Positions 1 to 46,360 of a DNA stretch of 46,360 nucleotides are shown here, one piece after another. The notes beneath the pieces were generated by a model. The model worked only from the letters and a program-made list of their open reading frames with translations. It ran no database searches and was not told the DNA's origin. Source of the DNA: a virus. The translations under genes and the position numbers were made by a program. Positions within the stretch are counted from its first letter, which is position 1; each line of letters begins with the position of its first letter. The DNA is taken from IMG/VR virus record IMGVR_UViG_3300002143_000276, positions 1 through 46,360 of that record. The stretch is one strand, 5' to 3'.

Positions 1-393
1 ACGATTGATTTAACAAAACTGCAAGTAACTATTCCAGAAAATCATAATAAGACAATACCATTATTTGACGATGTTGGCGTAATGATGAAGTATCCTACTC
101 TTGATGTTATAAACAAAATTGATAGTTTAGACGGTAAAGATATAGATACTGTTTTCAATATTATCTGCACGTGTATAGATGCAGTATATAATGGTCAAGA
201 AATCTTTAAAGCAAAAGATCAAACACCAGAAGAAGTTAACGAGTTTGTAAACAATTTAACACAAGATCAATTTGCAAAAATTCAGCAATTCTTTGATACG
301 ATGCCAAAATTAGAAGAACTCGTAAAATACAAATGCCCAGTGTGTAGCAAAGATCATGAAAAATACATAAGAGGGCTCGATAGTTTTTTTTAA
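1..393 (+). CDS. 26: T4 gp26-like baseplate/tail assembly protein, C-terminal part
   Basis: The frame is open at the left edge, so the 5' part is missing; 130 codons are visible. The sequence GVMMKYPTLDVI followed by an acidic helical stretch, a TQDQFAKIQQFF segment and a Cys pair (CPVCSKDH) matches the C-terminal half of the gp26-type proteins of T4-like phages as I remember them. The gene ends in a run of eight T directly before TAA (384-393), where a -1 shift would carry translation into the next frame. Gene order (26-like, small domain, tape measure) resembles the tail-assembly chaperone pairs of other tailed phages. Family assignment is from recall; the frameshift is inference. Confidence 0.8.
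   Translation, partial: TIDLTKLQVTIPENHNKTIPLFDDVGVMMKYPTLDVINKIDSLDGKDIDTVFNIICTCIDAVYNGQEIFKAKDQTPEEVNEFVNNLTQDQFAKIQQFFDTMPKLEELVKYKCPVCSKDHEKYIRGLDSFF
384..390 (+). promoter_or_regulatory. Slippery heptamer T TTT TTT, candidate -1 ribosomal frameshift site
   Basis: In the gp26 frame the codons are AGT TTT TTT TAA, so the heptamer has the classical X XXY YYZ phase. Slipping back one base after it continues without a stop through 390-578. The read-through peptide (around YHESLHNFYKMNF) looks coding before the first ATG at 432, and no Shine-Dalgarno sequence precedes that ATG. Confidence 0.65.
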
Positions 394-431
394 TATGCTT
401 ATATCATGAAAGTCTGCATAACTTCTATAAA

Positions 432-578
432 ATGAATTTTGCACTTATGCAGTACCATAAGTATAGTCTAAGGGAAATTGAGGAAATGCTTCCCTTTGAA
501 CGTGAAATTTACGTGGCCATGCTTATAGAGTATTTAGAAGAAGAAAAACAACGATTAGAATCTCAAAAAAATAGGTAG
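432..578 (+). CDS. Small gp51-like tail assembly domain, probably made as a -1 frameshift fusion with gp26
   Basis: From ATG 432 this encodes 48 aa with the core NFALMQYHKYSL and MLPFEREIYVAML followed by a charged helix. The open frame reaches back to 390 and is exactly -1 relative to the preceding gene. I recall the same domain immediately after gp26-like proteins in other T4-like phages. No ribosome binding site is visible before 432, so expression as a gp26 fusion is more likely than independent initiation. A chaperone role for tail assembly is inference from gene order. Confidence 0.6.
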   Translation: MNFALMQYHKYSLREIEEMLPFEREIYVAMLIEYLEEEKQRLESQKNR

Positions 579-584
579 ATATAA

Positions 585-2525
585 ATGGCAAATACAACTG
601 GTAATAGCTCTGTTAATTCGAGTATAAGACAAAACACTTCATCTACAAATGAAGGATTTGCTCAACTCTTGCAATTACAGCAAATTTCTAATGAATATTT
701 GTCATCTATTCAAAACAATTTAATAATCAACAGTCCTCCAGCTGGAACATTTAAAGAACTTCTTATTTCGAGTGTTAATACACGTGAGACTTTAAAAACT
801 ATGCTTGATTACGCAGACTTGTCTGCAGATAGACTTAAAGAACTTACAATTGCTAGTGAAAATACTAATCAAACTTTGAATAGTATGTTTTCTGCTATGC
901 AATCTATAGCAGATAGTTTAAAGAGTTCATCTCCTACTATTCAATCAAACCCAGCAGGTTCTCCTGTTCTTAATTCTAATACTTCTACTGCGCTTGCTGC
1001 AAGTAGTAAAGAAAATAAGAATGAAGGTGAAATGGCTTTTAATAAGCAAATGGCAATCTTAGAAAAAATAGAATTAAATACTCGTGAAGCTGTTGGAGAT
1101 GTTAGCAAACCAGCAGAAAATAAAGGTGGAATGGCTTTAGGTAGATGGCTTACTGCATTAGCCGTAGCAATAGGTTCTATTGTAGGAGTTATTTCTGCAC
1201 AATTAAAAGCAATAAAATTCTTCTTTGATGCCTTCGGCGGACAGAAATTAGTTGCGTCAATTAGAAAGAGTTTAGCTAGTTTTCTAGCTGGAGTGTCAAT
1301 GACATTCGATTTAGTCAAAGCTACTATATCAGAAAAATTTTCAGCAGTTGTAAAATTCTTCGACAGTGTTATTAACTCTATTAAAACTTTTATCTCAGGT
1401 GAAGGAAAAATTGCTAAGTTTTTATCTTCAGTAACTAGTACTATTTCGAAAATCATGACTCCGTTCATGGAAGCATTCGTCGTCATAAAAGATTTTTTTA
1501 TGGTTACTGGTTCAAAATTTGGATTATTTATAACAGAAACTTTTGGTAAAATTGCAGCATCTCTTGGAAAATTTACTGGTCTTATTGGAACAGTTGCAAA
1601 AATAGTAGGTAAAATCTTCCTCCCACTCACAATAATATTGACTCTTTGGGACACTGTTAAAGGAGCTATAGAAGGATATGGAAAAGATGGGATTGTTGGA
1701 GCAATTGCTGGAGCAATAAAAGGATTCTTTAATTCGCTTATCTTTTCACTTCTAGATTTAGTAAAAGACGCAATTTCATATGTTTTAGGCGTATTTGGAT
1801 TTGATAAAGTTAAAGAATATTTAGATAGAATTAAATTTGAAGAAACGTTTAGTATGCTTATAGATGGCGTGAAAGATATGATCTTTGGCATAAAAGACTG
1901 GATACTTGGAATATTTGATACTATAAGAAATATTACTATTCCAGCAATTTCTATTAATTTGCCAAAATTACTTGGTGGTCCTATTAAAGCAGGTCCATGG
2001 AAACCATTTGGTGGTTCTAACAGTGCTAAGCAAGATAGTTCAACTCTCGCGCCAGATGCGCCTCCTGCAGGAGATGCTGCAAAACCTGCTGCTATGGCTA
2101 CAGGTAGGATCACTAGTGTTGAGGAACTAAAAACATATAGTGATGCTTATGAGAAAGCTCGTGCCGATGGTGCATCAGTTAAAAAAGCTAAACAGATTGC
2201 CAGTGAACACGTTGAGGCAGTCAAAGGTAGAAAAGCTGTCGAAACTAGTGATATAGCTCCGATCACCACAAAAGCTAATATAGCCCCATCACCTGCTTCA
2301 ACTGGCACACCTTCTGCTATGCCATCAGCTCAACAGGTAACAAGATCTTCTTCAGATGTAATTGCTGCAAAAGAAAGTGCTGATTCTCGGTTTTCTTCGT
2401 CATCAATAATAGCACCTTCGACAACTAATAATATGAATCAAACTCAAGTAGCAAAGATTCAAGCACCTATAAGAAATAGCGAATCTTCACTTGATAGATA
2501 TTTTAGATCTAGAGCAGTTTATTAA
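585..2525 (+). CDS. Putative tail tape-measure / baseplate hub protein
   Basis: 646 aa, long and mostly helical. Residues 1-160 are rich in Ser, Asn, Thr and Gln; several hydrophobic helices follow (about 185-215, 335-360 and 370-420); the last 160 residues are Pro/Ala/Ser-rich and probably disordered. Length is close to T4 gp29 (about 590 aa), and the position directly after the gp26-type pair is where a tape-measure gene is expected. The ATG lies 6 nt after the previous stop with only a weak AGGTAG upstream, so translational coupling is likely. I do not recognise a specific domain; another hub protein is possible. Confidence 0.6.
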   Translation: MANTTGNSSVNSSIRQNTSSTNEGFAQLLQLQQISNEYLSSIQNNLIINSPPAGTFKELLISSVNTRETLKTMLDYADLSADRLKELTIASENTNQTLNSMFSAMQSIADSLKSSSPTIQSNPAGSPVLNSNTSTALAASSKENKNEGEMAFNKQMAILEKIELNTREAVGDVSKPAENKGGMALGRWLTALAVAIGSIVGVISAQLKAIKFFFDAFGGQKLVASIRKSLASFLAGVSMTFDLVKATISEKFSAVVKFFDSVINSIKTFISGEGKIAKFLSSVTSTISKIMTPFMEAFVVIKDFFMVTGSKFGLFITETFGKIAASLGKFTGLIGTVAKIVGKIFLPLTIILTLWDTVKGAIEGYGKDGIVGAIAGAIKGFFNSLIFSLLDLVKDAISYVLGVFGFDKVKEYLDRIKFEETFSMLIDGVKDMIFGIKDWILGIFDTIRNITIPAISINLPKLLGGPIKAGPWKPFGGSNSAKQDSSTLAPDAPPAGDAAKPAAMATGRITSVEELKTYSDAYEKARADGASVKKAKQIASEHVEAVKGRKAVETSDIAPITTKANIAPSPASTGTPSAMPSAQQVTRSSSDVIAAKESADSRFSSSSIIAPSTTNNMNQTQVAKIQAPIRNSESSLDRYFRSRAVY

Positions 2526-2716
2526 TCTTCTAGTTTTCCATGCCATACAACGTCACCGGTGGATTGTAATATAATCTTATAACGCGAAATATCGTAGTCA
2601 TTGGCATTGCAATATCTTTTTATTTCTTCAACACCGAGAGACAAAACTTTAAAGCTACCAACTGAAGAATCATCCTTTAGTACTTTATAAAGTATAGTCA
2701 CTCCATCTTCATTCAT
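2522..2716 (-). CDS. Hypothetical small protein
   Basis: 64 aa, beginning at ATG 2716, which has GGAG six nt upstream; a TTG at 2728 lacks that support. It converges on the tape-measure gene and their stop codons overlap. No recognised domain (sequence around TILYKVLKDDSS and YKIILQSTGDVVW). It lies beyond the gp32 terminator, so it is probably transcribed by read-through. Confidence 0.6.
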   Translation of the reverse strand: MNEDGVTILYKVLKDDSSVGSFKVLSLGVEEIKRYCNANDYDISRYKIILQSTGDVVWHGKLED

Positions 2717-2729
2717 ACTCTTCTCCAAT

Positions 2730-2755
2730 AAAAAAGGGGGACCCTAAGATCCCCC
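2730..2755 (-). terminator. Rho-independent terminator after gp32
   Basis: On the minus strand GGGGGATC pairs with GGTCCCCC (8 bp including one T-G pair) around a TTAG loop, followed by six T (2735-2730). It sits 18 nt after the gp32 stop codon. Confidence 0.9.
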
Positions 2756-2773
2756 TCGCACCTGCATGGGATC

Positions 2774-3682
2774 TTATTCTTCTTGTGCAATCTTCTTAAA
2801 GAAACTCATCGCTTCTTCATCATCATCAGATGAAGCAATTGCGACTTTGCTTTTTTGTACAGTAGCCTTAACTTGACGTTGCTTATCTTCACCATCTTCT
2901 GCAATTGCTGCAGCTGAAGGCATTGATCCAGAATCTCCACCAGCTAATACACTGGCTAACTTGCGAGAAAGCTCTTCGTAAGTTTTAAAGTTCTTACGAT
3001 CTGCAAACTCACTAAGTTTATATTGCTTGTTTGCAATATCTAAGATTTCCTGTTCATCATCAGAGATAGCCTTAGGTTCTGCGAATGTAGATTGATCATA
3101 GTTAGGATAACCTTCAACTTTGCGTTGGCGCAATTTGAAATCAGCACCTTCCCAGAAATCAAACACATTTACTGGAGTTTCATCGTCAAAGGTAGGACGA
3201 GCTTTATCCATAATTTTGTCAAAGATCTTCTTGCCAAACTTAAATAGTTTAACCTGACCTTCGTTTTCTGGATGCTTAGGATCAGAAACAATAAGAACGT
3301 TTGCGACATGAGAAAGCTTACGCTTTTGCTTACGCGCAGTTTCTTTATCTGCTTCAGAGCCAGTATTCCATAAACGAGAATTCAATTCACCAACTGGATC
3401 ATTTTCACCGATCGTAGTTAGAGAGTTTTCGATATACCACTTTCCAGTAGGACCTTGAAAACCGTGGGAGAAAATCTTAACCCAAGGTAGTTCATCACCT
3501 TCTGCTCGTGGGAGGAACCGAATAGTTGCCGTACCATTACCGGTTTTGTCAGCTTCTAGCTTCCAAAAACGATCATCTTGGTAGGATTTAGTTTCAGATT
3601 GCGGATTAGCAATCTTTTCGAATTCGGAAGAGATTTTACCGAAGTCTTGATTTCGCATTTTGCGGAGTGTATTAATGTCCAT
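2774..3682 (-). CDS. 32: Single-stranded DNA-binding protein, T4 gp32-like
   Basis: 302 aa from ATG 3682, which has AGGAAA upstream. The N-terminus (about 1-25) contains the basic cooperativity segment, the OB-fold core includes WKLEADKTGNGTATIRFLP and GKWYIEN, and the tail is acidic with the terminal SFFKKIAQEE. It coats ssDNA during replication, recombination and repair and recruits other replisome proteins. The zinc module of T4 gp32 is missing: the segment after GKWYIEN lacks the Cys ligands. gp59 and gp33 lie upstream in the same direction, as in T4. A TATAAATA box 100 nt upstream may add late expression. Very secure. Confidence 0.96.
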   Translation of the reverse strand: MDINTLRKMRNQDFGKISSEFEKIANPQSETKSYQDDRFWKLEADKTGNGTATIRFLPRAEGDELPWVKIFSHGFQGPTGKWYIENSLTTIGENDPVGELNSRLWNTGSEADKETARKQKRKLSHVANVLIVSDPKHPENEGQVKLFKFGKKIFDKIMDKARPTFDDETPVNVFDFWEGADFKLRQRKVEGYPNYDQSTFAEPKAISDDEQEILDIANKQYKLSEFADRKNFKTYEELSRKLASVLAGGDSGSMPSAAAIAEDGEDKQRQVKATVQKSKVAIASSDDDEEAMSFFKKIAQEE

Positions 3683-3893
3683 CGTATTTTCCTTTACGTA
3701 ATATTTGCGGAGTATTTGCGGAGTATTTGTCTTTGTCGTCATCTGATTGGTTTACCCAATCGTCATCTTCTTCAGACCAATTATTTATATAGCGCATTCC
3801 TTGCCCCGGAGTGTTTCTAGAATGTTTTGCGCTTTTTGTTGATTTACGACGTGAATCGTCGTCGTCACGATACTTAAAAATTGTGCGGCCCAT
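3672..3893 (-). CDS. Hypothetical, highly charged small protein
   Basis: 73 aa, rich in Asp, Lys, Arg and Ser (RDDDDSRRKSTKS, WSEEDDDWVNQSDDDKDK). ATG 3893 follows AGGGAA and lies directly after the gp59 stop; the end overlaps the gp32 start by 11 nt, so it fits a translationally coupled operon. The 3' part contains three near copies of CAAATACTCCG shared with the gp32 leader. No function is recognised. Confidence 0.6.
   Translation of the reverse strand: MGRTIFKYRDDDDSRRKSTKSAKHSRNTPGQGMRYINNWSEEDDDWVNQSDDDKDKYSANTPQILRKGKYDGH
3782..3789 (-). promoter_or_regulatory. T4-type late promoter TATAAATA upstream of gp32
   Basis: Exact TATAAATA on the minus strand inside the preceding small gene, about 100 nt before the gp32 start. 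The consensus is that of T4 late promoters; use here is inferred from the sequence alone and could be chance in AT-rich DNA. Confidence 0.45.
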
Positions 3894-3894
3894 T

Positions 3895-4497
3895 TCAATT
3901 CCCTAAACATTCCTTCTTAAAGTTTAGATATGTTAATTGTAACTTATTCTTATCGTATTTAACAAATTTTTTTATCTTATTGAGTATTCGTAGTTGGTCT
4001 CCCCAAAGCATAACTAATGGCTTCCATTTTGAAAGAAAGTTTTCAAATTCATTAATAATAACCATAGTTTCTAACTGTATATAACCACCAACGTATAACT
4101 TTAAAAGTTCAGGAATGTTGTTGTGTATATCAAATAGATTTTCAAATATTAGATTATTATCTTCTAAGTGCGATTTAAGAAATTGCAATTGCTGATTGAA
4201 CATATAACTACGAGATTCTTTACGCTTTAACCACGTATCATAATACTCGTCTGATTCTGAAGAATATATAACATTCTTATTTCCATACCCGATATTAGCA
4301 ACAAAATATTCAATTAATTCGCGAGGCTGATTAAACTTACGCCCTAGTTTCTGAAATAGAAATCTATCATTACGTTTTTCAAATGTAATTCGTGTTCCAG
4401 AAACTCGACCATTAGACTCAAATACATCATACCTATCTGTAGTTAAATGTAATTTGGTTGCAATAAAAAACTTATATGTTTCAAATTCATCAATCAT
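3895..4497 (-). CDS. 59: Replicative helicase loader, T4 gp59-like
   Basis: 200 aa compared with 217 in T4. The segments YDVFESNGRVS, KRNDRFLFQKLGRKF and ELIEYFVANIG align by eye with the N-terminal half of T4 gp59, and the C-terminal half is helical and Lys/Leu-rich. In T4 this protein binds forked DNA and gp32 and loads the gp41 helicase. It overlaps the upstream gene by one base (TAATG-type junction) and is followed by the small charged protein and gp32, a conserved neighbourhood. Identification rests on remembered similarity and gene order. Confidence 0.85.
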   Translation of the reverse strand: MIDEFETYKFFIATKLHLTTDRYDVFESNGRVSGTRITFEKRNDRFLFQKLGRKFNQPRELIEYFVANIGYGNKNVIYSSESDEYYDTWLKRKESRSYMFNQQLQFLKSHLEDNNLIFENLFDIHNNIPELLKLYVGGYIQLETMVIINEFENFLSKWKPLVMLWGDQLRILNKIKKFVKYDKNKLQLTYLNFKKECLGN

Positions 4498-4913
4498 TAG
4501 TGATACAACCTTTCGGCTATAATAGCGTCTTTCATATCGTCGCCGAATGACATGTTTTCGTGATAAAGTTTAATTAATTTTTTACGATAAAGAGATTCAA
4601 GCGTAATAAACGTGATGAACATGTTTACTCTTTCATGTATAGTGTCAAGAGATCCTCGATCTAATCCTTCACCAGATGCTAGCATTTCAGCTATTAACAT
4701 AAGTTCACTTAAAGCTGGATGATCTTCTCCAGCTTCTACAATAGAAGACAAAGTACTTAGATCAGCATCAGAAATATTCGAAAGAAAATACCCTACTGAC
4801 AAAAATGGATTCTTTGTCATTTCAGTAGCTAAGAACCTTGTAAGACTCATGAATGTTTTTTCAGCTATAATAATTTTATAGTTAATTACAAAAGTACTTT
4901 CGTCTTTATCCAT
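4497..4913 (-). CDS. Hypothetical helical protein between gp33 and gp59
   Basis: 138 aa from ATG 4913, which has AGGAAA upstream; longer in-frame starts would overlap the upstream gene heavily. All-helical, no Cys motif, with the segments FLATEMTKNPFLSVGYFL and LMLIAEMLASGEGL. It ends within the gp59 start codon. T4-like phages often carry an unassigned gene here; I do not recognise a function. Confidence 0.7.
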   Translation of the reverse strand: MDKDESTFVINYKIIIAEKTFMSLTRFLATEMTKNPFLSVGYFLSNISDADLSTLSSIVEAGEDHPALSELMLIAEMLASGEGLDRGSLDTIHERVNMFITFITLESLYRKKLIKLYHENMSFGDDMKDAIIAERLYH

Positions 4914-5130
4914 TTTCAATTTCCTTAAATACAGTTTTACCGTATTGCGTGCTGTAATCCCATCTTTTATCGCATGTACTACATGCAACATACCCCGATG
5001 TAGTATTTCCATCTGGATTTAAGTTATTACCATGCTTATCATAAGTAGGAGGATAATACACGCAAGTAGTCATGCCTGATCCATAATTAAATCTACAATC
5101 TTCACTTTGGCATTTTGGATTCGGGTTCAT
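4906..5130 (-). CDS. Small Cys-rich, probably zinc-binding protein
   Basis: 74 aa from ATG 5130. Five Cys (CQSEDC, TTC, CSTC) suggest a zinc ribbon. Its start overlaps the previous gene by 29 nt and its end overlaps the next start by 8 nt, as elsewhere in this operon. Function unknown. Confidence 0.6.
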   Translation of the reverse strand: MNPNPKCQSEDCRFNYGSGMTTCVYYPPTYDKHGNNLNPDGNTTSGYVACSTCDKRWDYSTQYGKTVFKEIENG

Positions 5131-5371
5131 CGTATAGTTGTCTTTGAAATAAAGATTTTTCTTGAAAAGTTTTTTCTTTCCAAATTTTACGAGGGTTACT
5201 ACACATAAAACATTTGGGATTACCACAATTCATGGCGTTTAACTTTGCAAATCTATGAGCATCTTTTATTGGAATACCTGCAGCTTTTGCAATTTTAACT
5301 TGCTTTTTTATTTTATTTTCTTTGTCATGAATTCTTTTACTTCTTTTTTCTTTAGAAGATTCATCACTCAC
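5102..5371 (-). CDS. Conserved small basic phage protein with CGNPKC-FMC motif
   Basis: 89 aa starting at GTG 5371, seven nt after GGAG. The N-terminus is Lys/Arg-rich; the middle contains NCGNPKCFMCSNPRK followed by EKTFQE, a Cys signature I recall from small proteins of many phages (often annotated hypothetical). The three Cys probably bind metal. Function unknown. Confidence 0.7.
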   Translation of the reverse strand: MSDESSKEKRSKRIHDKENKIKKQVKIAKAAGIPIKDAHRFAKLNAMNCGNPKCFMCSNPRKIWKEKTFQEKSLFQRQLYDEPESKMPK

Positions 5372-5379
5372 GATAACTC

Positions 5380-5595
5380 CTATATGTCTAGTGTTGCCTG
5401 CTTTGGTAACATATTAGCTTGTCTCATATCATTTTGGATTTTATCTTTTAATGTTTTATTGACAAGATTCTTAATATCTTCTGGTTCTAAATAGTTTTCT
5501 TCACAATATTTAAGTACTGCTTCCATATGTGTTATTCTATATTTTTGTGCTAACTCTTCTATATGAAGAGAAAACCCGGCAGCATTTTTAAACAT
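5380..5595 (-). CDS. 33: Late transcription coactivator, T4 gp33-like
   Basis: 71 aa. The segment IEELAQKYRITHMEAVLKYCEEN and the Pro-Glu turn after it resemble T4 gp33 (KMVEEFGMSYLEATTAFLEEN). In T4, gp33 bridges RNA polymerase and the sliding clamp to activate TATAAATA late promoters, and such boxes occur in this window. It is shorter than T4 gp33 (112 aa). Start codon overlaps the upstream stop (TAATG). Confidence 0.8.
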   Translation of the reverse strand: MFKNAAGFSLHIEELAQKYRITHMEAVLKYCEENYLEPEDIKNLVNKTLKDKIQNDMRQANMLPKQATLDI

Positions 5596-5861
5596 TATGT
5601 CTTCTTCAAGTAATATTCTACTATCTTAATTGTTTGCATTACATCACTATATTCTTCAGATTTTGCATGATATAGTTTCCATACTGGATCTTTACGAGTA
5701 GAATTATTCATCTTCTCGTCAAACATATCAAGATATTTGTTAAACCAACGATTCATTTTTCCACGGGTGTTAATTAAGTCCATGTAAATAGATCGCACCT
5801 TTTCTGCATCATTGGAACTGTAAGCTGCAATAACATCATTTTCAATTTGTCTTCTATTCAT
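5595..5861 (-). CDS. Hypothetical protein at the head of the gp33-gp59-gp32 operon
   Basis: 88 aa, helical and charged. It occupies the place of dsbA in the T4 map, but I see no convincing similarity to DsbA. The ATG begins only five nt after the -10 hexamer of the promoter at 5867-5896, so the mRNA is probably leaderless. It is coupled to gp33 by a TAATG junction. Confidence 0.65.
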   Translation of the reverse strand: MNRRQIENDVIAAYSSNDAEKVRSIYMDLINTRGKMNRWFNKYLDMFDEKMNNSTRKDPVWKLYHAKSEEYSDVMQTIKIVEYYLKKT

Positions 5862-5866
5862 AGTTT

Positions 5867-5896
5867 ATTATATACCAAGTAGGATTAAAAGTACAA
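5867..5896 (-). promoter_or_regulatory. Early-type promoter for the gp33-gp59-gp32 operon
   Basis: TTGTAC (5896-5891), 18-nt spacer, TATAAT (5872-5867). Same geometry as the repeated promoter family, but the spacer differs from the conserved one. The ATG at 5861 lies at about +1. Confidence 0.7.
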
Positions 5897-6238
5897 TTAT
5901 CCGCGTCTCATTCGTGCTATTTCTTTAGCTTCGTCTTTACTGAAGACTGGCACAGCATTTGACTTATGGAGAGTACCAATACCAATTATTGCTGAACCGG
6001 TGTACACTTTATCAGCTGGTTTAGCGCACACTCCTGCAGTAAAAGGAAGACTTGGAAACCTAGGAGTTTCGCGAATATATGACTTAGAGCGCGCTGATGG
6101 AAATACAATATTAGCGTAACCAATGCTTTTAGAAGGAGCGTATTTCTTAAGCATAGTTTCCCATTGTTGTGCTAATTCACGCTGCTTAGCAGTTTTTTTA
6201 CGAGGTTTACGCTTTGGGATATAAGGATGAATTATCAT
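5897..6238 (-). CDS. Conserved phage protein of unknown function
   Basis: 113 aa from ATG 6238, which overlaps the upstream TGA (ATGA). Basic N-terminus (IPKRKPRKKTAKQRE), then the segments YIRETPRFPSLPF and AKPADKVYTGSAIIGIGTLHKSN and a C-terminus ending IARMRRG. I remember this sequence type in many T4-like and other marine phages, always without assigned function. Confidence 0.8.
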   Translation of the reverse strand: MIIHPYIPKRKPRKKTAKQRELAQQWETMLKKYAPSKSIGYANIVFPSARSKSYIRETPRFPSLPFTAGVCAKPADKVYTGSAIIGIGTLHKSNAVPVFSKDEAKEIARMRRG

Positions 6239-6465
6239 AATATAATTGACCTGCAAATTGTAGATTTTGCTTCAAATGAAGAACGACATTTTTTGCTATT
6301 GACTGAGATATTTTTGAAACTTACAATCTTAACTTCAAACTCTGGAACGCGCAATATTACGTATTCTGGAGATCTGATCTTTTCTGCCCTGTTGCCAGTT
6401 GCAAAAAATAATGTATCCCGCAATTCATCACTAACTATTTTACGCTGAAAATGTATATTGCTCAT
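6235..6465 (-). CDS. Hypothetical small protein, probably leaderless
   Basis: 76 aa. ATG 6465 lies five nt after the -10 of the promoter at 6471-6500 and there is no Shine-Dalgarno sequence. The stop overlaps the next start (ATGA). Beta-strand-like sequence (YVILRVPEFEVKIVSF). The overlapping plus-strand frame lacks such context and is rejected. Confidence 0.6.
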   Translation of the reverse strand: MSNIHFQRKIVSDELRDTLFFATGNRAEKIRSPEYVILRVPEFEVKIVSFKNISVNSKKCRSSFEAKSTICRSIIL

Positions 6466-6470
6466 AATAT

Positions 6471-6500
6471 ATTATACCATAAAGACGATTTAATGTACAC
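6471..6500 (-). promoter_or_regulatory. Early promoter (GTGTAC-N18-TATAAT)
   Basis: GTGTAC 6500-6495, TATAAT 6476-6471, with the conserved spacer. It lies directly after the tRNA-Arg gene and drives the small genes at 6465-5897. Confidence 0.85.
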
Positions 6501-6510
6501 CGTTATTTGG

Positions 6511-6585
6511 TGGCCCGGCGTGAAGGAGTCGAACCTCCATTCTAGAGGTAGAAGCTCTATGTATTATCCGTTATACTAACGCCAG
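6511..6585 (-). tRNA. tRNA-Arg (anticodon TCT)
   Basis: Acceptor CTGGCGT pairs with ACGCCGG, CCA is encoded, the anticodon stem TAGAG/CTCTA holds the loop CTTCTAC and the T loop is TTCGACT. It reads AGA, a codon favoured in AT-rich phage genes. It sits between two promoter copies. Confidence 0.95.
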
Positions 6586-6592
6586 TAGTATT

Positions 6593-6622
6593 ATTATACC
6601 ATAAAGACGATTTAATGTACAG
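6593..6622 (-). promoter_or_regulatory. Early-type promoter for tRNA-Arg, inside the 3' end of the ClpP-like gene
   Basis: CTGTAC (6622-6617), conserved spacer, TATAAT (6598-6593). The -35 part encodes the last residues (SPVH) of the ClpP-like protein. Confidence 0.8.
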
Positions 6623-7229
6623 GGCTTTTAGAGCGTTTATTTGGTGTAGTCTTATTGGCTTGAGCTTTATTTTTTTGTATTTTAGCGTTCACTCGTTTAA
6701 CTACTTCTTCCCCATCCATCCAAATGTCTTTATTGTCGAGCATCGATTTAATTTCTTCAGAAGAAAGAAAATCTTTATACACTTCTTTCATAAGGCGCTC
6801 AGACCATCTACGCTCATGCTGCAACTGATCAATCATTTCTCCGCCTTTGCCCATAGCTCCACCAGAGTAATTGTGAAACATGAAGATGGAGTGAGGAGTT
6901 ACTTCAAACTGCTGACCGCACATGAATATAAGTGTAGCAGCAGACATACAAGCACCTTCTACAGAACATATGATAGTTGCAGGAGTATCACTTAAAACAC
7001 GCAAGAATTGTATAGCTGTAAATAAATCTCCGCCATCTGAATTAATATAGATTTTTACTATATCAGTTTCACCTGCATGTCTAATAGTATCAAACCATTC
7101 GAGATAATCGATAGGTTGACCAATCTCACCAACAAGATAAAACTCGTGCAGATTAACAACTGCTTTCGGAGGAAAGTACCCATTAGAATGTGTCTTTTGT
7201 TTGCCAATTTCGAATGTTGTATCTGCCAT
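6612..7229 (-). CDS. ClpP-like serine protease
   Basis: 205 aa. The ClpP/SppA fold is clear: INSDGGDLFTAIQFL oxyanion region, nucleophile Ser96 in EGACMSAATL, His119 in FMFHNYSGG, and the likely Asp168 in NKDIWMDG. Such proteases occur in T4-like phages of marine and freshwater bacteria and may act in head maturation or host protein turnover; which one cannot be told here. The Lys-rich C-terminus (NKAQANKTTPNKRSK) is disordered. Start ATG 7229 follows AGGATATT. Confidence 0.88.
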   Translation of the reverse strand: MADTTFEIGKQKTHSNGYFPPKAVVNLHEFYLVGEIGQPIDYLEWFDTIRHAGETDIVKIYINSDGGDLFTAIQFLRVLSDTPATIICSVEGACMSAATLIFMCGQQFEVTPHSIFMFHNYSGGAMGKGGEMIDQLQHERRWSERLMKEVYKDFLSSEEIKSMLDNKDIWMDGEEVVKRVNAKIQKNKAQANKTTPNKRSKSPVH

Positions 7230-7285
7230 AATAATATCCTATATAATAAACTGTTGCACAATGAACTCTTATACAAATATATATG

Positions 7286-7537
7286 TTACCTCTTACTTAC
7301 TGCTGGAGGAAGCGTAGATCCAGAAAACGAATAAGCTACACATATTGCATCGTCAGATTTCGAATACGAACATCGTACTGCAAGAGGATTAACACCAGAT
7401 GAAATAGCATTTGCAATATTACCAGCCATCAAATTCCTTTCATTGACGTGATAATGTGCACCCGATATAATTCCTGCTAACGCTATCAATGTAATACAAA
7501 CTATTATTATTGAATCTATTTTTATAAAATCTTTCAT
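7286..7537 (-). CDS. Small membrane protein coupled to the endolysin, holin/antiholin candidate
   Basis: 83 aa with one N-terminal membrane segment (about 8-27) and a C-terminal domain with two Cys (VRCSYSKSDDAICVAYSF). Its ATG overlaps the stop of the endolysin gene (TAATG). The topology and the coupling suggest a lysis role such as holin, antiholin or inhibitor; that is inference. Confidence 0.6.
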   Translation of the reverse strand: MKDFIKIDSIIIVCITLIALAGIISGAHYHVNERNLMAGNIANAISSGVNPLAVRCSYSKSDDAICVAYSFSGSTLPPAVSKR

Positions 7538-8067
7538 TAGATATCCTTTGTTTTTGGTTTATAAAAAATATGTCTTCCAATTGTTTTTATTGGATTTAAG
7601 TTATGCCATCTTGGATTTACGTAATCTGCGTGGTAATATAGTGCACCTAAAGTAGGATCTTCCATCTTGTCGTAATTGATATAAACAAATGATGCCATAT
7701 CTAGAATTTTTAAATAGGTATCATTTGGCGGTGGTGATTTATCTTTCGCTTCGCAAAACCATGAAAACTGACAAACGGTACGAGTCCTCTGTGTAACAAC
7801 TTCACATATGCTAGAAGGAAAATCCTTGTCGCGAGTTCTGTTTAAAGTTACGAAAGCTACTGCTAGTTTTCCTTGATCTGGTTCGTGTGCTGATTCAAAA
7901 TATATATTTTCTGCAAGACACCTAACTTGTTTTTGAGCTGGTTCGCTTAATGAATGATATTTAATGTTGATAAAATGAGGTGTTATTAATGTGCTTAAAA
8001 TATTTGTGTATGCTAACATTAATAACACAATAACTAGAGTAATTGCCGGTAAAAGCATTCTTTGCAT
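7537..8067 (-). CDS. Endolysin, SleB-type cell wall hydrolase
   Basis: 176 aa from ATG 8067, which has AAAGGAG six nt upstream; an ATG at 8091 lacks a site and lies in a hairpin. A hydrophobic segment (about 5-23) acts as signal anchor, so export without a classical holin is possible. The Hydrolase_2 fold is shown by RCLAENIYFESAHEP (catalytic Glu), AVAFVTLNR, CQFSWFC and GALYYHADYVNPRW. It cuts peptidoglycan at lysis. Late promoter upstream at 8449-8442. Confidence 0.9.
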   Translation of the reverse strand: MQRMLLPAITLVIVLLMLAYTNILSTLITPHFINIKYHSLSEPAQKQVRCLAENIYFESAHEPDQGKLAVAFVTLNRTRDKDFPSSICEVVTQRTRTVCQFSWFCEAKDKSPPPNDTYLKILDMASFVYINYDKMEDPTLGALYYHADYVNPRWHNLNPIKTIGRHIFYKPKTKDI

Positions 8068-8077
8068 ATATCTCCTT

Positions 8078-8105
8078 TTAGATGAGAGCATAAGCTCTCA
8101 TCTAA
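8078..8105 (-). promoter_or_regulatory. 12-bp hairpin directly before the endolysin ribosome binding site
   Basis: TTAGATGAGAGC pairs perfectly with GCTCTCATCTAA around TTAT; the AAGGAG of the endolysin follows at once. No T run, so it is not an obvious terminator. It may stabilise the mRNA or affect endolysin translation. Confidence 0.6.
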
Positions 8106-8106
8106 C

Positions 8107-8373
8107 TTAAGACTTCTTATTGCTTTTAGCGTCTTGGGGTATTTGAGAAACAAATCCGTTAAGCTCTGTAGCTTTTTTAATTATATCGGCTTCGGTCGGA
8201 TATGGAGACATTCCCGGAATTTCCGGAGGTTGTTCTCCTTTTTGGCGAGCACTTTCAACTTTGACTTGCCAGTCTTGTTGTAGTTGATCTCGTTTATTGT
8301 TGTATTCTTGTTCGAGCATGTCTTTTGACATTTTAAGAAGCTCAAGGCGAATTTCAAATGGCGTTAAACTCAT
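8107..8373 (-). CDS. Conserved phage protein of unknown function
   Basis: 88 aa; ATG 8373 follows GGAGATAACC. N-terminal helix SLTPFEIRLELLKMSKDML, coiled-coil QEYNNKRDQLQQDW, then a Pro-rich PPEIPGMSPYPTEADII and a polar tail. I recall this protein from T4-like phages next to lysis or structural genes, without a known function. First gene behind the late promoter at 8449-8442. Confidence 0.8.
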   Translation of the reverse strand: MSLTPFEIRLELLKMSKDMLEQEYNNKRDQLQQDWQVKVESARQKGEQPPEIPGMSPYPTEADIIKKATELNGFVSQIPQDAKSNKKS

Positions 8374-8441
8374 GGTTATCTCCTAGTGTGTGAGTGTGTA
8401 AAAAGGTGGATTTTTTGAATAGGTTCCCACCAAACCTAGTA

Positions 8442-8449
8442 TATTTATA
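8442..8449 (-). promoter_or_regulatory. T4-type late promoter TATAAATA
   Basis: Exact TATAAATA in the gap before the gene at 8373 and the endolysin; lysis genes are expected to be late. Confidence 0.65.
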
Positions 8450-8457
8450 AGATAAAA

Positions 8458-8626
8458 TTACTTCTTAGCGTCAGCTTTCTTCTCAGCTTTCTTCTCGTCT
8501 TTCTTTGCTTCTACTTTAGCAACAGGAGCCGGTGCAGCCGGAGCTGTAACGGCAGGTGCAGGAGTAGGTGCCTTAACGGGGTCAGCAGCAAAAGATGATA
8601 AAAATTGTAGCGATCAATGTTTTCAT
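8458..8626 (-). pseudogene. Frameshifted gene for a small secreted Ala/Pro/Lys-rich protein
   Basis: ATG 8626 follows AAGGAAAAAC. The frame starts as a signal peptide (MKTLIATI) but stops after 14 codons. Removing one T from the run of five at 8600-8604 would give MKTLIATILSSFAA followed by 42 residues rich in Ala, Pro and Lys, ending at TAA 8460. The two halves fit so well that this is a gene with a one-base insertion (mutation, sequencing error, or slippage-dependent expression). Function unknown; a periplasmic or surface protein is likely. Confidence 0.65.
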
Positions 8627-8742
8627 GTTTTTCCTTAGGAAGAGAATTAAAATAAACTAACAATTCATCAGCTTCGTCACTATTGTTTCAGGCAGAATAC
8701 ATGTGTGTATCGGTTTCTGGCATATAGCAAAGACTAACTAAA

Positions 8743-8765
8743 GATAGGTTTTAAAGAGACCTATC
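8743..8765 (-). terminator. Hairpin after the outer-membrane protein gene, possible terminator
   Basis: GATAGGT/ACCTATC, 7 bp with a 9-nt loop, 11 nt after the stop codon of the gene at 8776, followed by only three T in a row. Confidence 0.5.
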
Positions 8766-8775
8766 AACTCTTAAA

Positions 8776-9336
8776 TTAGAATGAACGAGTGTAAGAGATA
8801 GTTGTTTGTGTATTAGCACCATCACCACGCTGAACATCATAACCAAGTCTGATAGCATCTTTCTTGGTTAATGCATAACCAACGCTATAACGCATAGTAT
8901 TAGATTGGTCGGCGTTTACAGTATCATATGCACTGCGATAGCGATATGCAACACGTGTGCTAATATCACCAAACTTTGCAGTAACTCCAGGTTCTACAGA
9001 GTAGTAACCAAAATCTTGAACACCTGATTTTTGCTTCATGCCAGTACTAAGACGAACATCACCACGAAGAATTGAAGAAAAATCCATTCCTGTAGATACG
9101 CCAATTTCATAACGGTTAGTAACGCCACGAGCTACATCAGCAGTTTCAGTATTGATACCTGCATCAACATCGACATTAGTAAATGCACGAGTCTTAACAG
9201 ACATATCCATTACATGACTTTGTACATTTGTAACATCTGCTTCTTTAACGCCATATGTTGCAGTTACTGATGACTGTGCACTTGCCGCTGCAGAGAATGC
9301 TACTAGACAAGCAGTTACGATTAATTTTACTTTCAT
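8776..9336 (-). CDS. Outer-membrane beta-barrel protein
   Basis: 186 aa with a clear signal peptide (MKVKLIVTACLVAFSAAASA, cleavage before QSS). The mature part alternates polar and hydrophobic residues in strand-like blocks (YEIGVSTGMDF, RVAYRYRSAYD, MRYSVGYALTKKDAIRLGYDV) and ends in TTISYTRSF; a C-terminal Phe is the assembly signal of Gram-negative outer-membrane proteins. AGGAAA precedes ATG 9336. Phage genes of this kind can change the host surface (superinfection exclusion, receptor masking) or affect lysis; the role here is unknown. Confidence 0.8.
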   Translation of the reverse strand: MKVKLIVTACLVAFSAAASAQSSVTATYGVKEADVTNVQSHVMDMSVKTRAFTNVDVDAGINTETADVARGVTNRYEIGVSTGMDFSSILRGDVRLSTGMKQKSGVQDFGYYSVEPGVTAKFGDISTRVAYRYRSAYDTVNADQSNTMRYSVGYALTKKDAIRLGYDVQRGDGANTQTTISYTRSF

Positions 9337-9375
9337 TTATTTTTTCCTATAAGTTGTGATAATGCTAAAACAAAT

Positions 9376-9406
9376 GGTAGGTTATTCTGTTACGAGGAAA
9401 CCTACC
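9376..9406 (-). terminator. Terminator hairpin at the 3' end of the tmRNA gene
   Basis: GGTAGGTT/AACCTACC, 8 bp, followed by ATTTGTTTT on the minus strand. It could also be part of the coding-piece structure. Confidence 0.6.
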
Positions 9407-9729
9407 GAAACCCTAAGCAGTGTTTAAGCTGCTAATGCGAACTGTGAGTCGTTTGCGTTTACTTTGTTTTGTATCTTCGGCCGGGAATCCCCAACCCTAC
9501 GGCTTCTACATTGCCGAGCTGTCCACTTTGTTACTCCTTGCTCTGTCGAAACCTTGTCGCCCCCATCAAAAGTATTCTCGATCTCCAGCCTACTTTGTGG
9601 TGATCAAACCACTTTCGACTTTCACTGATCCTGCGTCCAGTTTAGAATACTTTTGGTGGAGGCGGGGGGAATCGAACCCCCGTCCAGAACACCTTTTACT
9701 CTGCTTCATACAGCAATTCTTATACCATT
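9407..9729 (-). ncRNA. ssrA: Circularly permuted two-piece tmRNA
   Basis: On the minus strand the acceptor piece comes first: T arm GGGGG-TTCGATT-CCCCC (9681-9665), acceptor strand CGCCTCC, A, CCA (3' end 9654). After an 89-nt intervening segment the coding piece starts at 9564 with GGGGGCGACAAGGTTTCGAC, whose GGGGGCG pairs with CGCCTCC including a G3-U70 wobble, the alanyl-tRNA synthetase determinant. The tag frame (9456-9424) reads ANDSQFALAA then TAA. This order is that of the permuted tmRNA genes of alphaproteobacteria, many cyanobacteria and some betaproteobacteria. It would release stalled ribosomes and tag nascent proteins for ClpXP-type proteolysis. A 12-bp inverted repeat (9567-9578/9644-9655) extends the acceptor helix in the precursor. 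5' end estimated from the promoter. Confidence 0.92.
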
Positions 9730-9735
9730 AAGACT

Positions 9736-9765
9736 ATTGTACCATATTTATCTATTAATAGACAA
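9736..9765 (-). promoter_or_regulatory. Promoter of the tmRNA gene
   Basis: TTGTCT (9765-9760), 18-nt spacer, TACAAT (9741-9736). It differs from the repeated early promoter and looks like an ordinary sigma-70 promoter. Confidence 0.55.
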
Positions 9766-9825
9766 TTCTTTTTATCAAATCATTTTCTTTGATCAAGAAC
9801 TTTATTTATTGAAGGTTTGTATTTT

Positions 9826-10476
9826 TCATGCGTTTTTTAACTTCCTATAGTCTGATCGCAATTGTTGAAATTCGTCAATCCAATCATCTCTACGCTCATT
9901 GAATATTTGAGGATCTTCGTCATCTATGCCTACTAATATAAGCATTCTTCCAATAGGAATTCCCGTACGTTCTTCAAACATAACTGCATACGCCGATGTC
10001 TGCATAAAATAGCCATGAATCCAATCACGGTTTTTTAATTTTGCTGATGTCTTAAAATCAATAACTGATAATTTACCTTTATACTCAGCTACACAGTCTA
10101 CTGTGCCTGCTACTTTTAAATGGTGAGAATAAAGGGGAGATTCTAGAGCGTGTATATTGTCTATACAATCTAGATGGGGAATTAAGCTATTGAACACAGC
10201 TTTATCAAACATGCTTGGTTCTTCTGGAGTTCCAAGCAAATATTTTTCGCATAGGTTATGAATTCGTGTGCCTCTTCCAGAAGCTCTAGCAGAAATTTTA
10301 TTAGCTTCTTCTTCGCCAACTCTTCTGCGCCATTCCATAATTGATTGCTTTGAATGCAATCCTGTAATCGTTGTTACAGAAGGATAAGATTCACCTGATG
10401 GAGTTTCATATAATCTTCCAGTAGGTGAATCTATGCGCTTGAGTTTTTTAAACTCATGATCAATAAATGTTTTCAT
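9826..10476 (-). CDS. PD-(D/E)XK exonuclease, MGME1-like
   Basis: 216 aa. Motifs: SGESYPSVTTIT near the N-terminus, ASGRGTRIHNLCEKYL (helix with conserved RGT-H), HLKVAGTVDCVAEYKGKLSVIDFKTS (catalytic D...DxK) and YFMQTSAYAVMFEERTG. This is the arrangement of single-strand exonucleases of the MGME1/YqaJ-like group common in T4-like cyanophages. Probably acts in recombination or nucleotide salvage from host DNA. Last protein gene before the tmRNA. Confidence 0.85.
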   Translation of the reverse strand: MKTFIDHEFKKLKRIDSPTGRLYETPSGESYPSVTTITGLHSKQSIMEWRRRVGEEEANKISARASGRGTRIHNLCEKYLLGTPEEPSMFDKAVFNSLIPHLDCIDNIHALESPLYSHHLKVAGTVDCVAEYKGKLSVIDFKTSAKLKNRDWIHGYFMQTSAYAVMFEERTGIPIGRMLILVGIDDEDPQIFNERRDDWIDEFQQLRSDYRKLKNA

Positions 10477-10500
10477 AATATAGATACAACATAATAAAAA

Positions 10501-11289
10501 TTAATGTATAAAGTTTTTACTTTTTACGTTTGTCCAGAATTTAGTGCTTGCTTTTAGTGTACCTTCTGCGCCAGATGGAATATTTGAAACATCAACTAAG
10601 ACTGTTCCACTTCCATTAGAAAGTTGAGGCGTTAATACTACACCAAGCGAACTAGTGTAGTATGTTTTAATTGGAAGAGTCGTAGTAACATCAAAAGATA
10701 ATATATTGCCATTTCTAGATGGAGCAGAAATTTGCTCTATAGTAGGACGTAACGCCTTATAATCTTCGCTGCTTGCAAGTATTTTAGATTGCAATTCAAG
10801 ATCACCAGTTAAAACAAGTTCTTGTTTTGGTGTTTTCCGTGTAACTAAAGAAAAAGTATTTGAATCAGAAGCACATGGAATCACTAACTCAAACAGAACT
10901 TGAGTTGAGCTATTAAGCTTAATTTTATATTTCGTTGGGTCTTCTTTGCTAATATAAGTATTAGCAAAAATATTATAATATGCACCAGTTGAATAGAATA
11001 CCCAGACTGTATTATCGGCAAGACCATTATCGTTAAAAATATTATTAAGATCAAATGTTGTGACTATAGGATCTGCCATGTTTGCTGACGACAGTGAATC
11101 TTTATCAATTGCAGGAATCACAGGCGGTAATGGTATTCCATCATCACCAAGAACAGGTTCAGTAAAAGCTGCGATTATTGGTGTATAATATGAAAGTTTA
11201 GAAGTTAGAATACCACTAGCGTTAGAATAATCTAACTCTAACCTAAATGTATTTTCTTTAATTTGATTTGACGACTTATATATTTTCAT
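10501..11289 (-). CDS. Unrecognised protein downstream of the radical SAM gene
   Basis: 262 aa, acidic, beta-rich with many Ser/Thr/Asn (GILTSKLSYYTP, NTVWVFYSTGAYY, GNILSFDVTTTLPIKTYY, GSGTVLVDVSNIPSG). One Cys. No signal peptide or membrane segment. It looks like a phage structural or carbohydrate-binding protein, but I recognise no family. Same direction and 36 nt behind the radical SAM gene, so possibly a partner or second substrate. Confidence 0.7.
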   Translation of the reverse strand: MKIYKSSNQIKENTFRLELDYSNASGILTSKLSYYTPIIAAFTEPVLGDDGIPLPPVIPAIDKDSLSSANMADPIVTTFDLNNIFNDNGLADNTVWVFYSTGAYYNIFANTYISKEDPTKYKIKLNSSTQVLFELVIPCASDSNTFSLVTRKTPKQELVLTGDLELQSKILASSEDYKALRPTIEQISAPSRNGNILSFDVTTTLPIKTYYTSSLGVVLTPQLSNGSGTVLVDVSNIPSGAEGTLKASTKFWTNVKSKNFIH

Positions 11290-11325
11290 GCTCTTGTCCT
11301 TGTATTCTTCTTATTCCAATATTTA

Positions 11326-12675
11326 TTACACTGCGTGTATAGGAATAAACTTTTTAATTTTAGGTAATGGAATATTATCTTTTTTCAATCCATAAAGATC
11401 CCATCGATCTCGTCTATGTGGGCCTTCAATATAGAATGGGATAAACCCAGTCATTTGTTCTATTGCAGCAGAGAAATAAGAAATATTATCAGAGAAAGAA
11501 TTATTACAACTTACTTCCCACAATGGGCCTTCTAAAAACATACAAGATCCTCTGCAGAGTTGTAGAACTGGACACTTAGGACATTCTTCTCTGTACGACC
11601 AATGCGTTACTGTATTCAATTTTATGTTTTCAAAATCAGCAGTATTTCCAATTAAATGGGATTCATTGTTAAATGATTTTGAAACAGAACTTACGTTCTG
11701 ACACGTTATGACATTTCCCCTTAAATCAACAGCAATATTCTCAGGATTATCCATTCCACATTTTTGACCTATTGCAGACGCAGGTCGGGCATTAGAGATT
11801 GACTTTATAAAGTTAATTACTTTATTCCCAGTTGACGTAAAACGATTCGCTTTACCAGTGCGTATTTCTACTAGTGAATCATTTCGAAAGTCTATATGCT
11901 CCTTAAGATCTACTAAAGAAGATGCAAATCCTCCTTCATCGTATGGATCAATAAACGATCCTTCACCGATATAAAGATCTTCTCCAAACACTTTTACTAA
12001 AAATTCTTCGATTGCTGCACGACTTTTATTATCTTTATGAAGCATTGCGTTAATACTAATTTTGCCTTTTGGCTTTAATATTTTATACAAGTCTAGTATA
12101 TGTTGTCTTTTTTCTGGATCATCTAGTGGATCTAATCCTCTTACATGATATCCAGGCCCATCATGGCTAATTCCTACTGAAAAGTCCATGCGATCTAACC
12201 ATTCATTTTTCTCTTTATCTAAAAGAGATCCGTTCGTTATGGTAGATAAGTTTGCGTTTGGATATTTTGCTTTTAATTTTTCTGCAAGAGGTTTTAATGT
12301 TTTCCAATAAACAAATGGTTCTCCACCCCAAAATTCAATTCTTTCAGGTTGATCTTTTACCCAATTATCGAGACTATTTACAAACCCATCAACACTACTT
12401 GGGTTGGTTTCATCTGCATTAGGAACAAACCTTTGACTACAATAAGAACATTCATAATTACACGACAATCCAAGAGAAATTTTAAGAGTTTTTGGACTAG
12501 CTTTCTTAAGAGGAGTATCTTTAGAAACTCTAGGAAAATCTTTAAATTCTTTTTTAGTTACTGGTATTACACTTTCTCCATCTAAAGTTGTTAACTCAGA
12601 AGTTTGATTATCATAGTTAAATTCAGCAAATAGATCACCCTGCTGATTAACACACTTTAATATAAATTTTGCCAT
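11326..12675 (-). CDS. Radical SAM/SPASM domain peptide-modifying enzyme
   Basis: 449 aa. Residues 65-80 hold the radical SAM motif CNYECSYC (Cys72, 76, 79); WGGEP (116-120) is the SAM-binding GGE motif; STITNGS and SINAMLH are barrel strands. The C-terminal SPASM domain carries seven Cys (306, 325, 365, 368, 374, 378, 390; CGMDN, CPKCPV, CRGSC), enough for two auxiliary 4Fe-4S clusters. Such enzymes (anaerobic sulfatase-maturing enzyme, RiPP maturases) alter side chains of protein or peptide substrates. AGGA precedes ATG 12675. The adjacent Cys-rich small protein is the obvious candidate substrate; that is inference. Confidence 0.93.
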   Translation of the reverse strand: MAKFILKCVNQQGDLFAEFNYDNQTSELTTLDGESVIPVTKKEFKDFPRVSKDTPLKKASPKTLKISLGLSCNYECSYCSQRFVPNADETNPSSVDGFVNSLDNWVKDQPERIEFWGGEPFVYWKTLKPLAEKLKAKYPNANLSTITNGSLLDKEKNEWLDRMDFSVGISHDGPGYHVRGLDPLDDPEKRQHILDLYKILKPKGKISINAMLHKDNKSRAAIEEFLVKVFGEDLYIGEGSFIDPYDEGGFASSLVDLKEHIDFRNDSLVEIRTGKANRFTSTGNKVINFIKSISNARPASAIGQKCGMDNPENIAVDLRGNVITCQNVSSVSKSFNNESHLIGNTADFENIKLNTVTHWSYREECPKCPVLQLCRGSCMFLEGPLWEVSCNNSFSDNISYFSAAIEQMTGFIPFYIEGPHRRDRWDLYGLKKDNIPLPKIKKFIPIHAV

Positions 12676-12706
12676 TTATAATCCTAATAATATAAAAAAT
12701 TAATTA

Positions 12707-13048
12707 TTAACCGCAGTCGCAATCGCAATCGCAGTTGCAGTTGTTATAACCTACATAGTTTTCCTGTCCGTGTATAACCATTGTATCACCAGATCTATAT
12801 GAGACTATGCCGCCGGAATAATAACAATTAGTGCAATTTGCATTGCCGCCTCCTATCCAAGCACTGATGTATGGACCTCCAGTGTTGGCAGGAGCACTAG
12901 AAGCCCTATTATTAGTACAGTTCCAATTGCCATAACCAGCTAAATCATTAAATGGTTTACTACTTACCTGACTCCATGCTAGAGTGGCGCTAGACATCGA
13001 GCTGCCGTCTCCAAATGTTATATTACCATTACCTAGTGTTGCTGCCAT
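12707..13048 (-). CDS. Small Cys-rich protein, candidate substrate of the radical SAM enzyme
   Basis: 113 aa with strong AAGGAG before ATG 13048. The N-terminus (GNGNITFGDGSSMSS) resembles the opening of phage tail-fibre-like proteins; the middle is Gly/Asn/Trp-rich with NCTN at 43-46 and NCTNC at 71-75; the last ten residues are CNCDCDCDCG. Eight Cys in total (44, 72, 75, 104, 106, 108, 110, 112). It overlaps the end of the oxygenase gene and lies 31 nt before the radical SAM gene, and a TATAAATA box lies 55 nt upstream. A late, post-translationally modified virion or secreted peptide is the best reading; metal binding by the CxCxC tail is an alternative. Confidence 0.8.
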   Translation of the reverse strand: MAATLGNGNITFGDGSSMSSATLAWSQVSSKPFNDLAGYGNWNCTNNRASSAPANTGGPYISAWIGGGNANCTNCYYSGGIVSYRSGDTMVIHGQENYVGYNNCNCDCDCDCG

Positions 13049-13664
13049 TTAAATTCTCCTTATTAATTTCGGTATTACTGCTTTTAAAAAGCTCTATAAC
13101 AGTATTTATAACGACACGAATGGGCGTTTTCTCTGGATTTGAAGACGCATGGGATATATTTGATGGAAACAATAAAACTGATCCTTTTTTAGGAGAAATT
13201 CTTACAGTTTCTTCTGGATAGAATAAAACAGTATCTCCATCTGAATCATTTGCGTAATAAACTGCACTTAAAGAATTCTCACTTGGAGTATCAACATGAG
13301 GATAATTAGTCCTTCTCTCAACTCCTACATATTTCCATAAAAAGTTTGCTTTCCATCTTGTAATGCAAACCTTCTCAACCGTCTGATCTATCTTTTTTAT
13401 ATTTTCACATATTTCAATTAACAAATCTTTTATATTCTGCGTTGGTTGAATACCCCAATTTGTTCCATCGAAAAACATACAACCCATATGACCAATGTCA
13501 AACACTTCTTTGTTTTCAATTTGACTTGGCACGTTATCCATATGATTGCCATACGTAGTTTCGCAATATTGCCAACCTGGAGTATTTGTTAATTGAAAAA
13601 ATATAGTATTCTGAGCTTCTTCTGATACAATATTCTCAATTAAAATGTGACGTTTATAATCCAT
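13029..13664 (-). CDS. 2-oxoglutarate/Fe(II)-dependent oxygenase
   Basis: 211 aa. Iron ligands His123 and Asp125 (YPHVDTP) and His172 (SNISHASSNP), with Arg183 (RVVIN) to bind 2-oxoglutarate, in the order and spacing of the prolyl-4-hydroxylase-like family; LSAVYYANDSDGDTVLF is the typical strand after the HxD. Common in T4-like cyanophages, substrates usually unknown. Here it lies between PhoH and the Cys-rich gene, whose start it overlaps by 20 nt, so hydroxylation of that protein is a possibility. Confidence 0.9.
   Translation of the reverse strand: MDYKRHILIENIVSEEAQNTIFFQLTNTPGWQYCETTYGNHMDNVPSQIENKEVFDIGHMGCMFFDGTNWGIQPTQNIKDLLIEICENIKKIDQTVEKVCITRWKANFLWKYVGVERRTNYPHVDTPSENSLSAVYYANDSDGDTVLFYPEETVRISPKKGSVLLFPSNISHASSNPEKTPIRVVINTVIELFKSSNTEINKENLNGSNTR
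13103..13110 (-). promoter_or_regulatory. T4-type late promoter TATAAATA before the Cys-rich gene
   Basis: Exact TATAAATA within the 3' part of the oxygenase gene, 55 nt before the Cys-rich start; would give a separate late transcript for the Cys-rich protein and the radical SAM enzyme. Confidence 0.5.
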
Positions 13665-13666
13665 CT

Positions 13667-14449
13667 TTATTTTTCCATGTGATCTTCATATTTTAATTTA
13701 GCAAGAATATAGTCTTTCACGAGAGAACTTCTAACAATATCATCGGGAGTAAACTCGATACGAGTGAAAGCAGACATATGCATTGCAATATCAAAGAATT
13801 TTAAAATTCCAGTAACATCATTTTTCTTTTTATTTAGATCTGTTTGCCTATAGTCACCACACCAAATAATTTTAGAACGATAACCAACACGAGTCATCAC
13901 AGTATCAATTTCTTCAAATGTCATATTCTGCATTTCATCTACAATAATGATTGCATCGTCAAAAGACATACCACGAATAAACGAAGTAGAAATAAATTGC
14001 ACATGTCCCTGTTCTTCTAATCTGTCCCATGCATCTTTTTTATCGAATAACTGATGACAAATCTGACGATAAGGCTGTTCATAGATTTCCATCTTTTCAC
14101 CAACGTCACCAGGAAGATGACCAATTTCACGAGATTGTACTGCCGAGCGAACTACTATAATTTTTCTAAATGTATTATCTCTATTTAGAACTTCTTCAAT
14201 TGCTTTATAAAGCGCAATGAAAGTTTTTCCTGTTCCTGCAACGCCATGTAACGCTATAAAATAATCACCTTGTTTATAAGATTCAAAGAACAATTTCTGA
14301 TTATTCGTTAGCGGTTGAAACGTTCTTAAATCATCTGCTCTTATTTTCAATGAATTATTTACTATAACTCTTGGAGATCTATCAATCGAATCATCTAAAC
14401 TTTTAATAGCTGATTTTCTGCTTGCCAATGTAAACTCCTTCAATTTCAA
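13667..14449 (-). CDS. phoH: PhoH-like ATPase
   Basis: 260 aa. Walker A GVAGTGKT (69-76), Walker B AIIIVDEMQN (166-175), plus VRSAVQSREIGHLPGD and WCGDYRQTDLN typical of PhoH. An ATPase/RNA-helicase-like protein found very often in marine and freshwater myoviruses; its phage role (RNA metabolism, phosphate stress) is unsettled. The oxygenase gene follows almost without a gap. Confidence 0.95.
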   Translation of the reverse strand: MKLKEFTLASRKSAIKSLDDSIDRSPRVIVNNSLKIRADDLRTFQPLTNNQKLFFESYKQGDYFIALHGVAGTGKTFIALYKAIEEVLNRDNTFRKIIVVRSAVQSREIGHLPGDVGEKMEIYEQPYRQICHQLFDKKDAWDRLEEQGHVQFISTSFIRGMSFDDAIIIVDEMQNMTFEEIDTVMTRVGYRSKIIWCGDYRQTDLNKKKNDVTGILKFFDIAMHMSAFTRIEFTPDDIVRSSLVKDYILAKLKYEDHMEK

Positions 14450-14456
14450 TCAAATA

Positions 14457-14702
14457 TTAAAATGCATTCATTTTTTTAAGGTCGCTTCCTGGAGTCCTTT
14501 CATGGATTTTTTGCAGCACTTCTTTAAACCCAGAATCTCGTTTAGTAACGCCCATATTCACAGGATCTCCAATCATTGGAACTCCTGCAATCATTTGTTC
14601 TAGGTGTGGATTATCTTTTAGGAATGGTTCACGTGCAGATATTGACATGAACTTTTCGAATTCTTGATTAGAATTCGTGTCTTTAAATTTATAGGTTGGC
14701 AT
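14457..14702 (-). CDS. FmdB-like small conserved phage protein
   Basis: 81 aa from ATG 14702. MPTYKFKDTNSNQEFEKFMS is the strand pattern of FmdB-family zinc ribbons, but the Cys pairs are absent; the C-terminal FKEVLQKIHERTPGS is strongly conserved in the T4-like phage versions I recall. Overlaps the upstream gene by 14 nt. Role unknown, perhaps regulatory. Confidence 0.75.
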   Translation of the reverse strand: MPTYKFKDTNSNQEFEKFMSISAREPFLKDNPHLEQMIAGVPMIGDPVNMGVTKRDSGFKEVLQKIHERTPGSDLKKMNAF

Positions 14703-15357
14703 ATTGTAGGGGCATCGAAATAATTTTATTGAGTTTCGGCTTGTGCTCGACATAGCAAGCATCTTCATATAAACTATTTATACCATCTGCAAACCAAACT
14801 GGCATAGCACGATCAGTCCAACGAGACATTTTTACTTTAGCACCAAGATAGTATGCACGATACGACTTAACAGTATAATCTGTAATTGCACGATCTACTT
14901 TAAACTCGTCAGGCATCGCACGCCAAGGAGCAGTAAAAGGAGCAATGGGTATACTAATTGGTGTTGTTTGGAGTCTATTTAATAGACCACTTCTTTCGCA
15001 TTTATGAATTTTTCCATAGCGGAAAGTATATTCTTTACAAAGAGCATCCAATAGAGTGTATAACCAATAGTAATTAAGCGTTGAATGACGAGCCCATTTT
15101 GCAGATGGATGATTCATGTGTGTCGCTTTATGTAAAATAGAATCACGATCATCGTTTAATTTCCATACTTTGCACTTACGCCAGCGCGCGGGAAGTGATC
15201 CTAACACATATTTCTTTTCGATTATTTCTACACCATCAAGAACTCGATGAGCAGTAGAAAGCAACTGAGCATATTCAAGTATCATTTTAACTACATGCTT
15301 GTCATTGTGCATTTCAGCGCAAACTTGTGCATCGGAATCTAAATAAAATATATTCAT
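14689..15357 (-). CDS. Conserved phage protein (MNIFYLDSD family), function unknown
   Basis: 222 aa. N-terminus MNIFYLDSDAQVCAEMHNDK, then KHVVKMILEYAQLLSTAHRVLDG and HMNHPSAKWARHSTLNYYWL: a set of conserved His, Lys, Trp residues that I remember from many cyanophage and T4-like genomes as hypothetical protein. The conserved charged residues suggest an enzyme or nucleic-acid-binding protein. No assignment is justified. Confidence 0.82.
   Translation of the reverse strand: MNIFYLDSDAQVCAEMHNDKHVVKMILEYAQLLSTAHRVLDGVEIIEKKYVLGSLPARWRKCKVWKLNDDRDSILHKATHMNHPSAKWARHSTLNYYWLYTLLDALCKEYTFRYGKIHKCERSGLLNRLQTTPISIPIAPFTAPWRAMPDEFKVDRAITDYTVKSYRAYYLGAKVKMSRWTDRAMPVWFADGINSLYEDACYVEHKPKLNKIISMPLQYANL
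14775..14782 (-). promoter_or_regulatory. Possible late promoter TATAAATA inside the 222-aa gene
   Basis: Exact box about 75 nt before the FmdB-like gene and PhoH. Coding-strand coincidence cannot be excluded. Confidence 0.35.
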
Positions 15358-15360
15358 AAT

Positions 15361-16215
15361 CTAATCTTTCTTGTTAAAAGGACACTTTCTCATTTCTACA
15401 TAATCTGATGGAAGTTGTTGATTTAGTCTATATGGAATAACTGCTGGTTGCCCATCGTACATAAAATCTTCTGATACATTCGATGGATATCGACTTAAAA
15501 CTCTATTTCTATCAAATGTATTTCCGGCATGATTATATTTTTTCTGCTTAATTTCATCATTAGTAATTAACTTACATTCTATATTAACTTTTCTAGATGA
15601 AAGAGGAATAAAAGCAACTAAAGGTGTATTTGCTTTAATAATAAAACAACGCTTTCCTGTAAAAGGAATAACACAATTCACATTCAACGAAAAAGTAACT
15701 TTAAGATCTACAACGCCTGGTGGTATAATAAGATCTTCTGGATTGTCGAACGCCCAATCATTTTTAACTAACAATAATTTAGTATCGTCTTCAGAATCTG
15801 TTTCAGCAAACCAAGGTACTTCTATTTTAAGATGCATGTATTTTTTTACATTTAACCATTTCTCAAAACCTTGCATTGGATGATGAGTTGCAAGTGTAGG
15901 ATTATTAAAATCAACTCCAATGCCTTCTTCTATATTTTCATTAATATAAAATGGCATATCATATGGAAATGAAATAGTAAACCCATTAGAGAAAAATTGA
16001 TTTAATCCGGTGCAACCTTTCATCGTCCCCATTTCAGCACCGTAAACGGGATTATTTGGATCTGGTTTAGATGGAATTGGTTCTTTTGCCCAGAATAAAG
16101 GAAGAGTTGAAGGCAAATCTTTTTGCCATTGTGGATGAGAATGTTTCATCAACACTGGAGGATTATTAAAATAATCTTTTTGATCAGTGTATAATGTAAT
16201 ATTTAAATCGTCCAT
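15361..16215 (-). CDS. Conserved phage protein, function unknown
   Basis: 284 aa from ATG 16215 (GAAGAG upstream); an in-frame start at 16287 would overlap the previous gene by 71 nt. Segments LPLFWAKEPIPSKP, GTMKGCTGLNQFFSNGFTISFPYDM, IIPPGVVDLKVTFSLNV and CFIIKANTPLVAFIPLS recall a group of phage proteins with a KC-P-F-D-TSGY-I-P pattern, possibly a cupin-like beta fold. Function not known to me. Confidence 0.7.
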   Translation of the reverse strand: MDDLNITLYTDQKDYFNNPPVLMKHSHPQWQKDLPSTLPLFWAKEPIPSKPDPNNPVYGAEMGTMKGCTGLNQFFSNGFTISFPYDMPFYINENIEEGIGVDFNNPTLATHHPMQGFEKWLNVKKYMHLKIEVPWFAETDSEDDTKLLLVKNDWAFDNPEDLIIPPGVVDLKVTFSLNVNCVIPFTGKRCFIIKANTPLVAFIPLSSRKVNIECKLITNDEIKQKKYNHAGNTFDRNRVLSRYPSNVSEDFMYDGQPAVIPYRLNQQLPSDYVEMRKCPFNKKD

Positions 16216-16216
16216 G

Positions 16217-16600
16217 TCACTCTTCAATTTTAATTCTTGGAATAGTTTCCCAATCATCAATGTTTGCATTGTATCTTTGTAATTCAACTCGAATTATCCT
16301 ACCTTGCTTTATATATTCTACCACACGTAGGTTTTCTTGTACACTAATATTTTTTCCAATAGTGCTAGTAGTAATGGCACCAAATGAAGCATTTGTTAAA
16401 TTTTGTTGGCCTATTGTTAGAGTACCAGTATAACGAGTAGTACCACTTATTACGTCAGTCATTTCTTCTATTGTCATATATTTGTATATTTCATCACTAA
16501 TTGAACGTGTTAATGAACTCATCACATATTGTTTAAGCTCGTCAGGATGCAGGCGCACAATATCGCAATTTGCTACTGTAACTGCAGCAACTAAAGGCAT
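16217..16600 (-). CDS. Hypothetical protein
   Basis: 127 aa. N-terminal half helical (HPDELKQYVMSSLTRSISDEIYKYM), C-terminal half beta-rich with Thr/Gly repeats (RYTGTLTIGQQNLTNASFG) ending in RIKIEE. One Cys. It shares the operon with the neighbours. Not recognised. Confidence 0.65.
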   Translation of the reverse strand: MPLVAAVTVANCDIVRLHPDELKQYVMSSLTRSISDEIYKYMTIEEMTDVISGTTRYTGTLTIGQQNLTNASFGAITTSTIGKNISVQENLRVVEYIKQGRIIRVELQRYNANIDDWETIPRIKIEE

Positions 16601-16602
16601 TT

Positions 16603-17313
16603 TTATTTGTTTCTATCAGTATCGAAATAATCCTTAGAGTGCTTAATATCTTCTTTTTCAGCATCTGAATCTTGCGCAACGGAAACTGCTAATTGCCCAT
16701 CGTCATTAATTTGCGTGATATGACGTTTCTTTTGTTCATCTGTCCAATCTTTTAAATAATCGTTGTCTTCATTATGCAATTGGATAAATTCAGCTTCACT
16801 GATTACACGATGAGAGACAATAGTTTCTCCAAGATGTTCTTGAGAAAACTCAGTAGCTTCATTCATAGTAACAGTGTCTAATGCCCATTCTTTTTTTCCT
16901 GCAGGAACTTCAACAACGTAACGTTGACGAAACGTTGAAATGCATTCAACCAATACTAATTCTTTTTCCATTTCTTTCTTCCTTAAAATCCAACTACCAT
17001 CATGATTATCGATCCATTCTACAGTATCACCAGTTTTCCAACCAAGTTGATCACATATTTCATTTCCTAAAGGAAGGACCATATCGCCTGATCCGTCGTC
17101 TGCTTCTTCTAATGCTATAGTCCAATGCGTATTCATATTTCTTTTCCTTTGAAAGCTTTCACAATCTTCTAATGTTCCAACTTCATACCCTTTATCGCTA
17201 TGAATAGTTGCTGCTTCATCCCAATATTCGCATTCACACACATATCTATCTTGTGTAAGTGAAGCGTTTCTTAAAAACCCATGAGGTGCATCTGGATGAT
17301 CTTTACAAGCCAT
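16603..17313 (-). CDS. Three-module phage protein with an AbrB-like domain
   Basis: 236 aa. Residues 1-60 carry ACKDHPDAPHGF and RYVCECEYW, a Cys/His motif seen in separate small phage proteins; 60-112 hold an AbrB/SpoVT-like domain (MVLPLGNEICDQLGWKTGDTVEW, DGSWILRKKE); 115-200 hold ELVLVECISTFRQRYVVEVP and NDYLKDWTDEQ, also usually a separate phage gene. The fusion is unusual. Possibly a DNA-binding regulator. Overlaps the upstream gene end by 11 nt. Confidence 0.75.
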   Translation of the reverse strand: MACKDHPDAPHGFLRNASLTQDRYVCECEYWDEAATIHSDKGYEVGTLEDCESFQRKRNMNTHWTIALEEADDGSGDMVLPLGNEICDQLGWKTGDTVEWIDNHDGSWILRKKEMEKELVLVECISTFRQRYVVEVPAGKKEWALDTVTMNEATEFSQEHLGETIVSHRVISEAEFIQLHNEDNDYLKDWTDEQKKRHITQINDDGQLAVSVAQDSDAEKEDIKHSKDYFDTDRNK

Positions 17314-17641
17314 AATCTAATTCCAACCAATTTGTATCTTCAGGAAGGATCTCAATCGTAGCATTATTCTCTTCTGCTGTCTTAATCATATTTTGCAAAA
17401 CGCCACCGCCATAACCATTTGTCCCATATGAATGCGCACTACAATAGTATGTTGAACCAGAATGCCCGTCAAATGCGTATATGTTATCTGTACGATATGC
17501 TTTAACAATGCCGCTGTTCATTTGCCAAGAATCACTGCCAAGATAACCACCATACCAGCATGCAAACACTCTGTACAATACAGGATTATTTGCACTAGTG
17601 ATTTTGACAACTACCCATTTATCTGGATGATACTCACTCAT
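17303..17641 (-). CDS. Conserved phage protein, function unknown
   Basis: 112 aa. HPDKWVVVKITSANNPVLYRVFACWYGGYLGSDSW and a C-terminal ILPEDTNWLELDYGL; the pattern (WVVVK...Y.V.A.W.GGYL..DSW..NSGI) is one I recall from T4-like phage hypotheticals. Beta-rich, soluble, two Cys. Confidence 0.75.
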   Translation of the reverse strand: MSEYHPDKWVVVKITSANNPVLYRVFACWYGGYLGSDSWQMNSGIVKAYRTDNIYAFDGHSGSTYYCSAHSYGTNGYGGGVLQNMIKTAEENNATIEILPEDTNWLELDYGL

Positions 17642-18033
17642 TTTGTTTCTTTCGCTAAAATTTTATAACCATTCGTCGTAGGATGCACTTTATCTTTTGA
17701 TAATTCTGGAATAGGCAATATCGTATCATTGTAATTCTTTGCAATGATTTTTATATGATTTTGAATATGAGGTTTTATTGCTGGCATAATCCAATAAACG
17801 TGTGTTGCATCAATAGAATCACGTAACTTTAAAAGTTCTTTAAATGTGTGCACGGCATCATGATCATTAGATCCTAAACTAATTATTACAGTTTTACTAA
17901 GATCTTTTTGAATAACGAATCTTTTGTTCCATTGAGAACTATTATATCCGCTGATTGCATAGGAAACGCAGTCGGGTCTTTGGGCTGCAACGCCAACTGC
18001 TATACTATCTCCTAAGATCATGCATTCAAACAT
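17638..18033 (-). CDS. SGNH/GDSL-type hydrolase
   Basis: 131 aa. Block I LGDSIAVGVA with nucleophile Ser10, block III VIISLGSND, and block V DKVHPTTNGY (Asp/His). Shorter than most family members but all catalytic blocks are present. Esterase, lipase or deacetylase of unknown substrate; no signal peptide, so cytoplasmic or virion-associated. Overlaps the metallophosphoesterase gene by 8 nt. Confidence 0.85.
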   Translation of the reverse strand: MFECMILGDSIAVGVAAQRPDCVSYAISGYNSSQWNKRFVIQKDLSKTVIISLGSNDHDAVHTFKELLKLRDSIDATHVYWIMPAIKPHIQNHIKIIAKNYNDTILPIPELSKDKVHPTTNGYKILAKETK

Positions 18034-18970
18034 TTATGTACACCAATTTAAAGTTATCAGCACGACTTTCGTGATTGATATATCCACGAGGATTACAAAC
18101 AACTCTAGTAGCACCAATCATATAATCAAAATCTTCATGAGTATGACCATGAGTCCACAATTTGATTTGTGGATTATCTAAAATGAATTCGTCTAGTCTA
18201 GAATTATATGCTCCATTGATCAATGAATCACGTTTATATTTCGGATGTTCTGATCCTTTGCTTGGAGCATGATGCCCTACGACTACAAACTTTTGATCAT
18301 ACTTACCTTCAATAACCGCGCTAATATAACCAAGCATTTTCTTATGATCTTCAACTGTATCTTCTGGCGTAAACCTTCCTGGAAATTTCTTTTTCTTAGT
18401 TCTAGTTTGAATCTTCAAACCTTGTTCGTTTACTGAATACTTATTGCTGCGAAAATCATTTGGATCATAATCTGGATTTTCTTGGTATATTGGAACTGAG
18501 CGATAAACACTTGTATTACTATTACGCACACACTGAAAATCATTCATTCTATCAGTAACGTGTTGCATAGTCATTTCATCTTCTTTATTCATATCAGTCC
18601 ACAATGTTCCACCAACAAATATCACATCATTAATGACTTTGGTTTCTTTATCTAGAAAGTATACGTTACTCAGAAGATTTGATTCTAGCATTGATCTAAT
18701 CTTTGTGCCAGTTGTAGCAAAATCACCATGATAATGCTCATGGTTACCCATTACATAAATGACATGAGGAAATTGAAATGAACAGCGTTTAAAGAAGTCT
18801 ACAAAGCGAGTGCTTCGTGCACCTTCTAAAAAGTTGTGTGGGTCTGGTGCACCAAGATCAGTAGCAACCATAATGTCGCCACTAAGTATCAATACATCGG
18901 CATTTTCAGTATTTTGTAAATTGATATCACCAAATTCAAGATGGATATCTGATCCTAATGCAATTTTCAT
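18026..18970 (-). CDS. Calcineurin-like metallophosphoesterase
   Basis: 314 aa. Metal-binding motifs in order: GSDIHLEFGD (DxH), LILSGDIM (GD), VIYVMGNHEHYH (GNHE), FVVVGHHAP (GHH) and WTHGHTHEDFDY (GHxH). Phosphodiesterase or phosphatase; phage members are thought to act on nucleotides or capped ends, unproven here. First gene behind the promoter at 18993-19022, with AGGAGAAACGTTTT before the ATG. Confidence 0.92.
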   Translation of the reverse strand: MKIALGSDIHLEFGDINLQNTENADVLILSGDIMVATDLGAPDPHNFLEGARSTRFVDFFKRCSFQFPHVIYVMGNHEHYHGDFATTGTKIRSMLESNLLSNVYFLDKETKVINDVIFVGGTLWTDMNKEDEMTMQHVTDRMNDFQCVRNSNTSVYRSVPIYQENPDYDPNDFRSNKYSVNEQGLKIQTRTKKKKFPGRFTPEDTVEDHKKMLGYISAVIEGKYDQKFVVVGHHAPSKGSEHPKYKRDSLINGAYNSRLDEFILDNPQIKLWTHGHTHEDFDYMIGATRVVCNPRGYINHESRADNFKLVYINV

Positions 18971-18992
18971 AAAACGTTTCTCCTATAGTACT

Positions 18993-19022
18993 ATTATACC
19001 ATAAAGACGAATTAATGTATAC
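18993..19022 (-). promoter_or_regulatory. Early promoter (GTATAC-N18-TATAAT)
   Basis: GTATAC 19022-19017, TATAAT 18998-18993, conserved spacer. Drives the metallophosphoesterase and SGNH genes; upstream of it lies a dispersed repeat. Confidence 0.85.
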
Positions 19023-19040
19023 TATTAAAGATAGACTTTA

Positions 19041-19186
19041 GGTGACTTCAAGAGCCCTCAAGAGCATATACGTTGGTATACCCCCTTCTAAAGCAGATTT
19101 CGTGCACTCTGGTGCACTCTGGTGACTTTTGGTGTATTTTGATCATATAAGTTGTTGATTTATAAGGGCTGAAATTGGCTAAAAAG
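19041..19186. repeat. Dispersed non-coding repeat, copy 1
   Basis: About 140 bp in the gap upstream of an early promoter. It shares CCCTCAAGAGCATATA, GGTATACCCC, TTCTAAAGCA, CTGGTGCA and AAGTTGTTGATTTATAAGGG with 41291-41407, which lies in the same relation to another promoter. No open frame. Confidence 0.8.
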
Positions 19187-19190
19187 CCTA

Positions 19191-19787
19191 TTATTTACCA
19201 AGAATAGCTTGAGCAAGAAGTTGCATCCGCATAACGTCCATTGCTACATCGTGGCACGGATCGTGCTTTACAAACTTACTTGCTAGTTCACCTGGAATAA
19301 ATCCATTATCAAGTTTCATACCAAATGACATACCTTCAATCATTGAACGAGTGTCACGCACTGTTCGCCAGTGAAAAGGATCTTGATGCCGAGTATCTTT
19401 CATCAAATGATCTAAAAATATTGGATCAAAAGTGTTTCCTCGAGTATAAGACTTTTTAATCTTTGAGCATTGACAATTATTAATAATGAATTCATATAAA
19501 GCATGAATGGACACATCTTCTGCTGAAGGACGAATTTGCTTTTTAGCTTCAGCCCCTTGGCTATTCCACCAATCAAGAGTTTCTTTACTAATCTTACGAT
19601 TAAACAAAATAGTTTGTTCTTCTACATCAAATTTAATGTATTTACAAGAATCAACTAGTTCTTCATATGAATAAGGATTCTCAATATAACGCTTTTCACT
19701 AAACGACAACATCGCAAAAGAAACAACTACACTACGTAGTTGATCTTGACCAAGTGTTTCAAAATCATAAATTACGCATTCATTCAT
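19191..19787 (-). CDS. dexA: Exonuclease A, DexA-like 3'-5' exonuclease
   Basis: 198 aa. ExoI IYDFETLG, TLDWWNSQGAEAKKQIRPS, ExoII NTFDPIFLDHLMKD and ExoIII KHDPCHDVAMDVMRMQ; the segment around EWWKNQSPEARK in T4 DexA is nearly the same. DEDD exonuclease that may degrade host DNA or proofread repair. The ATG overlaps the previous stop (ATGA). Confidence 0.92.
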   Translation of the reverse strand: MNECVIYDFETLGQDQLRSVVVSFAMLSFSEKRYIENPYSYEELVDSCKYIKFDVEEQTILFNRKISKETLDWWNSQGAEAKKQIRPSAEDVSIHALYEFIINNCQCSKIKKSYTRGNTFDPIFLDHLMKDTRHQDPFHWRTVRDTRSMIEGMSFGMKLDNGFIPGELASKFVKHDPCHDVAMDVMRMQLLAQAILGK

Positions 19788-20068
19788 AGCATTCTCATTA
19801 ATCCAATAGTGTCTATTACAGTCAGCAATAGATAGTTAACCAACATACCAAACGACTGCCGACTAAAAGCAGCCCAAGCGTAAAGAGCGCAACCAGTAAT
19901 CCAAACAGGATACAAGAAAAGCAAAGGCGGATTAGGAACTGTCATTGCCATAGTAATAGCGCAACCAATACTAATAGCCCAAGCCAACAACTCAACGAAA
20001 AAGCGAAAAGGGTGAGATTTAAAGTCATAACGAATCCAATCAAATGTCGGTCCAAATAATTTTAGCAT
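19784..20068 (-). CDS. Conserved phage membrane protein
   Basis: 94 aa from ATG 20068 (TAATG junction with the upstream gene). Three hydrophobic helices: FFVELLAWAISIGCAITMAM, LLFLYPVWITGCALYAWAAF and MLVNYLLLTVIDTIGLMRML. I recall similar short membrane proteins (with VPNPP between helices) from T4-like cyanophages; function unknown. Confidence 0.8.
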   Translation of the reverse strand: MLKLFGPTFDWIRYDFKSHPFRFFVELLAWAISIGCAITMAMTVPNPPLLFLYPVWITGCALYAWAAFSRQSFGMLVNYLLLTVIDTIGLMRML

Positions 20069-20754
20069 TAATCCCAAAGTCCTTGATAATATTTTCCAAA
20101 CAAGCGGAACCCATTTGCTATACGGTCTTCAACTTTTTTCATGCCCTCGTAATCGCATTGGTAAGTGTGGTTAGGCCCGTCAACTGATTGATACATAGTA
20201 GGCTTACCTGCATCGTCCCAAGCACAAGCTTTCTGGTCCAAGTCGATTTCACCAGAGCGGAAAGCATTTTCCCAAGAATCATCTACTTTACATTCAAAAG
20301 CAAAGATCATTTCGTCCATTACCCAATCCCAACGTGTGTGAACTAGTTCAAAGTCAACATCTTTTTCTTCGCGAGCTTCAGCATAGAAATCAAACGTTAG
20401 TTGTTGGTCCCACTCTTCTGTAGAAGTACTGCGAAGTTCTATAGGAACATCTTCGCATTCAACAGAACATGAGCCATGCTTATCCTTTTTCAATTGTTTG
20501 AGCATGGGAAGTATGATATCAGCCAAGGTGTGATCCATTGACCAAGTGTCCCAACGATCAAGTTTAACATAATTGATTTTAGGATGAACTATATCTAGAA
20601 ATTTTTGTAAAGTAGTGGAAAACGGAGTTAGACGATCTGACCACTTGTCAATAATAGGCTCGTCGTAGTCAATCTCGCGCCAGAAGAAGACTTTTTCCAA
20701 AATAGTATATGGCGAAAGCCAATGGCTGCGATAATTGTTAATGTATACCTTCAT
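20068..20754 (-). CDS. Conserved T4-like phage protein, function unknown
   Basis: 228 aa. Characteristic segments SHWLSPYTILEKVFFWREIDYDEP, KINYVKLDRWDTWSMDHTLADIILPMLKQLK and NGFRLFGKYYQGLWD; many Trp, Asp and Glu. One of the most conserved unassigned proteins of marine T4-like phages. Paired with the membrane protein downstream through an overlapping stop/start. Confidence 0.87.
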   Translation of the reverse strand: MKVYINNYRSHWLSPYTILEKVFFWREIDYDEPIIDKWSDRLTPFSTTLQKFLDIVHPKINYVKLDRWDTWSMDHTLADIILPMLKQLKKDKHGSCSVECEDVPIELRSTSTEEWDQQLTFDFYAEAREEKDVDFELVHTRWDWVMDEMIFAFECKVDDSWENAFRSGEIDLDQKACAWDDAGKPTMYQSVDGPNHTYQCDYEGMKKVEDRIANGFRLFGKYYQGLWD

Positions 20755-20763
20755 GGAGTCTAC

Positions 20764-20916
20764 CTATAATTGTTGAAAAGTGAGAAAGACTGCTGTTATC
20801 AACAAAACTACCCATTCTAAAAGAGTAAAATTGACAGCATAAAGAAAATCAAAAGAAAACTGCCTGTGTTCAGGACAATTTCGGCCTTGATTACAATTAT
20901 GATTACAGCATTTCAT
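20764..20916 (-). CDS. Small Cys-rich membrane-anchored protein
   Basis: 50 aa, GGGAGA before ATG 20916. N-terminal CCNHNCNQGRNCPEH (five Cys, two His: likely metal site), then a C-terminal hydrophobic helix LLEWVVLLITAVFLTF. It overlaps the end of the upstream gene by 14 nt and ends 10 nt before the 228-aa gene. Short C-x-Q-G-R-x-C proteins occur in other phages. Function unknown. Confidence 0.65.
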   Translation of the reverse strand: MKCCNHNCNQGRNCPEHRQFSFDFLYAVNFTLLEWVVLLITAVFLTFQQL

Positions 20917-21085
20917 TTTCTATCTCCCAAGCATAGTGTTGAAGAAGCTTGTTATAGATATTCATGACATTCTGAGGAATGACTCCTTCATATTGTCTCT
21001 CTGCTTGTTCAATTTGACATGCTAGTTCTCTCGAGAGTTGCAACTCTTTGATAGTACCAATCGGTAATACTTCAAAATCACTCAT
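20903..21085 (-). CDS. Hypothetical small protein
   Basis: 60 aa, helical (ELACQIEQAERQYEGVIPQNVMNIYNKLLQHY). First gene behind the promoter at 21117-21146. No recognised domain. Confidence 0.65.
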   Translation of the reverse strand: MSDFEVLPIGTIKELQLSRELACQIEQAERQYEGVIPQNVMNIYNKLLQHYAWEIENEML

Positions 21086-21116
21086 ATAGATTCCTTAATG
21101 ATGAACTCCAAGATAC

Positions 21117-21146
21117 ATTATAACATTCTTTAAGAGTTCTGTACAA
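21117..21146 (-). promoter_or_regulatory. Early-type promoter with divergent spacer
   Basis: TTGTAC 21146-21141, 18-nt spacer, TATAAT 21122-21117. The spacer is unlike the conserved one. Confidence 0.65.
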
Positions 21147-21166
21147 TTTAAAACGTCAATATTATT

Positions 21167-21343
21167 CTAATTAAAATCAATTGGTAAACACTTATAAATT
21201 CGTTTTGGATCAGACTTCACTTTATTGATTTTTGCAGTTTCGCACTGAGCTTTGTTTTTGAATTGATTGACCACTTCAACATTTGAATTTGGTAACGGCC
21301 CTGGAACCAAAACTAAAATTAACACCCATTCGTATAGTACCAT
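21167..21343 (-). CDS. Small protein with N-terminal hydrophobic segment, probably leaderless
   Basis: 58 aa. WVLILVLVPGPLP at the N-terminus could be a signal or anchor, followed by a Lys-rich part with two Cys (KAQCETAKINKVK, YKCLP). ATG 21343 lies six nt after the -10 hexamer at 21350-21355, exactly where transcription should start, and no ribosome binding site exists. Small secreted proteins with two Cys are common in phage early regions. Confidence 0.6.
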   Translation of the reverse strand: MVLYEWVLILVLVPGPLPNSNVEVVNQFKNKAQCETAKINKVKSDPKRIYKCLPIDFN

Positions 21344-21349
21344 AGTTAT

Positions 21350-21379
21350 ATTATATCAAATTAACGATTTATTGTACAC
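21350..21379 (-). promoter_or_regulatory. Early promoter (GTGTAC-N18-TATAAT), leaderless start
   Basis: GTGTAC 21379-21374, TATAAT 21355-21350. Expected start point coincides with ATG 21343. Confidence 0.85.
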
Positions 21380-21382
21380 CGT

Positions 21383-21619
21383 TTATGCTGGAACTCCAAA
21401 ATGCTCTCGTATTAAATGCACTGCTAAATTTTCATCAAAGGGAAACGGCTCATCTTTCCACGCTAGAAGCCCGCGCGCTGATTCTTCGATAATGAGCTCT
21501 ACAAATTTTTTCTGAAATTGTTCTTTATAACTATATTCATTCGTTGGAAGAAACATGAGTTGATCCCAGGCGTAATTTTTTGCTTGTTCTTCTATTTTTT
21601 TAATTAGTTCTATATTCAT
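21383..21619 (-). CDS. Small phage protein, HFGV paralogue family (member 1)
   Basis: 78 aa. Shares with 22867-23088 and 25509-25754 the frame MN-x-E...EQA near the start, KFxELIIEE in the middle and a C-terminal HFGV. Cytoplasmic, helical. The family is known to me from other phage early regions as hypothetical. Confidence 0.75.
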   Translation of the reverse strand: MNIELIKKIEEQAKNYAWDQLMFLPTNEYSYKEQFQKKFVELIIEESARGLLAWKDEPFPFDENLAVHLIREHFGVPA

Positions 21620-21960
21620 CGGCTTGCCCTTATTTCAGAGTCAGGATGTTCTAAACAAGCCTGCCAATAATCATAAACAAACTTAACGAGTCCTTCATAA
21701 GAACCCCATCCATTTTTAGGATTATATTCTTTGAATTTCTCAGGATAAGAATTAAGATTATTATAACTTTCCTCAAGATGCTTAGTTAGTTCTCGAGCAA
21801 ATCTTAGATTATGTTCTTCAGGGCGCCATAATATATTATATAACGTAAGACCATTTGCGCCTATAGGACAAGCACTAGCCATTTCACCAAGATTATGCGT
21901 GATATTATGACTCCACTTTGATACGGGTTCATTCACCGTCAGATCTATATCAAGACTCAT
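21616..21960 (-). CDS. Conserved phage protein (MSLDIDL...NITHNLG family)
   Basis: 114 aa. ITHNLGEMASACPIGANGLTLYNILWRPEE, FKEYNPKNGWGSYEGLVKFV and a terminal tail. This pattern (NITHNLG...LWRPEE...NPxNGWGSY) is frequent in phage and prophage early genes, unassigned. Overlaps the downstream start by 4 nt. Confidence 0.82.
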   Translation of the reverse strand: MSLDIDLTVNEPVSKWSHNITHNLGEMASACPIGANGLTLYNILWRPEEHNLRFARELTKHLEESYNNLNSYPEKFKEYNPKNGWGSYEGLVKFVYDYWQACLEHPDSEIRASR

Positions 21961-21967
21961 TTATAGC

Positions 21968-22150
21968 TCACTCGTCATTTTGTTCGTCAAAGATAAAATA
22001 TTCACAGATTTCGTTTTGTACAGCCTGAGCAATAGTTTCTTTAATAAATTCTTCAGAAGGATTATCATCGTGCTTATAAGCTCGAGTATAACCATATTCA
22101 ACACCACGCTCGATGCATTCTGCCATTACAATATATTCACGCACTTTCAT
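21968..22150 (-). CDS. Conserved small phage protein
   Basis: 60 aa. ECIERGVEYGYTRAYKHDDNPSEE and a C-terminal acidic FIFDEQNDE. I recall the GYTRAYKHxDxPSEE motif from other phages; function unknown. Start overlaps the upstream gene by 4 nt. Confidence 0.75.
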   Translation of the reverse strand: MKVREYIVMAECIERGVEYGYTRAYKHDDNPSEEFIKETIAQAVQNEICEYFIFDEQNDE

Positions 22151-22344
22151 TCTTCTTCTCCTTCTTCATCACGAAAAAATTTTCCTATATGGGTATAAGC
22201 TTCTTCGAGAGTATCTAGCAATTGACCAGCAATTTCTTCACTATCAACAAATTCAGTTACTAAGATACTTCCATGATTAACGCTACCAAAAACTTCTTCA
22301 TCTTCTGCTAAGATCTCGATTCGTATTGATTTATGTGTATTCAC
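22147..22344 (-). CDS. Hypothetical acidic protein
   Basis: 65 aa starting at GTG 22344 with GGAG nine nt upstream. Strand-rich N-terminus (IRIEILAEDEEVFGSV), acidic C-terminus. No recognised family. Confidence 0.6.
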   Translation of the reverse strand: MNTHKSIRIEILAEDEEVFGSVNHGSILVTEFVDSEEIAGQLLDTLEEAYTHIGKFFRDEEGEEE

Positions 22345-22356
22345 TGTTTATATCTC

Positions 22357-22668
22357 CTAGGTGTGTTCAATAATCTTAATGCCAGCGCTACGAATAGCAC
22401 TCGCGCAGATAGGACAGGGAGCAGCCAACGCCGGATCTCCGTTACTATTATGTCGAGTCACACTAATTCTATGCGCTCGGCCAAGATAGCGACAAAGCGT
22501 GATAGCATGAATCTCGGCATGTAGATATTTTCGTTCTTCATTACCCAATAGACGAGCATGTTTAGCTTGAAGTGGATGAGTCTTTAAATAATTGTTTCTG
22601 CCAACACTCAAAATCCGCCCTCGTTTGTCATAAATAATAGCTATAATTTTAAATCGTTTTTGCGCCAT
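22357..22668 (-). CDS. Cytidine/deoxycytidylate deaminase-like protein
   Basis: 103 aa. Zinc site motifs HAE at 50-52 (YLHAEIHAI) and PCPIC at 84-88, with GRILSVGRNNYLKTHP before them. Shorter than T4 dCMP deaminase (193 aa). Probably acts on nucleotides or nucleosides (dCMP to dUMP for thymidylate), but the substrate is not evident. Close to the small-protein genes of the early operon. Confidence 0.85.
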   Translation of the reverse strand: MAQKRFKIIAIIYDKRGRILSVGRNNYLKTHPLQAKHARLLGNEERKYLHAEIHAITLCRYLGRAHRISVTRHNSNGDPALAAPCPICASAIRSAGIKIIEHT

Positions 22669-22672
22669 ATAA

Positions 22673-22870
22673 TTAGATTTTCAACGAGTTCTCAACTTTA
22701 TTGCACAAATCTAATGAAGCATTTTCCAGCTCAACCAATTTTGCTTCTAATACTTCTATTTGTTTTGCTTGTTTACGTATAAATGCAGCAGCTTCTTTAT
22801 TATAGAATCCATGATAAGTGTAATTAATACTTCGCATTTCGAGCTTAATAGCTAATTCATACGCAGTCAT
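22673..22870 (-). CDS. Hypothetical coiled-coil protein
   Basis: 65 aa; C-terminal half AKQIEVLEAKLVELENASLDL is a short coiled coil. Start overlaps the upstream stop (ATGA). Confidence 0.65.
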   Translation of the reverse strand: MTAYELAIKLEMRSINYTYHGFYNKEAAAFIRKQAKQIEVLEAKLVELENASLDLCNKVENSLKI

Positions 22871-23088
22871 TCTTTAACTCCGAAATGCAGTTTAATCTTA
22901 TTTGTATAAGTACTTGCTGGCTCACAATGATCTACGGCATCTGCAACAATCTTGGTGCATTCCCGAACAATCGCCTCGGTAAATTTTCCTAATGCTTCTT
23001 GAGTTCCACATATGTGTGGAACCCCTGTCATTCCTACGTAAAACTCGAGTTCGGCTTGTTCTGCTACTCTTTTCATTAGTTCGTTCAT
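22867..23088 (-). CDS. Small phage protein, HFGV paralogue family (member 2)
   Basis: 73 aa: MNELMKRVAEQAE, FTEAIVRECTKI, C-terminal HFGVKE. ATG 23088 follows AGGAATAAC. First gene behind the promoter at 23113-23142. Confidence 0.78.
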   Translation of the reverse strand: MNELMKRVAEQAELEFYVGMTGVPHICGTQEALGKFTEAIVRECTKIVADAVDHCEPASTYTNKIKLHFGVKE

Positions 23089-23112
23089 GTTATTCCTTTT
23101 CTATATAGAATA

Positions 23113-23142
23113 ATTATAACACAACGTCTAATTAAAGTACAC
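23113..23142 (-). promoter_or_regulatory. Early promoter (GTGTAC-N18-TATAAT)
   Basis: GTGTAC 23142-23137, TATAAT 23118-23113; 24 nt of leader before the ATG. Confidence 0.85.
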
Positions 23143-23150
23143 CGTTTTAT

Positions 23151-23381
23151 TCATTCTTCAATTCCCAATGTAGTTGGATTGTGATCTAATATATTGCCTT
23201 TGTCATCTGAATAGAAAGTAGCATCCTCATCTGTTATTGTGATACACAAATCACTATGACGCAAGTCATAATCAGTATAATCAAAATTGGCTTTATATAC
23301 TCTAAACCGATACCGACCATCAAAGCACCGAATCAATAATCCTTCTACGCCATTAGCTGATTGTTTAATTTGTTTGTTCAT
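23151..23381 (-). CDS. Conserved phage protein
   Basis: 76 aa. RYRFRVYKANFDYTDYDLRHSDLCITI and a terminal ILDHNPTTLGIEE; the pattern FRVY...F.DY.I.H.DL.V.I is common in phage hypotheticals. Overlaps the upstream gene by 4 nt. Confidence 0.75.
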   Translation of the reverse strand: MNKQIKQSANGVEGLLIRCFDGRYRFRVYKANFDYTDYDLRHSDLCITITDEDATFYSDDKGNILDHNPTTLGIEE

Positions 23382-23809
23382 TTAGCTTCTCGTTTCAAAT
23401 AAGAATCTTTAATTGCTCTAGCATCATGCAAGGCATTATGTGGCACCAAAGATTCATATTCAATGCCAAAATCTAGTTCAAATTTAATATTGTGTAGTAG
23501 GTTCAAACACATACCAGGACCAGTAATCAAACTTTCACAAAAGTGTCGGATATCATCTGGCCAATCTGCAATGATGGTGCACTCTCCAACTTCCCACAAG
23601 TATTGTGCCAATGCCTCCTGAAACTGGTGATGAGAGCAAGGGATCATTATTAGATGTGGTACTACATTTTCTTTAACCCAAGGATTGAGTTGATCTGTCA
23701 TCTCGATCTCTTTATAGAATTCTGCTTTAATGTCATCCTCTGGCACTAATGCTATAGAGATTAGTTTTCCCATGAATCCGTTAAACTCTGTATCTAAAAA
23801 CAATCTCAT
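23378..23809 (-). CDS. DEDD-fold 3'-5' exoribonuclease-like protein
   Basis: 143 aa. RLFLDTEFNGF (DxE), TIIADWPDDIRHF (second Asp) and HNALHDARAIKDSY (H-x4-D) give the DEDDh exonuclease set, as in the Rv2179c-like ribonuclease family of phages and bacteria. Probably degrades RNA; DNA cannot be excluded. Confidence 0.82.
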   Translation of the reverse strand: MRLFLDTEFNGFMGKLISIALVPEDDIKAEFYKEIEMTDQLNPWVKENVVPHLIMIPCSHHQFQEALAQYLWEVGECTIIADWPDDIRHFCESLITGPGMCLNLLHNIKFELDFGIEYESLVPHNALHDARAIKDSYLKREAK

Positions 23810-24219
23810 TCTTTAAACTCGCGCAATTCAAAAATATAATGCCCGCCGCGGCGAGATTGAACCCAATTGAGGTGCCACATCATAGTATTTTCCTGCATCT
23901 CACGTATGACAGATTCATTACCCGACCAACCTGCAGTAGAGATATTATACACATACACTTTCTCATCTTTCTTGTATTCGTGATCAGCTTCACTTTCGTG
24001 CCAACCCCAGTTCGACATATACCAAATAGATTTGATAAATTTAAACCATCCTGAGCTATCACTCCAATGCCAGATGCGAACAATCTCTAGCGCAGCTTCA
24101 GTAGGATAACCATCTTCATCAAGAAGATCTTCATACATTAATTCAGCAATACGCTTCTGCGCAGTAGCCTTGTCTTCTTCAAGTTTACGATGAAGTTCTT
24201 GAGTTTGTTCTTTGTTCAT
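23806..24219 (-). CDS. Conserved phage protein, function unknown
   Basis: 137 aa, Trp-rich. Segments ALEIVRIWHWSDSSGWFKFI, YNISTAGWSGNESVI and WHLNWVQSRRGGHYIFEL; the WSGNESVI...W...RRGGHY pattern is one I know from many phages and plasmids. Unassigned. Confidence 0.8.
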   Translation of the reverse strand: MNKEQTQELHRKLEEDKATAQKRIAELMYEDLLDEDGYPTEAALEIVRIWHWSDSSGWFKFIKSIWYMSNWGWHESEADHEYKKDEKVYVYNISTAGWSGNESVIREMQENTMMWHLNWVQSRRGGHYIFELREFKE

Positions 24220-24428
24220 TTAATTATATCGTCTTTTATTAGTTGTTCAAAAGTATTAAACAGCTTATCAAATTTTAATTCATACAACTGTTTCATGCCC
24301 AGTAATATATTGACAATCTGATCAGTGGTCATATCCGACTCTATTACACCTTCAAACAGTGTCTCGATATCAGAAGTAACGTTCCAGCACGCCATAATTT
24401 GTTGCTCTAAATCAAATCGATCGTTCAT
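24216..24428 (-). CDS. Conserved small phage protein
   Basis: 70 aa from ATG 24428 (GGGAGA upstream). MNDRFDLEQQIMACWNVTSDI and LLGMKQLYELKFDKLFNTFE are typical of a small phage family; helical; function unknown. Confidence 0.78.
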   Translation of the reverse strand: MNDRFDLEQQIMACWNVTSDIETLFEGVIESDMTTDQIVNILLGMKQLYELKFDKLFNTFEQLIKDDIIK

Positions 24429-24694
24429 ATCTTCTCCCAATATTTGTTTTTATAATCCCAATGTCTATTATCATATACGGTCAGATGGATTGAGTAGCCT
24501 AATAGCCCCAACTCTATAGTTAGTCCAGAGTGATCACTGCGCATGGTAAAATTTATAGATACCTGAGCAATAGTATTAGATTTCATTATTTGAAATTCAA
24601 AACTTTTGTTTTCAGTTAGACACATACCAGTGTTGTATACATTAGCCCAGCGATCACTGAAAGGATTGTAGAAATGAAAGTTTAAATTAATCAT
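24425..24694 (-). CDS. Conserved phage protein
   Basis: 89 aa, beta-rich. MINLNFHFYNPFSDRW, LTIELGLLGYSIHLTVYDNRHWDY: the LGLLGY...YDxRHWDY ending is conserved among phages. Unknown function. ATG at 24694; stop overlaps the next start. Confidence 0.78.
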   Translation of the reverse strand: MINLNFHFYNPFSDRWANVYNTGMCLTENKSFEFQIMKSNTIAQVSINFTMRSDHSGLTIELGLLGYSIHLTVYDNRHWDYKNKYWEKI

Positions 24695-24698
24695 AAGA

Positions 24699-24839
24699 TC
24701 ACATCAGCTGGTATTTAAGCCATGAATTTATTAGCATACTCTTATAGAGAGATTCATTCATAATAACAAGAAATCTAATTTGTTGTATTGAACAATCATG
24801 CAAAGCATTAAAATAGATATACATAATATCTTCGTTCAT
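24699..24839 (-). CDS. Hypothetical small protein
   Basis: 46 aa (DIMYIYFNALHDCSIQQIRFL...). ATG 24839 lies just after the stop of the kinase gene, whose 3' end supplies GGAGAGGATAAGTA as ribosome binding site. Related in style to other short early phage proteins. Confidence 0.55.
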   Translation of the reverse strand: MNEDIMYIYFNALHDCSIQQIRFLVIMNESLYKSMLINSWLKYQLM

Positions 24840-24842
24840 TAC

Positions 24843-25316
24843 TTATCCTCTCCAAATTTCTTTGAAGCCTTCCTCGCATGTTGGATACTCGAAGTTATCA
24901 ATCATTGCATCAATCACTTTCTGAGGAATTATTTTCCCCGGCCTAGATTGTAACCTCCGAAATAATTCTGCAGGCTCGGGAGTTTCAAACACTATAGCAA
25001 TGTGTTCGTACTCAGGTAGCATTCGAAACTTATTTGCCCTGCTTTTAATAGTTGTGCTCGTCTGATCCCAGATAATATCATTGCCCATTTCTCGAATAGC
25101 TACAACATTTGCAGCCATTAATTTAACTGCGGCCGGCATATATTCTATGAAAATTTCCGAATAGGTTTTTCCCAATCGAGCAGCTTCTAATTCAACCCAA
25201 AAGTCAGTCGATACAATATGACATCCTAATGCCCACACCTGCTTCTTAATCCATGTCGTCTTTCCTGCACCCGGCACGCCGACAAGCTGAAAGCACTTAG
25301 GAATATGTGAGTTCAT
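24843..25316 (-). CDS. P-loop polynucleotide kinase-like protein
   Basis: 157 aa. Walker A GVPGAGKTT (13-21), STDFWVELEA after strand 2, IIWDQTSTTIKSR and IAIVFETPEPAELFRR with the lid Arg in RLQSRPGKIIP. Corresponds to the kinase half of T4 polynucleotide kinase, without the phosphatase domain. Probably phosphorylates 5'-OH ends or a small substrate. Confidence 0.85.
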   Translation of the reverse strand: MNSHIPKCFQLVGVPGAGKTTWIKKQVWALGCHIVSTDFWVELEAARLGKTYSEIFIEYMPAAVKLMAANVVAIREMGNDIIWDQTSTTIKSRANKFRMLPEYEHIAIVFETPEPAELFRRLQSRPGKIIPQKVIDAMIDNFEYPTCEEGFKEIWRG

Positions 25317-25317
25317 T

Positions 25318-25512
25318 TTAACCTATTAATGATTTGCAGATAAAATCACGTTCCTCATCAGGAGAGCGTAAGATCATCTCCTTAACGAGCGTTTCCATAT
25401 AACCCCAACGATAAGCATACATCGCTGCTGTATCAGTAGTCAAGTTCTTCGTGCGCGCATTAAATTTATCAAATGCGTTATTAATTTCAATAGTTTTTTC
25501 AGATCGTGTCAT
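25318..25512 (-). CDS. Hypothetical small protein
   Basis: 64 aa; MYAYRWGYMETLVKEMI and DEERDFICKSL. Coupled by 4-nt overlap to the upstream gene. Not recognised. Confidence 0.65.
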   Translation of the reverse strand: MTRSEKTIEINNAFDKFNARTKNLTTDTAAMYAYRWGYMETLVKEMILRSPDEERDFICKSLIG

Positions 25513-25754
25513 TCTTTAACTCCGTAAAAATGTTGTGCAATCTCCTCGTCTGCTGTGAGCAAAGGACCGCATAGTTCTAAAGGAGTCTTGTGATACAAAT
25601 CATTTATAACTGTCCTACATTCCTCAACAATCAACTCGGCGAACTTTTCATTCCAAACTCTTCCATAATCCGGATGATATTCTCCTGGCATTTGTATTAC
25701 ATTATCTGCAAGTACATCGGCTTGGTCAGCAAGTTGTCGAATTCGTTCGTTCAT
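25509..25754 (-). CDS. Small phage protein, HFGV paralogue family (member 3)
   Basis: 81 aa: MNERIRQLADQAD, KFAELIVEECRTV, C-terminal HFYGVKE. Third copy of the family; the middle part differs most. Confidence 0.78.
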   Translation of the reverse strand: MNERIRQLADQADVLADNVIQMPGEYHPDYGRVWNEKFAELIVEECRTVINDLYHKTPLELCGPLLTADEEIAQHFYGVKE

Positions 25755-26113
25755 TAGATTGTTGCTCCTTTGAAGGCTTTCGGAAGGTGACGCAGGGTGT
25801 TAACTCCAACAATCGCAAGACTGCCATCATCCAGCACCACTATTGCCCATTTGGTATCTTGTTCCAGCGAGCGAACCAGCACCACCCTAGTGGTTGTAGT
25901 AGAGTTACCTCGACCATCATCCCACGTGTCTTGAAACGCTAGCTGACCTGCGACGAATTCTTTAGCCGCCGCTACTTTTTTCGTTTTAACAATTTTATAT
26001 GTTTTCTTATCAATCTTAGCACTAGTCATATCTTCACCTTCTGCCTGTCTGCGATCCATTTCTCTTTGTGCTGCATCGAGGTTGTATTCGTGCGCTTTAT
26101 CTTTCGTTTTCAT
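25754..26113 (-). CDS. Hypothetical protein with charged N-terminus
   Basis: 119 aa from ATG 26113, which has AAGGAAATAAAG; an in-frame ATG at 26134 lies at the transcription start and is a possible leaderless alternative. The N-terminal 60 residues are charged (YNLDAAQREMDRRQAEGEDM, KIDKKTYKIVKTKK), the rest is a beta domain (TRVVLVRSLEQ, AIVVLDDGSLAIVGV). Function unknown. Confidence 0.7.
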   Translation of the reverse strand: MKTKDKAHEYNLDAAQREMDRRQAEGEDMTSAKIDKKTYKIVKTKKVAAAKEFVAGQLAFQDTWDDGRGNSTTTTRVVLVRSLEQDTKWAIVVLDDGSLAIVGVNTLRHLPKAFKGATI

Positions 26114-26139
26114 CTTTATTTCCTTTTTCATCATGAACC

Positions 26140-26169
26140 ATTATACACTAAAGACGAATTAAAGTACAC
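26140..26169 (-). promoter_or_regulatory. Early promoter (GTGTAC-N18-TATAAT)
   Basis: GTGTAC 26169-26164, TATAAT 26145-26140. ATG 26134 is at about -1/+1, ATG 26113 is 27 nt from the -10. Confidence 0.85.
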
Positions 26170-26171
26170 CA

Positions 26172-26366
26172 TTATTTGCCAAAGTTTTCCATCCAAGCTA
26201 GCAGAGAAGCTCGAGCGTCTCGTCGAGTCATTCCGAATCGATCTTCTAGATAGGGAGAAGCTCCGAACATGTTAGTCACGCCGGATTCTCGTAGTGCATC
26301 GAGATAGTTAAACACTTCCTTCTTATCGGGTGTTTCGTAAATTTTTGCATTGCCAACGTAGTTCAT
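26172..26366 (-). CDS. Conserved small phage protein
   Basis: 64 aa. VFNYLDALRESGVTNMFGASPYLEDRFGM then RRDARASLLAWM; the SGVTNMFGASPYL motif occurs in many phage and bacterial small proteins, helix-turn-helix-like. Function unknown. Confidence 0.8.
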   Translation of the reverse strand: MNYVGNAKIYETPDKKEVFNYLDALRESGVTNMFGASPYLEDRFGMTRRDARASLLAWMENFGK

Positions 26367-26373
26367 ATAATTC

Positions 26374-26574
26374 CTAAGTCACTTTAACAATTAAACCGTC
26401 TTTCATTGTCACTTCGGCAAACCATTTGCGTTCATAGGCAGAAGGCCCAACTACGCAAAACTTGCCAGTTGACTTGAATTCGGGACCAAACATCGAAGTC
26501 TCGTTATAACGAAGAGGTTGGCCAACAGCGTTCTTAAGATCTTTCTTTGCTTTATAACCAGATGCTGACATCAT
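26374..26574 (-). CDS. Conserved small phage protein
   Basis: 66 aa from ATG 26574 (GGAG ten nt upstream). MMSASGYKAKKDLKNAVGQPL, FGPEFKSTGKFCVVGPS and a strand-rich end. Recognised as a recurrent phage hypothetical. Confidence 0.75.
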   Translation of the reverse strand: MMSASGYKAKKDLKNAVGQPLRYNETSMFGPEFKSTGKFCVVGPSAYERKWFAEVTMKDGLIVKVT

Positions 26575-26576
26575 TT

Positions 26577-26852
26577 TTACGTGCTCCAATATATTTCAGT
26601 AGACGGATCGCAACAGCGAGGTGTATCGTGAGGGATTTCTATATCTTGACCAGACATTAGATTCTTAACAGTTTTCATTGTAGGACAGAACTCCATGCGA
26701 AAGCTAGTACGAGGATAGTGATGTAAGTGTAATTCATTAACTTCACGCTGCATGCTCGCTTCGTCACGATCCTTCCATACGGTAGTACTAAACAGTCGCT
26801 CGCCGTTCTTCCTGCGACGATCTGTCTTATAGATGTACATAGTATAGTTCAT
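26577..26852 (-). CDS. Conserved phage protein (MNYTMYIYKTDRR family)
   Basis: 91 aa from ATG 26852. TTVWKDRDEASMQREVNEL, MEFCPTMKTVKNLMSG and PHDTPRCCDPSTEIYWS are conserved in a family I recall from phages and gammaproteobacteria. CC pair may bind metal. Function unknown. Confidence 0.82.
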   Translation of the reverse strand: MNYTMYIYKTDRRRKNGERLFSTTVWKDRDEASMQREVNELHLHHYPRTSFRMEFCPTMKTVKNLMSGQDIEIPHDTPRCCDPSTEIYWST

Positions 26853-26854
26853 AA

Positions 26855-27061
26855 TCATTCCAAACCGTAATCAAATTTGATTGTATCCTGAATATACTCG
26901 ATAGAATCCGATCGGTAGATATCGTCAAGAGTTATATCATACCAGCGCACAGACTGCAGGATATCTCGAGCTACAATTTTAGCTATACGCTCGATCGTAG
27001 TTTTAGATACTTCGAGAGGAACCTCAGAGTATACCTCAGAGCACAAGTGATCTATATTCAT
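26855..27061 (-). CDS. Hypothetical small protein
   Basis: 68 aa, helical (TTIERIAKIVARDILQSVRWYD), acidic end. GGAAAACGGAATT before the ATG. Not recognised. Confidence 0.65.
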   Translation of the reverse strand: MNIDHLCSEVYSEVPLEVSKTTIERIAKIVARDILQSVRWYDITLDDIYRSDSIEYIQDTIKFDYGLE

Positions 27062-27100
27062 ATAATTCCGTTTTCCATTGAATTTTTCTGGCGAGATTTT

Positions 27101-27346
27101 TTAGACCATTGACACTTGAACTGATAAGTACTTTCTAGTCTGGATAAATCGAATAGCATATCGATCTGCATCTTCCTTAGTTTCGAATAATACTCCAGTA
27201 GTCTCGTGCGGAGAAGATTTACTATAGTCAATCGTGCGCTTGGGAGGAAGCAGCGAAGTATCCTTACGATCGAGCTCGCGATCCTTACGATAAAGAGTAA
27301 GTAGATAACCATTTCTGGGCTGAATTTTCTGGAGAGATTTTTTCAT
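27101..27346 (-). CDS. Conserved phage protein; start region lies in a tandem duplication
   Basis: 81 aa. NGYLLTLYRKDRELDRKDTSLLPP, SSPHETTGVLFETKEDADRYAIRFIQTRKY and a strand end VQVSMV; a pattern known from other phages. Its first 35 nt and leader are part of a 56-bp tandem repeat, and the overlapping alternative frame (27058-27312) is a shadow. Confidence 0.8.
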   Translation of the reverse strand: MKKSLQKIQPRNGYLLTLYRKDRELDRKDTSLLPPKRTIDYSKSSPHETTGVLFETKEDADRYAIRFIQTRKYLSVQVSMV

Positions 27347-27423
27347 GTTATTTCCGTTTGAAATCCGTTTCTGGGCTGAATTTTCTGGAGAGATTTTTTC
27401 ATGTTATTTCCGTTTGAAATCCG
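27312..27423 (-). repeat. 56-bp tandem duplication of a gene start, with a degenerate third copy
   Basis: Two perfect copies (27312-27367 and 27368-27423) each contain GGAAATAACATG and the first codons MKKSLQKIQPRNG. The upstream copy reads MKKSLQKIQPRNGFQTEIT and its TGA overlaps the real ATG. A decayed copy (GAATTTTTCTGGCGAGATTTTTT) lies at 27077-27100. Confidence 0.9.
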
Positions 27424-27522
27424 TTTAGAACCGCAAAACAATCTAGGGACGCTAAAGGCCTAAAGCCATGGCCACTGCACTCGCCTCTTAAAACCGCCTT
27501 TTACGACCACTACTTCGTGTCG

Positions 27523-27699
27523 TTAATTACTGCTATAGTAAGATGGATCCTCGTACTCGCGCTGCTCTCGTTCATTAGCTACTACTTCTGCTACTACCCA
27601 TGCTACTGGCACACCAAGAGTCTTAGCTATAGTAGCAGGTTCAATACACTCGTCGAGCATCACCTGAATTTCCAAACTAATTTCTGACATTCTGCTCAT
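27523..27699 (-). CDS. Small phage protein with possible helix-turn-helix
   Basis: 58 aa, GGAG nine nt before ATG 27699. VMLDECIEPATIAKTLGVPVAWV looks like a helix-turn-helix, followed by an acidic EREQREYEDPSYYS. 11 nt behind the AAA+ gene. DNA binding is possible. From its stop to 27423 I see nothing coding, only short GC-rich inverted repeats. Confidence 0.65.
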   Translation of the reverse strand: MSRMSEISLEIQVMLDECIEPATIAKTLGVPVAWVVAEVVANEREQREYEDPSYYSSN

Positions 27700-27709
27700 T
27701 GTAAAACTC

Positions 27710-28633
27710 CTAGTTGCAGAGGATATAAGTTGCCATACCCTTCCAGTTCTTGTTACCGGAAGCGCGGATCTTTGTAACCGAGATCAGAGTACGTAGGGAG
27801 ATCTCTTTAGCATCGTCCTTGAGGGAAGTAATCAAGTCAAGAGCTTCCTTCTTGTGGTCAGCGGAGAATTCAGGCATGAACTCTTCTGACATTGATATAA
27901 CTACCATCCGCTCGATCTTCTGGTCTTCGGTCATGCTCAGATCAACCATCATGCTACGTGAGCGGATGGCCTGGTCTATCTTGTCTTGAGCAAGGTTGCT
28001 GATGAAGATTACACGACCCTTGAATTCGAAGCTACGTGGCAGATCGTCTTCCTTGCCAAAACCTGTTTCAGCATTCCAGGAGATGATCCGCTTGCCGTAG
28101 GAGTCCAAAGCAGACTTAAGCAAGTTCAGCGCAACTGGATCGCGGAGGATCGAGTCACAGTCGTCGAATACAATCACCGAGTCTTTGTTTTCGTAGAGGG
28201 TACGATAAAGACCCTTAGGAGTAGAGTAACCCTTAACGGAGGTGAATGAATTACGACGATTTACCGTAGAAGCAACTTCTAGAGCACCGACATCGGTCAG
28301 ATCTTTGAGACCCGACTTGACGAGAGTCTTGTTAACCGTGTAGGTTTTACCAAGACCACCTTCGCCAGTAATAACAGCCGAGGGAGTTAAACCAGATGCG
28401 ATCATTTCGACCAGACCTTCAACGAATTCAAACCGTTCGTTGATGTTGAACTTCTCGGATTTACTGACTTTCTTTTCACCAGCAATTTGGTCAAACGTCT
28501 TTTTCTCACCAGTGATCTTCTTATACATGTGTACGATGTAGTCTTGCTTACCAGTAGAGAACTTGTTCCCGTTGATTACGCAAGAGAACTTGTTCGAAGA
28601 TTTGTTGAAGGTGATTTGTACGTTTGCTGTCAT
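27710..28633 (-). CDS. AAA+ ATPase, phage type
   Basis: 307 aa. Walker A GEGGLGKT (90-97), Walker B VIVFDDCD (153-160), sensor-1 VIFISN, arginine-finger candidates in DQAIRSRSMMVDLSM. The N-terminal 60 residues form a small extra domain. I recall this ATPase from several T4-like and unrelated phages; it may act in replication initiation or DNA remodelling. CAGGAAACC before ATG 28633. Confidence 0.88.
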   Translation of the reverse strand: MTANVQITFNKSSNKFSCVINGNKFSTGKQDYIVHMYKKITGEKKTFDQIAGEKKVSKSEKFNINERFEFVEGLVEMIASGLTPSAVITGEGGLGKTYTVNKTLVKSGLKDLTDVGALEVASTVNRRNSFTSVKGYSTPKGLYRTLYENKDSVIVFDDCDSILRDPVALNLLKSALDSYGKRIISWNAETGFGKEDDLPRSFEFKGRVIFISNLAQDKIDQAIRSRSMMVDLSMTEDQKIERMVVISMSEEFMPEFSADHKKEALDLITSLKDDAKEISLRTLISVTKIRASGNKNWKGMATYILCN

Positions 28634-28669
28634 AATTTGGTTTCCTGTATTATTTGATTTGATAGATCT

Positions 28670-28699
28670 ATTATAACCGGTCGTCTAATTAAAGTACAC
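28670..28699 (-). promoter_or_regulatory. Early promoter (GTGTAC-N18-TATAAT)
   Basis: GTGTAC 28699-28694, TATAAT 28675-28670; 36 nt leader before the AAA+ gene. Confidence 0.85.
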
Positions 28700-28747
28700 C
28701 GTTTTATCCATAGTTGACTAAACTAGTATACTATTCAAATCAATAAC

Positions 28748-28861
28748 TTATGACTTCCCGCGACCCTGCATGAACTCTTCTACCAGTAGAGCAACCATCA
28801 AGATACCGCAAAAAGCCCATAATTCGATGGTCATATAGAATGCATGCAGGATTTCGTTCAT
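28748..28861 (-). CDS. Very small membrane protein
   Basis: 37 aa with one membrane helix (MTIELWAFCGILMVALLVEEF) and a short basic tail. ATG 28861 is two nt after the previous stop, so translation is probably coupled. Small membrane proteins of this kind occur in phage early regions. Confidence 0.5.
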   Translation of the reverse strand: MNEILHAFYMTIELWAFCGILMVALLVEEFMQGRGKS

Positions 28862-28863
28862 AC

Positions 28864-29166
28864 TTACTTAGCCTTCGTGATGGTAACTTTGCCGGGCTTC
28901 TTGGCAGCTTTGATTGCCTGTGACCCGACCGGACCGGTGCGCAGTGCAATCAGCTTAGCTTCCAGTGCCACGATACGATCAGCCTTCTTAGCAACCCGTG
29001 CAGCCTTCTTATCGGCTTGGACCTGTTGCTTAGCAGCCCGTACCTGAGTCCGTTCGTTACGAGCGGTCAGTACCAGATTGGCGATCGTGGTGCGAATCTG
29101 CTTGGCTTCAACAGCCTTTGCCTTGAGTTCGCCGCGGAGGGTTTTGATCTGTGTGATTGTGTTCAT
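28864..29166 (-). CDS. Basic Ala/Lys-rich coiled-coil protein
   Basis: 100 aa, almost entirely helix with many Ala, Lys, Arg (QVRAAKQQVQADKKAARVAKK). Histone-like composition with a Pro/Gly-containing C-terminal end (KKPGKVTITKAK), so nucleic acid binding is plausible. GC-richer than neighbouring genes. Known to me as a recurrent phage hypothetical. Confidence 0.75.
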   Translation of the reverse strand: MNTITQIKTLRGELKAKAVEAKQIRTTIANLVLTARNERTQVRAAKQQVQADKKAARVAKKADRIVALEAKLIALRTGPVGSQAIKAAKKPGKVTITKAK

Positions 29167-29188
29167 GTGTATTTCCTTTAGATTAAAA

Positions 29189-29422
29189 TTAAACAGCTGT
29201 AGTTAAACGTGCTTCCATCATCTCAGAGAGGATGTATTTGGCAATGTTCATATGCTTACGAGCAGCTTCAGCACTTCCCATCACCAACAATTCCTGAGCA
29301 TCCGATAGAACTCCCATAGCAACCATTTCCAAGCCAGACAGGCGAGCCGTAATAGAGCCCATGTATTCCCGTTGGATCGTTTGTGTTGAGATGCCGTAGC
29401 AGTTTGTTTCGAATTCAGTCAT
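29189..29422 (-). CDS. Conserved small phage protein
   Basis: 77 aa. NCYGISTQTIQREYMGSITARLSGLEMVAMG and HMNIAKYILSEMMEARL; found in phages and some gammaproteobacteria as hypothetical. AAGGATAG before the ATG. Confidence 0.78.
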   Translation of the reverse strand: MTEFETNCYGISTQTIQREYMGSITARLSGLEMVAMGVLSDAQELLVMGSAEAARKHMNIAKYILSEMMEARLTTAV

Positions 29423-29453
29423 TTTTCTATCCTTTATTTGATTTGATAGATCT

Positions 29454-29483
29454 ATTATACTCTATAGACGAATTAAAGTACAC
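29454..29483 (-). promoter_or_regulatory. Early promoter (GTGTAC-N18-TATAAT)
   Basis: GTGTAC 29483-29478, TATAAT 29459-29454. Behind it to the right lies a 300-nt non-coding stretch (29484-29783) with the tandem repeat. Confidence 0.85.
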
Positions 29484-29615
29484 CGTTTTTCACTGTTTTT
29501 ACTGTTTTTTTTTATCTTTAGAATCAACAACTTAGTCACACCGCGTATTCTCGGCTCAAAGACCGTTCTCGTGGCTCACGTGATACGCTGGAGGCCTATA
29601 ACGTCGGATCCAGAC

Positions 29616-29690
29616 GGACTTTGAAGGACTTTGAAGGACTTTGAAGGACTTTGAAGGACTTTGACAGGCTTCCAAGGACTTCGACAAGCT
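29616..29690. repeat. 10-bp tandem repeat array (GGACTTTGAA)
   Basis: Four perfect units and a fifth with one change, all in exact 10-bp register from 29616 to 29665, followed by three weaker units to about 29690. The array lies in a 300-nt gap without a gene. Helical-turn spacing suggests a protein-binding array or bent DNA. Confidence 0.9.
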
Positions 29691-29783
29691 TTAGAGCGTA
29701 TTCGGCTCTATACACACACCATAAATAGCTTTCTCTCTTCGTTGACTACCTAAGAAGAGACTCGAGAGGGAGAACTCCGTGCG

Positions 29784-30092
29784 CTATCCTAGTAGATTAA
29801 GGACGCCCATTCCACTACGCACATGACCTACTTGATATCTACTCGCTATATCAAGCAAATGATCCCATTTATTCTTATCGAGCGATCCCGCTATTCCTAG
29901 ACCATGTATGATTGATTTTATATGATGTCTTCTATACCACGTACCTACAAACACGCCATGGACTTCTCTCATCCCTCTTATCTGATTTATATAACAAAGG
30001 TTTACATAATCGGGAAGATTTGGTTTGTTTTTTACATAATGATAGAATTCGTTCTGAGTTCCAGCAATGACGAAGATCTTGTCACGAGTCAT
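29784..30092 (-). CDS. Conserved phage protein
   Basis: 102 aa. DKIFVIAGTQNEFYHYV, IRGMREVHGVFVGTWYRR and a helical end; the pattern resembles a common phage family that I cannot assign. Its ATG overlaps the upstream gene by 11 nt. Confidence 0.78.
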   Translation of the reverse strand: MTRDKIFVIAGTQNEFYHYVKNKPNLPDYVNLCYINQIRGMREVHGVFVGTWYRRHHIKSIIHGLGIAGSLDKNKWDHLLDIASRYQVGHVRSGMGVLNLLG

Positions 30093-30243
30093 CTGACTTT
30101 GGAAGCAGCGCGCTAGTTTTTTCGAGTTCTTTCCACGCCTCTTCTTCCTCCTCGGTTACTGGGAAGATAGGATACTCGACGTCGGGATACTCGTACTCGA
30201 AGTTTGGATCTCGACTCTGGCTGAGTCGACGTTTCTTAATCAT
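30082..30243 (-). CDS. Hypothetical acidic protein
   Basis: 53 aa, basic start (MIKKRRLSQSRD) then acidic, Tyr/Pro-rich (FEYEYPDVEYPIFPVTEEEEE). ATG overlaps the upstream TGA (ATGA). Not recognised. Confidence 0.6.
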   Translation of the reverse strand: MIKKRRLSQSRDPNFEYEYPDVEYPIFPVTEEEEEAWKELEKTSALLPKSDDS

Positions 30244-30776
30244 TCTTCAATATTTCTTTGTTCGTCTTCATCGCACTCGTCGATCACGCTTCTTAGCATT
30301 TTTTCGACAAGCTCGTTAAGAGTAAGATCATGCTCGTGAGCCATCTTCATCAGGTTGAACATAAGATCCTGCTCTAGATCTAGCTGCACTTGAACTCGAG
30401 TATCGTAATCTTCGTCGTTGGCGATCGCGATTGCCTTCTCGAGGAAATCGTCATCGACTTCTAGATCGGTCCAATCGACACCTTCCCAAGCTTCGTCCTC
30501 TACTCCACGCCGAGTCATCTCTTCCTTATAGGCATCCACATACTCGGGATTCATCATGCGATACGCTCGATCGTTCTTCATGTCGCATACCGAGACTTCG
30601 TAGACTTCCTGTGTCTTTGTGTTGAATACGATCGAGAATGAAGTTCCATCCTGCTTACCGTCCCAACTATCGAGTTGATATGTTTCGAAACACTTGCCAA
30701 AGCAAGTCCAGCCATATTCACTACCCTCGGTGACTCGATAATCTACGAGCTCCATCCATTCCTTCATAGTAATCAT
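30240..30776 (-). CDS. Conserved phage protein with possible ribbon-helix-helix end
   Basis: 178 aa. KEWMELVDYRVTEGSEYGWTCFG, SFSIVFNTKTQEVYEVSVCD and AYRMMNPEYV are typical of a phage family; the C-terminal HDLTLNELVEKMLRSVI resembles ribbon-helix-helix segments. AAGGA nine nt before ATG 30776. Possibly regulatory. Confidence 0.78.
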   Translation of the reverse strand: MITMKEWMELVDYRVTEGSEYGWTCFGKCFETYQLDSWDGKQDGTSFSIVFNTKTQEVYEVSVCDMKNDRAYRMMNPEYVDAYKEEMTRRGVEDEAWEGVDWTDLEVDDDFLEKAIAIANDEDYDTRVQVQLDLEQDLMFNLMKMAHEHDLTLNELVEKMLRSVIDECDEDEQRNIEE

Positions 30777-31186
30777 TGTTCTTTTCCTTTTTGACGAACA
30801 TTTCTACACGATTCACATTCGGTGCGAACCCAACCATCACCTTGTGTACTTCCAGGATTTCCACAACCTTCACATATACGACCCGATAACGATTCTGCTA
30901 GTGATACCATTCCATCGATACGCTCGTCGCCACCGCTGTAGTAGAATCGTAGCGTGCCGAATTTTTCTTTTACTTGGTCGAGTGTTACCTGACGGACATT
31001 TTGTTTTTCTTTGTTTTGCCAATCGATGTGACTTTGGATATTACCCATCAGCGTTTCGATCAGAGGAAACCACCCATCACCACATTCGAAACCCCAGCAC
31101 ATACATGTTTCCTGCATATCCTTGCCACGATTGACCATCATCTTTGGATATGCCTTACACAGGTATTCGTCGTTTTCTTTTTTCAT
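30773..31186 (-). CDS. Conserved phage protein with zinc-ribbon C-terminus
   Basis: 137 aa. DEYLCKAYPKMMVNRGKDMQETCMCWGFECGDGWFPLI, KEKFGTLRFYYSGGDERI, then CEGCGNPG and CESC as a zinc site. The family is widespread in phages, function unknown. Confidence 0.82.
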   Translation of the reverse strand: MKKENDEYLCKAYPKMMVNRGKDMQETCMCWGFECGDGWFPLIETLMGNIQSHIDWQNKEKQNVRQVTLDQVKEKFGTLRFYYSGGDERIDGMVSLAESLSGRICEGCGNPGSTQGDGWVRTECESCRNVRQKGKEQ

Positions 31187-31437
31187 TTAATTTCGTCCGA
31201 CGTTTCTGTAAAGTCTTTGATAAGTAGATCGAGTGCTTTGATTCTAAGCATGTTCCCCGTTACATCTTCGGGATGAAGCCAAACACCCTTAGTATTATCT
31301 TCGGTCTTTGGATTCTTTTTCCAGCGCGCCAATTCATTTTTAAGATTTGCGCGATAGTCTTTTAGGTTCATACTAGTAATGCGATCAGCGGTCTCGCCGT
31401 CGATCCATTGATAGAGTTTATGCTTCTCTTTGCTCAT
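31183..31437 (-). CDS. Hypothetical protein
   Basis: 84 aa from ATG 31437 (GGAG upstream). Helical: KLYQWIDGETADRITSMNLKDY, MLRIKALDLLIKDF. Not recognised. Confidence 0.68.
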   Translation of the reverse strand: MSKEKHKLYQWIDGETADRITSMNLKDYRANLKNELARWKKNPKTEDNTKGVWLHPEDVTGNMLRIKALDLLIKDFTETSDEIK

Positions 31438-31439
31438 TT

Positions 31440-31805
31440 TTAACTCCAAGTCCGATGACGTTCAGCTACATGCTCAAGTCCATCATATTCATGAATATAC
31501 CAGTCAACGTTATCGGGAACTTCTACGATCTTAAGATCTGCAGCCCAACCAAATGATGCTTCACCCATTTCTTCGATTACTGCGATTAAGTCTGCATCAG
31601 TACGATCCTCGCGATAATCATATGAAGATAAGCATGCGTCATCTTCACCTGCTTGACCTGCCTTCCAATAATCGAATTCATTACCTACAAAGTTGTGTTT
31701 TGCTGGTGTTTTTTCGTACGCAACATTTTTGCGTCGAAGCACTTCTTCAAAAGCCGCACTTGAAATATCAAACCCACCGAAACACGTGTTAATCACTACT
31801 TTCAT
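31440..31805 (-). CDS. Conserved phage protein (INTCFGGF family)
   Basis: 121 aa from ATG 31805, eight nt behind AGGAG; ATG 31811 is too close to it. VVINTCFGGFDISSAAFEEV, ADLIAVIEEMGEASFGWAADLKIVEVP and DVDWYIHEYDGLEHV-type ending (WYIHEYDGLEHVAERHRTW): a very widespread phage family without known function. Confidence 0.82.
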   Translation of the reverse strand: MKVVINTCFGGFDISSAAFEEVLRRKNVAYEKTPAKHNFVGNEFDYWKAGQAGEDDACLSSYDYREDRTDADLIAVIEEMGEASFGWAADLKIVEVPDNVDWYIHEYDGLEHVAERHRTWS

Positions 31806-31810
31806 TATCA

Positions 31811-31975
31811 TTACTCCTGGACTTCGTATTCAAAAACTTCAACATCATCGAAGCCGCCGCTTGCGGCCAATTTAGCACACACCGCATCAGCACGTTCCTT
31901 AGAAGCATATATCGCCTCAGGCTCAGATGAACAGTCTTCATTGTTCCATGAACCTACCACAGCATAAACTTTCAT
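31811..31975 (-). CDS. Small phage protein
   Basis: 54 aa from ATG 31975 (TAATG junction). MKVYAVVGSWNNEDCSSEPEAIY with ASKERADAVCAKLAA: a short alpha/beta fold seen in many phage hypotheticals. Confidence 0.72.
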   Translation of the reverse strand: MKVYAVVGSWNNEDCSSEPEAIYASKERADAVCAKLAASGGFDDVEVFEYEVQE

Positions 31976-32352
31976 TATGCAACCTTCCGAAAATAACCAT
32001 AAGGAAGACCTACTGTATAGCATAGGTATTCATCGTCACCATTAGTATTTTCTGCGTCATGAATCCAACGTAGCGCCGTGGCACGATCACCAGCGCCAGA
32101 GATAATGATGGTTTGAATACGAGCTTCAAAGTCCATAGTCGCTTGAGCTTCCTGCACACAGCGATTAGCTTCTTCACGCTGAATTTCTCTGCTGAGCGAT
32201 TCGAATTCGTTTTCAAAATCGGCTTCGGTCCAAGAGGAAGTGTCGATACCACGAGGACGAACACCGTAGGCATCCTTATACATGTCCCAGAATGTGCAAG
32301 CATGCTGCTCGAGAATACTCATTTCTTCCCAGCTTTTGAATTCGTTGCTCAT
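31975..32352 (-). CDS. Conserved phage protein (AYGVRPRG family)
   Basis: 125 aa from ATG 32352 with AAAGGAAC upstream. HACTFWDMYKDAYGVRPRGIDTS and WTEADFENEFESL are typical of a common phage family; function unknown. The in-frame MEKGTK upstream lies in the promoter leader and is also present in front of another gene (33484). Confidence 0.8.
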   Translation of the reverse strand: MSNEFKSWEEMSILEQHACTFWDMYKDAYGVRPRGIDTSSWTEADFENEFESLSREIQREEANRCVQEAQATMDFEARIQTIIISGAGDRATALRWIHDAENTNGDDEYLCYTVGLPYGYFRKVA

Positions 32353-32381
32353 TTTTGTTCCTTTTTCCATTTGATATAGCT

Positions 32382-32411
32382 ATTATACTATAAAGACGAA
32401 TTAAAGTACAC
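32382..32411 (-). promoter_or_regulatory. Early promoter (GTGTAC-N18-TATAAT)
   Basis: GTGTAC 32411-32406, TATAAT 32387-32382; -35 lies inside the 3' end of the next gene. Confidence 0.85.
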
Positions 32412-32595
32412 CGCTTTTTTCAGCATGAAAGCACAAATATTGGCGCACTTGATTCGGATCTTCGTGCCAGGTGTTCTCCGGCGTCTCTAGTGCAAAAGCG
32501 TAATTAGGACTATTCCACCAACGCGCTGCAAACTCATGAGATCCTACTATTCTTTGCACGATGGCATCAGCTTCTTGTTTTGTAAAGACTACCAT
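32401..32595 (-). CDS. Small protein with MbcA/ParS-like C-terminal pattern
   Basis: 64 aa. AARWWNSPNYAFALETPENTWHEDPNQVRQYL matches the W..sPN.af...TP....D...V..YL pattern of MbcA/ParS/Xre-type antitoxin C-termini, but nothing like a partner toxin is seen. Overlaps the upstream gene by 7 nt. Confidence 0.7.
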   Translation of the reverse strand: MVVFTKQEADAIVQRIVGSHEFAARWWNSPNYAFALETPENTWHEDPNQVRQYLCFHAEKSGVL

Positions 32596-32876
32596 TCGCG
32601 TCTTTCCCAGATGTAAACATCAATGCGCTGCGCATCTTCTAGTTTAATAGACTTAATCCACTGATTGCGATACTTACTAGCTGCAGGATTGTTTTTCCCA
32701 AGACGCGCTTTAAGACATACACGATAAGTTATAAGCTTTTTATTGCCAGTACGTTTTGCGTTATCACGAATAAAAGTATTTGTAATCGCAATTGCTTTAC
32801 GAACACGTTCGATTTCTTGCATTTCGCTGACACACAATACGTCCGCTGTAAACAAATAAGATGAACTTTTACGCAT
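32589..32876 (-). CDS. Hypothetical protein
   Basis: 95 aa, basic. EIERVRKAIAITNTFIRDNAKR, TYRVCLKARLGKNN, IDVYIWERREW. Not recognised. Confidence 0.68.
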   Translation of the reverse strand: MRKSSSYLFTADVLCVSEMQEIERVRKAIAITNTFIRDNAKRTGNKKLITYRVCLKARLGKNNPAASKYRNQWIKSIKLEDAQRIDVYIWERREW

Positions 32877-32878
32877 GA

Positions 32879-33148
32879 TTAAGCCTTCATCGCAATTTTA
32901 CGAACTGGGCCTTTCCACTTGGGAACCTTAGGCTGAGGAAAAGCACTAAAATCATATGCTGCACCACCAGCACCTACGTTTTTACGGGGACGACCACGTC
33001 CTTTTTTCGCTACTTCAAACGTTTGAGCTTCTGCGCCTTCTTCGGCAAGACGACCAGAGTAAGCACCTTCGCCAGGTTCGTGGCGAATAACGCCGGGGCT
33101 AACAAAAAAGATTGTGCCACCGGTTGAAGATTGTGCAGTTTTCATCAT
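32879..33148 (-). CDS. Small protein with AT-hook-like motif
   Basis: 89 aa from ATG 33148 (AAAGGAAATAAATTT). Centre KKGRGRPRKN is an AT-hook-like minor-groove binding motif; flanks are Gly/Ala- and Pro-rich, ending PVRKIAMKA. Possible DNA-binding early protein. Confidence 0.68.
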   Translation of the reverse strand: MMKTAQSSTGGTIFFVSPGVIRHEPGEGAYSGRLAEEGAEAQTFEVAKKGRGRPRKNVGAGGAAYDFSAFPQPKVPKWKGPVRKIAMKA

Positions 33149-33180
33149 AAATTTATTTCCTTTTTTCACTTTATATAGCT

Positions 33181-33210
33181 ATTATACACCAATTACGAAT
33201 TAATGTACAC
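33181..33210 (-). promoter_or_regulatory. Early promoter (GTGTAC-N18-TATAAT)
   Basis: GTGTAC 33210-33205, TATAAT 33186-33181; spacer slightly different (ATTGGTG side). Confidence 0.82.
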
Positions 33211-33217
33211 CGTTATT

Positions 33218-33484
33218 TTATACTCGTGTAAGCATACTTGCTGGTACGAGAAACCGTCCAAGGTTGCTTTCCACAACTACTTTCGTACGCTTCACTTCAA
33301 GAACTTTACCAGATACTGATCCACGTTTTTGCGACATGTATTTCACCGAATCACCGGCGTTAAACTCGAACACCGCACATCGATTTTGAGTACGCTGTTT
33401 TTCTTTGACGATCGCTATGATCTGACGATTCATCTTTATGAGATCTTGCGTAGTCATTGCATTCATTTGAGTTACTGTCAACAT
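33218..33484 (-). CDS. Small protein with KOW/SH3-like domain
   Basis: 88 aa from ATG 33484 (AAAGGAACGAAA). N-terminal helix LIKMNRQIIAIVKEKQ, then AGDSVKYMSQKRGSVSGKVLEV with TKVVVESNLG: the strand-loop pattern of a KOW/SH3 barrel. Possibly binds RNA or ribosomes. Confidence 0.7.
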   Translation of the reverse strand: MLTVTQMNAMTTQDLIKMNRQIIAIVKEKQRTQNRCAVFEFNAGDSVKYMSQKRGSVSGKVLEVKRTKVVVESNLGRFLVPASMLTRV

Positions 33485-33513
33485 TTTCGTTCCTTTTTCC
33501 ATTTGATAGAATA

Positions 33514-33543
33514 ATTATACCATAACGTCTAATTAAAGTACAC
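33514..33543 (-). promoter_or_regulatory. Early promoter (GTGTAC-N18-TATAAT)
   Basis: GTGTAC 33543-33538, TATAAT 33519-33514; leader of 29 nt with the shared ATCAAATGGAAAAAGGA block. Confidence 0.85.
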
Positions 33544-33554
33544 CGTTATTTTAA

Positions 33555-33863
33555 TTAATCTCCCGAGTCAATTTCATGAGATGACATACAATGTACGCAG
33601 GTGTAACGAGTCAGGCAACGCCCTATGGTTACACCTTTATATTCATGCTTACATGGAGTTCCATCTTCACGGAGAGGCACCTGACCGCACGGGCTACCAT
33701 ACATCATTTGCCCACCGCAATTGTTACAGCGAAGAGTGTCGGTTACTTTATCGTATCCAGCATATACGTGTTTGTAAGGGTCATTGCCAGCTGGTGTACG
33801 ACCTGATCCGTTACATACGGGACAAATCCCGTGCCCTTTTTTGATTTCAATTTGATTTTCCAT
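33555..33863 (-). CDS. Zinc-finger protein (DnaJ-type Cys motifs), leaderless
   Basis: 102 aa. GICPVCNGSGRTP is a DnaJ-like CxxCxGxG repeat, followed by CNNCGGQ, PCGQ, CKHEY, CLTRYTCVHC. No J domain. ATG 33863 is six nt after the -10 hexamer and has no Shine-Dalgarno sequence, so translation is probably leaderless. I recall similar proteins in many phages. Confidence 0.75.
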   Translation of the reverse strand: MENQIEIKKGHGICPVCNGSGRTPAGNDPYKHVYAGYDKVTDTLRCNNCGGQMMYGSPCGQVPLREDGTPCKHEYKGVTIGRCLTRYTCVHCMSSHEIDSGD

Positions 33864-33869
33864 AATAGT

Positions 33870-33899
33870 ATTATATCAAATTGACGATTTATTGTACAC
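33870..33899 (-). promoter_or_regulatory. Early promo­ter (GTGTAC-N18-TATAAT), leaderless start
   Basis: GTGTAC 33899-33894, TATAAT 33875-33870. Expected start point is ATG 33863. Confidence 0.85.
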
Positions 33900-33948
33900 C
33901 GTTTTGTGCGAAATGTCTAAGTTGTTGATTTATATAGGTTTAGTCAAT

Positions 33949-34004
33949 TATGTTCAAGTTTTCTCCATGTTCACTTTTCTTGAACATACGAAAAAAGTGA
34001 ACAT
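33949..34004. promoter_or_regulatory. Two mutually exclusive inverted repeats, attenuator-like
   Basis: ATGTTCACTTTT (33967-33978) pairs with AAAAGTGAACAT (33993-34004), and TATGTTCAAG (33949-33958) pairs with CTTGAACATA (33979-33988); the second pair uses the loop of the first. They lie directly behind the stop of the gene at 34004 and before the promoter at 33899. A variant of the repeat motif TAAGTTGTTGATTTATA is at 33917-33933. Confidence 0.7.
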
Positions 34005-34291
34005 CAGTCTTCAGCTATTGTCCATACGTCTCCAGCGGCTACGAATTGGTTTTTCTTAAGTGCTGGCTTTTCAACAAATATTTGTGGAGCTACAGGCTCA
34101 TCAGTTTCATCGAAGTTAAGATTCCACGCTATCTCCTGTCCTTTTGCTGTGTTGAGCATACGATCTCGCATCTTTTCTCTGTACTCTTGATCGCGCCCTT
34201 TGTTAGAACATATCTTTGAGCAAAACACTCCCTTCTTACGATGCTTAATCGCACAGGTTGGACACTCTTTTTCTCTATAGACTCCCGGCAT
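34004..34291 (-). CDS. Small zinc-finger phage protein
   Basis: 95 aa. YREKECPTCAIKHRKKGVFCSKICSNKGR is a treble-clef type Cys motif common in phage proteins (MPGVY...CP.C...H...FC...CSN). Acidic C-terminus. The gene is the last minus gene before the plus-strand cassette. Function unknown. Confidence 0.75.
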   Translation of the reverse strand: MPGVYREKECPTCAIKHRKKGVFCSKICSNKGRDQEYREKMRDRMLNTAKGQEIAWNLNFDETDEPVAPQIFVEKPALKKNQFVAAGDVWTIAED

Positions 34292-34311
34292 AGCATATTA
34301 GTTTGGCTGAA

Positions 34312-34319
34312 TATAAATA
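34312..34319 (+). promoter_or_regulatory. T4-type late promoter of the Fe-S/lipase cassette
   Basis: Exact TATAAATA in the divergent gap, followed after 16 nt by AAGGAGG and ATG 34348. Confidence 0.75.
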
Positions 34320-34347
34320 TCTATATCAAGTATTAAGGAGGTATCAT

Positions 34348-34614
34348 ATGTCATTAGAAATAAATGAAAAAACAGAAATCACGATTCCAGTAAAAACGTT
34401 GATATCTATTGTTGCTTGTTTATTAGTGGCATCATGGTATGTTTTTACTACGCAAAATAAAATTGCAGATTTAGAACATACTGTTAAATTGCAGGATGAA
34501 AGATTTCTTAGTTATACGAATCAGCCCGGCCGTGAACACCTCGAGGTGCAACTAATAAAAAGAGATCTCGAATATGTTCGTAAAGAAATTGAATCATTAA
34601 AAGGCAAAAAATAA
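34348..34614 (+). CDS. Membrane-anchored coiled-coil phage protein
   Basis: 88 aa from ATG 34348 (AAGGAGG). Short cytoplasmic N-terminus (SLEINEKTEITIPVK), one membrane helix (TLISIVACLLVASWYVF), then a coiled coil to the end. The topology is that of inner-membrane spanin subunits; a lipoprotein gene (36747) could be the partner. I also recall it as a conserved phage hypothetical. The lysis role is inference. Confidence 0.7.
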   Translation: MSLEINEKTEITIPVKTLISIVACLLVASWYVFTTQNKIADLEHTVKLQDERFLSYTNQPGREHLEVQLIKRDLEYVRKEIESLKGKK

Positions 34615-35003
34615 TGGCGTATAGCGATAAAGTATTAGATCACTATGAGAACCCACGTAATGTAGGTTCTCTAGATAAAGATGATTTATCAGTTGGCACT
34701 GGCATGGTTGGCGCGCCAGCATGTGGTGATGTGATGAAACTACAAATAAAGGTAGATGAAGATGGTATTATTAGAGATGCTAAGTTCAAGACATATGGCT
34801 GCGGTTCAGCAATCGCCAGTTCGTCGCTGGTTACAGAGTGGGTTAAGGGTATGCATATTGATGCTGCTGCTAACTTACGCAACAGTCAAATCGCTGAAGA
34901 ACTAGCACTACCTCCAGTTAAGATTCATTGCTCTATACTCGCTGAAGACGCAATTAAAGCAGCGATACATAATTACAAAGAAAAACATGATTTCGTTAAC
35001 TGA
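34614..35003 (+). CDS. iscU: IscU-type Fe-S cluster scaffold
   Basis: 129 aa, full length. Cluster ligands Cys37 and Asp39 (GAPACGDV), Cys63 (YGCGSAIASSS), His105 and Cys106 (KIHCSILAEDAIKAAI), and the HscA-binding LPPVK at 99-103. Almost the sequence of a proteobacterial IscU, so a recent host acquisition is likely. It assembles 2Fe-2S/4Fe-4S clusters with IscS from the host. The start overlaps the previous stop (TAATG). Followed by IscA. Confidence 0.96.
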   Translation: MAYSDKVLDHYENPRNVGSLDKDDLSVGTGMVGAPACGDVMKLQIKVDEDGIIRDAKFKTYGCGSAIASSSLVTEWVKGMHIDAAANLRNSQIAEELALPPVKIHCSILAEDAIKAAIHNYKEKHDFVN

Positions 35004-35313
35004 AAAGGCATACGATAAAATCAAAGCTCAACTTCAGAAAAGAGGTAAGGGTATTGGCATTAAGCTCGGCGTAAAGACTACTGGTTGTAGTGGGCTTGCA
35101 TATACTATGGAATACGTCGATAAATATGAGGATGAAGTCGGTGTAATTAATTATTCTCAAAAAGATTTTGTCATGTTAGTAGATGCTAAATCAGAATTAT
35201 ACTTAAACGGATTGACCATGGATTGGGTTCGTAATGGACTTAATGAAGGATTCGATTTTAAAAATCCAAATGAAAAAGATCGATGTGGTTGCGGAGAAAG
35301 TTTTAGAATATAA
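34987..35313 (+). CDS. iscA: IscA-type Fe-S carrier
   Basis: 108 aa. A-type carrier with ligands Cys34 (TTGCSGLAYTMEYVD) and Cys100/Cys102 (CGCGESF). Transfers clusters from IscU to client proteins. Overlaps the end of iscU by 17 nt. Confidence 0.95.
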   Translation: MISLTEKAYDKIKAQLQKRGKGIGIKLGVKTTGCSGLAYTMEYVDKYEDEVGVINYSQKDFVMLVDAKSELYLNGLTMDWVRNGLNEGFDFKNPNEKDRCGCGESFRI

Positions 35314-35327
35314 CAAAGGAAAATGAT

Positions 35328-36224
35328 ATGGGATTCAATCCGTTTAGCAAAAAAAGCTGGGACAAAGCAGTTGACGATACAAAGAAAGCTGTAGTTGATC
35401 CAGTAGTAGATACTGCAAAGCAGGCTGCTGATGCTGCTGCTAAAGTTGCTGCAGACGCGCAGCGTCTAGCAGAACAACAAGCCGCTGAAGCAAAAAGAGT
35501 TGCTGATGCTGCTGCAAAAGCAACTGCAGACGCTGCAGCTAAAACAGCGAAAGCAGCAACTGATACTATAAACACAATTAATAAAACTGTTGTTAGTACT
35601 GCTGGACAAGCAAAGGTTGCTGTAACGAAAAGTGCAATGGCTACTGCCAAAGTTGCCGATGCTGCAATGAATGATATTGAAGCAGGTAGTAAACTTGCAG
35701 TCAAAGGTCTTGAGCAAGGTGCTTATGCCGTTAAAGACGCAGGTGAACTTATTGCAGCATGGGCAGAAGCAAATTATTGCCAGATTGGCGTTAGCGTTGC
35801 GCTAGGTTCAATCTTTGCAGCATTGCTATATCGTCCAGAACCTAGTAGCGTGGCAACAACTACTGCTGCTACTGCTCCATTAAGTGCTACAGCTATTCTT
35901 TATCTTGCAGCTAAAGAAACTGTTGGCGCGGTTGCATTAGGTACTGCATGTGATTTGACGGCGAAGGCGTTTGTTGAATTAATTTGGATCGCACCAGATG
36001 TTCGCAAAGCAATTGGCAACTCTAATAAACAAATCTTAACAGATGGCATTGCTTTTACGTTATGTAAGAGCATTGATGTTGCTGCAGGTGCTATGGTTAT
36101 ACCACAAAGTTGTGCAGCAGTAGTAGCAGGTATTGTAACAACATTAGTAGCACAATTGGCATGTGAGCGTACATTACCAAATGGTGCTCGTGAATGGGCA
36201 ACAACCGGAGCAAGTGGTCTATAA
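35328..36224 (+). CDS. Ala-rich coiled-coil and membrane protein between iscA and erpA
   Basis: 298 aa. Residues 10-130 form a long Ala/Lys coiled coil ([20 protein letters not shown] and similar); the C-terminal half has hydrophobic segments ([33 protein letters not shown]) with four Cys. AAAGGAAAATG-type site before ATG 35328. TolA/colicin-like in composition; pore-forming, lysis or injection-related roles are possible. The position between two Fe-S genes is unexpected. Not recognised. Confidence 0.72.
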
Positions 36225-36225
36225 T

Positions 36226-36549
36226 ATGATAACAATAACAGAATCTGCAAAGACAAAAATTCTAGATCTTCTTGCAGAAGAAAATAATCCCGACTTATTT
36301 TTAAGAACATTCGTTCAAGGCGGAGGATGTAGCGGAATGACTTATGGATTTACATTTGATGAAATAATTAATGAAGATGATTTCCAAATGCCAATGGCAG
36401 AATCAAAGATACTGATAGATGCTATGAGTATGCAATACTTAACGGGAGCCACTGTTGACTATAAGGAAGATCTCGAAGGTTCACAGTTTATCATATCAAA
36501 TCCAAATGCTCAATCAACATGCGGTTGTGGCAGTTCGTTTAGCGTATGA
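36226..36549 (+). CDS. erpA: ErpA-type Fe-S cluster insertion protein
   Basis: 107 aa from ATG 36226. [20 protein letters not shown] (Cys35), [19 protein letters not shown], and CGCGSSFSV (Cys99, Cys101). The full ErpA signature of proteobacteria. Delivers 4Fe-4S clusters to late apoproteins. Starts one nt after the previous stop. Confidence 0.95.
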
Positions 36550-36552
36550 TTA

Positions 36553-36750
36553 ATGCAAATCCATCAGCCTAAAATTATCTTAATAACAGATTTAATAGAT
36601 AGTAGAAAGCGCAAGGAAGAAGAGCTTGCATTTTATAACGTCGAGTTAAAAAAACTTATAGAAAAAATGCGGTTTGTACAATTAGAGATAAGATTAACTA
36701 ATGACATCATTCATATGATAGAACATGAAAAGGTAAAAGAAATAAAATGA
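36553..36750 (+). CDS. Conserved small coiled-coil phage protein
   Basis: 65 aa. DLIDSRKRKEEELAFYNVELKKLIEKM forms a coiled coil, ending LTNDIIHMIEHEKVKEIK. A pattern known from other T4-like phages. ATG 36553 is four nt after erpA; the end overlaps the lipoprotein start by 4 nt. Confidence 0.72.
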   Translation: MQIHQPKIILITDLIDSRKRKEEELAFYNVELKKLIEKMRFVQLEIRLTNDIIHMIEHEKVKEIK

Positions 36751-37109
36751 AAAAACTTTTATTAATATTAGCAATAACAACTCTCGGTGGTTGTTCTACA
36801 ATAAAGAACTTATGGGATGCATACCCAAGAGATCATGATCCAGTTATGTTACACCAATTGGTTTCTGTTAAAATCGCAGTAGAGAAATTAAATTGCGACG
36901 ATAAGAACTGGACAGACGCTGAGAATAAAATTCAACATCTTAAAATATATTCTGATCTAAGAGGAGATCCTCAAGCAAAATCTATTTCTCAATTAGAAAC
37001 AGCTGTAGCAAAAGCTAAAGAATCTGATAAGAAATTATTTTGCGAATCTGTTATTAAAGTTCAAAAAACTAGAATAGATGTTATTACAGAAGCTTGGGGA
37101 GGAAGATAA
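36747..37109 (+). CDS. Phage lipoprotein
   Basis: 120 aa. Signal peptide MKKLLLILAITTLGGCST with lipobox LGGC (Cys16), so an outer or inner membrane lipoprotein. The mature part is charged, helical with two more Cys (LNCDDKNW, LFCESV). Possibly the outer-membrane partner of a spanin pair. Not otherwise recognised. Confidence 0.8.
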   Translation: MKKLLLILAITTLGGCSTIKNLWDAYPRDHDPVMLHQLVSVKIAVEKLNCDDKNWTDAENKIQHLKIYSDLRGDPQAKSISQLETAVAKAKESDKKLFCESVIKVQKTRIDVITEAWGGR

Positions 37110-37340
37110 ATGTTAGATAAACTTAGAGAAGCGGTAGGTGCTGGTGGTCCTGCAGCAGTACTAGCATCTGAACTTATAGAATTACGCCAACAATACGTCG
37201 ATCAAAAATTAACATTAGAAGAGTATCAATTTTTGACAGATGAAATAGCATCTGTTCGTGCTTCTCAAGAACTTGCATCTGACGAAGCAGCAATGCGATT
37301 TATAATCACTGCAGCTAATGCGCTGTCTATGATTGTGTAA
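37110..37340 (+). CDS. Small conserved helical protein
   Basis: 76 aa directly after the lipoprotein stop. ASELIELRQQYVDQKLTLEEYQFLTDEI looks like a short helical phage protein (hub/chaperone style). No assignment. Confidence 0.68.
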   Translation: MLDKLREAVGAGGPAAVLASELIELRQQYVDQKLTLEEYQFLTDEIASVRASQELASDEAAMRFIITAANALSMIV

Positions 37341-37373
37341 TGAATTTTATAAATGAACTTATAGGAGTTAACC

Positions 37374-38114
37374 ATGAACGCAAATGAATTATTGACTTTT
37401 GCTAAAATTTCTGAAATCACATATGAAAATCCAGATACATCTGTTAAAAAATTTGGTACGTTTGGGTATTCTGTTATTAAATTTTTCAACAAATCTGGAG
37501 CCCAAGCATATCTTTTAACTAATGGTACTAGTAACGTATTGAGTTTCAGAGGAACAGAAGTTAAAGAGAAATCAGATGTTGTTGCAGATTTAAAAATGCA
37601 TAAAGTATTTGAAATAGATTATGCTTCTGTAATTTCTAAAGGACAAGTTCATCAGGGATTTAGAGATGAACTTGATAAACTCTGGCCTGATATTCAAACA
37701 CAATTAAGCACTAATAAAAGTATACCACTATACATTACTGGGCATAGTCTTGGTGCAGCAATGGCGACTATTGCAGCTAGTAGAATTTCTAATAAAGTAG
37801 AAGCATTAGTGACTTTTGGTTCGCCTAGAGTTGGCACAAAAGCATTTATAGAAAACTCTAAAGTGTTGCATTTTAGAGTGCAAAACAATAATGATGATGT
37901 TCCTAAAGTTCCTCCACTCTCGTTAGGGTTTAGACATCATGGTACTAATGTCTATTTGACTTATGAAGGTAAAATAAAGGAATACAATATTTGGCAACGC
38001 ATTATAGATATGCTAAGATCTCGAAAGAAAGCACTCTCGAAGGGAGAACGCTTCAAGGGAATTAAAGATCATATGATGAGTAATTATATTAAAAAATTAT
38101 CAAACTTAACGTAG
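37374..38114 (+). CDS. Class 3 lipase-like hydrolase
   Basis: 246 aa, alpha/beta-hydrolase. SFRGTEV near the N-terminus, nucleophile Ser125 in ITGHSLGAAMA, FGSPRVGTKAF, and catalytic Asp/His candidates in NNNDDVPKVPP and FRHHGTNVYL. No signal peptide. Phage lipases are unusual; it could act on host membrane lipids at lysis or on a surface polymer. AGGAG before ATG 37374; a TATAAATG box precedes it (37347-37354). Confidence 0.87.
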   Translation: MNANELLTFAKISEITYENPDTSVKKFGTFGYSVIKFFNKSGAQAYLLTNGTSNVLSFRGTEVKEKSDVVADLKMHKVFEIDYASVISKGQVHQGFRDELDKLWPDIQTQLSTNKSIPLYITGHSLGAAMATIAASRISNKVEALVTFGSPRVGTKAFIENSKVLHFRVQNNNDDVPKVPPLSLGFRHHGTNVYLTYEGKIKEYNIWQRIIDMLRSRKKALSKGERFKGIKDHMMSNYIKKLSNLT

Positions 38115-38120
38115 AATCAA

Positions 38121-38948
38121 ATGAAATTAATAGTACTGTTGTGTTTGCTAATAACATCATCAGCACAAGCTTGGACTCAACGTCCTCCTGAACAACTATC
38201 TAAATGTTCAGTGCATGCTCCTTATGGGTTACCTATAGCAAATCCCAAAGTCGATCACATATGTCGTCAAGCATATTTAGTTGGATATGATGCTTCAGCT
38301 AAGTTACCAAGATATACAAACTATACTCTTACGCCACCCAATGCACTAGGATGTATTGCTCGCACTAATGCATTTGTGGCTGATGAGTCTATTGTAAATG
38401 GTGCTCATCCTGATGATTATGTTGGTACTGGATACGACAAAGGGCACATGGTGCCCGATGGAGATTTGTCTTGGGATCAGCAAGTAGAATATGAATCTTT
38501 TCTTATGACTAATATGGCGCCACAGGCTGGATCGCTAAATCGTGGAATATGGAAATCATTAGAGACATCAATACGAGGTTGGACTGTACAGAGTTCTCAA
38601 CCACATACGATTTATGTTGGTGGAATATATAATGCTAGCAATAAAAAGATAGGCGATGGAGTTGTTGTTCCACACGCCTATTATAAAATCGTAATTAATA
38701 ACCAAACTAAAGAATTTGCTGCATGGCTATTTCCACACATCGAACCATATCCAAATTTAGGTAATGATTTAACACGCTTTCGTTTGCCGATTAATCAAAT
38801 TCAAAAATTAGCAAATGTGCAATTTAAATTACCAAAGAATGCTAAAGAACTAAATCCACGAAAAGAGTGGGACGTAGACTTTGGAGATCTCACCAAAACT
38901 AAACGCGCTAAGTGCAGGGCCTCGGTGGAGAGAATCGAACTCCCGTAA
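38121..38948 (+). CDS. Secreted DNA/RNA non-specific endonuclease (NucA-like)
   Basis: 275 aa. Signal peptide MKLIVLLCLLITSSAQA. The beta-beta-alpha-metal site is DKGHMVP (His109 general base) with NMAPQ (Asn131 and following) and NRGIW. Extracytoplasmic nuclease: periplasmic DNA degradation, superinfection exclusion or nutrient release are possible. Its last codons overlap the antisense tRNA-Trp gene, so the C-terminus (RKEWDVDFGDLTKTKRAKC onward) may be variable. Confidence 0.88.
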   Translation: MKLIVLLCLLITSSAQAWTQRPPEQLSKCSVHAPYGLPIANPKVDHICRQAYLVGYDASAKLPRYTNYTLTPPNALGCIARTNAFVADESIVNGAHPDDYVGTGYDKGHMVPDGDLSWDQQVEYESFLMTNMAPQAGSLNRGIWKSLETSIRGWTVQSSQPHTIYVGGIYNASNKKIGDGVVVPHAYYKIVINNQTKEFAAWLFPHIEPYPNLGNDLTRFRLPINQIQKLANVQFKLPKNAKELNPRKEWDVDFGDLTKTKRAKCRASVERIELP

Positions 38949-38990
38949 GCAGATTTGGAGGCTGCTGTAATACCATTATACTACACCGAG
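38920..38990 (-). tRNA. tRNA-Trp (anticodon CCA)
   Basis: Acceptor CTCGGTG/CACCGAG, anticodon loop CTCCAAA, T loop TTCGATT; no encoded CCA. The closing pair of the anticodon stem is C-T. Antisense to the end of the nuclease gene. Confidence 0.9.
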
Positions 38991-38995
38991 AAATT

Positions 38996-39070
38996 TGGTA
39001 CCATCTAATGGGATCGAACCACTGACCAACGCTTTATCGAAACGCTGCTCTACCGCTGAGCTAAGATGGT
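38996..39070 (-). tRNA. tRNA, probably Ile (anticodon GAT) with C33
   Basis: Acceptor ACCATCT/AGATGGT, encoded CCA, D arm GCTC-AGCGGTA-GAGC. The seven-base anticodon loop reads TCGATAA, i.e. C instead of the usual T at position 33, so the anticodon assignment is uncertain. Confidence 0.82.
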
Positions 39071-39077
39071 ATTATAT

Positions 39078-39153
39078 TGGCTCCGTATCTGGGTAACGAT
39101 CCCAGCTAGTCATTGATTACAAATCAGTTGCTCTACCGCTGAGCTATCAAGGA
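39078..39153 (-). tRNA. Degenerate tRNA-Thr (TGT)
   Basis: Anticodon loop TTTGTAA, but two mismatches in the acceptor (TCCTTGA/ATACGGA), one in the anticodon stem, and T loop ATCGTTA without TTC. Its central part matches the intact tRNA-Thr at 39254-39329, so it looks like a decaying duplicate. Confidence 0.65.
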
Positions 39154-39157
39154 ATAC

Positions 39158-39247
39158 TGGCGGAAGTGGTAGGATTCGAACCCACGGTACCTTTCGGTAC
39201 TTCAGTTTTCAAGACTGCTGCCTTAAGCCATGCTCAGCCACACTTCC
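39158..39247 (-). tRNA. tRNA-Ser (anticodon TGA)
   Basis: Acceptor GGAAGTG/CACTTCC, encoded CCA, loop CTTGAAA, long variable arm (AAGTACCGAAAGGTACC). Confidence 0.95.
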
Positions 39248-39253
39248 ATAAAT

Positions 39254-39329
39254 TGGTGCCCTCACCATGATTCGAACACGGCACCTACTGATTACAAATC
39301 AGTTGCTCTACCAAATGAGCTATAAGGGC
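39254..39329 (-). tRNA. tRNA-Thr (anticodon TGT)
   Basis: Acceptor GCCCTTA/TGAGGGC, encoded CCA, anticodon stem ACTGA/TCAGT with loop TTTGTAA, T loop TTCGAAT. Confidence 0.95.
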
Positions 39330-39583
39330 AGTGCTTAAAAATAAGTGCTTCCTCTCTGCGGTGGTAACTTAGTGCATCAGCAAATATTTGGCCGAACCAT
39401 CTGAAAACTCATGTTACCATCATCAGGACAAAACCAAACTGCATCCCACACACACCTTCCATCCACTCCTCGGCCAGAGAGGATTCTCGCATTGCCAGCG
39501 CCCTTGTTAAGGGTACAGTCCTACGGCTATCACACCGTCTCTCATCATGCGGACCACATTATCCGTTGATTAGACGGAACGTT
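39330..39583 (-). ncRNA. Structured non-coding block inside the tRNA array (254 nt)
   Basis: No open frame and no tRNA. On the minus strand CCTCTCTG pairs with CAGAGAGG across about 145 nt, with GGTAAC/GTTACC inside; GTCC...GGAC encloses the hairpin ACGG/CCGT; CCCTT-AAC-AAGGG is another hairpin. Co-transcribed with the flanking tRNAs. It could be part of a larger RNA together with 39964-40430. Confidence 0.55.
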
Positions 39584-39662
39584 TGGTCTCCAGTGTGGGA
39601 TTCGAACTCACATTATTCCTCGCCCCAAACGAGGTGCCATAACCAAGTTAGGCGAACCGGAG
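39584..39662 (-). tRNA. tRNA-Pro (anticodon TGG)
   Basis: Acceptor CTCCGGT/ACTGGAG, encoded CCA, anticodon stem CCTCG/CGAGG with loop TTTGGGG. Confidence 0.9.
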
Positions 39663-39670
39663 AAATATCT

Positions 39671-39745
39671 TGGTAGCGGGACTTGGATTCGAACCAAGGA
39701 TGGCAATGGCTTATGAGACCACGCTGGTGACCAGACCCTTCCCGC
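39671..39745 (-). tRNA. tRNA-Met (anticodon CAT)
   Basis: Acceptor GCGGGAA/GTCCCGC (six pairs), encoded CCA, loop CTCATAA. A second CAT tRNA lies at 41672; one may be the Ile (ATA) type read after lysidine modification. Confidence 0.88.
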
Positions 39746-39793
39746 ATTGTTCTAACTATTTATTAACAAAAAGTGTGGCCATTGACTCAAGGG

Positions 39794-39865
39794 CGACTCG
39801 TGGGAGAATCGAACTCCCGTAAGCGGATAGACAATCCGCAGTAATAACCTCTATACGAACGAGTC
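39794..39865 (-). tRNA. tRNA-Asp (anticodon GTC)
   Basis: Acceptor GACTCGT/ACGAGTC, anticodon stem GCGGA/TCCGC with loop TTGTCTA, T loop TTCGATT; no full CCA. Confidence 0.92.
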
Positions 39866-39870
39866 AAAAC

Positions 39871-39963
39871 TGGTGGAGCAACTTGGAGTCGAACCAAGAT
39901 TGTTTACCCAAAGGGACGAGATTTACAGTCTCGGGATGCACACGCCATAGCATCAATTGCTCC
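39871..39963 (-). tRNA. tRNA-Tyr (anticodon GTA)
   Basis: Acceptor GGAGCAA/TTGCTCC, encoded CCA, loop CTGTAAA, long variable arm. Confidence 0.94.
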
Positions 39964-40430
39964 AATAATATTAGTTTAGTGTTATTGCGCCAATTTAGGA
40001 GTTGGGTGCTTCCCATCCAAAGCCGCTGCAGTTATATCAGGATCCGCCTCCGGCTGATGGGACCCGCATAGTCTATACGTCTATAAACGATACCTTAATA
40101 ACACTAAACTAATACTACGTTTCTTACTCTTTATATATCCTATAAGAAAGTGCACTGGCAAATCCCTTCCCGAGTTATGCATTTGCTCTGCGCACTCTTG
40201 TTATCACGTATTCCTTGGACTTGAGATTAAACTCTAGAATGCAAACTCTTTTAATGGGTTACCCCATTCGCCTGACTTACTTCCATCCTCAACGGTACTG
40301 GGCAATGCACTTACTTATAGGTGGTGGTTTTTCTTATAAAAAGGATTAACCACCAAACCTTATCGTGCCTCATGCACCGTATTTACCGTTGACTTAGAGA
40401 GGACTTTTGAAATTCAACAATTCATAATCT
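39964..40430 (-). ncRNA. Structured non-coding block at the head of the tRNA array (467 nt)
   Basis: No protein gene. On the minus strand: GGTTTGGTGGTT/AAACCACCACC, GTGC-ATGAG-GCAC, AATGGG-GTAA-CCCATT (GNRA tetraloop), nested AGTGC...GCAAAT/ATTTGC...GCACT, and a perfect 17-bp stem ATTAGTTTAGTGTTATT (40112-40096 side) with 39968-39984 enclosing CCCATC-AGCCG/CGGCT-GATGGG. Transcribed from the promoter at 40431-40460. A large RNA such as GOLLD, which lies among phage tRNA genes, is a candidate; not verified. Confidence 0.6.
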
Positions 40431-40460
40431 ATTATATATCAATTACGAATTAATGTACAC
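40431..40460 (-). promoter_or_regulatory. Early promoter of the structured RNA/tRNA array
   Basis: GTGTAC 40460-40455, TATAAT 40436-40431. No protein gene follows, only the non-coding RNA and tRNAs. Confidence 0.85.
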
Positions 40461-40464
40461 CGTT

Positions 40465-40611
40465 TTATTCTATATCAATTTCAATTTTATCTATTGGAGT
40501 TTCATCGATATTTTTCAACCAAATTTTTATAGTTTTAATAAGTTCTTTTTCGTTTTCACATTTTAAGTTATATAAAAATCCTAGTTCATCTGTTATTTTA
40601 ATTTCGTACAT
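40465..40611 (-). CDS. Hypothetical small protein
   Basis: 48 aa: MYEIKITDELGFLYNLKCEN, IKTIKIWLKNI and an acidic end. 28 nt behind the -10 at 40640. Not recognised. Confidence 0.6.
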   Translation of the reverse strand: MYEIKITDELGFLYNLKCENEKELIKTIKIWLKNIDETPIDKIEIDIE

Positions 40612-40639
40612 ATTCGTCTTTTTTCCATTTGATATAGCT

Positions 40640-40669
40640 ATTATACTATAAAGACGAATTAATGTACAC
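40640..40669 (-). promoter_or_regulatory. Early promoter (GTGTAC-N18-TATAAT)
   Basis: GTGTAC 40669-40664, TATAAT 40645-40640; serves the 48-aa gene. Confidence 0.85.
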
Positions 40670-40673
40670 CGTT

Positions 40674-40805
40674 TTATTCGTCTGTTGGTTTTTGATTTTC
40701 AGCCTTACGCAAAGCTTTATTCGTCTTTACGTGAGCGCCTGCTTTTTTAAAGCGACATAAAACAAACCATACATTACGCGGCTTAAACATTTTTCTCTTA
40801 TTCAT
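40674..40805 (-). CDS. Hypothetical small basic protein
   Basis: 43 aa, basic (MNKRKMFKPRNVWFVLCRFKK). ATG overlaps the TGA of the upstream gene (ATGA). Confidence 0.55.
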   Translation of the reverse strand: MNKRKMFKPRNVWFVLCRFKKAGAHVKTNKALRKAENQKPTDE

Positions 40806-41029
40806 TTCCAAGGGTACTCACTTTGATGCTGATCATGATCTTCGTAATCGCGCGGCCAGTGATCTTGATTTGCCATTTCAAACAACTCACTTATTTCATA
40901 AGCCTTTTGACCACACATCGGGCAAAAGTAAACGTTGTCTACATTGTCCCAGCATTCTGGATCAGAAACAATATCTTCTTTACATTTCGTGCAATGAAGA
41001 TCAAGATTTTTGAATACGTAATTTTTCAT
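40802..41029 (-). CDS. Small zinc-ribbon protein
   Basis: 75 aa from ATG 41029. LHCTKCKEDI and YFCPMCGQKAYE give two CxxC pairs of a zinc ribbon; the C-terminus is acidic and His-rich (WPRDYEDHDQHQSEYPWK). Start joined to the upstream stop (TAATG). Confidence 0.7.
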   Translation of the reverse strand: MKNYVFKNLDLHCTKCKEDIVSDPECWDNVDNVYFCPMCGQKAYEISELFEMANQDHWPRDYEDHDQHQSEYPWK

Positions 41030-41217
41030 TATAAACCTACAGTTCCTTGACATGCGCCTGTACCACGTGTGTAACGACTTACAGTTTGTGTCCATACAGT
41101 ATAGCGAGATTTTTCAATTGGAAAAGTCGTTGTACCTTTTTTAGGTTTACGATATGCGCATAATGTAATCTTTACACCGTCTATAGTTGTTACTTCATCT
41201 TTGTTTTTCTTATTCAT
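41029..41217 (-). CDS. Hypothetical small basic protein
   Basis: 62 aa, beta-rich and basic (VKITLCAYRKPKKGTTTFPIE). AAGGATAG before the ATG; first gene behind 41246-41275. Confidence 0.62.
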   Translation of the reverse strand: MNKKNKDEVTTIDGVKITLCAYRKPKKGTTTFPIEKSRYTVWTQTVSRYTRGTGACQGTVGL

Positions 41218-41245
41218 TCTCTATCCTTTTCCATTTGATAGAATA

Positions 41246-41275
41246 ATTATAACATATAGACGAATTAATGTACAC
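41246..41275 (-). promoter_or_regulatory. Early promoter (GTGTAC-N18-TATAAT)
   Basis: GTGTAC 41275-41270, TATAAT 41251-41246; leader with ATCAAATGGAAAAGGA. Confidence 0.85.
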
Positions 41276-41290
41276 CGTTTTTAACGGACT

Positions 41291-41407
41291 TCAGGTGCCC
41301 TCAAGAGCATATATGCTGGTATACCCCTTCTAAAGCATATTTGATGCATTCTGGTGCATTTGGATCACATAAGTTGTTGATTTATAAGGGCTGAATTAGG
41401 CTAAAAA
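41291..41407. repeat. Dispersed non-coding repeat, copy 2
   Basis: Second copy of the element at 19041-19186, again directly upstream of an early promoter. Confidence 0.8.
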
Positions 41408-41435
41408 TGGCTAAAAATGTTACTATACCAATTTC

Positions 41436-41500
41436 TGGAGCACCGAGTAGGATTCGAACCTACGGTTTTGCGGTTTTGCAGGCCGTTGAACGAATGGCGC
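41436..41500 (-). tRNA. tRNA-Cys-like gene with reduced D arm
   Basis: Encoded CCA, T arm GTAGG-TTCGAAT-CCTAC, anticodon loop CTGCAAA (GCA), acceptor GCGCCAT/TCGGTGC with two mismatches. Only 65 nt: there is no room for a normal D arm. Either a degenerate gene or a truncated tRNA. Confidence 0.6.
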
Positions 41501-41508
41501 AAAAACTT

Positions 41509-41595
41509 TGGTGCGAGAGACGGGACTCGAACCCGTATGCCCATTACAGGCGGTGGGTTTTAAGCCCACTGTGTATACCATTCCACCACTCTCGC
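41509..41595 (-). tRNA. tRNA-Leu (anticodon TAA)
   Basis: Acceptor GCGAGAG/CTCTCGC, A, CCA; anticodon stem GTGGG/CCCAC with loop CTTAAAA; long variable arm. Confidence 0.95.
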
Positions 41596-41596
41596 A

Positions 41597-41671
41597 TTAT
41601 TTTCTAGTATTTTTACCTCTATACGTATCTGTTTGCGCATGACAATTTGGGCATAAACATCTGATTCTTAG
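41597..41671 (-). pseudogene. 3' remnant of an HNH homing endonuclease
   Basis: Between two tRNA genes the minus strand reads CLCPNCHAQTDTYRGKN and ends RK then TAA. This is the C-terminal signature of HNH endonucleases (LCPNCHxxTDTxxGKN). The rest is missing: the tRNA-Met gene begins directly upstream. Confidence 0.72.
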
Positions 41672-41746
41672 TGGGCCTCCCGTGAGTCGAACACGGCACC
41701 AATGGATTATGAGTCCACTGCTCTAACCAACATGAGCTAGAGGCCC
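41672..41746 (-). tRNA. tRNA-Met or tRNA-Ile2 (anticodon CAT)
   Basis: Acceptor GGGCCTC/GAGGCCC, D arm GCTC-ATGTTGGTTA-GAGC, anticodon stem GTGGA/TCCAT with loop CTCATAA. In phages such a second CAT tRNA is often Ile2 for ATA codons; not decidable by eye. Confidence 0.92.
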
Positions 41747-41752
41747 AGAACT

Positions 41753-42358
41753 TTAATCGGCTTTACTAAAATTGCCGTTCTTAAACCCTATAGTGCCGCC
41801 TTCTGCTTCAATTCGTTTGATAACATCTTCAAACAAGATTGGAGTAAAATCGGTTTGTTCTACGCAAACACAATGATAACGAACATCAATTTCATCACTG
41901 TACAAAACTTCTCCAGTTTTAGCATCAACACCACGAGCTTTACGCACACGATTTGCATGTAAGTGGCCATGAATGTTAGTGCCAAAACGACCCATTGAAT
42001 CCGAGTGTAATGGAATATGACTAAGGATCATACCATTCATAACGTGATAAGCTCTAATCTCTCTAAAGTACAAGCGATATTCGTCATCTTTAAAGATATC
42101 GTGGTTACCACGAATTAAAACTTTGTCGCCGTTTAATCTTGGCATAATCTTTAAGGCTTTACGATTAATAACAACGTCACCTAAATGATACACTTTGTCA
42201 GTAGGCTTTACCCGCTCGTTCCAACGCTTAACCATTTCTTCATCCATCTCATCAGCGTTATCCCAAGGCCTTAACTTTGTGACACCATCATTACGCGTGA
42301 AGCGACATACGCCAGTGTGACCGAAATGCGTATCGCTAACTAAAAATACACTAGGCAT
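41753..42358 (-). CDS. Metallophosphoesterase (YfcE-like)
   Basis: 201 aa. FLVSDTHFGHTG (DxH), VYHLGDVV (GD), VLIRGNHDIF (GNHD), ILSHIPLHSD, and NIHGHLHANR (GHxH): complete calcineurin-like metal site. Second such enzyme in this window, only distantly like the 314-aa one. Probably a phosphodiesterase or phosphatase on nucleotides. AAAGGAG before the ATG. Confidence 0.93.
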   Translation of the reverse strand: MPSVFLVSDTHFGHTGVCRFTRNDGVTKLRPWDNADEMDEEMVKRWNERVKPTDKVYHLGDVVINRKALKIMPRLNGDKVLIRGNHDIFKDDEYRLYFREIRAYHVMNGMILSHIPLHSDSMGRFGTNIHGHLHANRVRKARGVDAKTGEVLYSDEIDVRYHCVCVEQTDFTPILFEDVIKRIEAEGGTIGFKNGNFSKAD

Positions 42359-42388
42359 ATATTGCTCCTTTCATTGATTAATATAGCT

Positions 42389-42418
42389 ATTATACTATAT
42401 AGACGATTTATTGTACAC
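42389..42418 (-). promoter_or_regulatory. Early promoter (GTGTAC-N18-TATAAT)
   Basis: GTGTAC 42418-42413, TATAAT 42394-42389; 30 nt before the metallophosphoesterase. Confidence 0.85.
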
Positions 42419-42420
42419 CG

Positions 42421-43719
42421 TTATTTAATTTTCTTCGATGAATCTGCTTCATCTTTATCTTCGCGAATTTCTACTAGACGCGGAAGAAAGAGAGATTCTT
42501 CACCCTGTTTATTTTTAATTCTAGCATTATACAATACAGTTGCTATCTTTCCAATTACATTAAAGTTGGTGCGCTCTTCGTCTGTTAAACCAGAACCAAC
42601 ATCAACTTTAACAACGCCGTCTTCACTTTCGCATATGTACGCTCCAACCATCCCTGTGTATTTTCCAGTTCCTGGTTGAATATCAATAATACGAAGATCA
42701 CAATCTAATTCGGCTTTGAATTTTATTTGAGTCTTAACACGCTTATCTTCCCAGACTCCACTGCCGTCTTTAAGAATAATACCTTCATGGCCAAGAGACA
42801 AATAATTCTGGAAAATGCCCTGTGCTTCTTCGATGTTCTGAACAATTTCACTTGACACAATCCATATCTTTTTATCTTGAGGTTTTTGTTTACTTACAAT
42901 TGCTTCAAGACTAGAAAATCGTTTTGAATATGGAGTTACACAACGCCCACTGATAAATTCTTCATAGGGAATTAGATCCCAAAGTGATGCATGAACCATT
43001 GATGCTTCTTTGGCTGATATAGTACCTTTGTTTGCTTTGTTAAGAATGCCATTACCTGATTGCCGATCGAGAAATTGGTAATCAAATTCGTCCATTACTA
43101 AAAGTTCACCATCAAACACACAATCGATCTTGCCAGCCAAGGCAGCAAATTCTTTTTCAAGATTACCAAGCAATAGAATCTCTTTGCCATTACGACTACG
43201 AAATTCTACTTTGCCGGCGCGAACAATTGCATTGAAACGCATGCCGTCCATTTTCATTTGAGCATACGCTGGGAATTTCATCTTGCTGATAAGCTTCTCA
43301 TCGAACGGAGTGCATAACATACATGGGTATGTATGTATAAGCTTTGGCCAGATTTTATTAGCAGTAGAGTCTGAAGCACCACACTTAAGATCTTTGCCAA
43401 TGATGCGTTCAATCACTTGAGCATCATGTTCAACAAGTGAACTCAAGAGTTTTGTAAGATGTTCGATCGCAGCATTACCCGTAACTTGCCGTGTAGATAA
43501 CATAGCCAAACTATCAAGCACTGCGTCAAGCGAGTCTGCTTGATTTGCCTGTGCTGGTGTATATGCTGGAATTTTACGCTGGTAAAATTGAGTGAATGGA
43601 TCATAGGCAAGAAAGTAAACACGCTTCAAAAGCTCGTTATTTTTTTCACGCAAGATAATCGCTTCCTTCTCAAGGCGAGAGGAAGTTGCTTCTAGTTCTT
43701 TCAAGATATTAAGAATCAT
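42421..43719 (-). CDS. 30: ATP-dependent DNA ligase, T4 gp30-like
   Basis: 432 aa (T4: 487). Adenylated Lys156 in YAQMKMDGMRF (motif I KxDG), FRSRNGKEI (III), CVFDGELLV (IIIa), GHEGIILKDGSG (IV), KTQIKFKAELDCDLRI (V). N-terminal DNA-binding region 1-140 is present. Joins Okazaki fragments and repairs nicks. Start ATG 43719 with AGG-rich leader behind the promoter at 43748-43777. Confidence 0.95.
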   Translation of the reverse strand: MILNILKELEATSSRLEKEAIILREKNNELLKRVYFLAYDPFTQFYQRKIPAYTPAQANQADSLDAVLDSLAMLSTRQVTGNAAIEHLTKLLSSLVEHDAQVIERIIGKDLKCGASDSTANKIWPKLIHTYPCMLCTPFDEKLISKMKFPAYAQMKMDGMRFNAIVRAGKVEFRSRNGKEILLLGNLEKEFAALAGKIDCVFDGELLVMDEFDYQFLDRQSGNGILNKANKGTISAKEASMVHASLWDLIPYEEFISGRCVTPYSKRFSSLEAIVSKQKPQDKKIWIVSSEIVQNIEEAQGIFQNYLSLGHEGIILKDGSGVWEDKRVKTQIKFKAELDCDLRIIDIQPGTGKYTGMVGAYICESEDGVVKVDVGSGLTDEERTNFNVIGKIATVLYNARIKNKQGEESLFLPRLVEIREDKDEADSSKKIK

Positions 43720-43747
43720 ATGTATATAAACCTCATTAAGATAGTTT

Positions 43748-43777
43748 ATTATAAACCATCTACGAATTATTGTACAC
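43748..43777 (-). promoter_or_regulatory. Early promoter of the DNA ligase gene
   Basis: GTGTAC 43777-43772, TATAAT 43753-43748; 28 nt before ATG 43719. Confidence 0.83.
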
Positions 43778-43779
43778 CG

Positions 43780-43950
43780 TTATTTTATAGTGGTATACTT
43801 TTTTATGACTTCTTTTGCTTCTTCGAAGCCTGTTTGCTCAAGAATCATATTTTCAAGAGCAATATCAACTTCTTCAAGAAGCCATTCGACGTACTCAATC
43901 TCGCTGTCTGGTAATTCTGCCAGCCAGCTTGCGAGGAGATATTGTTCCAT
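43780..43950 (-). CDS. Hypothetical acidic protein
   Basis: 56 aa from ATG 43950, or 70 aa from ATG 43992; neither has a good ribosome site. LPDSEIEYVEWLLEEVDIALENM is acidic helix. Coupled to the upstream gene. Not recognised. Confidence 0.6.
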   Translation of the reverse strand: MEQYLLASWLAELPDSEIEYVEWLLEEVDIALENMILEQTGFEEAKEVIKKYTTIK

Positions 43951-43963
43951 CGAAAGAATAACT

Positions 43964-44404
43964 TTAAGATTTTTTTGGTGTTGTTTCCTCATTTTTCATT
44001 TGCTTTGGAATGAAGCCATGTTCGGCTGCGAGATTTGCAGTAATTTTCTTGTATAGCTTATTTAGCTTCTGATCTTTAATAGCAATGAGGACTTTTGCTT
44101 CAGAGGGATGAATATTTTCAATTAGTTGAATGAACAGATGTTCTTTACGCGCTTTAACTAATTGCTTAGCTTTAGTAAAAATATAGAACTTCTTAGTTTC
44201 TTGAGTGAAATTTGCTGGAGACATTCCTAAAGGACCAGCATCTTCTTTAAATGGAGGTGTTCCTTCTGGCAAATCAAACTTATGCTCTGGCAGAAATGCG
44301 TGCTGAAAGACAAACCTAAGTGCTGAGTTATCTTTATATTTTGCTAAAGCACTTGGATCATCGTTGACTTCATTTAAAATTTCAACAATATATTTAGTAG
44401 CCAT
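43964..44404 (-). CDS. Conserved T4-like phage protein
   Basis: 146 aa. LRFVFQHAFLPEHKFDLPEGTPPFKEDAGPLGMSPANF and HLFIQLIENIHPSEAKVLIAIKDQKLNKLY are well conserved among T4-like marine phages, as I recall, with no function assigned. ATG overlaps the end of the RNase H gene by one base. Confidence 0.85.
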   Translation of the reverse strand: MATKYIVEILNEVNDDPSALAKYKDNSALRFVFQHAFLPEHKFDLPEGTPPFKEDAGPLGMSPANFTQETKKFYIFTKAKQLVKARKEHLFIQLIENIHPSEAKVLIAIKDQKLNKLYKKITANLAAEHGFIPKQMKNEETTPKKS

Positions 44405-45273
44405 TAAAACTCCTCTATTTCATTTAGCAAGTTACGACACTTGTTTTTAATTAAGTAATTCATGATTGCATTTTTATCGCCTTTAGGCTCTACTTCAAAT
44501 GCTTCTATAATAGTTTGTTTTACGTCTTCTGGAATATATTTGAAGTCAACTAATTCTATGTTACGTTTCCAATTACGGCGTTCTTCATCATTCTTACACG
44601 CATTAAAACCGTTATCATTGAACTCTTGAAGACGTTTTGCACTAACAGATTTTTGTCGTTCACCTATCATAAACACATCGTCTTTAGACATAATGTTAGG
44701 TACACCATCACCGGCGTCACCTTTTACAATATGCTCTACCAACCAAGCTTGCAATTCTTTTTTATTAACTACAATTTGTTTCTTAAGCATTGGACTAAAT
44801 TGCTTTACATTATCATATGCATGCAATTGCTTAAAATCTTTATCAGATGATACAATCATTACTGGTTCACACTTACCAAATTCTTGAGTAGTTTCAACGA
44901 GAACTGCAATAACATCATCTGCTTCGCAACGATCTACATGAATTACTTTATAGTGAAAATAAGACTTGATATCTTCACGAATTTCTGATAGTGTATCGAA
45001 TATAACCTTCCAATCTAGATCAGATTCTTCACGAGCTTTCTTGCGCATTCCTTTGTAATTAGGAAAGTATTCTTTACGCCAATAATTGCGACCATCACAG
45101 GCGATAACAATATCGCCAAATTCTTTTCCAAATTTTTTCTTGTATGATTTAATGGAATTTAATGCTACGTGACGGATAAGATCTATTTTGTTGCTATCAC
45201 TAGTTTTTTTCAAGTCTGAGCTAAAAGCAAGAATTGATGCTACGCATACTTGAGAATAATCAATTAGGATAAT
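44404..45273 (-). CDS. rnh: RNase H / 5'-3' exonuclease, T4 Rnh-like, ATT start
   Basis: 289 aa if started at ATT 45273, seven nt behind AAGGAG. The first residues IILIDYSQVCVASILAF match the T4 Rnh opening CLIDFSQIALSTALV and contain the first catalytic Asp; the first conventional in-frame start (TTG 45213) would lose it. Other motifs: CDGRNYWRKEYFPNYK, YKGMRKKAREESDLDW, HVDRCEADDVIAVLV, IVSSDKDFKQL, KQFSPMLKK, GDAGDGVPNI. Removes RNA primers of Okazaki fragments. No ATG, GTG or TTG lies in frame between the last stop and the motif. Confidence 0.88.
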   Translation of the reverse strand: MILIDYSQVCVASILAFSSDLKKTSDSNKIDLIRHVALNSIKSYKKKFGKEFGDIVIACDGRNYWRKEYFPNYKGMRKKAREESDLDWKVIFDTLSEIREDIKSYFHYKVIHVDRCEADDVIAVLVETTQEFGKCEPVMIVSSDKDFKQLHAYDNVKQFSPMLKKQIVVNKKELQAWLVEHIVKGDAGDGVPNIMSKDDVFMIGERQKSVSAKRLQEFNDNGFNACKNDEERRNWKRNIELVDFKYIPEDVKQTIIEAFEVEPKGDKNAIMNYLIKNKCRNLLNEIEEF

Positions 45274-45308
45274 TTTAGTTCTCCTTGAACAGGGCCCAGC
45301 CCGTAGTA

Positions 45309-45620
45309 TTATTGCCAGCCAATTTGTCGATATTGTTTTTGATAACAGTTACATTCGTTTTGCCACACTAACACTTCTTGATATACTGGTTGCATTGGTG
45401 GATTTGTAACCATAGGTGAAGAATAAATTATAGGGCCAGGAATAATTTGTATAGGTTGCCTTTGCTGATTCTGAGTGATTGCGTATCCTATAACTCCTCC
45501 TAGTACAAGAGGAGCAACCCAGCTTCCATGACCATAGTGTCCATGATGACCGTGATGTTGAGCTGCTACAGGTTGACAACTAGCTGCTAGCAGTGCAATA
45601 CTATAAATAAATTTTTTCAT
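45309..45620 (-). CDS. Secreted or membrane His-rich small protein
   Basis: 103 aa from ATG 45620. Signal peptide KKFIYSIALLAASCQPVAA; mature part begins QHHGHHGHYGHGSW, then a hydrophobic glycine segment (VAPLVLGGVIGYAI), a Gln/Pro-rich linker and a C-terminal ECNCYQKQYRQIGW. Seen in other T4-like phages as hypothetical. The His run may bind metal. AGGTG before the ATG. Confidence 0.75.
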   Translation of the reverse strand: MKKFIYSIALLAASCQPVAAQHHGHHGHYGHGSWVAPLVLGGVIGYAITQNQQRQPIQIIPGPIIYSSPMVTNPPMQPVYQEVLVWQNECNCYQKQYRQIGWQ

Positions 45621-46360
45621 GAGAACACCTTTAAAATTATGCAATCTTGGTTAATTCTTCCATTGACTGCTGATTCTTTAGTCTTAAGATTTTTAAACTC
45701 AAGTGCAATATTGCGCTTTGTCATAGCTGCATAACCAGTAACAAGTTCAGGTTTGCGTATTGTTTTTGCACCAGATGTTGCAACATCATAATTTAAAATA
45801 CTAGTACCTTTAATTCCAAGCGTACCTAAGCTACGATATGCTTGTATTTTTTTGTATTTAGTATTATAGATCCATACTTCAGAAGATCCGATAATCTTTT
45901 CTGGTTTTTCTGAAGTGAGTTTAAGTTCAGCAAATTCTTTCATGAACTTAACATTTTTTGCTACAACCGAAGGAGGTTTTTCTTTATGAGCACGAGGTTT
46001 ACGAGTAGCTTTAGCAGTAACAGTTTGTTGAGCACATGCAATGTTTACTTCTTCAAGAGCTTTAATCAATCTCCTGATTTTTACTTTCTTGATGTGCCTA
46101 TAACCTTCAACTAATTGCTCGCATTTTCCTTCGATTACTTCATATAATTCTGCAATCGTTTTATCGAAAGATCCATGCATTAACTTACAAGCTTGAGGAC
46201 TAATATGATTAGCTTTAAAATAAAGCGCGATATTCATTTCAGTATCATTTACAACAAATTCATCAATCATGCCTTCAATTTCACCAAGGTGTTTAGATGC
46301 ATTTTCAGCAATTCGATCTTGTATTGAAGTAACAGATTTTTCTACTTTTTGCTTTTCTTG
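45617..46360 (-). CDS. Conserved T4-like phage protein, 5' end outside the window
   Basis: The frame runs open to the right edge, 247 codons visible. VEKSVTSIQDRIAENAS, GYRHIKKVKIRRLIKALEEV, TARKPRAHKEKPP-like basic linker, WIYNTKYKKIQAYRSLGTLGIKG and a C-terminal strand part (NQDCIILKVF). I recall this as a conserved myovirus protein, possibly structural or DNA-binding; unassigned. Its stop overlaps the next start by 4 nt. Confidence 0.8.
   Translation of the reverse strand, partial: QEKQKVEKSVTSIQDRIAENASKHLGEIEGMIDEFVVNDTEMNIALYFKANHISPQACKLMHGSFDKTIAELYEVIEGKCEQLVEGYRHIKKVKIRRLIKALEEVNIACAQQTVTAKATRKPRAHKEKPPSVVAKNVKFMKEFAELKLTSEKPEKIIGSSEVWIYNTKYKKIQAYRSLGTLGIKGTSILNYDVATSGAKTIRKPELVTGYAAMTKRNIALEFKNLKTKESAVNGRINQDCIILKVFS

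Follow-up and report, generated by a model that had tools for sequence, protein, structure and literature searches.

The window, meaning the whole stretch of DNA analysed, is an IMG/VR virus fragment of 46,360 bases, and its T4-type genes include matches to SSB, helicase loader, DNA ligase, exonuclease, a clamp-loader-like protein and PhoH. On the minus strand it holds a 2OG-Fe(II) oxygenase, a small Cys-rich protein, a radical SAM/SPASM enzyme and a candidate accessory protein, here called P26, in that order. The Cys-rich protein and its counterparts elsewhere, which bear repeats of the CNC type, are referred to as carriers. The features are as follows.

9350-9768 (-): permuted tmRNA, phage-borne and of betaproteobacterial type (RF01850, E 3.7e-34; ARAGORN tag ANDSQFALAA)
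10501-11289 (-): putative P26 accessory protein, 262 aa, with a C-terminal Ig-like domain (from homology to the P26 of locus L114, and position)
11326-12675 (-): radical SAM/SPASM enzyme, 449 aa (phrog_1802; PF04055 above the Pfam cut-off)
11506-11760 (-): SPASM region with seven invariant Cys (C306, C325, C365, C368, C374, C378, C390)
12439-12462 (-): CX3CX2C radical SAM cluster motif (C72, C76, C79), invariant in alignments A1 and A3
12707-13048 (-): Cys-rich tail-fibre-type carrier, the proposed substrate, 113 aa, eight Cys
12710-12739 (-): C-terminal repeat CNCDCDCDCG, residues 104-113, the proposed modification site
13029-13664 (-): 2OG-Fe(II) oxygenase, 211 aa (PF13640)
13056-13061 (-): ribosome-binding site AAGGAG of the Cys-rich gene (from sequence)
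13103-13110 (-): TATAAATA, a possible T4-type late promoter box (from sequence)

The sequence-only reading of this DNA had described a 113-aa protein with eight Cys and a CNCDCDCDCG tail, encoded directly before the radical SAM gene and overlapping the end of the oxygenase gene. Its coordinates and sequence hold, with 20 nt shared with the oxygenase gene and 31 nt between it and the radical SAM gene. All eight Cys are preceded by Asn or Asp, for which the composition-based chance is about 1.4e-6, and C104, N105, C106, C108 and C110 are invariant in alignment A4. The repeat is the end of the protein, with no Hint domain after it. The N-terminus (LGNGNITFGDG...) has 62% identity over 32 aa with short NCNC proteins of loci L126/L077, and L126, L127 and L114 have three tandem carriers of 92-167 aa with the same kind of N-terminus. 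Searches with the whole protein against isolated phages, Pfam, PHROGs and NCBIfam gave no similarity. The late promoter box that had been read ahead of the gene is present, as TATAAATA, but the window has seven copies where 6.2 are expected by chance, so the box alone is no evidence and was dropped as such.

The seven SPASM Cys attributed to the enzyme are all invariant in alignments of relatives, 18 in one and 22 in the other. The enzyme also matches TIGR04085 at 33.9 bits, above the cut-off of 27. Its AlphaFold2 model has a mean pLDDT of 89.6, and the closest solved structures found by Foldseek are CteB, the best match, anSME, ChlB and TigE. By E-value the best NCBIfam model is that of the PapB thioether maturase (NF047865), although its 57.2 bits lie below the cut-off of 340. 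A wHTH RRE domain is frequent, if not universal, in RiPP enzymes; the model contains none, its N-terminal region consisting of three strands with no helix before the core, which leaves substrate recognition unexplained. The enzyme has 51 relatives in IMG/VR and 80 in bacterial genome contigs, which were counted as contigs and not individually as prophages, many of them from Limnohabitans, Comamonadaceae, Rhodobacteraceae and Rhodospirillales; no plasmid relatives were found. In loci L035, L036, L058 and L019 a second, shorter radical SAM gene adjoins the main one.

Most of these relatives, viral and bacterial, have an NCNCNC-type repeat protein nearby, usually upstream and usually with the repeat at its C-terminus. 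The sequences are not independent of one another, but when the enzymes are clustered at 50% identity a carrier lies near about 20 of the 23 clusters, 16 by gene call and four (L088, L218, L234, L252) by direct ORF search. In a few family members, namely a Variovorax/Ramlibacter clade, L236 and L248, no such carrier was seen. The carriers themselves fall by single linkage into six N-terminal groups, one of them very large.

The search for CxCxC-tail proteins beside radical SAM genes in other phages, proposed in the sequence-only reading, was carried out as a blind scan of IMG/VR for (C[ND])4C that took no account of the enzyme and returned at least 119 loci. Among the matches listed, the fetched stretch includes a radical SAM gene for 67 of the 80 C-terminal carriers, always on the same strand and in 66 cases downstream. 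One of the 13 misses (L111) looks spurious, leaving about 79 credible carriers; for nine of the other 12 the complete record contains a radical SAM gene outside the fetched stretch, and the last three lie on record fragments of 5.5-9.4 kb. The total among the matches listed is thus 76 of about 79 credible carriers, some of the enzymes counted being distant from the window's enzyme family. A control motif of equal degeneracy, (C[KE])4C, gave 53 loci, none of which has a radical SAM or oxygenase match. Hexanucleotide repeats can yield spurious reading frames, and some non-credible scan matches are of that origin, but the idea that a low-complexity repeat merely coincides with a common phage radical SAM gene is contradicted by these counts and by the constant strand and order, and is extremely improbable. 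The sequence-only reading would have been refuted by homologues regularly lacking the radical SAM gene, and almost all the records looked at contradict this; as in RiPP systems, a Cys-rich precursor-like gene adjoins the enzyme gene and is conserved with it. From these comparisons, a functional pairing of carrier and enzyme on Asn/Asp-Cys sites is well supported.

The sites themselves follow a simple rule, computed on 54 non-redundant carriers with 569 Cys. The residue before Cys is Asn in 76%, Ala in 12% and Asp in 5% of cases. Of the isolated Cys, 179 in number, 86% follow Asn, compared with 3.9% in the remaining genes of those loci, while the residue at +1 of these Cys is free. Inside the repeats X is Asn (66%), Ala (21%) or Asp (9%), and Gly is almost absent, as would fit chemistry at the beta carbon. 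The Asn/Asp/Ala-Cys dipeptide thus looks like the recognition or reaction unit of the enzyme. Divergent cassettes obey the same rule, a further point against coincidence. The repeat might instead be a metal- or Fe-S-binding or disulfide-locked tail tip, itself unmodified, with the radical SAM enzyme acting elsewhere on the tail. CxC repeats would be plausible metal ligands, but the preference for Asn before isolated Cys is what one would predict for a site recognised by an enzyme and not for metal ligation, and the linked carriers have the repeat in common, so an unmodified tip is unlikely.

Two other kinds of Asn-Cys protein were seen. Loci L011, L013, L050, L056, L084 and L091 encode proteins of 67-79 aa ending in HTHxFYDDYxTAC(N/D)CNCNC-type sequences. 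As many as four distant radical SAM genes lie close to them, and this may be another Asn-Cys system, one that uses several enzymes. A 123-aa protein at L009:2386-2784, near radical SAM genes, has CQTCQGCQ repeats followed by NCNCDCNCNC.

The window oxygenase scores 33.5 bits against PF13640 (gathering score 27) and has HVD and a later H in its sequence. Its relatives sit within radical SAM cassettes (for example in L158, E 5.6e-12), and a 2OG oxygenase is a recurrent partner there, which agrees with its earlier placement in the system. Many phages and bacterial contigs share the gene order carrier, P26, 2OG oxygenase (PF13759/PF13640), radical SAM; the window holds all four genes, ordered oxygenase, carrier, enzyme, P26. 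Clustering at 60% identity gives 39 enzyme clusters, and by gene call, which misses carriers that lie beneath longer antisense ORFs, these include 19 with the oxygenase, 24 with P26 and 15 with carrier, oxygenase and P26 together. Some cassettes have no oxygenase, and its presence does not correlate with the Asn content of the repeat (P = 0.61), so any role given to it is guesswork. The gene at 10501-11289 is tentatively placed in the cassette by its position and by a weak homology (E 2.8e-5, 17% identity) to the P26 of L114, a protein that recurs in many cassettes. Its AlphaFold2 model (mean pLDDT 81) resembles uncharacterised Caudovirales proteins in Foldseek and gives weak PDB matches, mostly Ig-like domains; a sequence search of the PDB gave no credible match. 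At L165:6812-7843 an ATP-grasp-like gene, recognised by eye, lies between carrier and radical SAM gene, and the same slot holds an unlabelled gene of about 293 aa in L155, L159 and L167-L171.

Genes adjoining the cassettes match tail-fibre or baseplate families, with an endolysin as well in L127, and several carriers themselves match tail-fibre families; many carriers are longer than that of the window, up to about 700 aa. By tblastn, enzymes with 47% identity (phrog_1802) occur in the Achromobacter phages JWF and 2-1, two genes downstream of a tail-fibre protein with a CNCDCNC repeat (NCNCDCNCNCS in JWF, NCNCDCNCS in 2-1). Each repeat stands directly before a Hint-type domain, and such a domain also follows the repeat directly in Burkholderia L204 and in L150 and L253-L256, some of the Pfam scores being weak. 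The scan of window ORFs recognised no tail gene, so a virion location for the window protein is proposed from its relatives.

The sequence-only reading had weighed a modified virion peptide against a late secreted one. A RiPP-like bioactive peptide, secreted or intracellular, could be made late in infection with the tail-fibre-like N-terminus as a borrowed leader, and the short carriers of the window, L126, L127 and L114 would suit it, as would the small DCGC peptide adjoining the enzyme in the outlying-clade loci L242 and L243. Many carriers, however, are longer proteins and several match tail-fibre families, the cassettes examined lie among tail genes, and a non-exhaustive search of cassette and neighbouring genes recognised no exporter. 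The same search brought up no leader peptidase. A peptide product is accordingly improbable, the secreted form being disfavoured, and the tail protein is favoured. The L242 and L243 loci (Variovorax and a gammaproteobacterial contig) encode a small peptide with a conserved LNC...DCGCxISP sequence just upstream of the radical SAM gene, a pair that may be a RiPP-like relative of the phage system.

The preferred reading, to which a probability of about 0.75 is given, is that the four genes together serve the maturation of a virion protein, with the radical SAM enzyme modifying Asn/Asp-Cys sites at the C-terminus of a tail protein. Sequence analysis shows the genes, their motifs, the conserved cassette, the Asn-Cys rule and, for relatives, the tail context; from these we infer the reaction of enzyme and substrate, its chemistry, the virion location of the window protein and the function as follows. 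The 113-aa tail-fibre-type protein, whose N-terminal region recurs in short phage proteins from cassettes of this type, carries Asn/Asp-Cys dipeptides clustered towards its C-terminus. The SPASM radical SAM enzyme would recognise Asn/Asp/Ala-Cys dipeptides and add a covalent modification there. The likeliest modification would be Cys-sulfur cross-links, in which a thioether joins Cys to the residue before it or to another close by, because bonds of this kind are made by PapB, the closest annotated model though scored far under its cut-off, and by CteB, the closest fold. The 2OG oxygenase would hydroxylate the same tail or a partner, P26 may be an assembly partner or co-structural protein, and in some relatives Hint-type cleavage would expose the modified end. 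The product would be a tail protein whose distal end is stapled or chemically altered in another way, with possible effects on stability, trimer locking, receptor contact or chemistry. A more specific version is about an even bet: radical SAM enzyme, 2OG oxygenase and P26 would together build an Asn-Cys-derived cross-link chain at the C-terminal end of tail receptor-binding proteins, followed in some phages by Hint-type cleavage that exposes the modified end, and this would be a previously undescribed class of virion maturation.

Peptide natural products are the main setting in which radical SAM peptide maturases are known. PapB (NF047865) and CteB (5wgg) resemble the window enzyme in combining radical SAM and SPASM regions and in having a Cys-rich substrate adjoining the enzyme. 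The substrate unit of PapB is CX3D/E, whereas that of the window family is Asn/Asp/Ala-Cys; the window enzyme model also differs from PapB and CteB in its want of a wHTH-like domain, and its substrate is tail-protein-like rather than a secreted peptide. The JWF and 2-1 cassettes differ from the window in the Hint-type domain after the repeat and in that no 2OG oxygenase was seen adjoining; their enzymes are annotated only as sulfatase-maturating or radical SAM proteins. Phage 2OG-Fe(II) oxygenases belong to the same family (PF13640/PF13759); those described here differ in their repeated occurrence in one cassette with a radical SAM enzyme and a CxC carrier.

A 2022 survey (PMC9062424) noted an Asp-Cys motif, in up to six repeats, in a peptide whose gene neighbour is a radical SAM enzyme with chemistry not known to the survey. 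Its cluster 59 (and cluster 115) resembles the present system in that pairing; compared by description alone, it is a three-gene cluster with a recombinase, and phage, tail protein, P26 and oxygenase are unmentioned. PMC7029224 mentions, without analysing them further, that two pelagimyophages have cassettes of radical SAM genes in the region devoted to host recognition. The literature searched, with most subscription papers outside it, gave no direct precedent for the motif, for radical SAM modification of phage tails or for JWF, save PMC9062424. The earlier statement that no such phage system has been described therefore stands for the phage context in that literature, but not for a peptide with Asp-Cys repeats next to a radical SAM enzyme. 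Enzymes of this class are known; their target and setting appear new here, and the recurrence of the cassette in dozens of unrelated phages points to an undescribed chemical finishing of phage tail tips. If true, host recognition or virion stability would gain a post-translational layer made by enzymes, Cys-Asn repeat ends that are at present annotated as hypothetical would have an explanation, and a family of enzymes able to recognise a simple dipeptide within large proteins would become available. The cassettes of the cultured phages JWF and 2-1 make the system testable.

The match of the window's tmRNA to the betaproteobacterial type suggests a betaproteobacterial host. Adjoining the tmRNA, at 8776-9336 (-), is a gene for a 186-aa protein, unusual for a phage, with a signal-peptide-like start and a weak match to outer-membrane beta-barrels; it also occurs at L125:5746-6306. 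In L125, the nearest relative, the stretch with L125:4348-5310 and L125:3258-4418 encodes a protein resembling periplasmic solute receptors (TctC-type by eye) and another resembling PP-loop (SGGLDS) ATPases.
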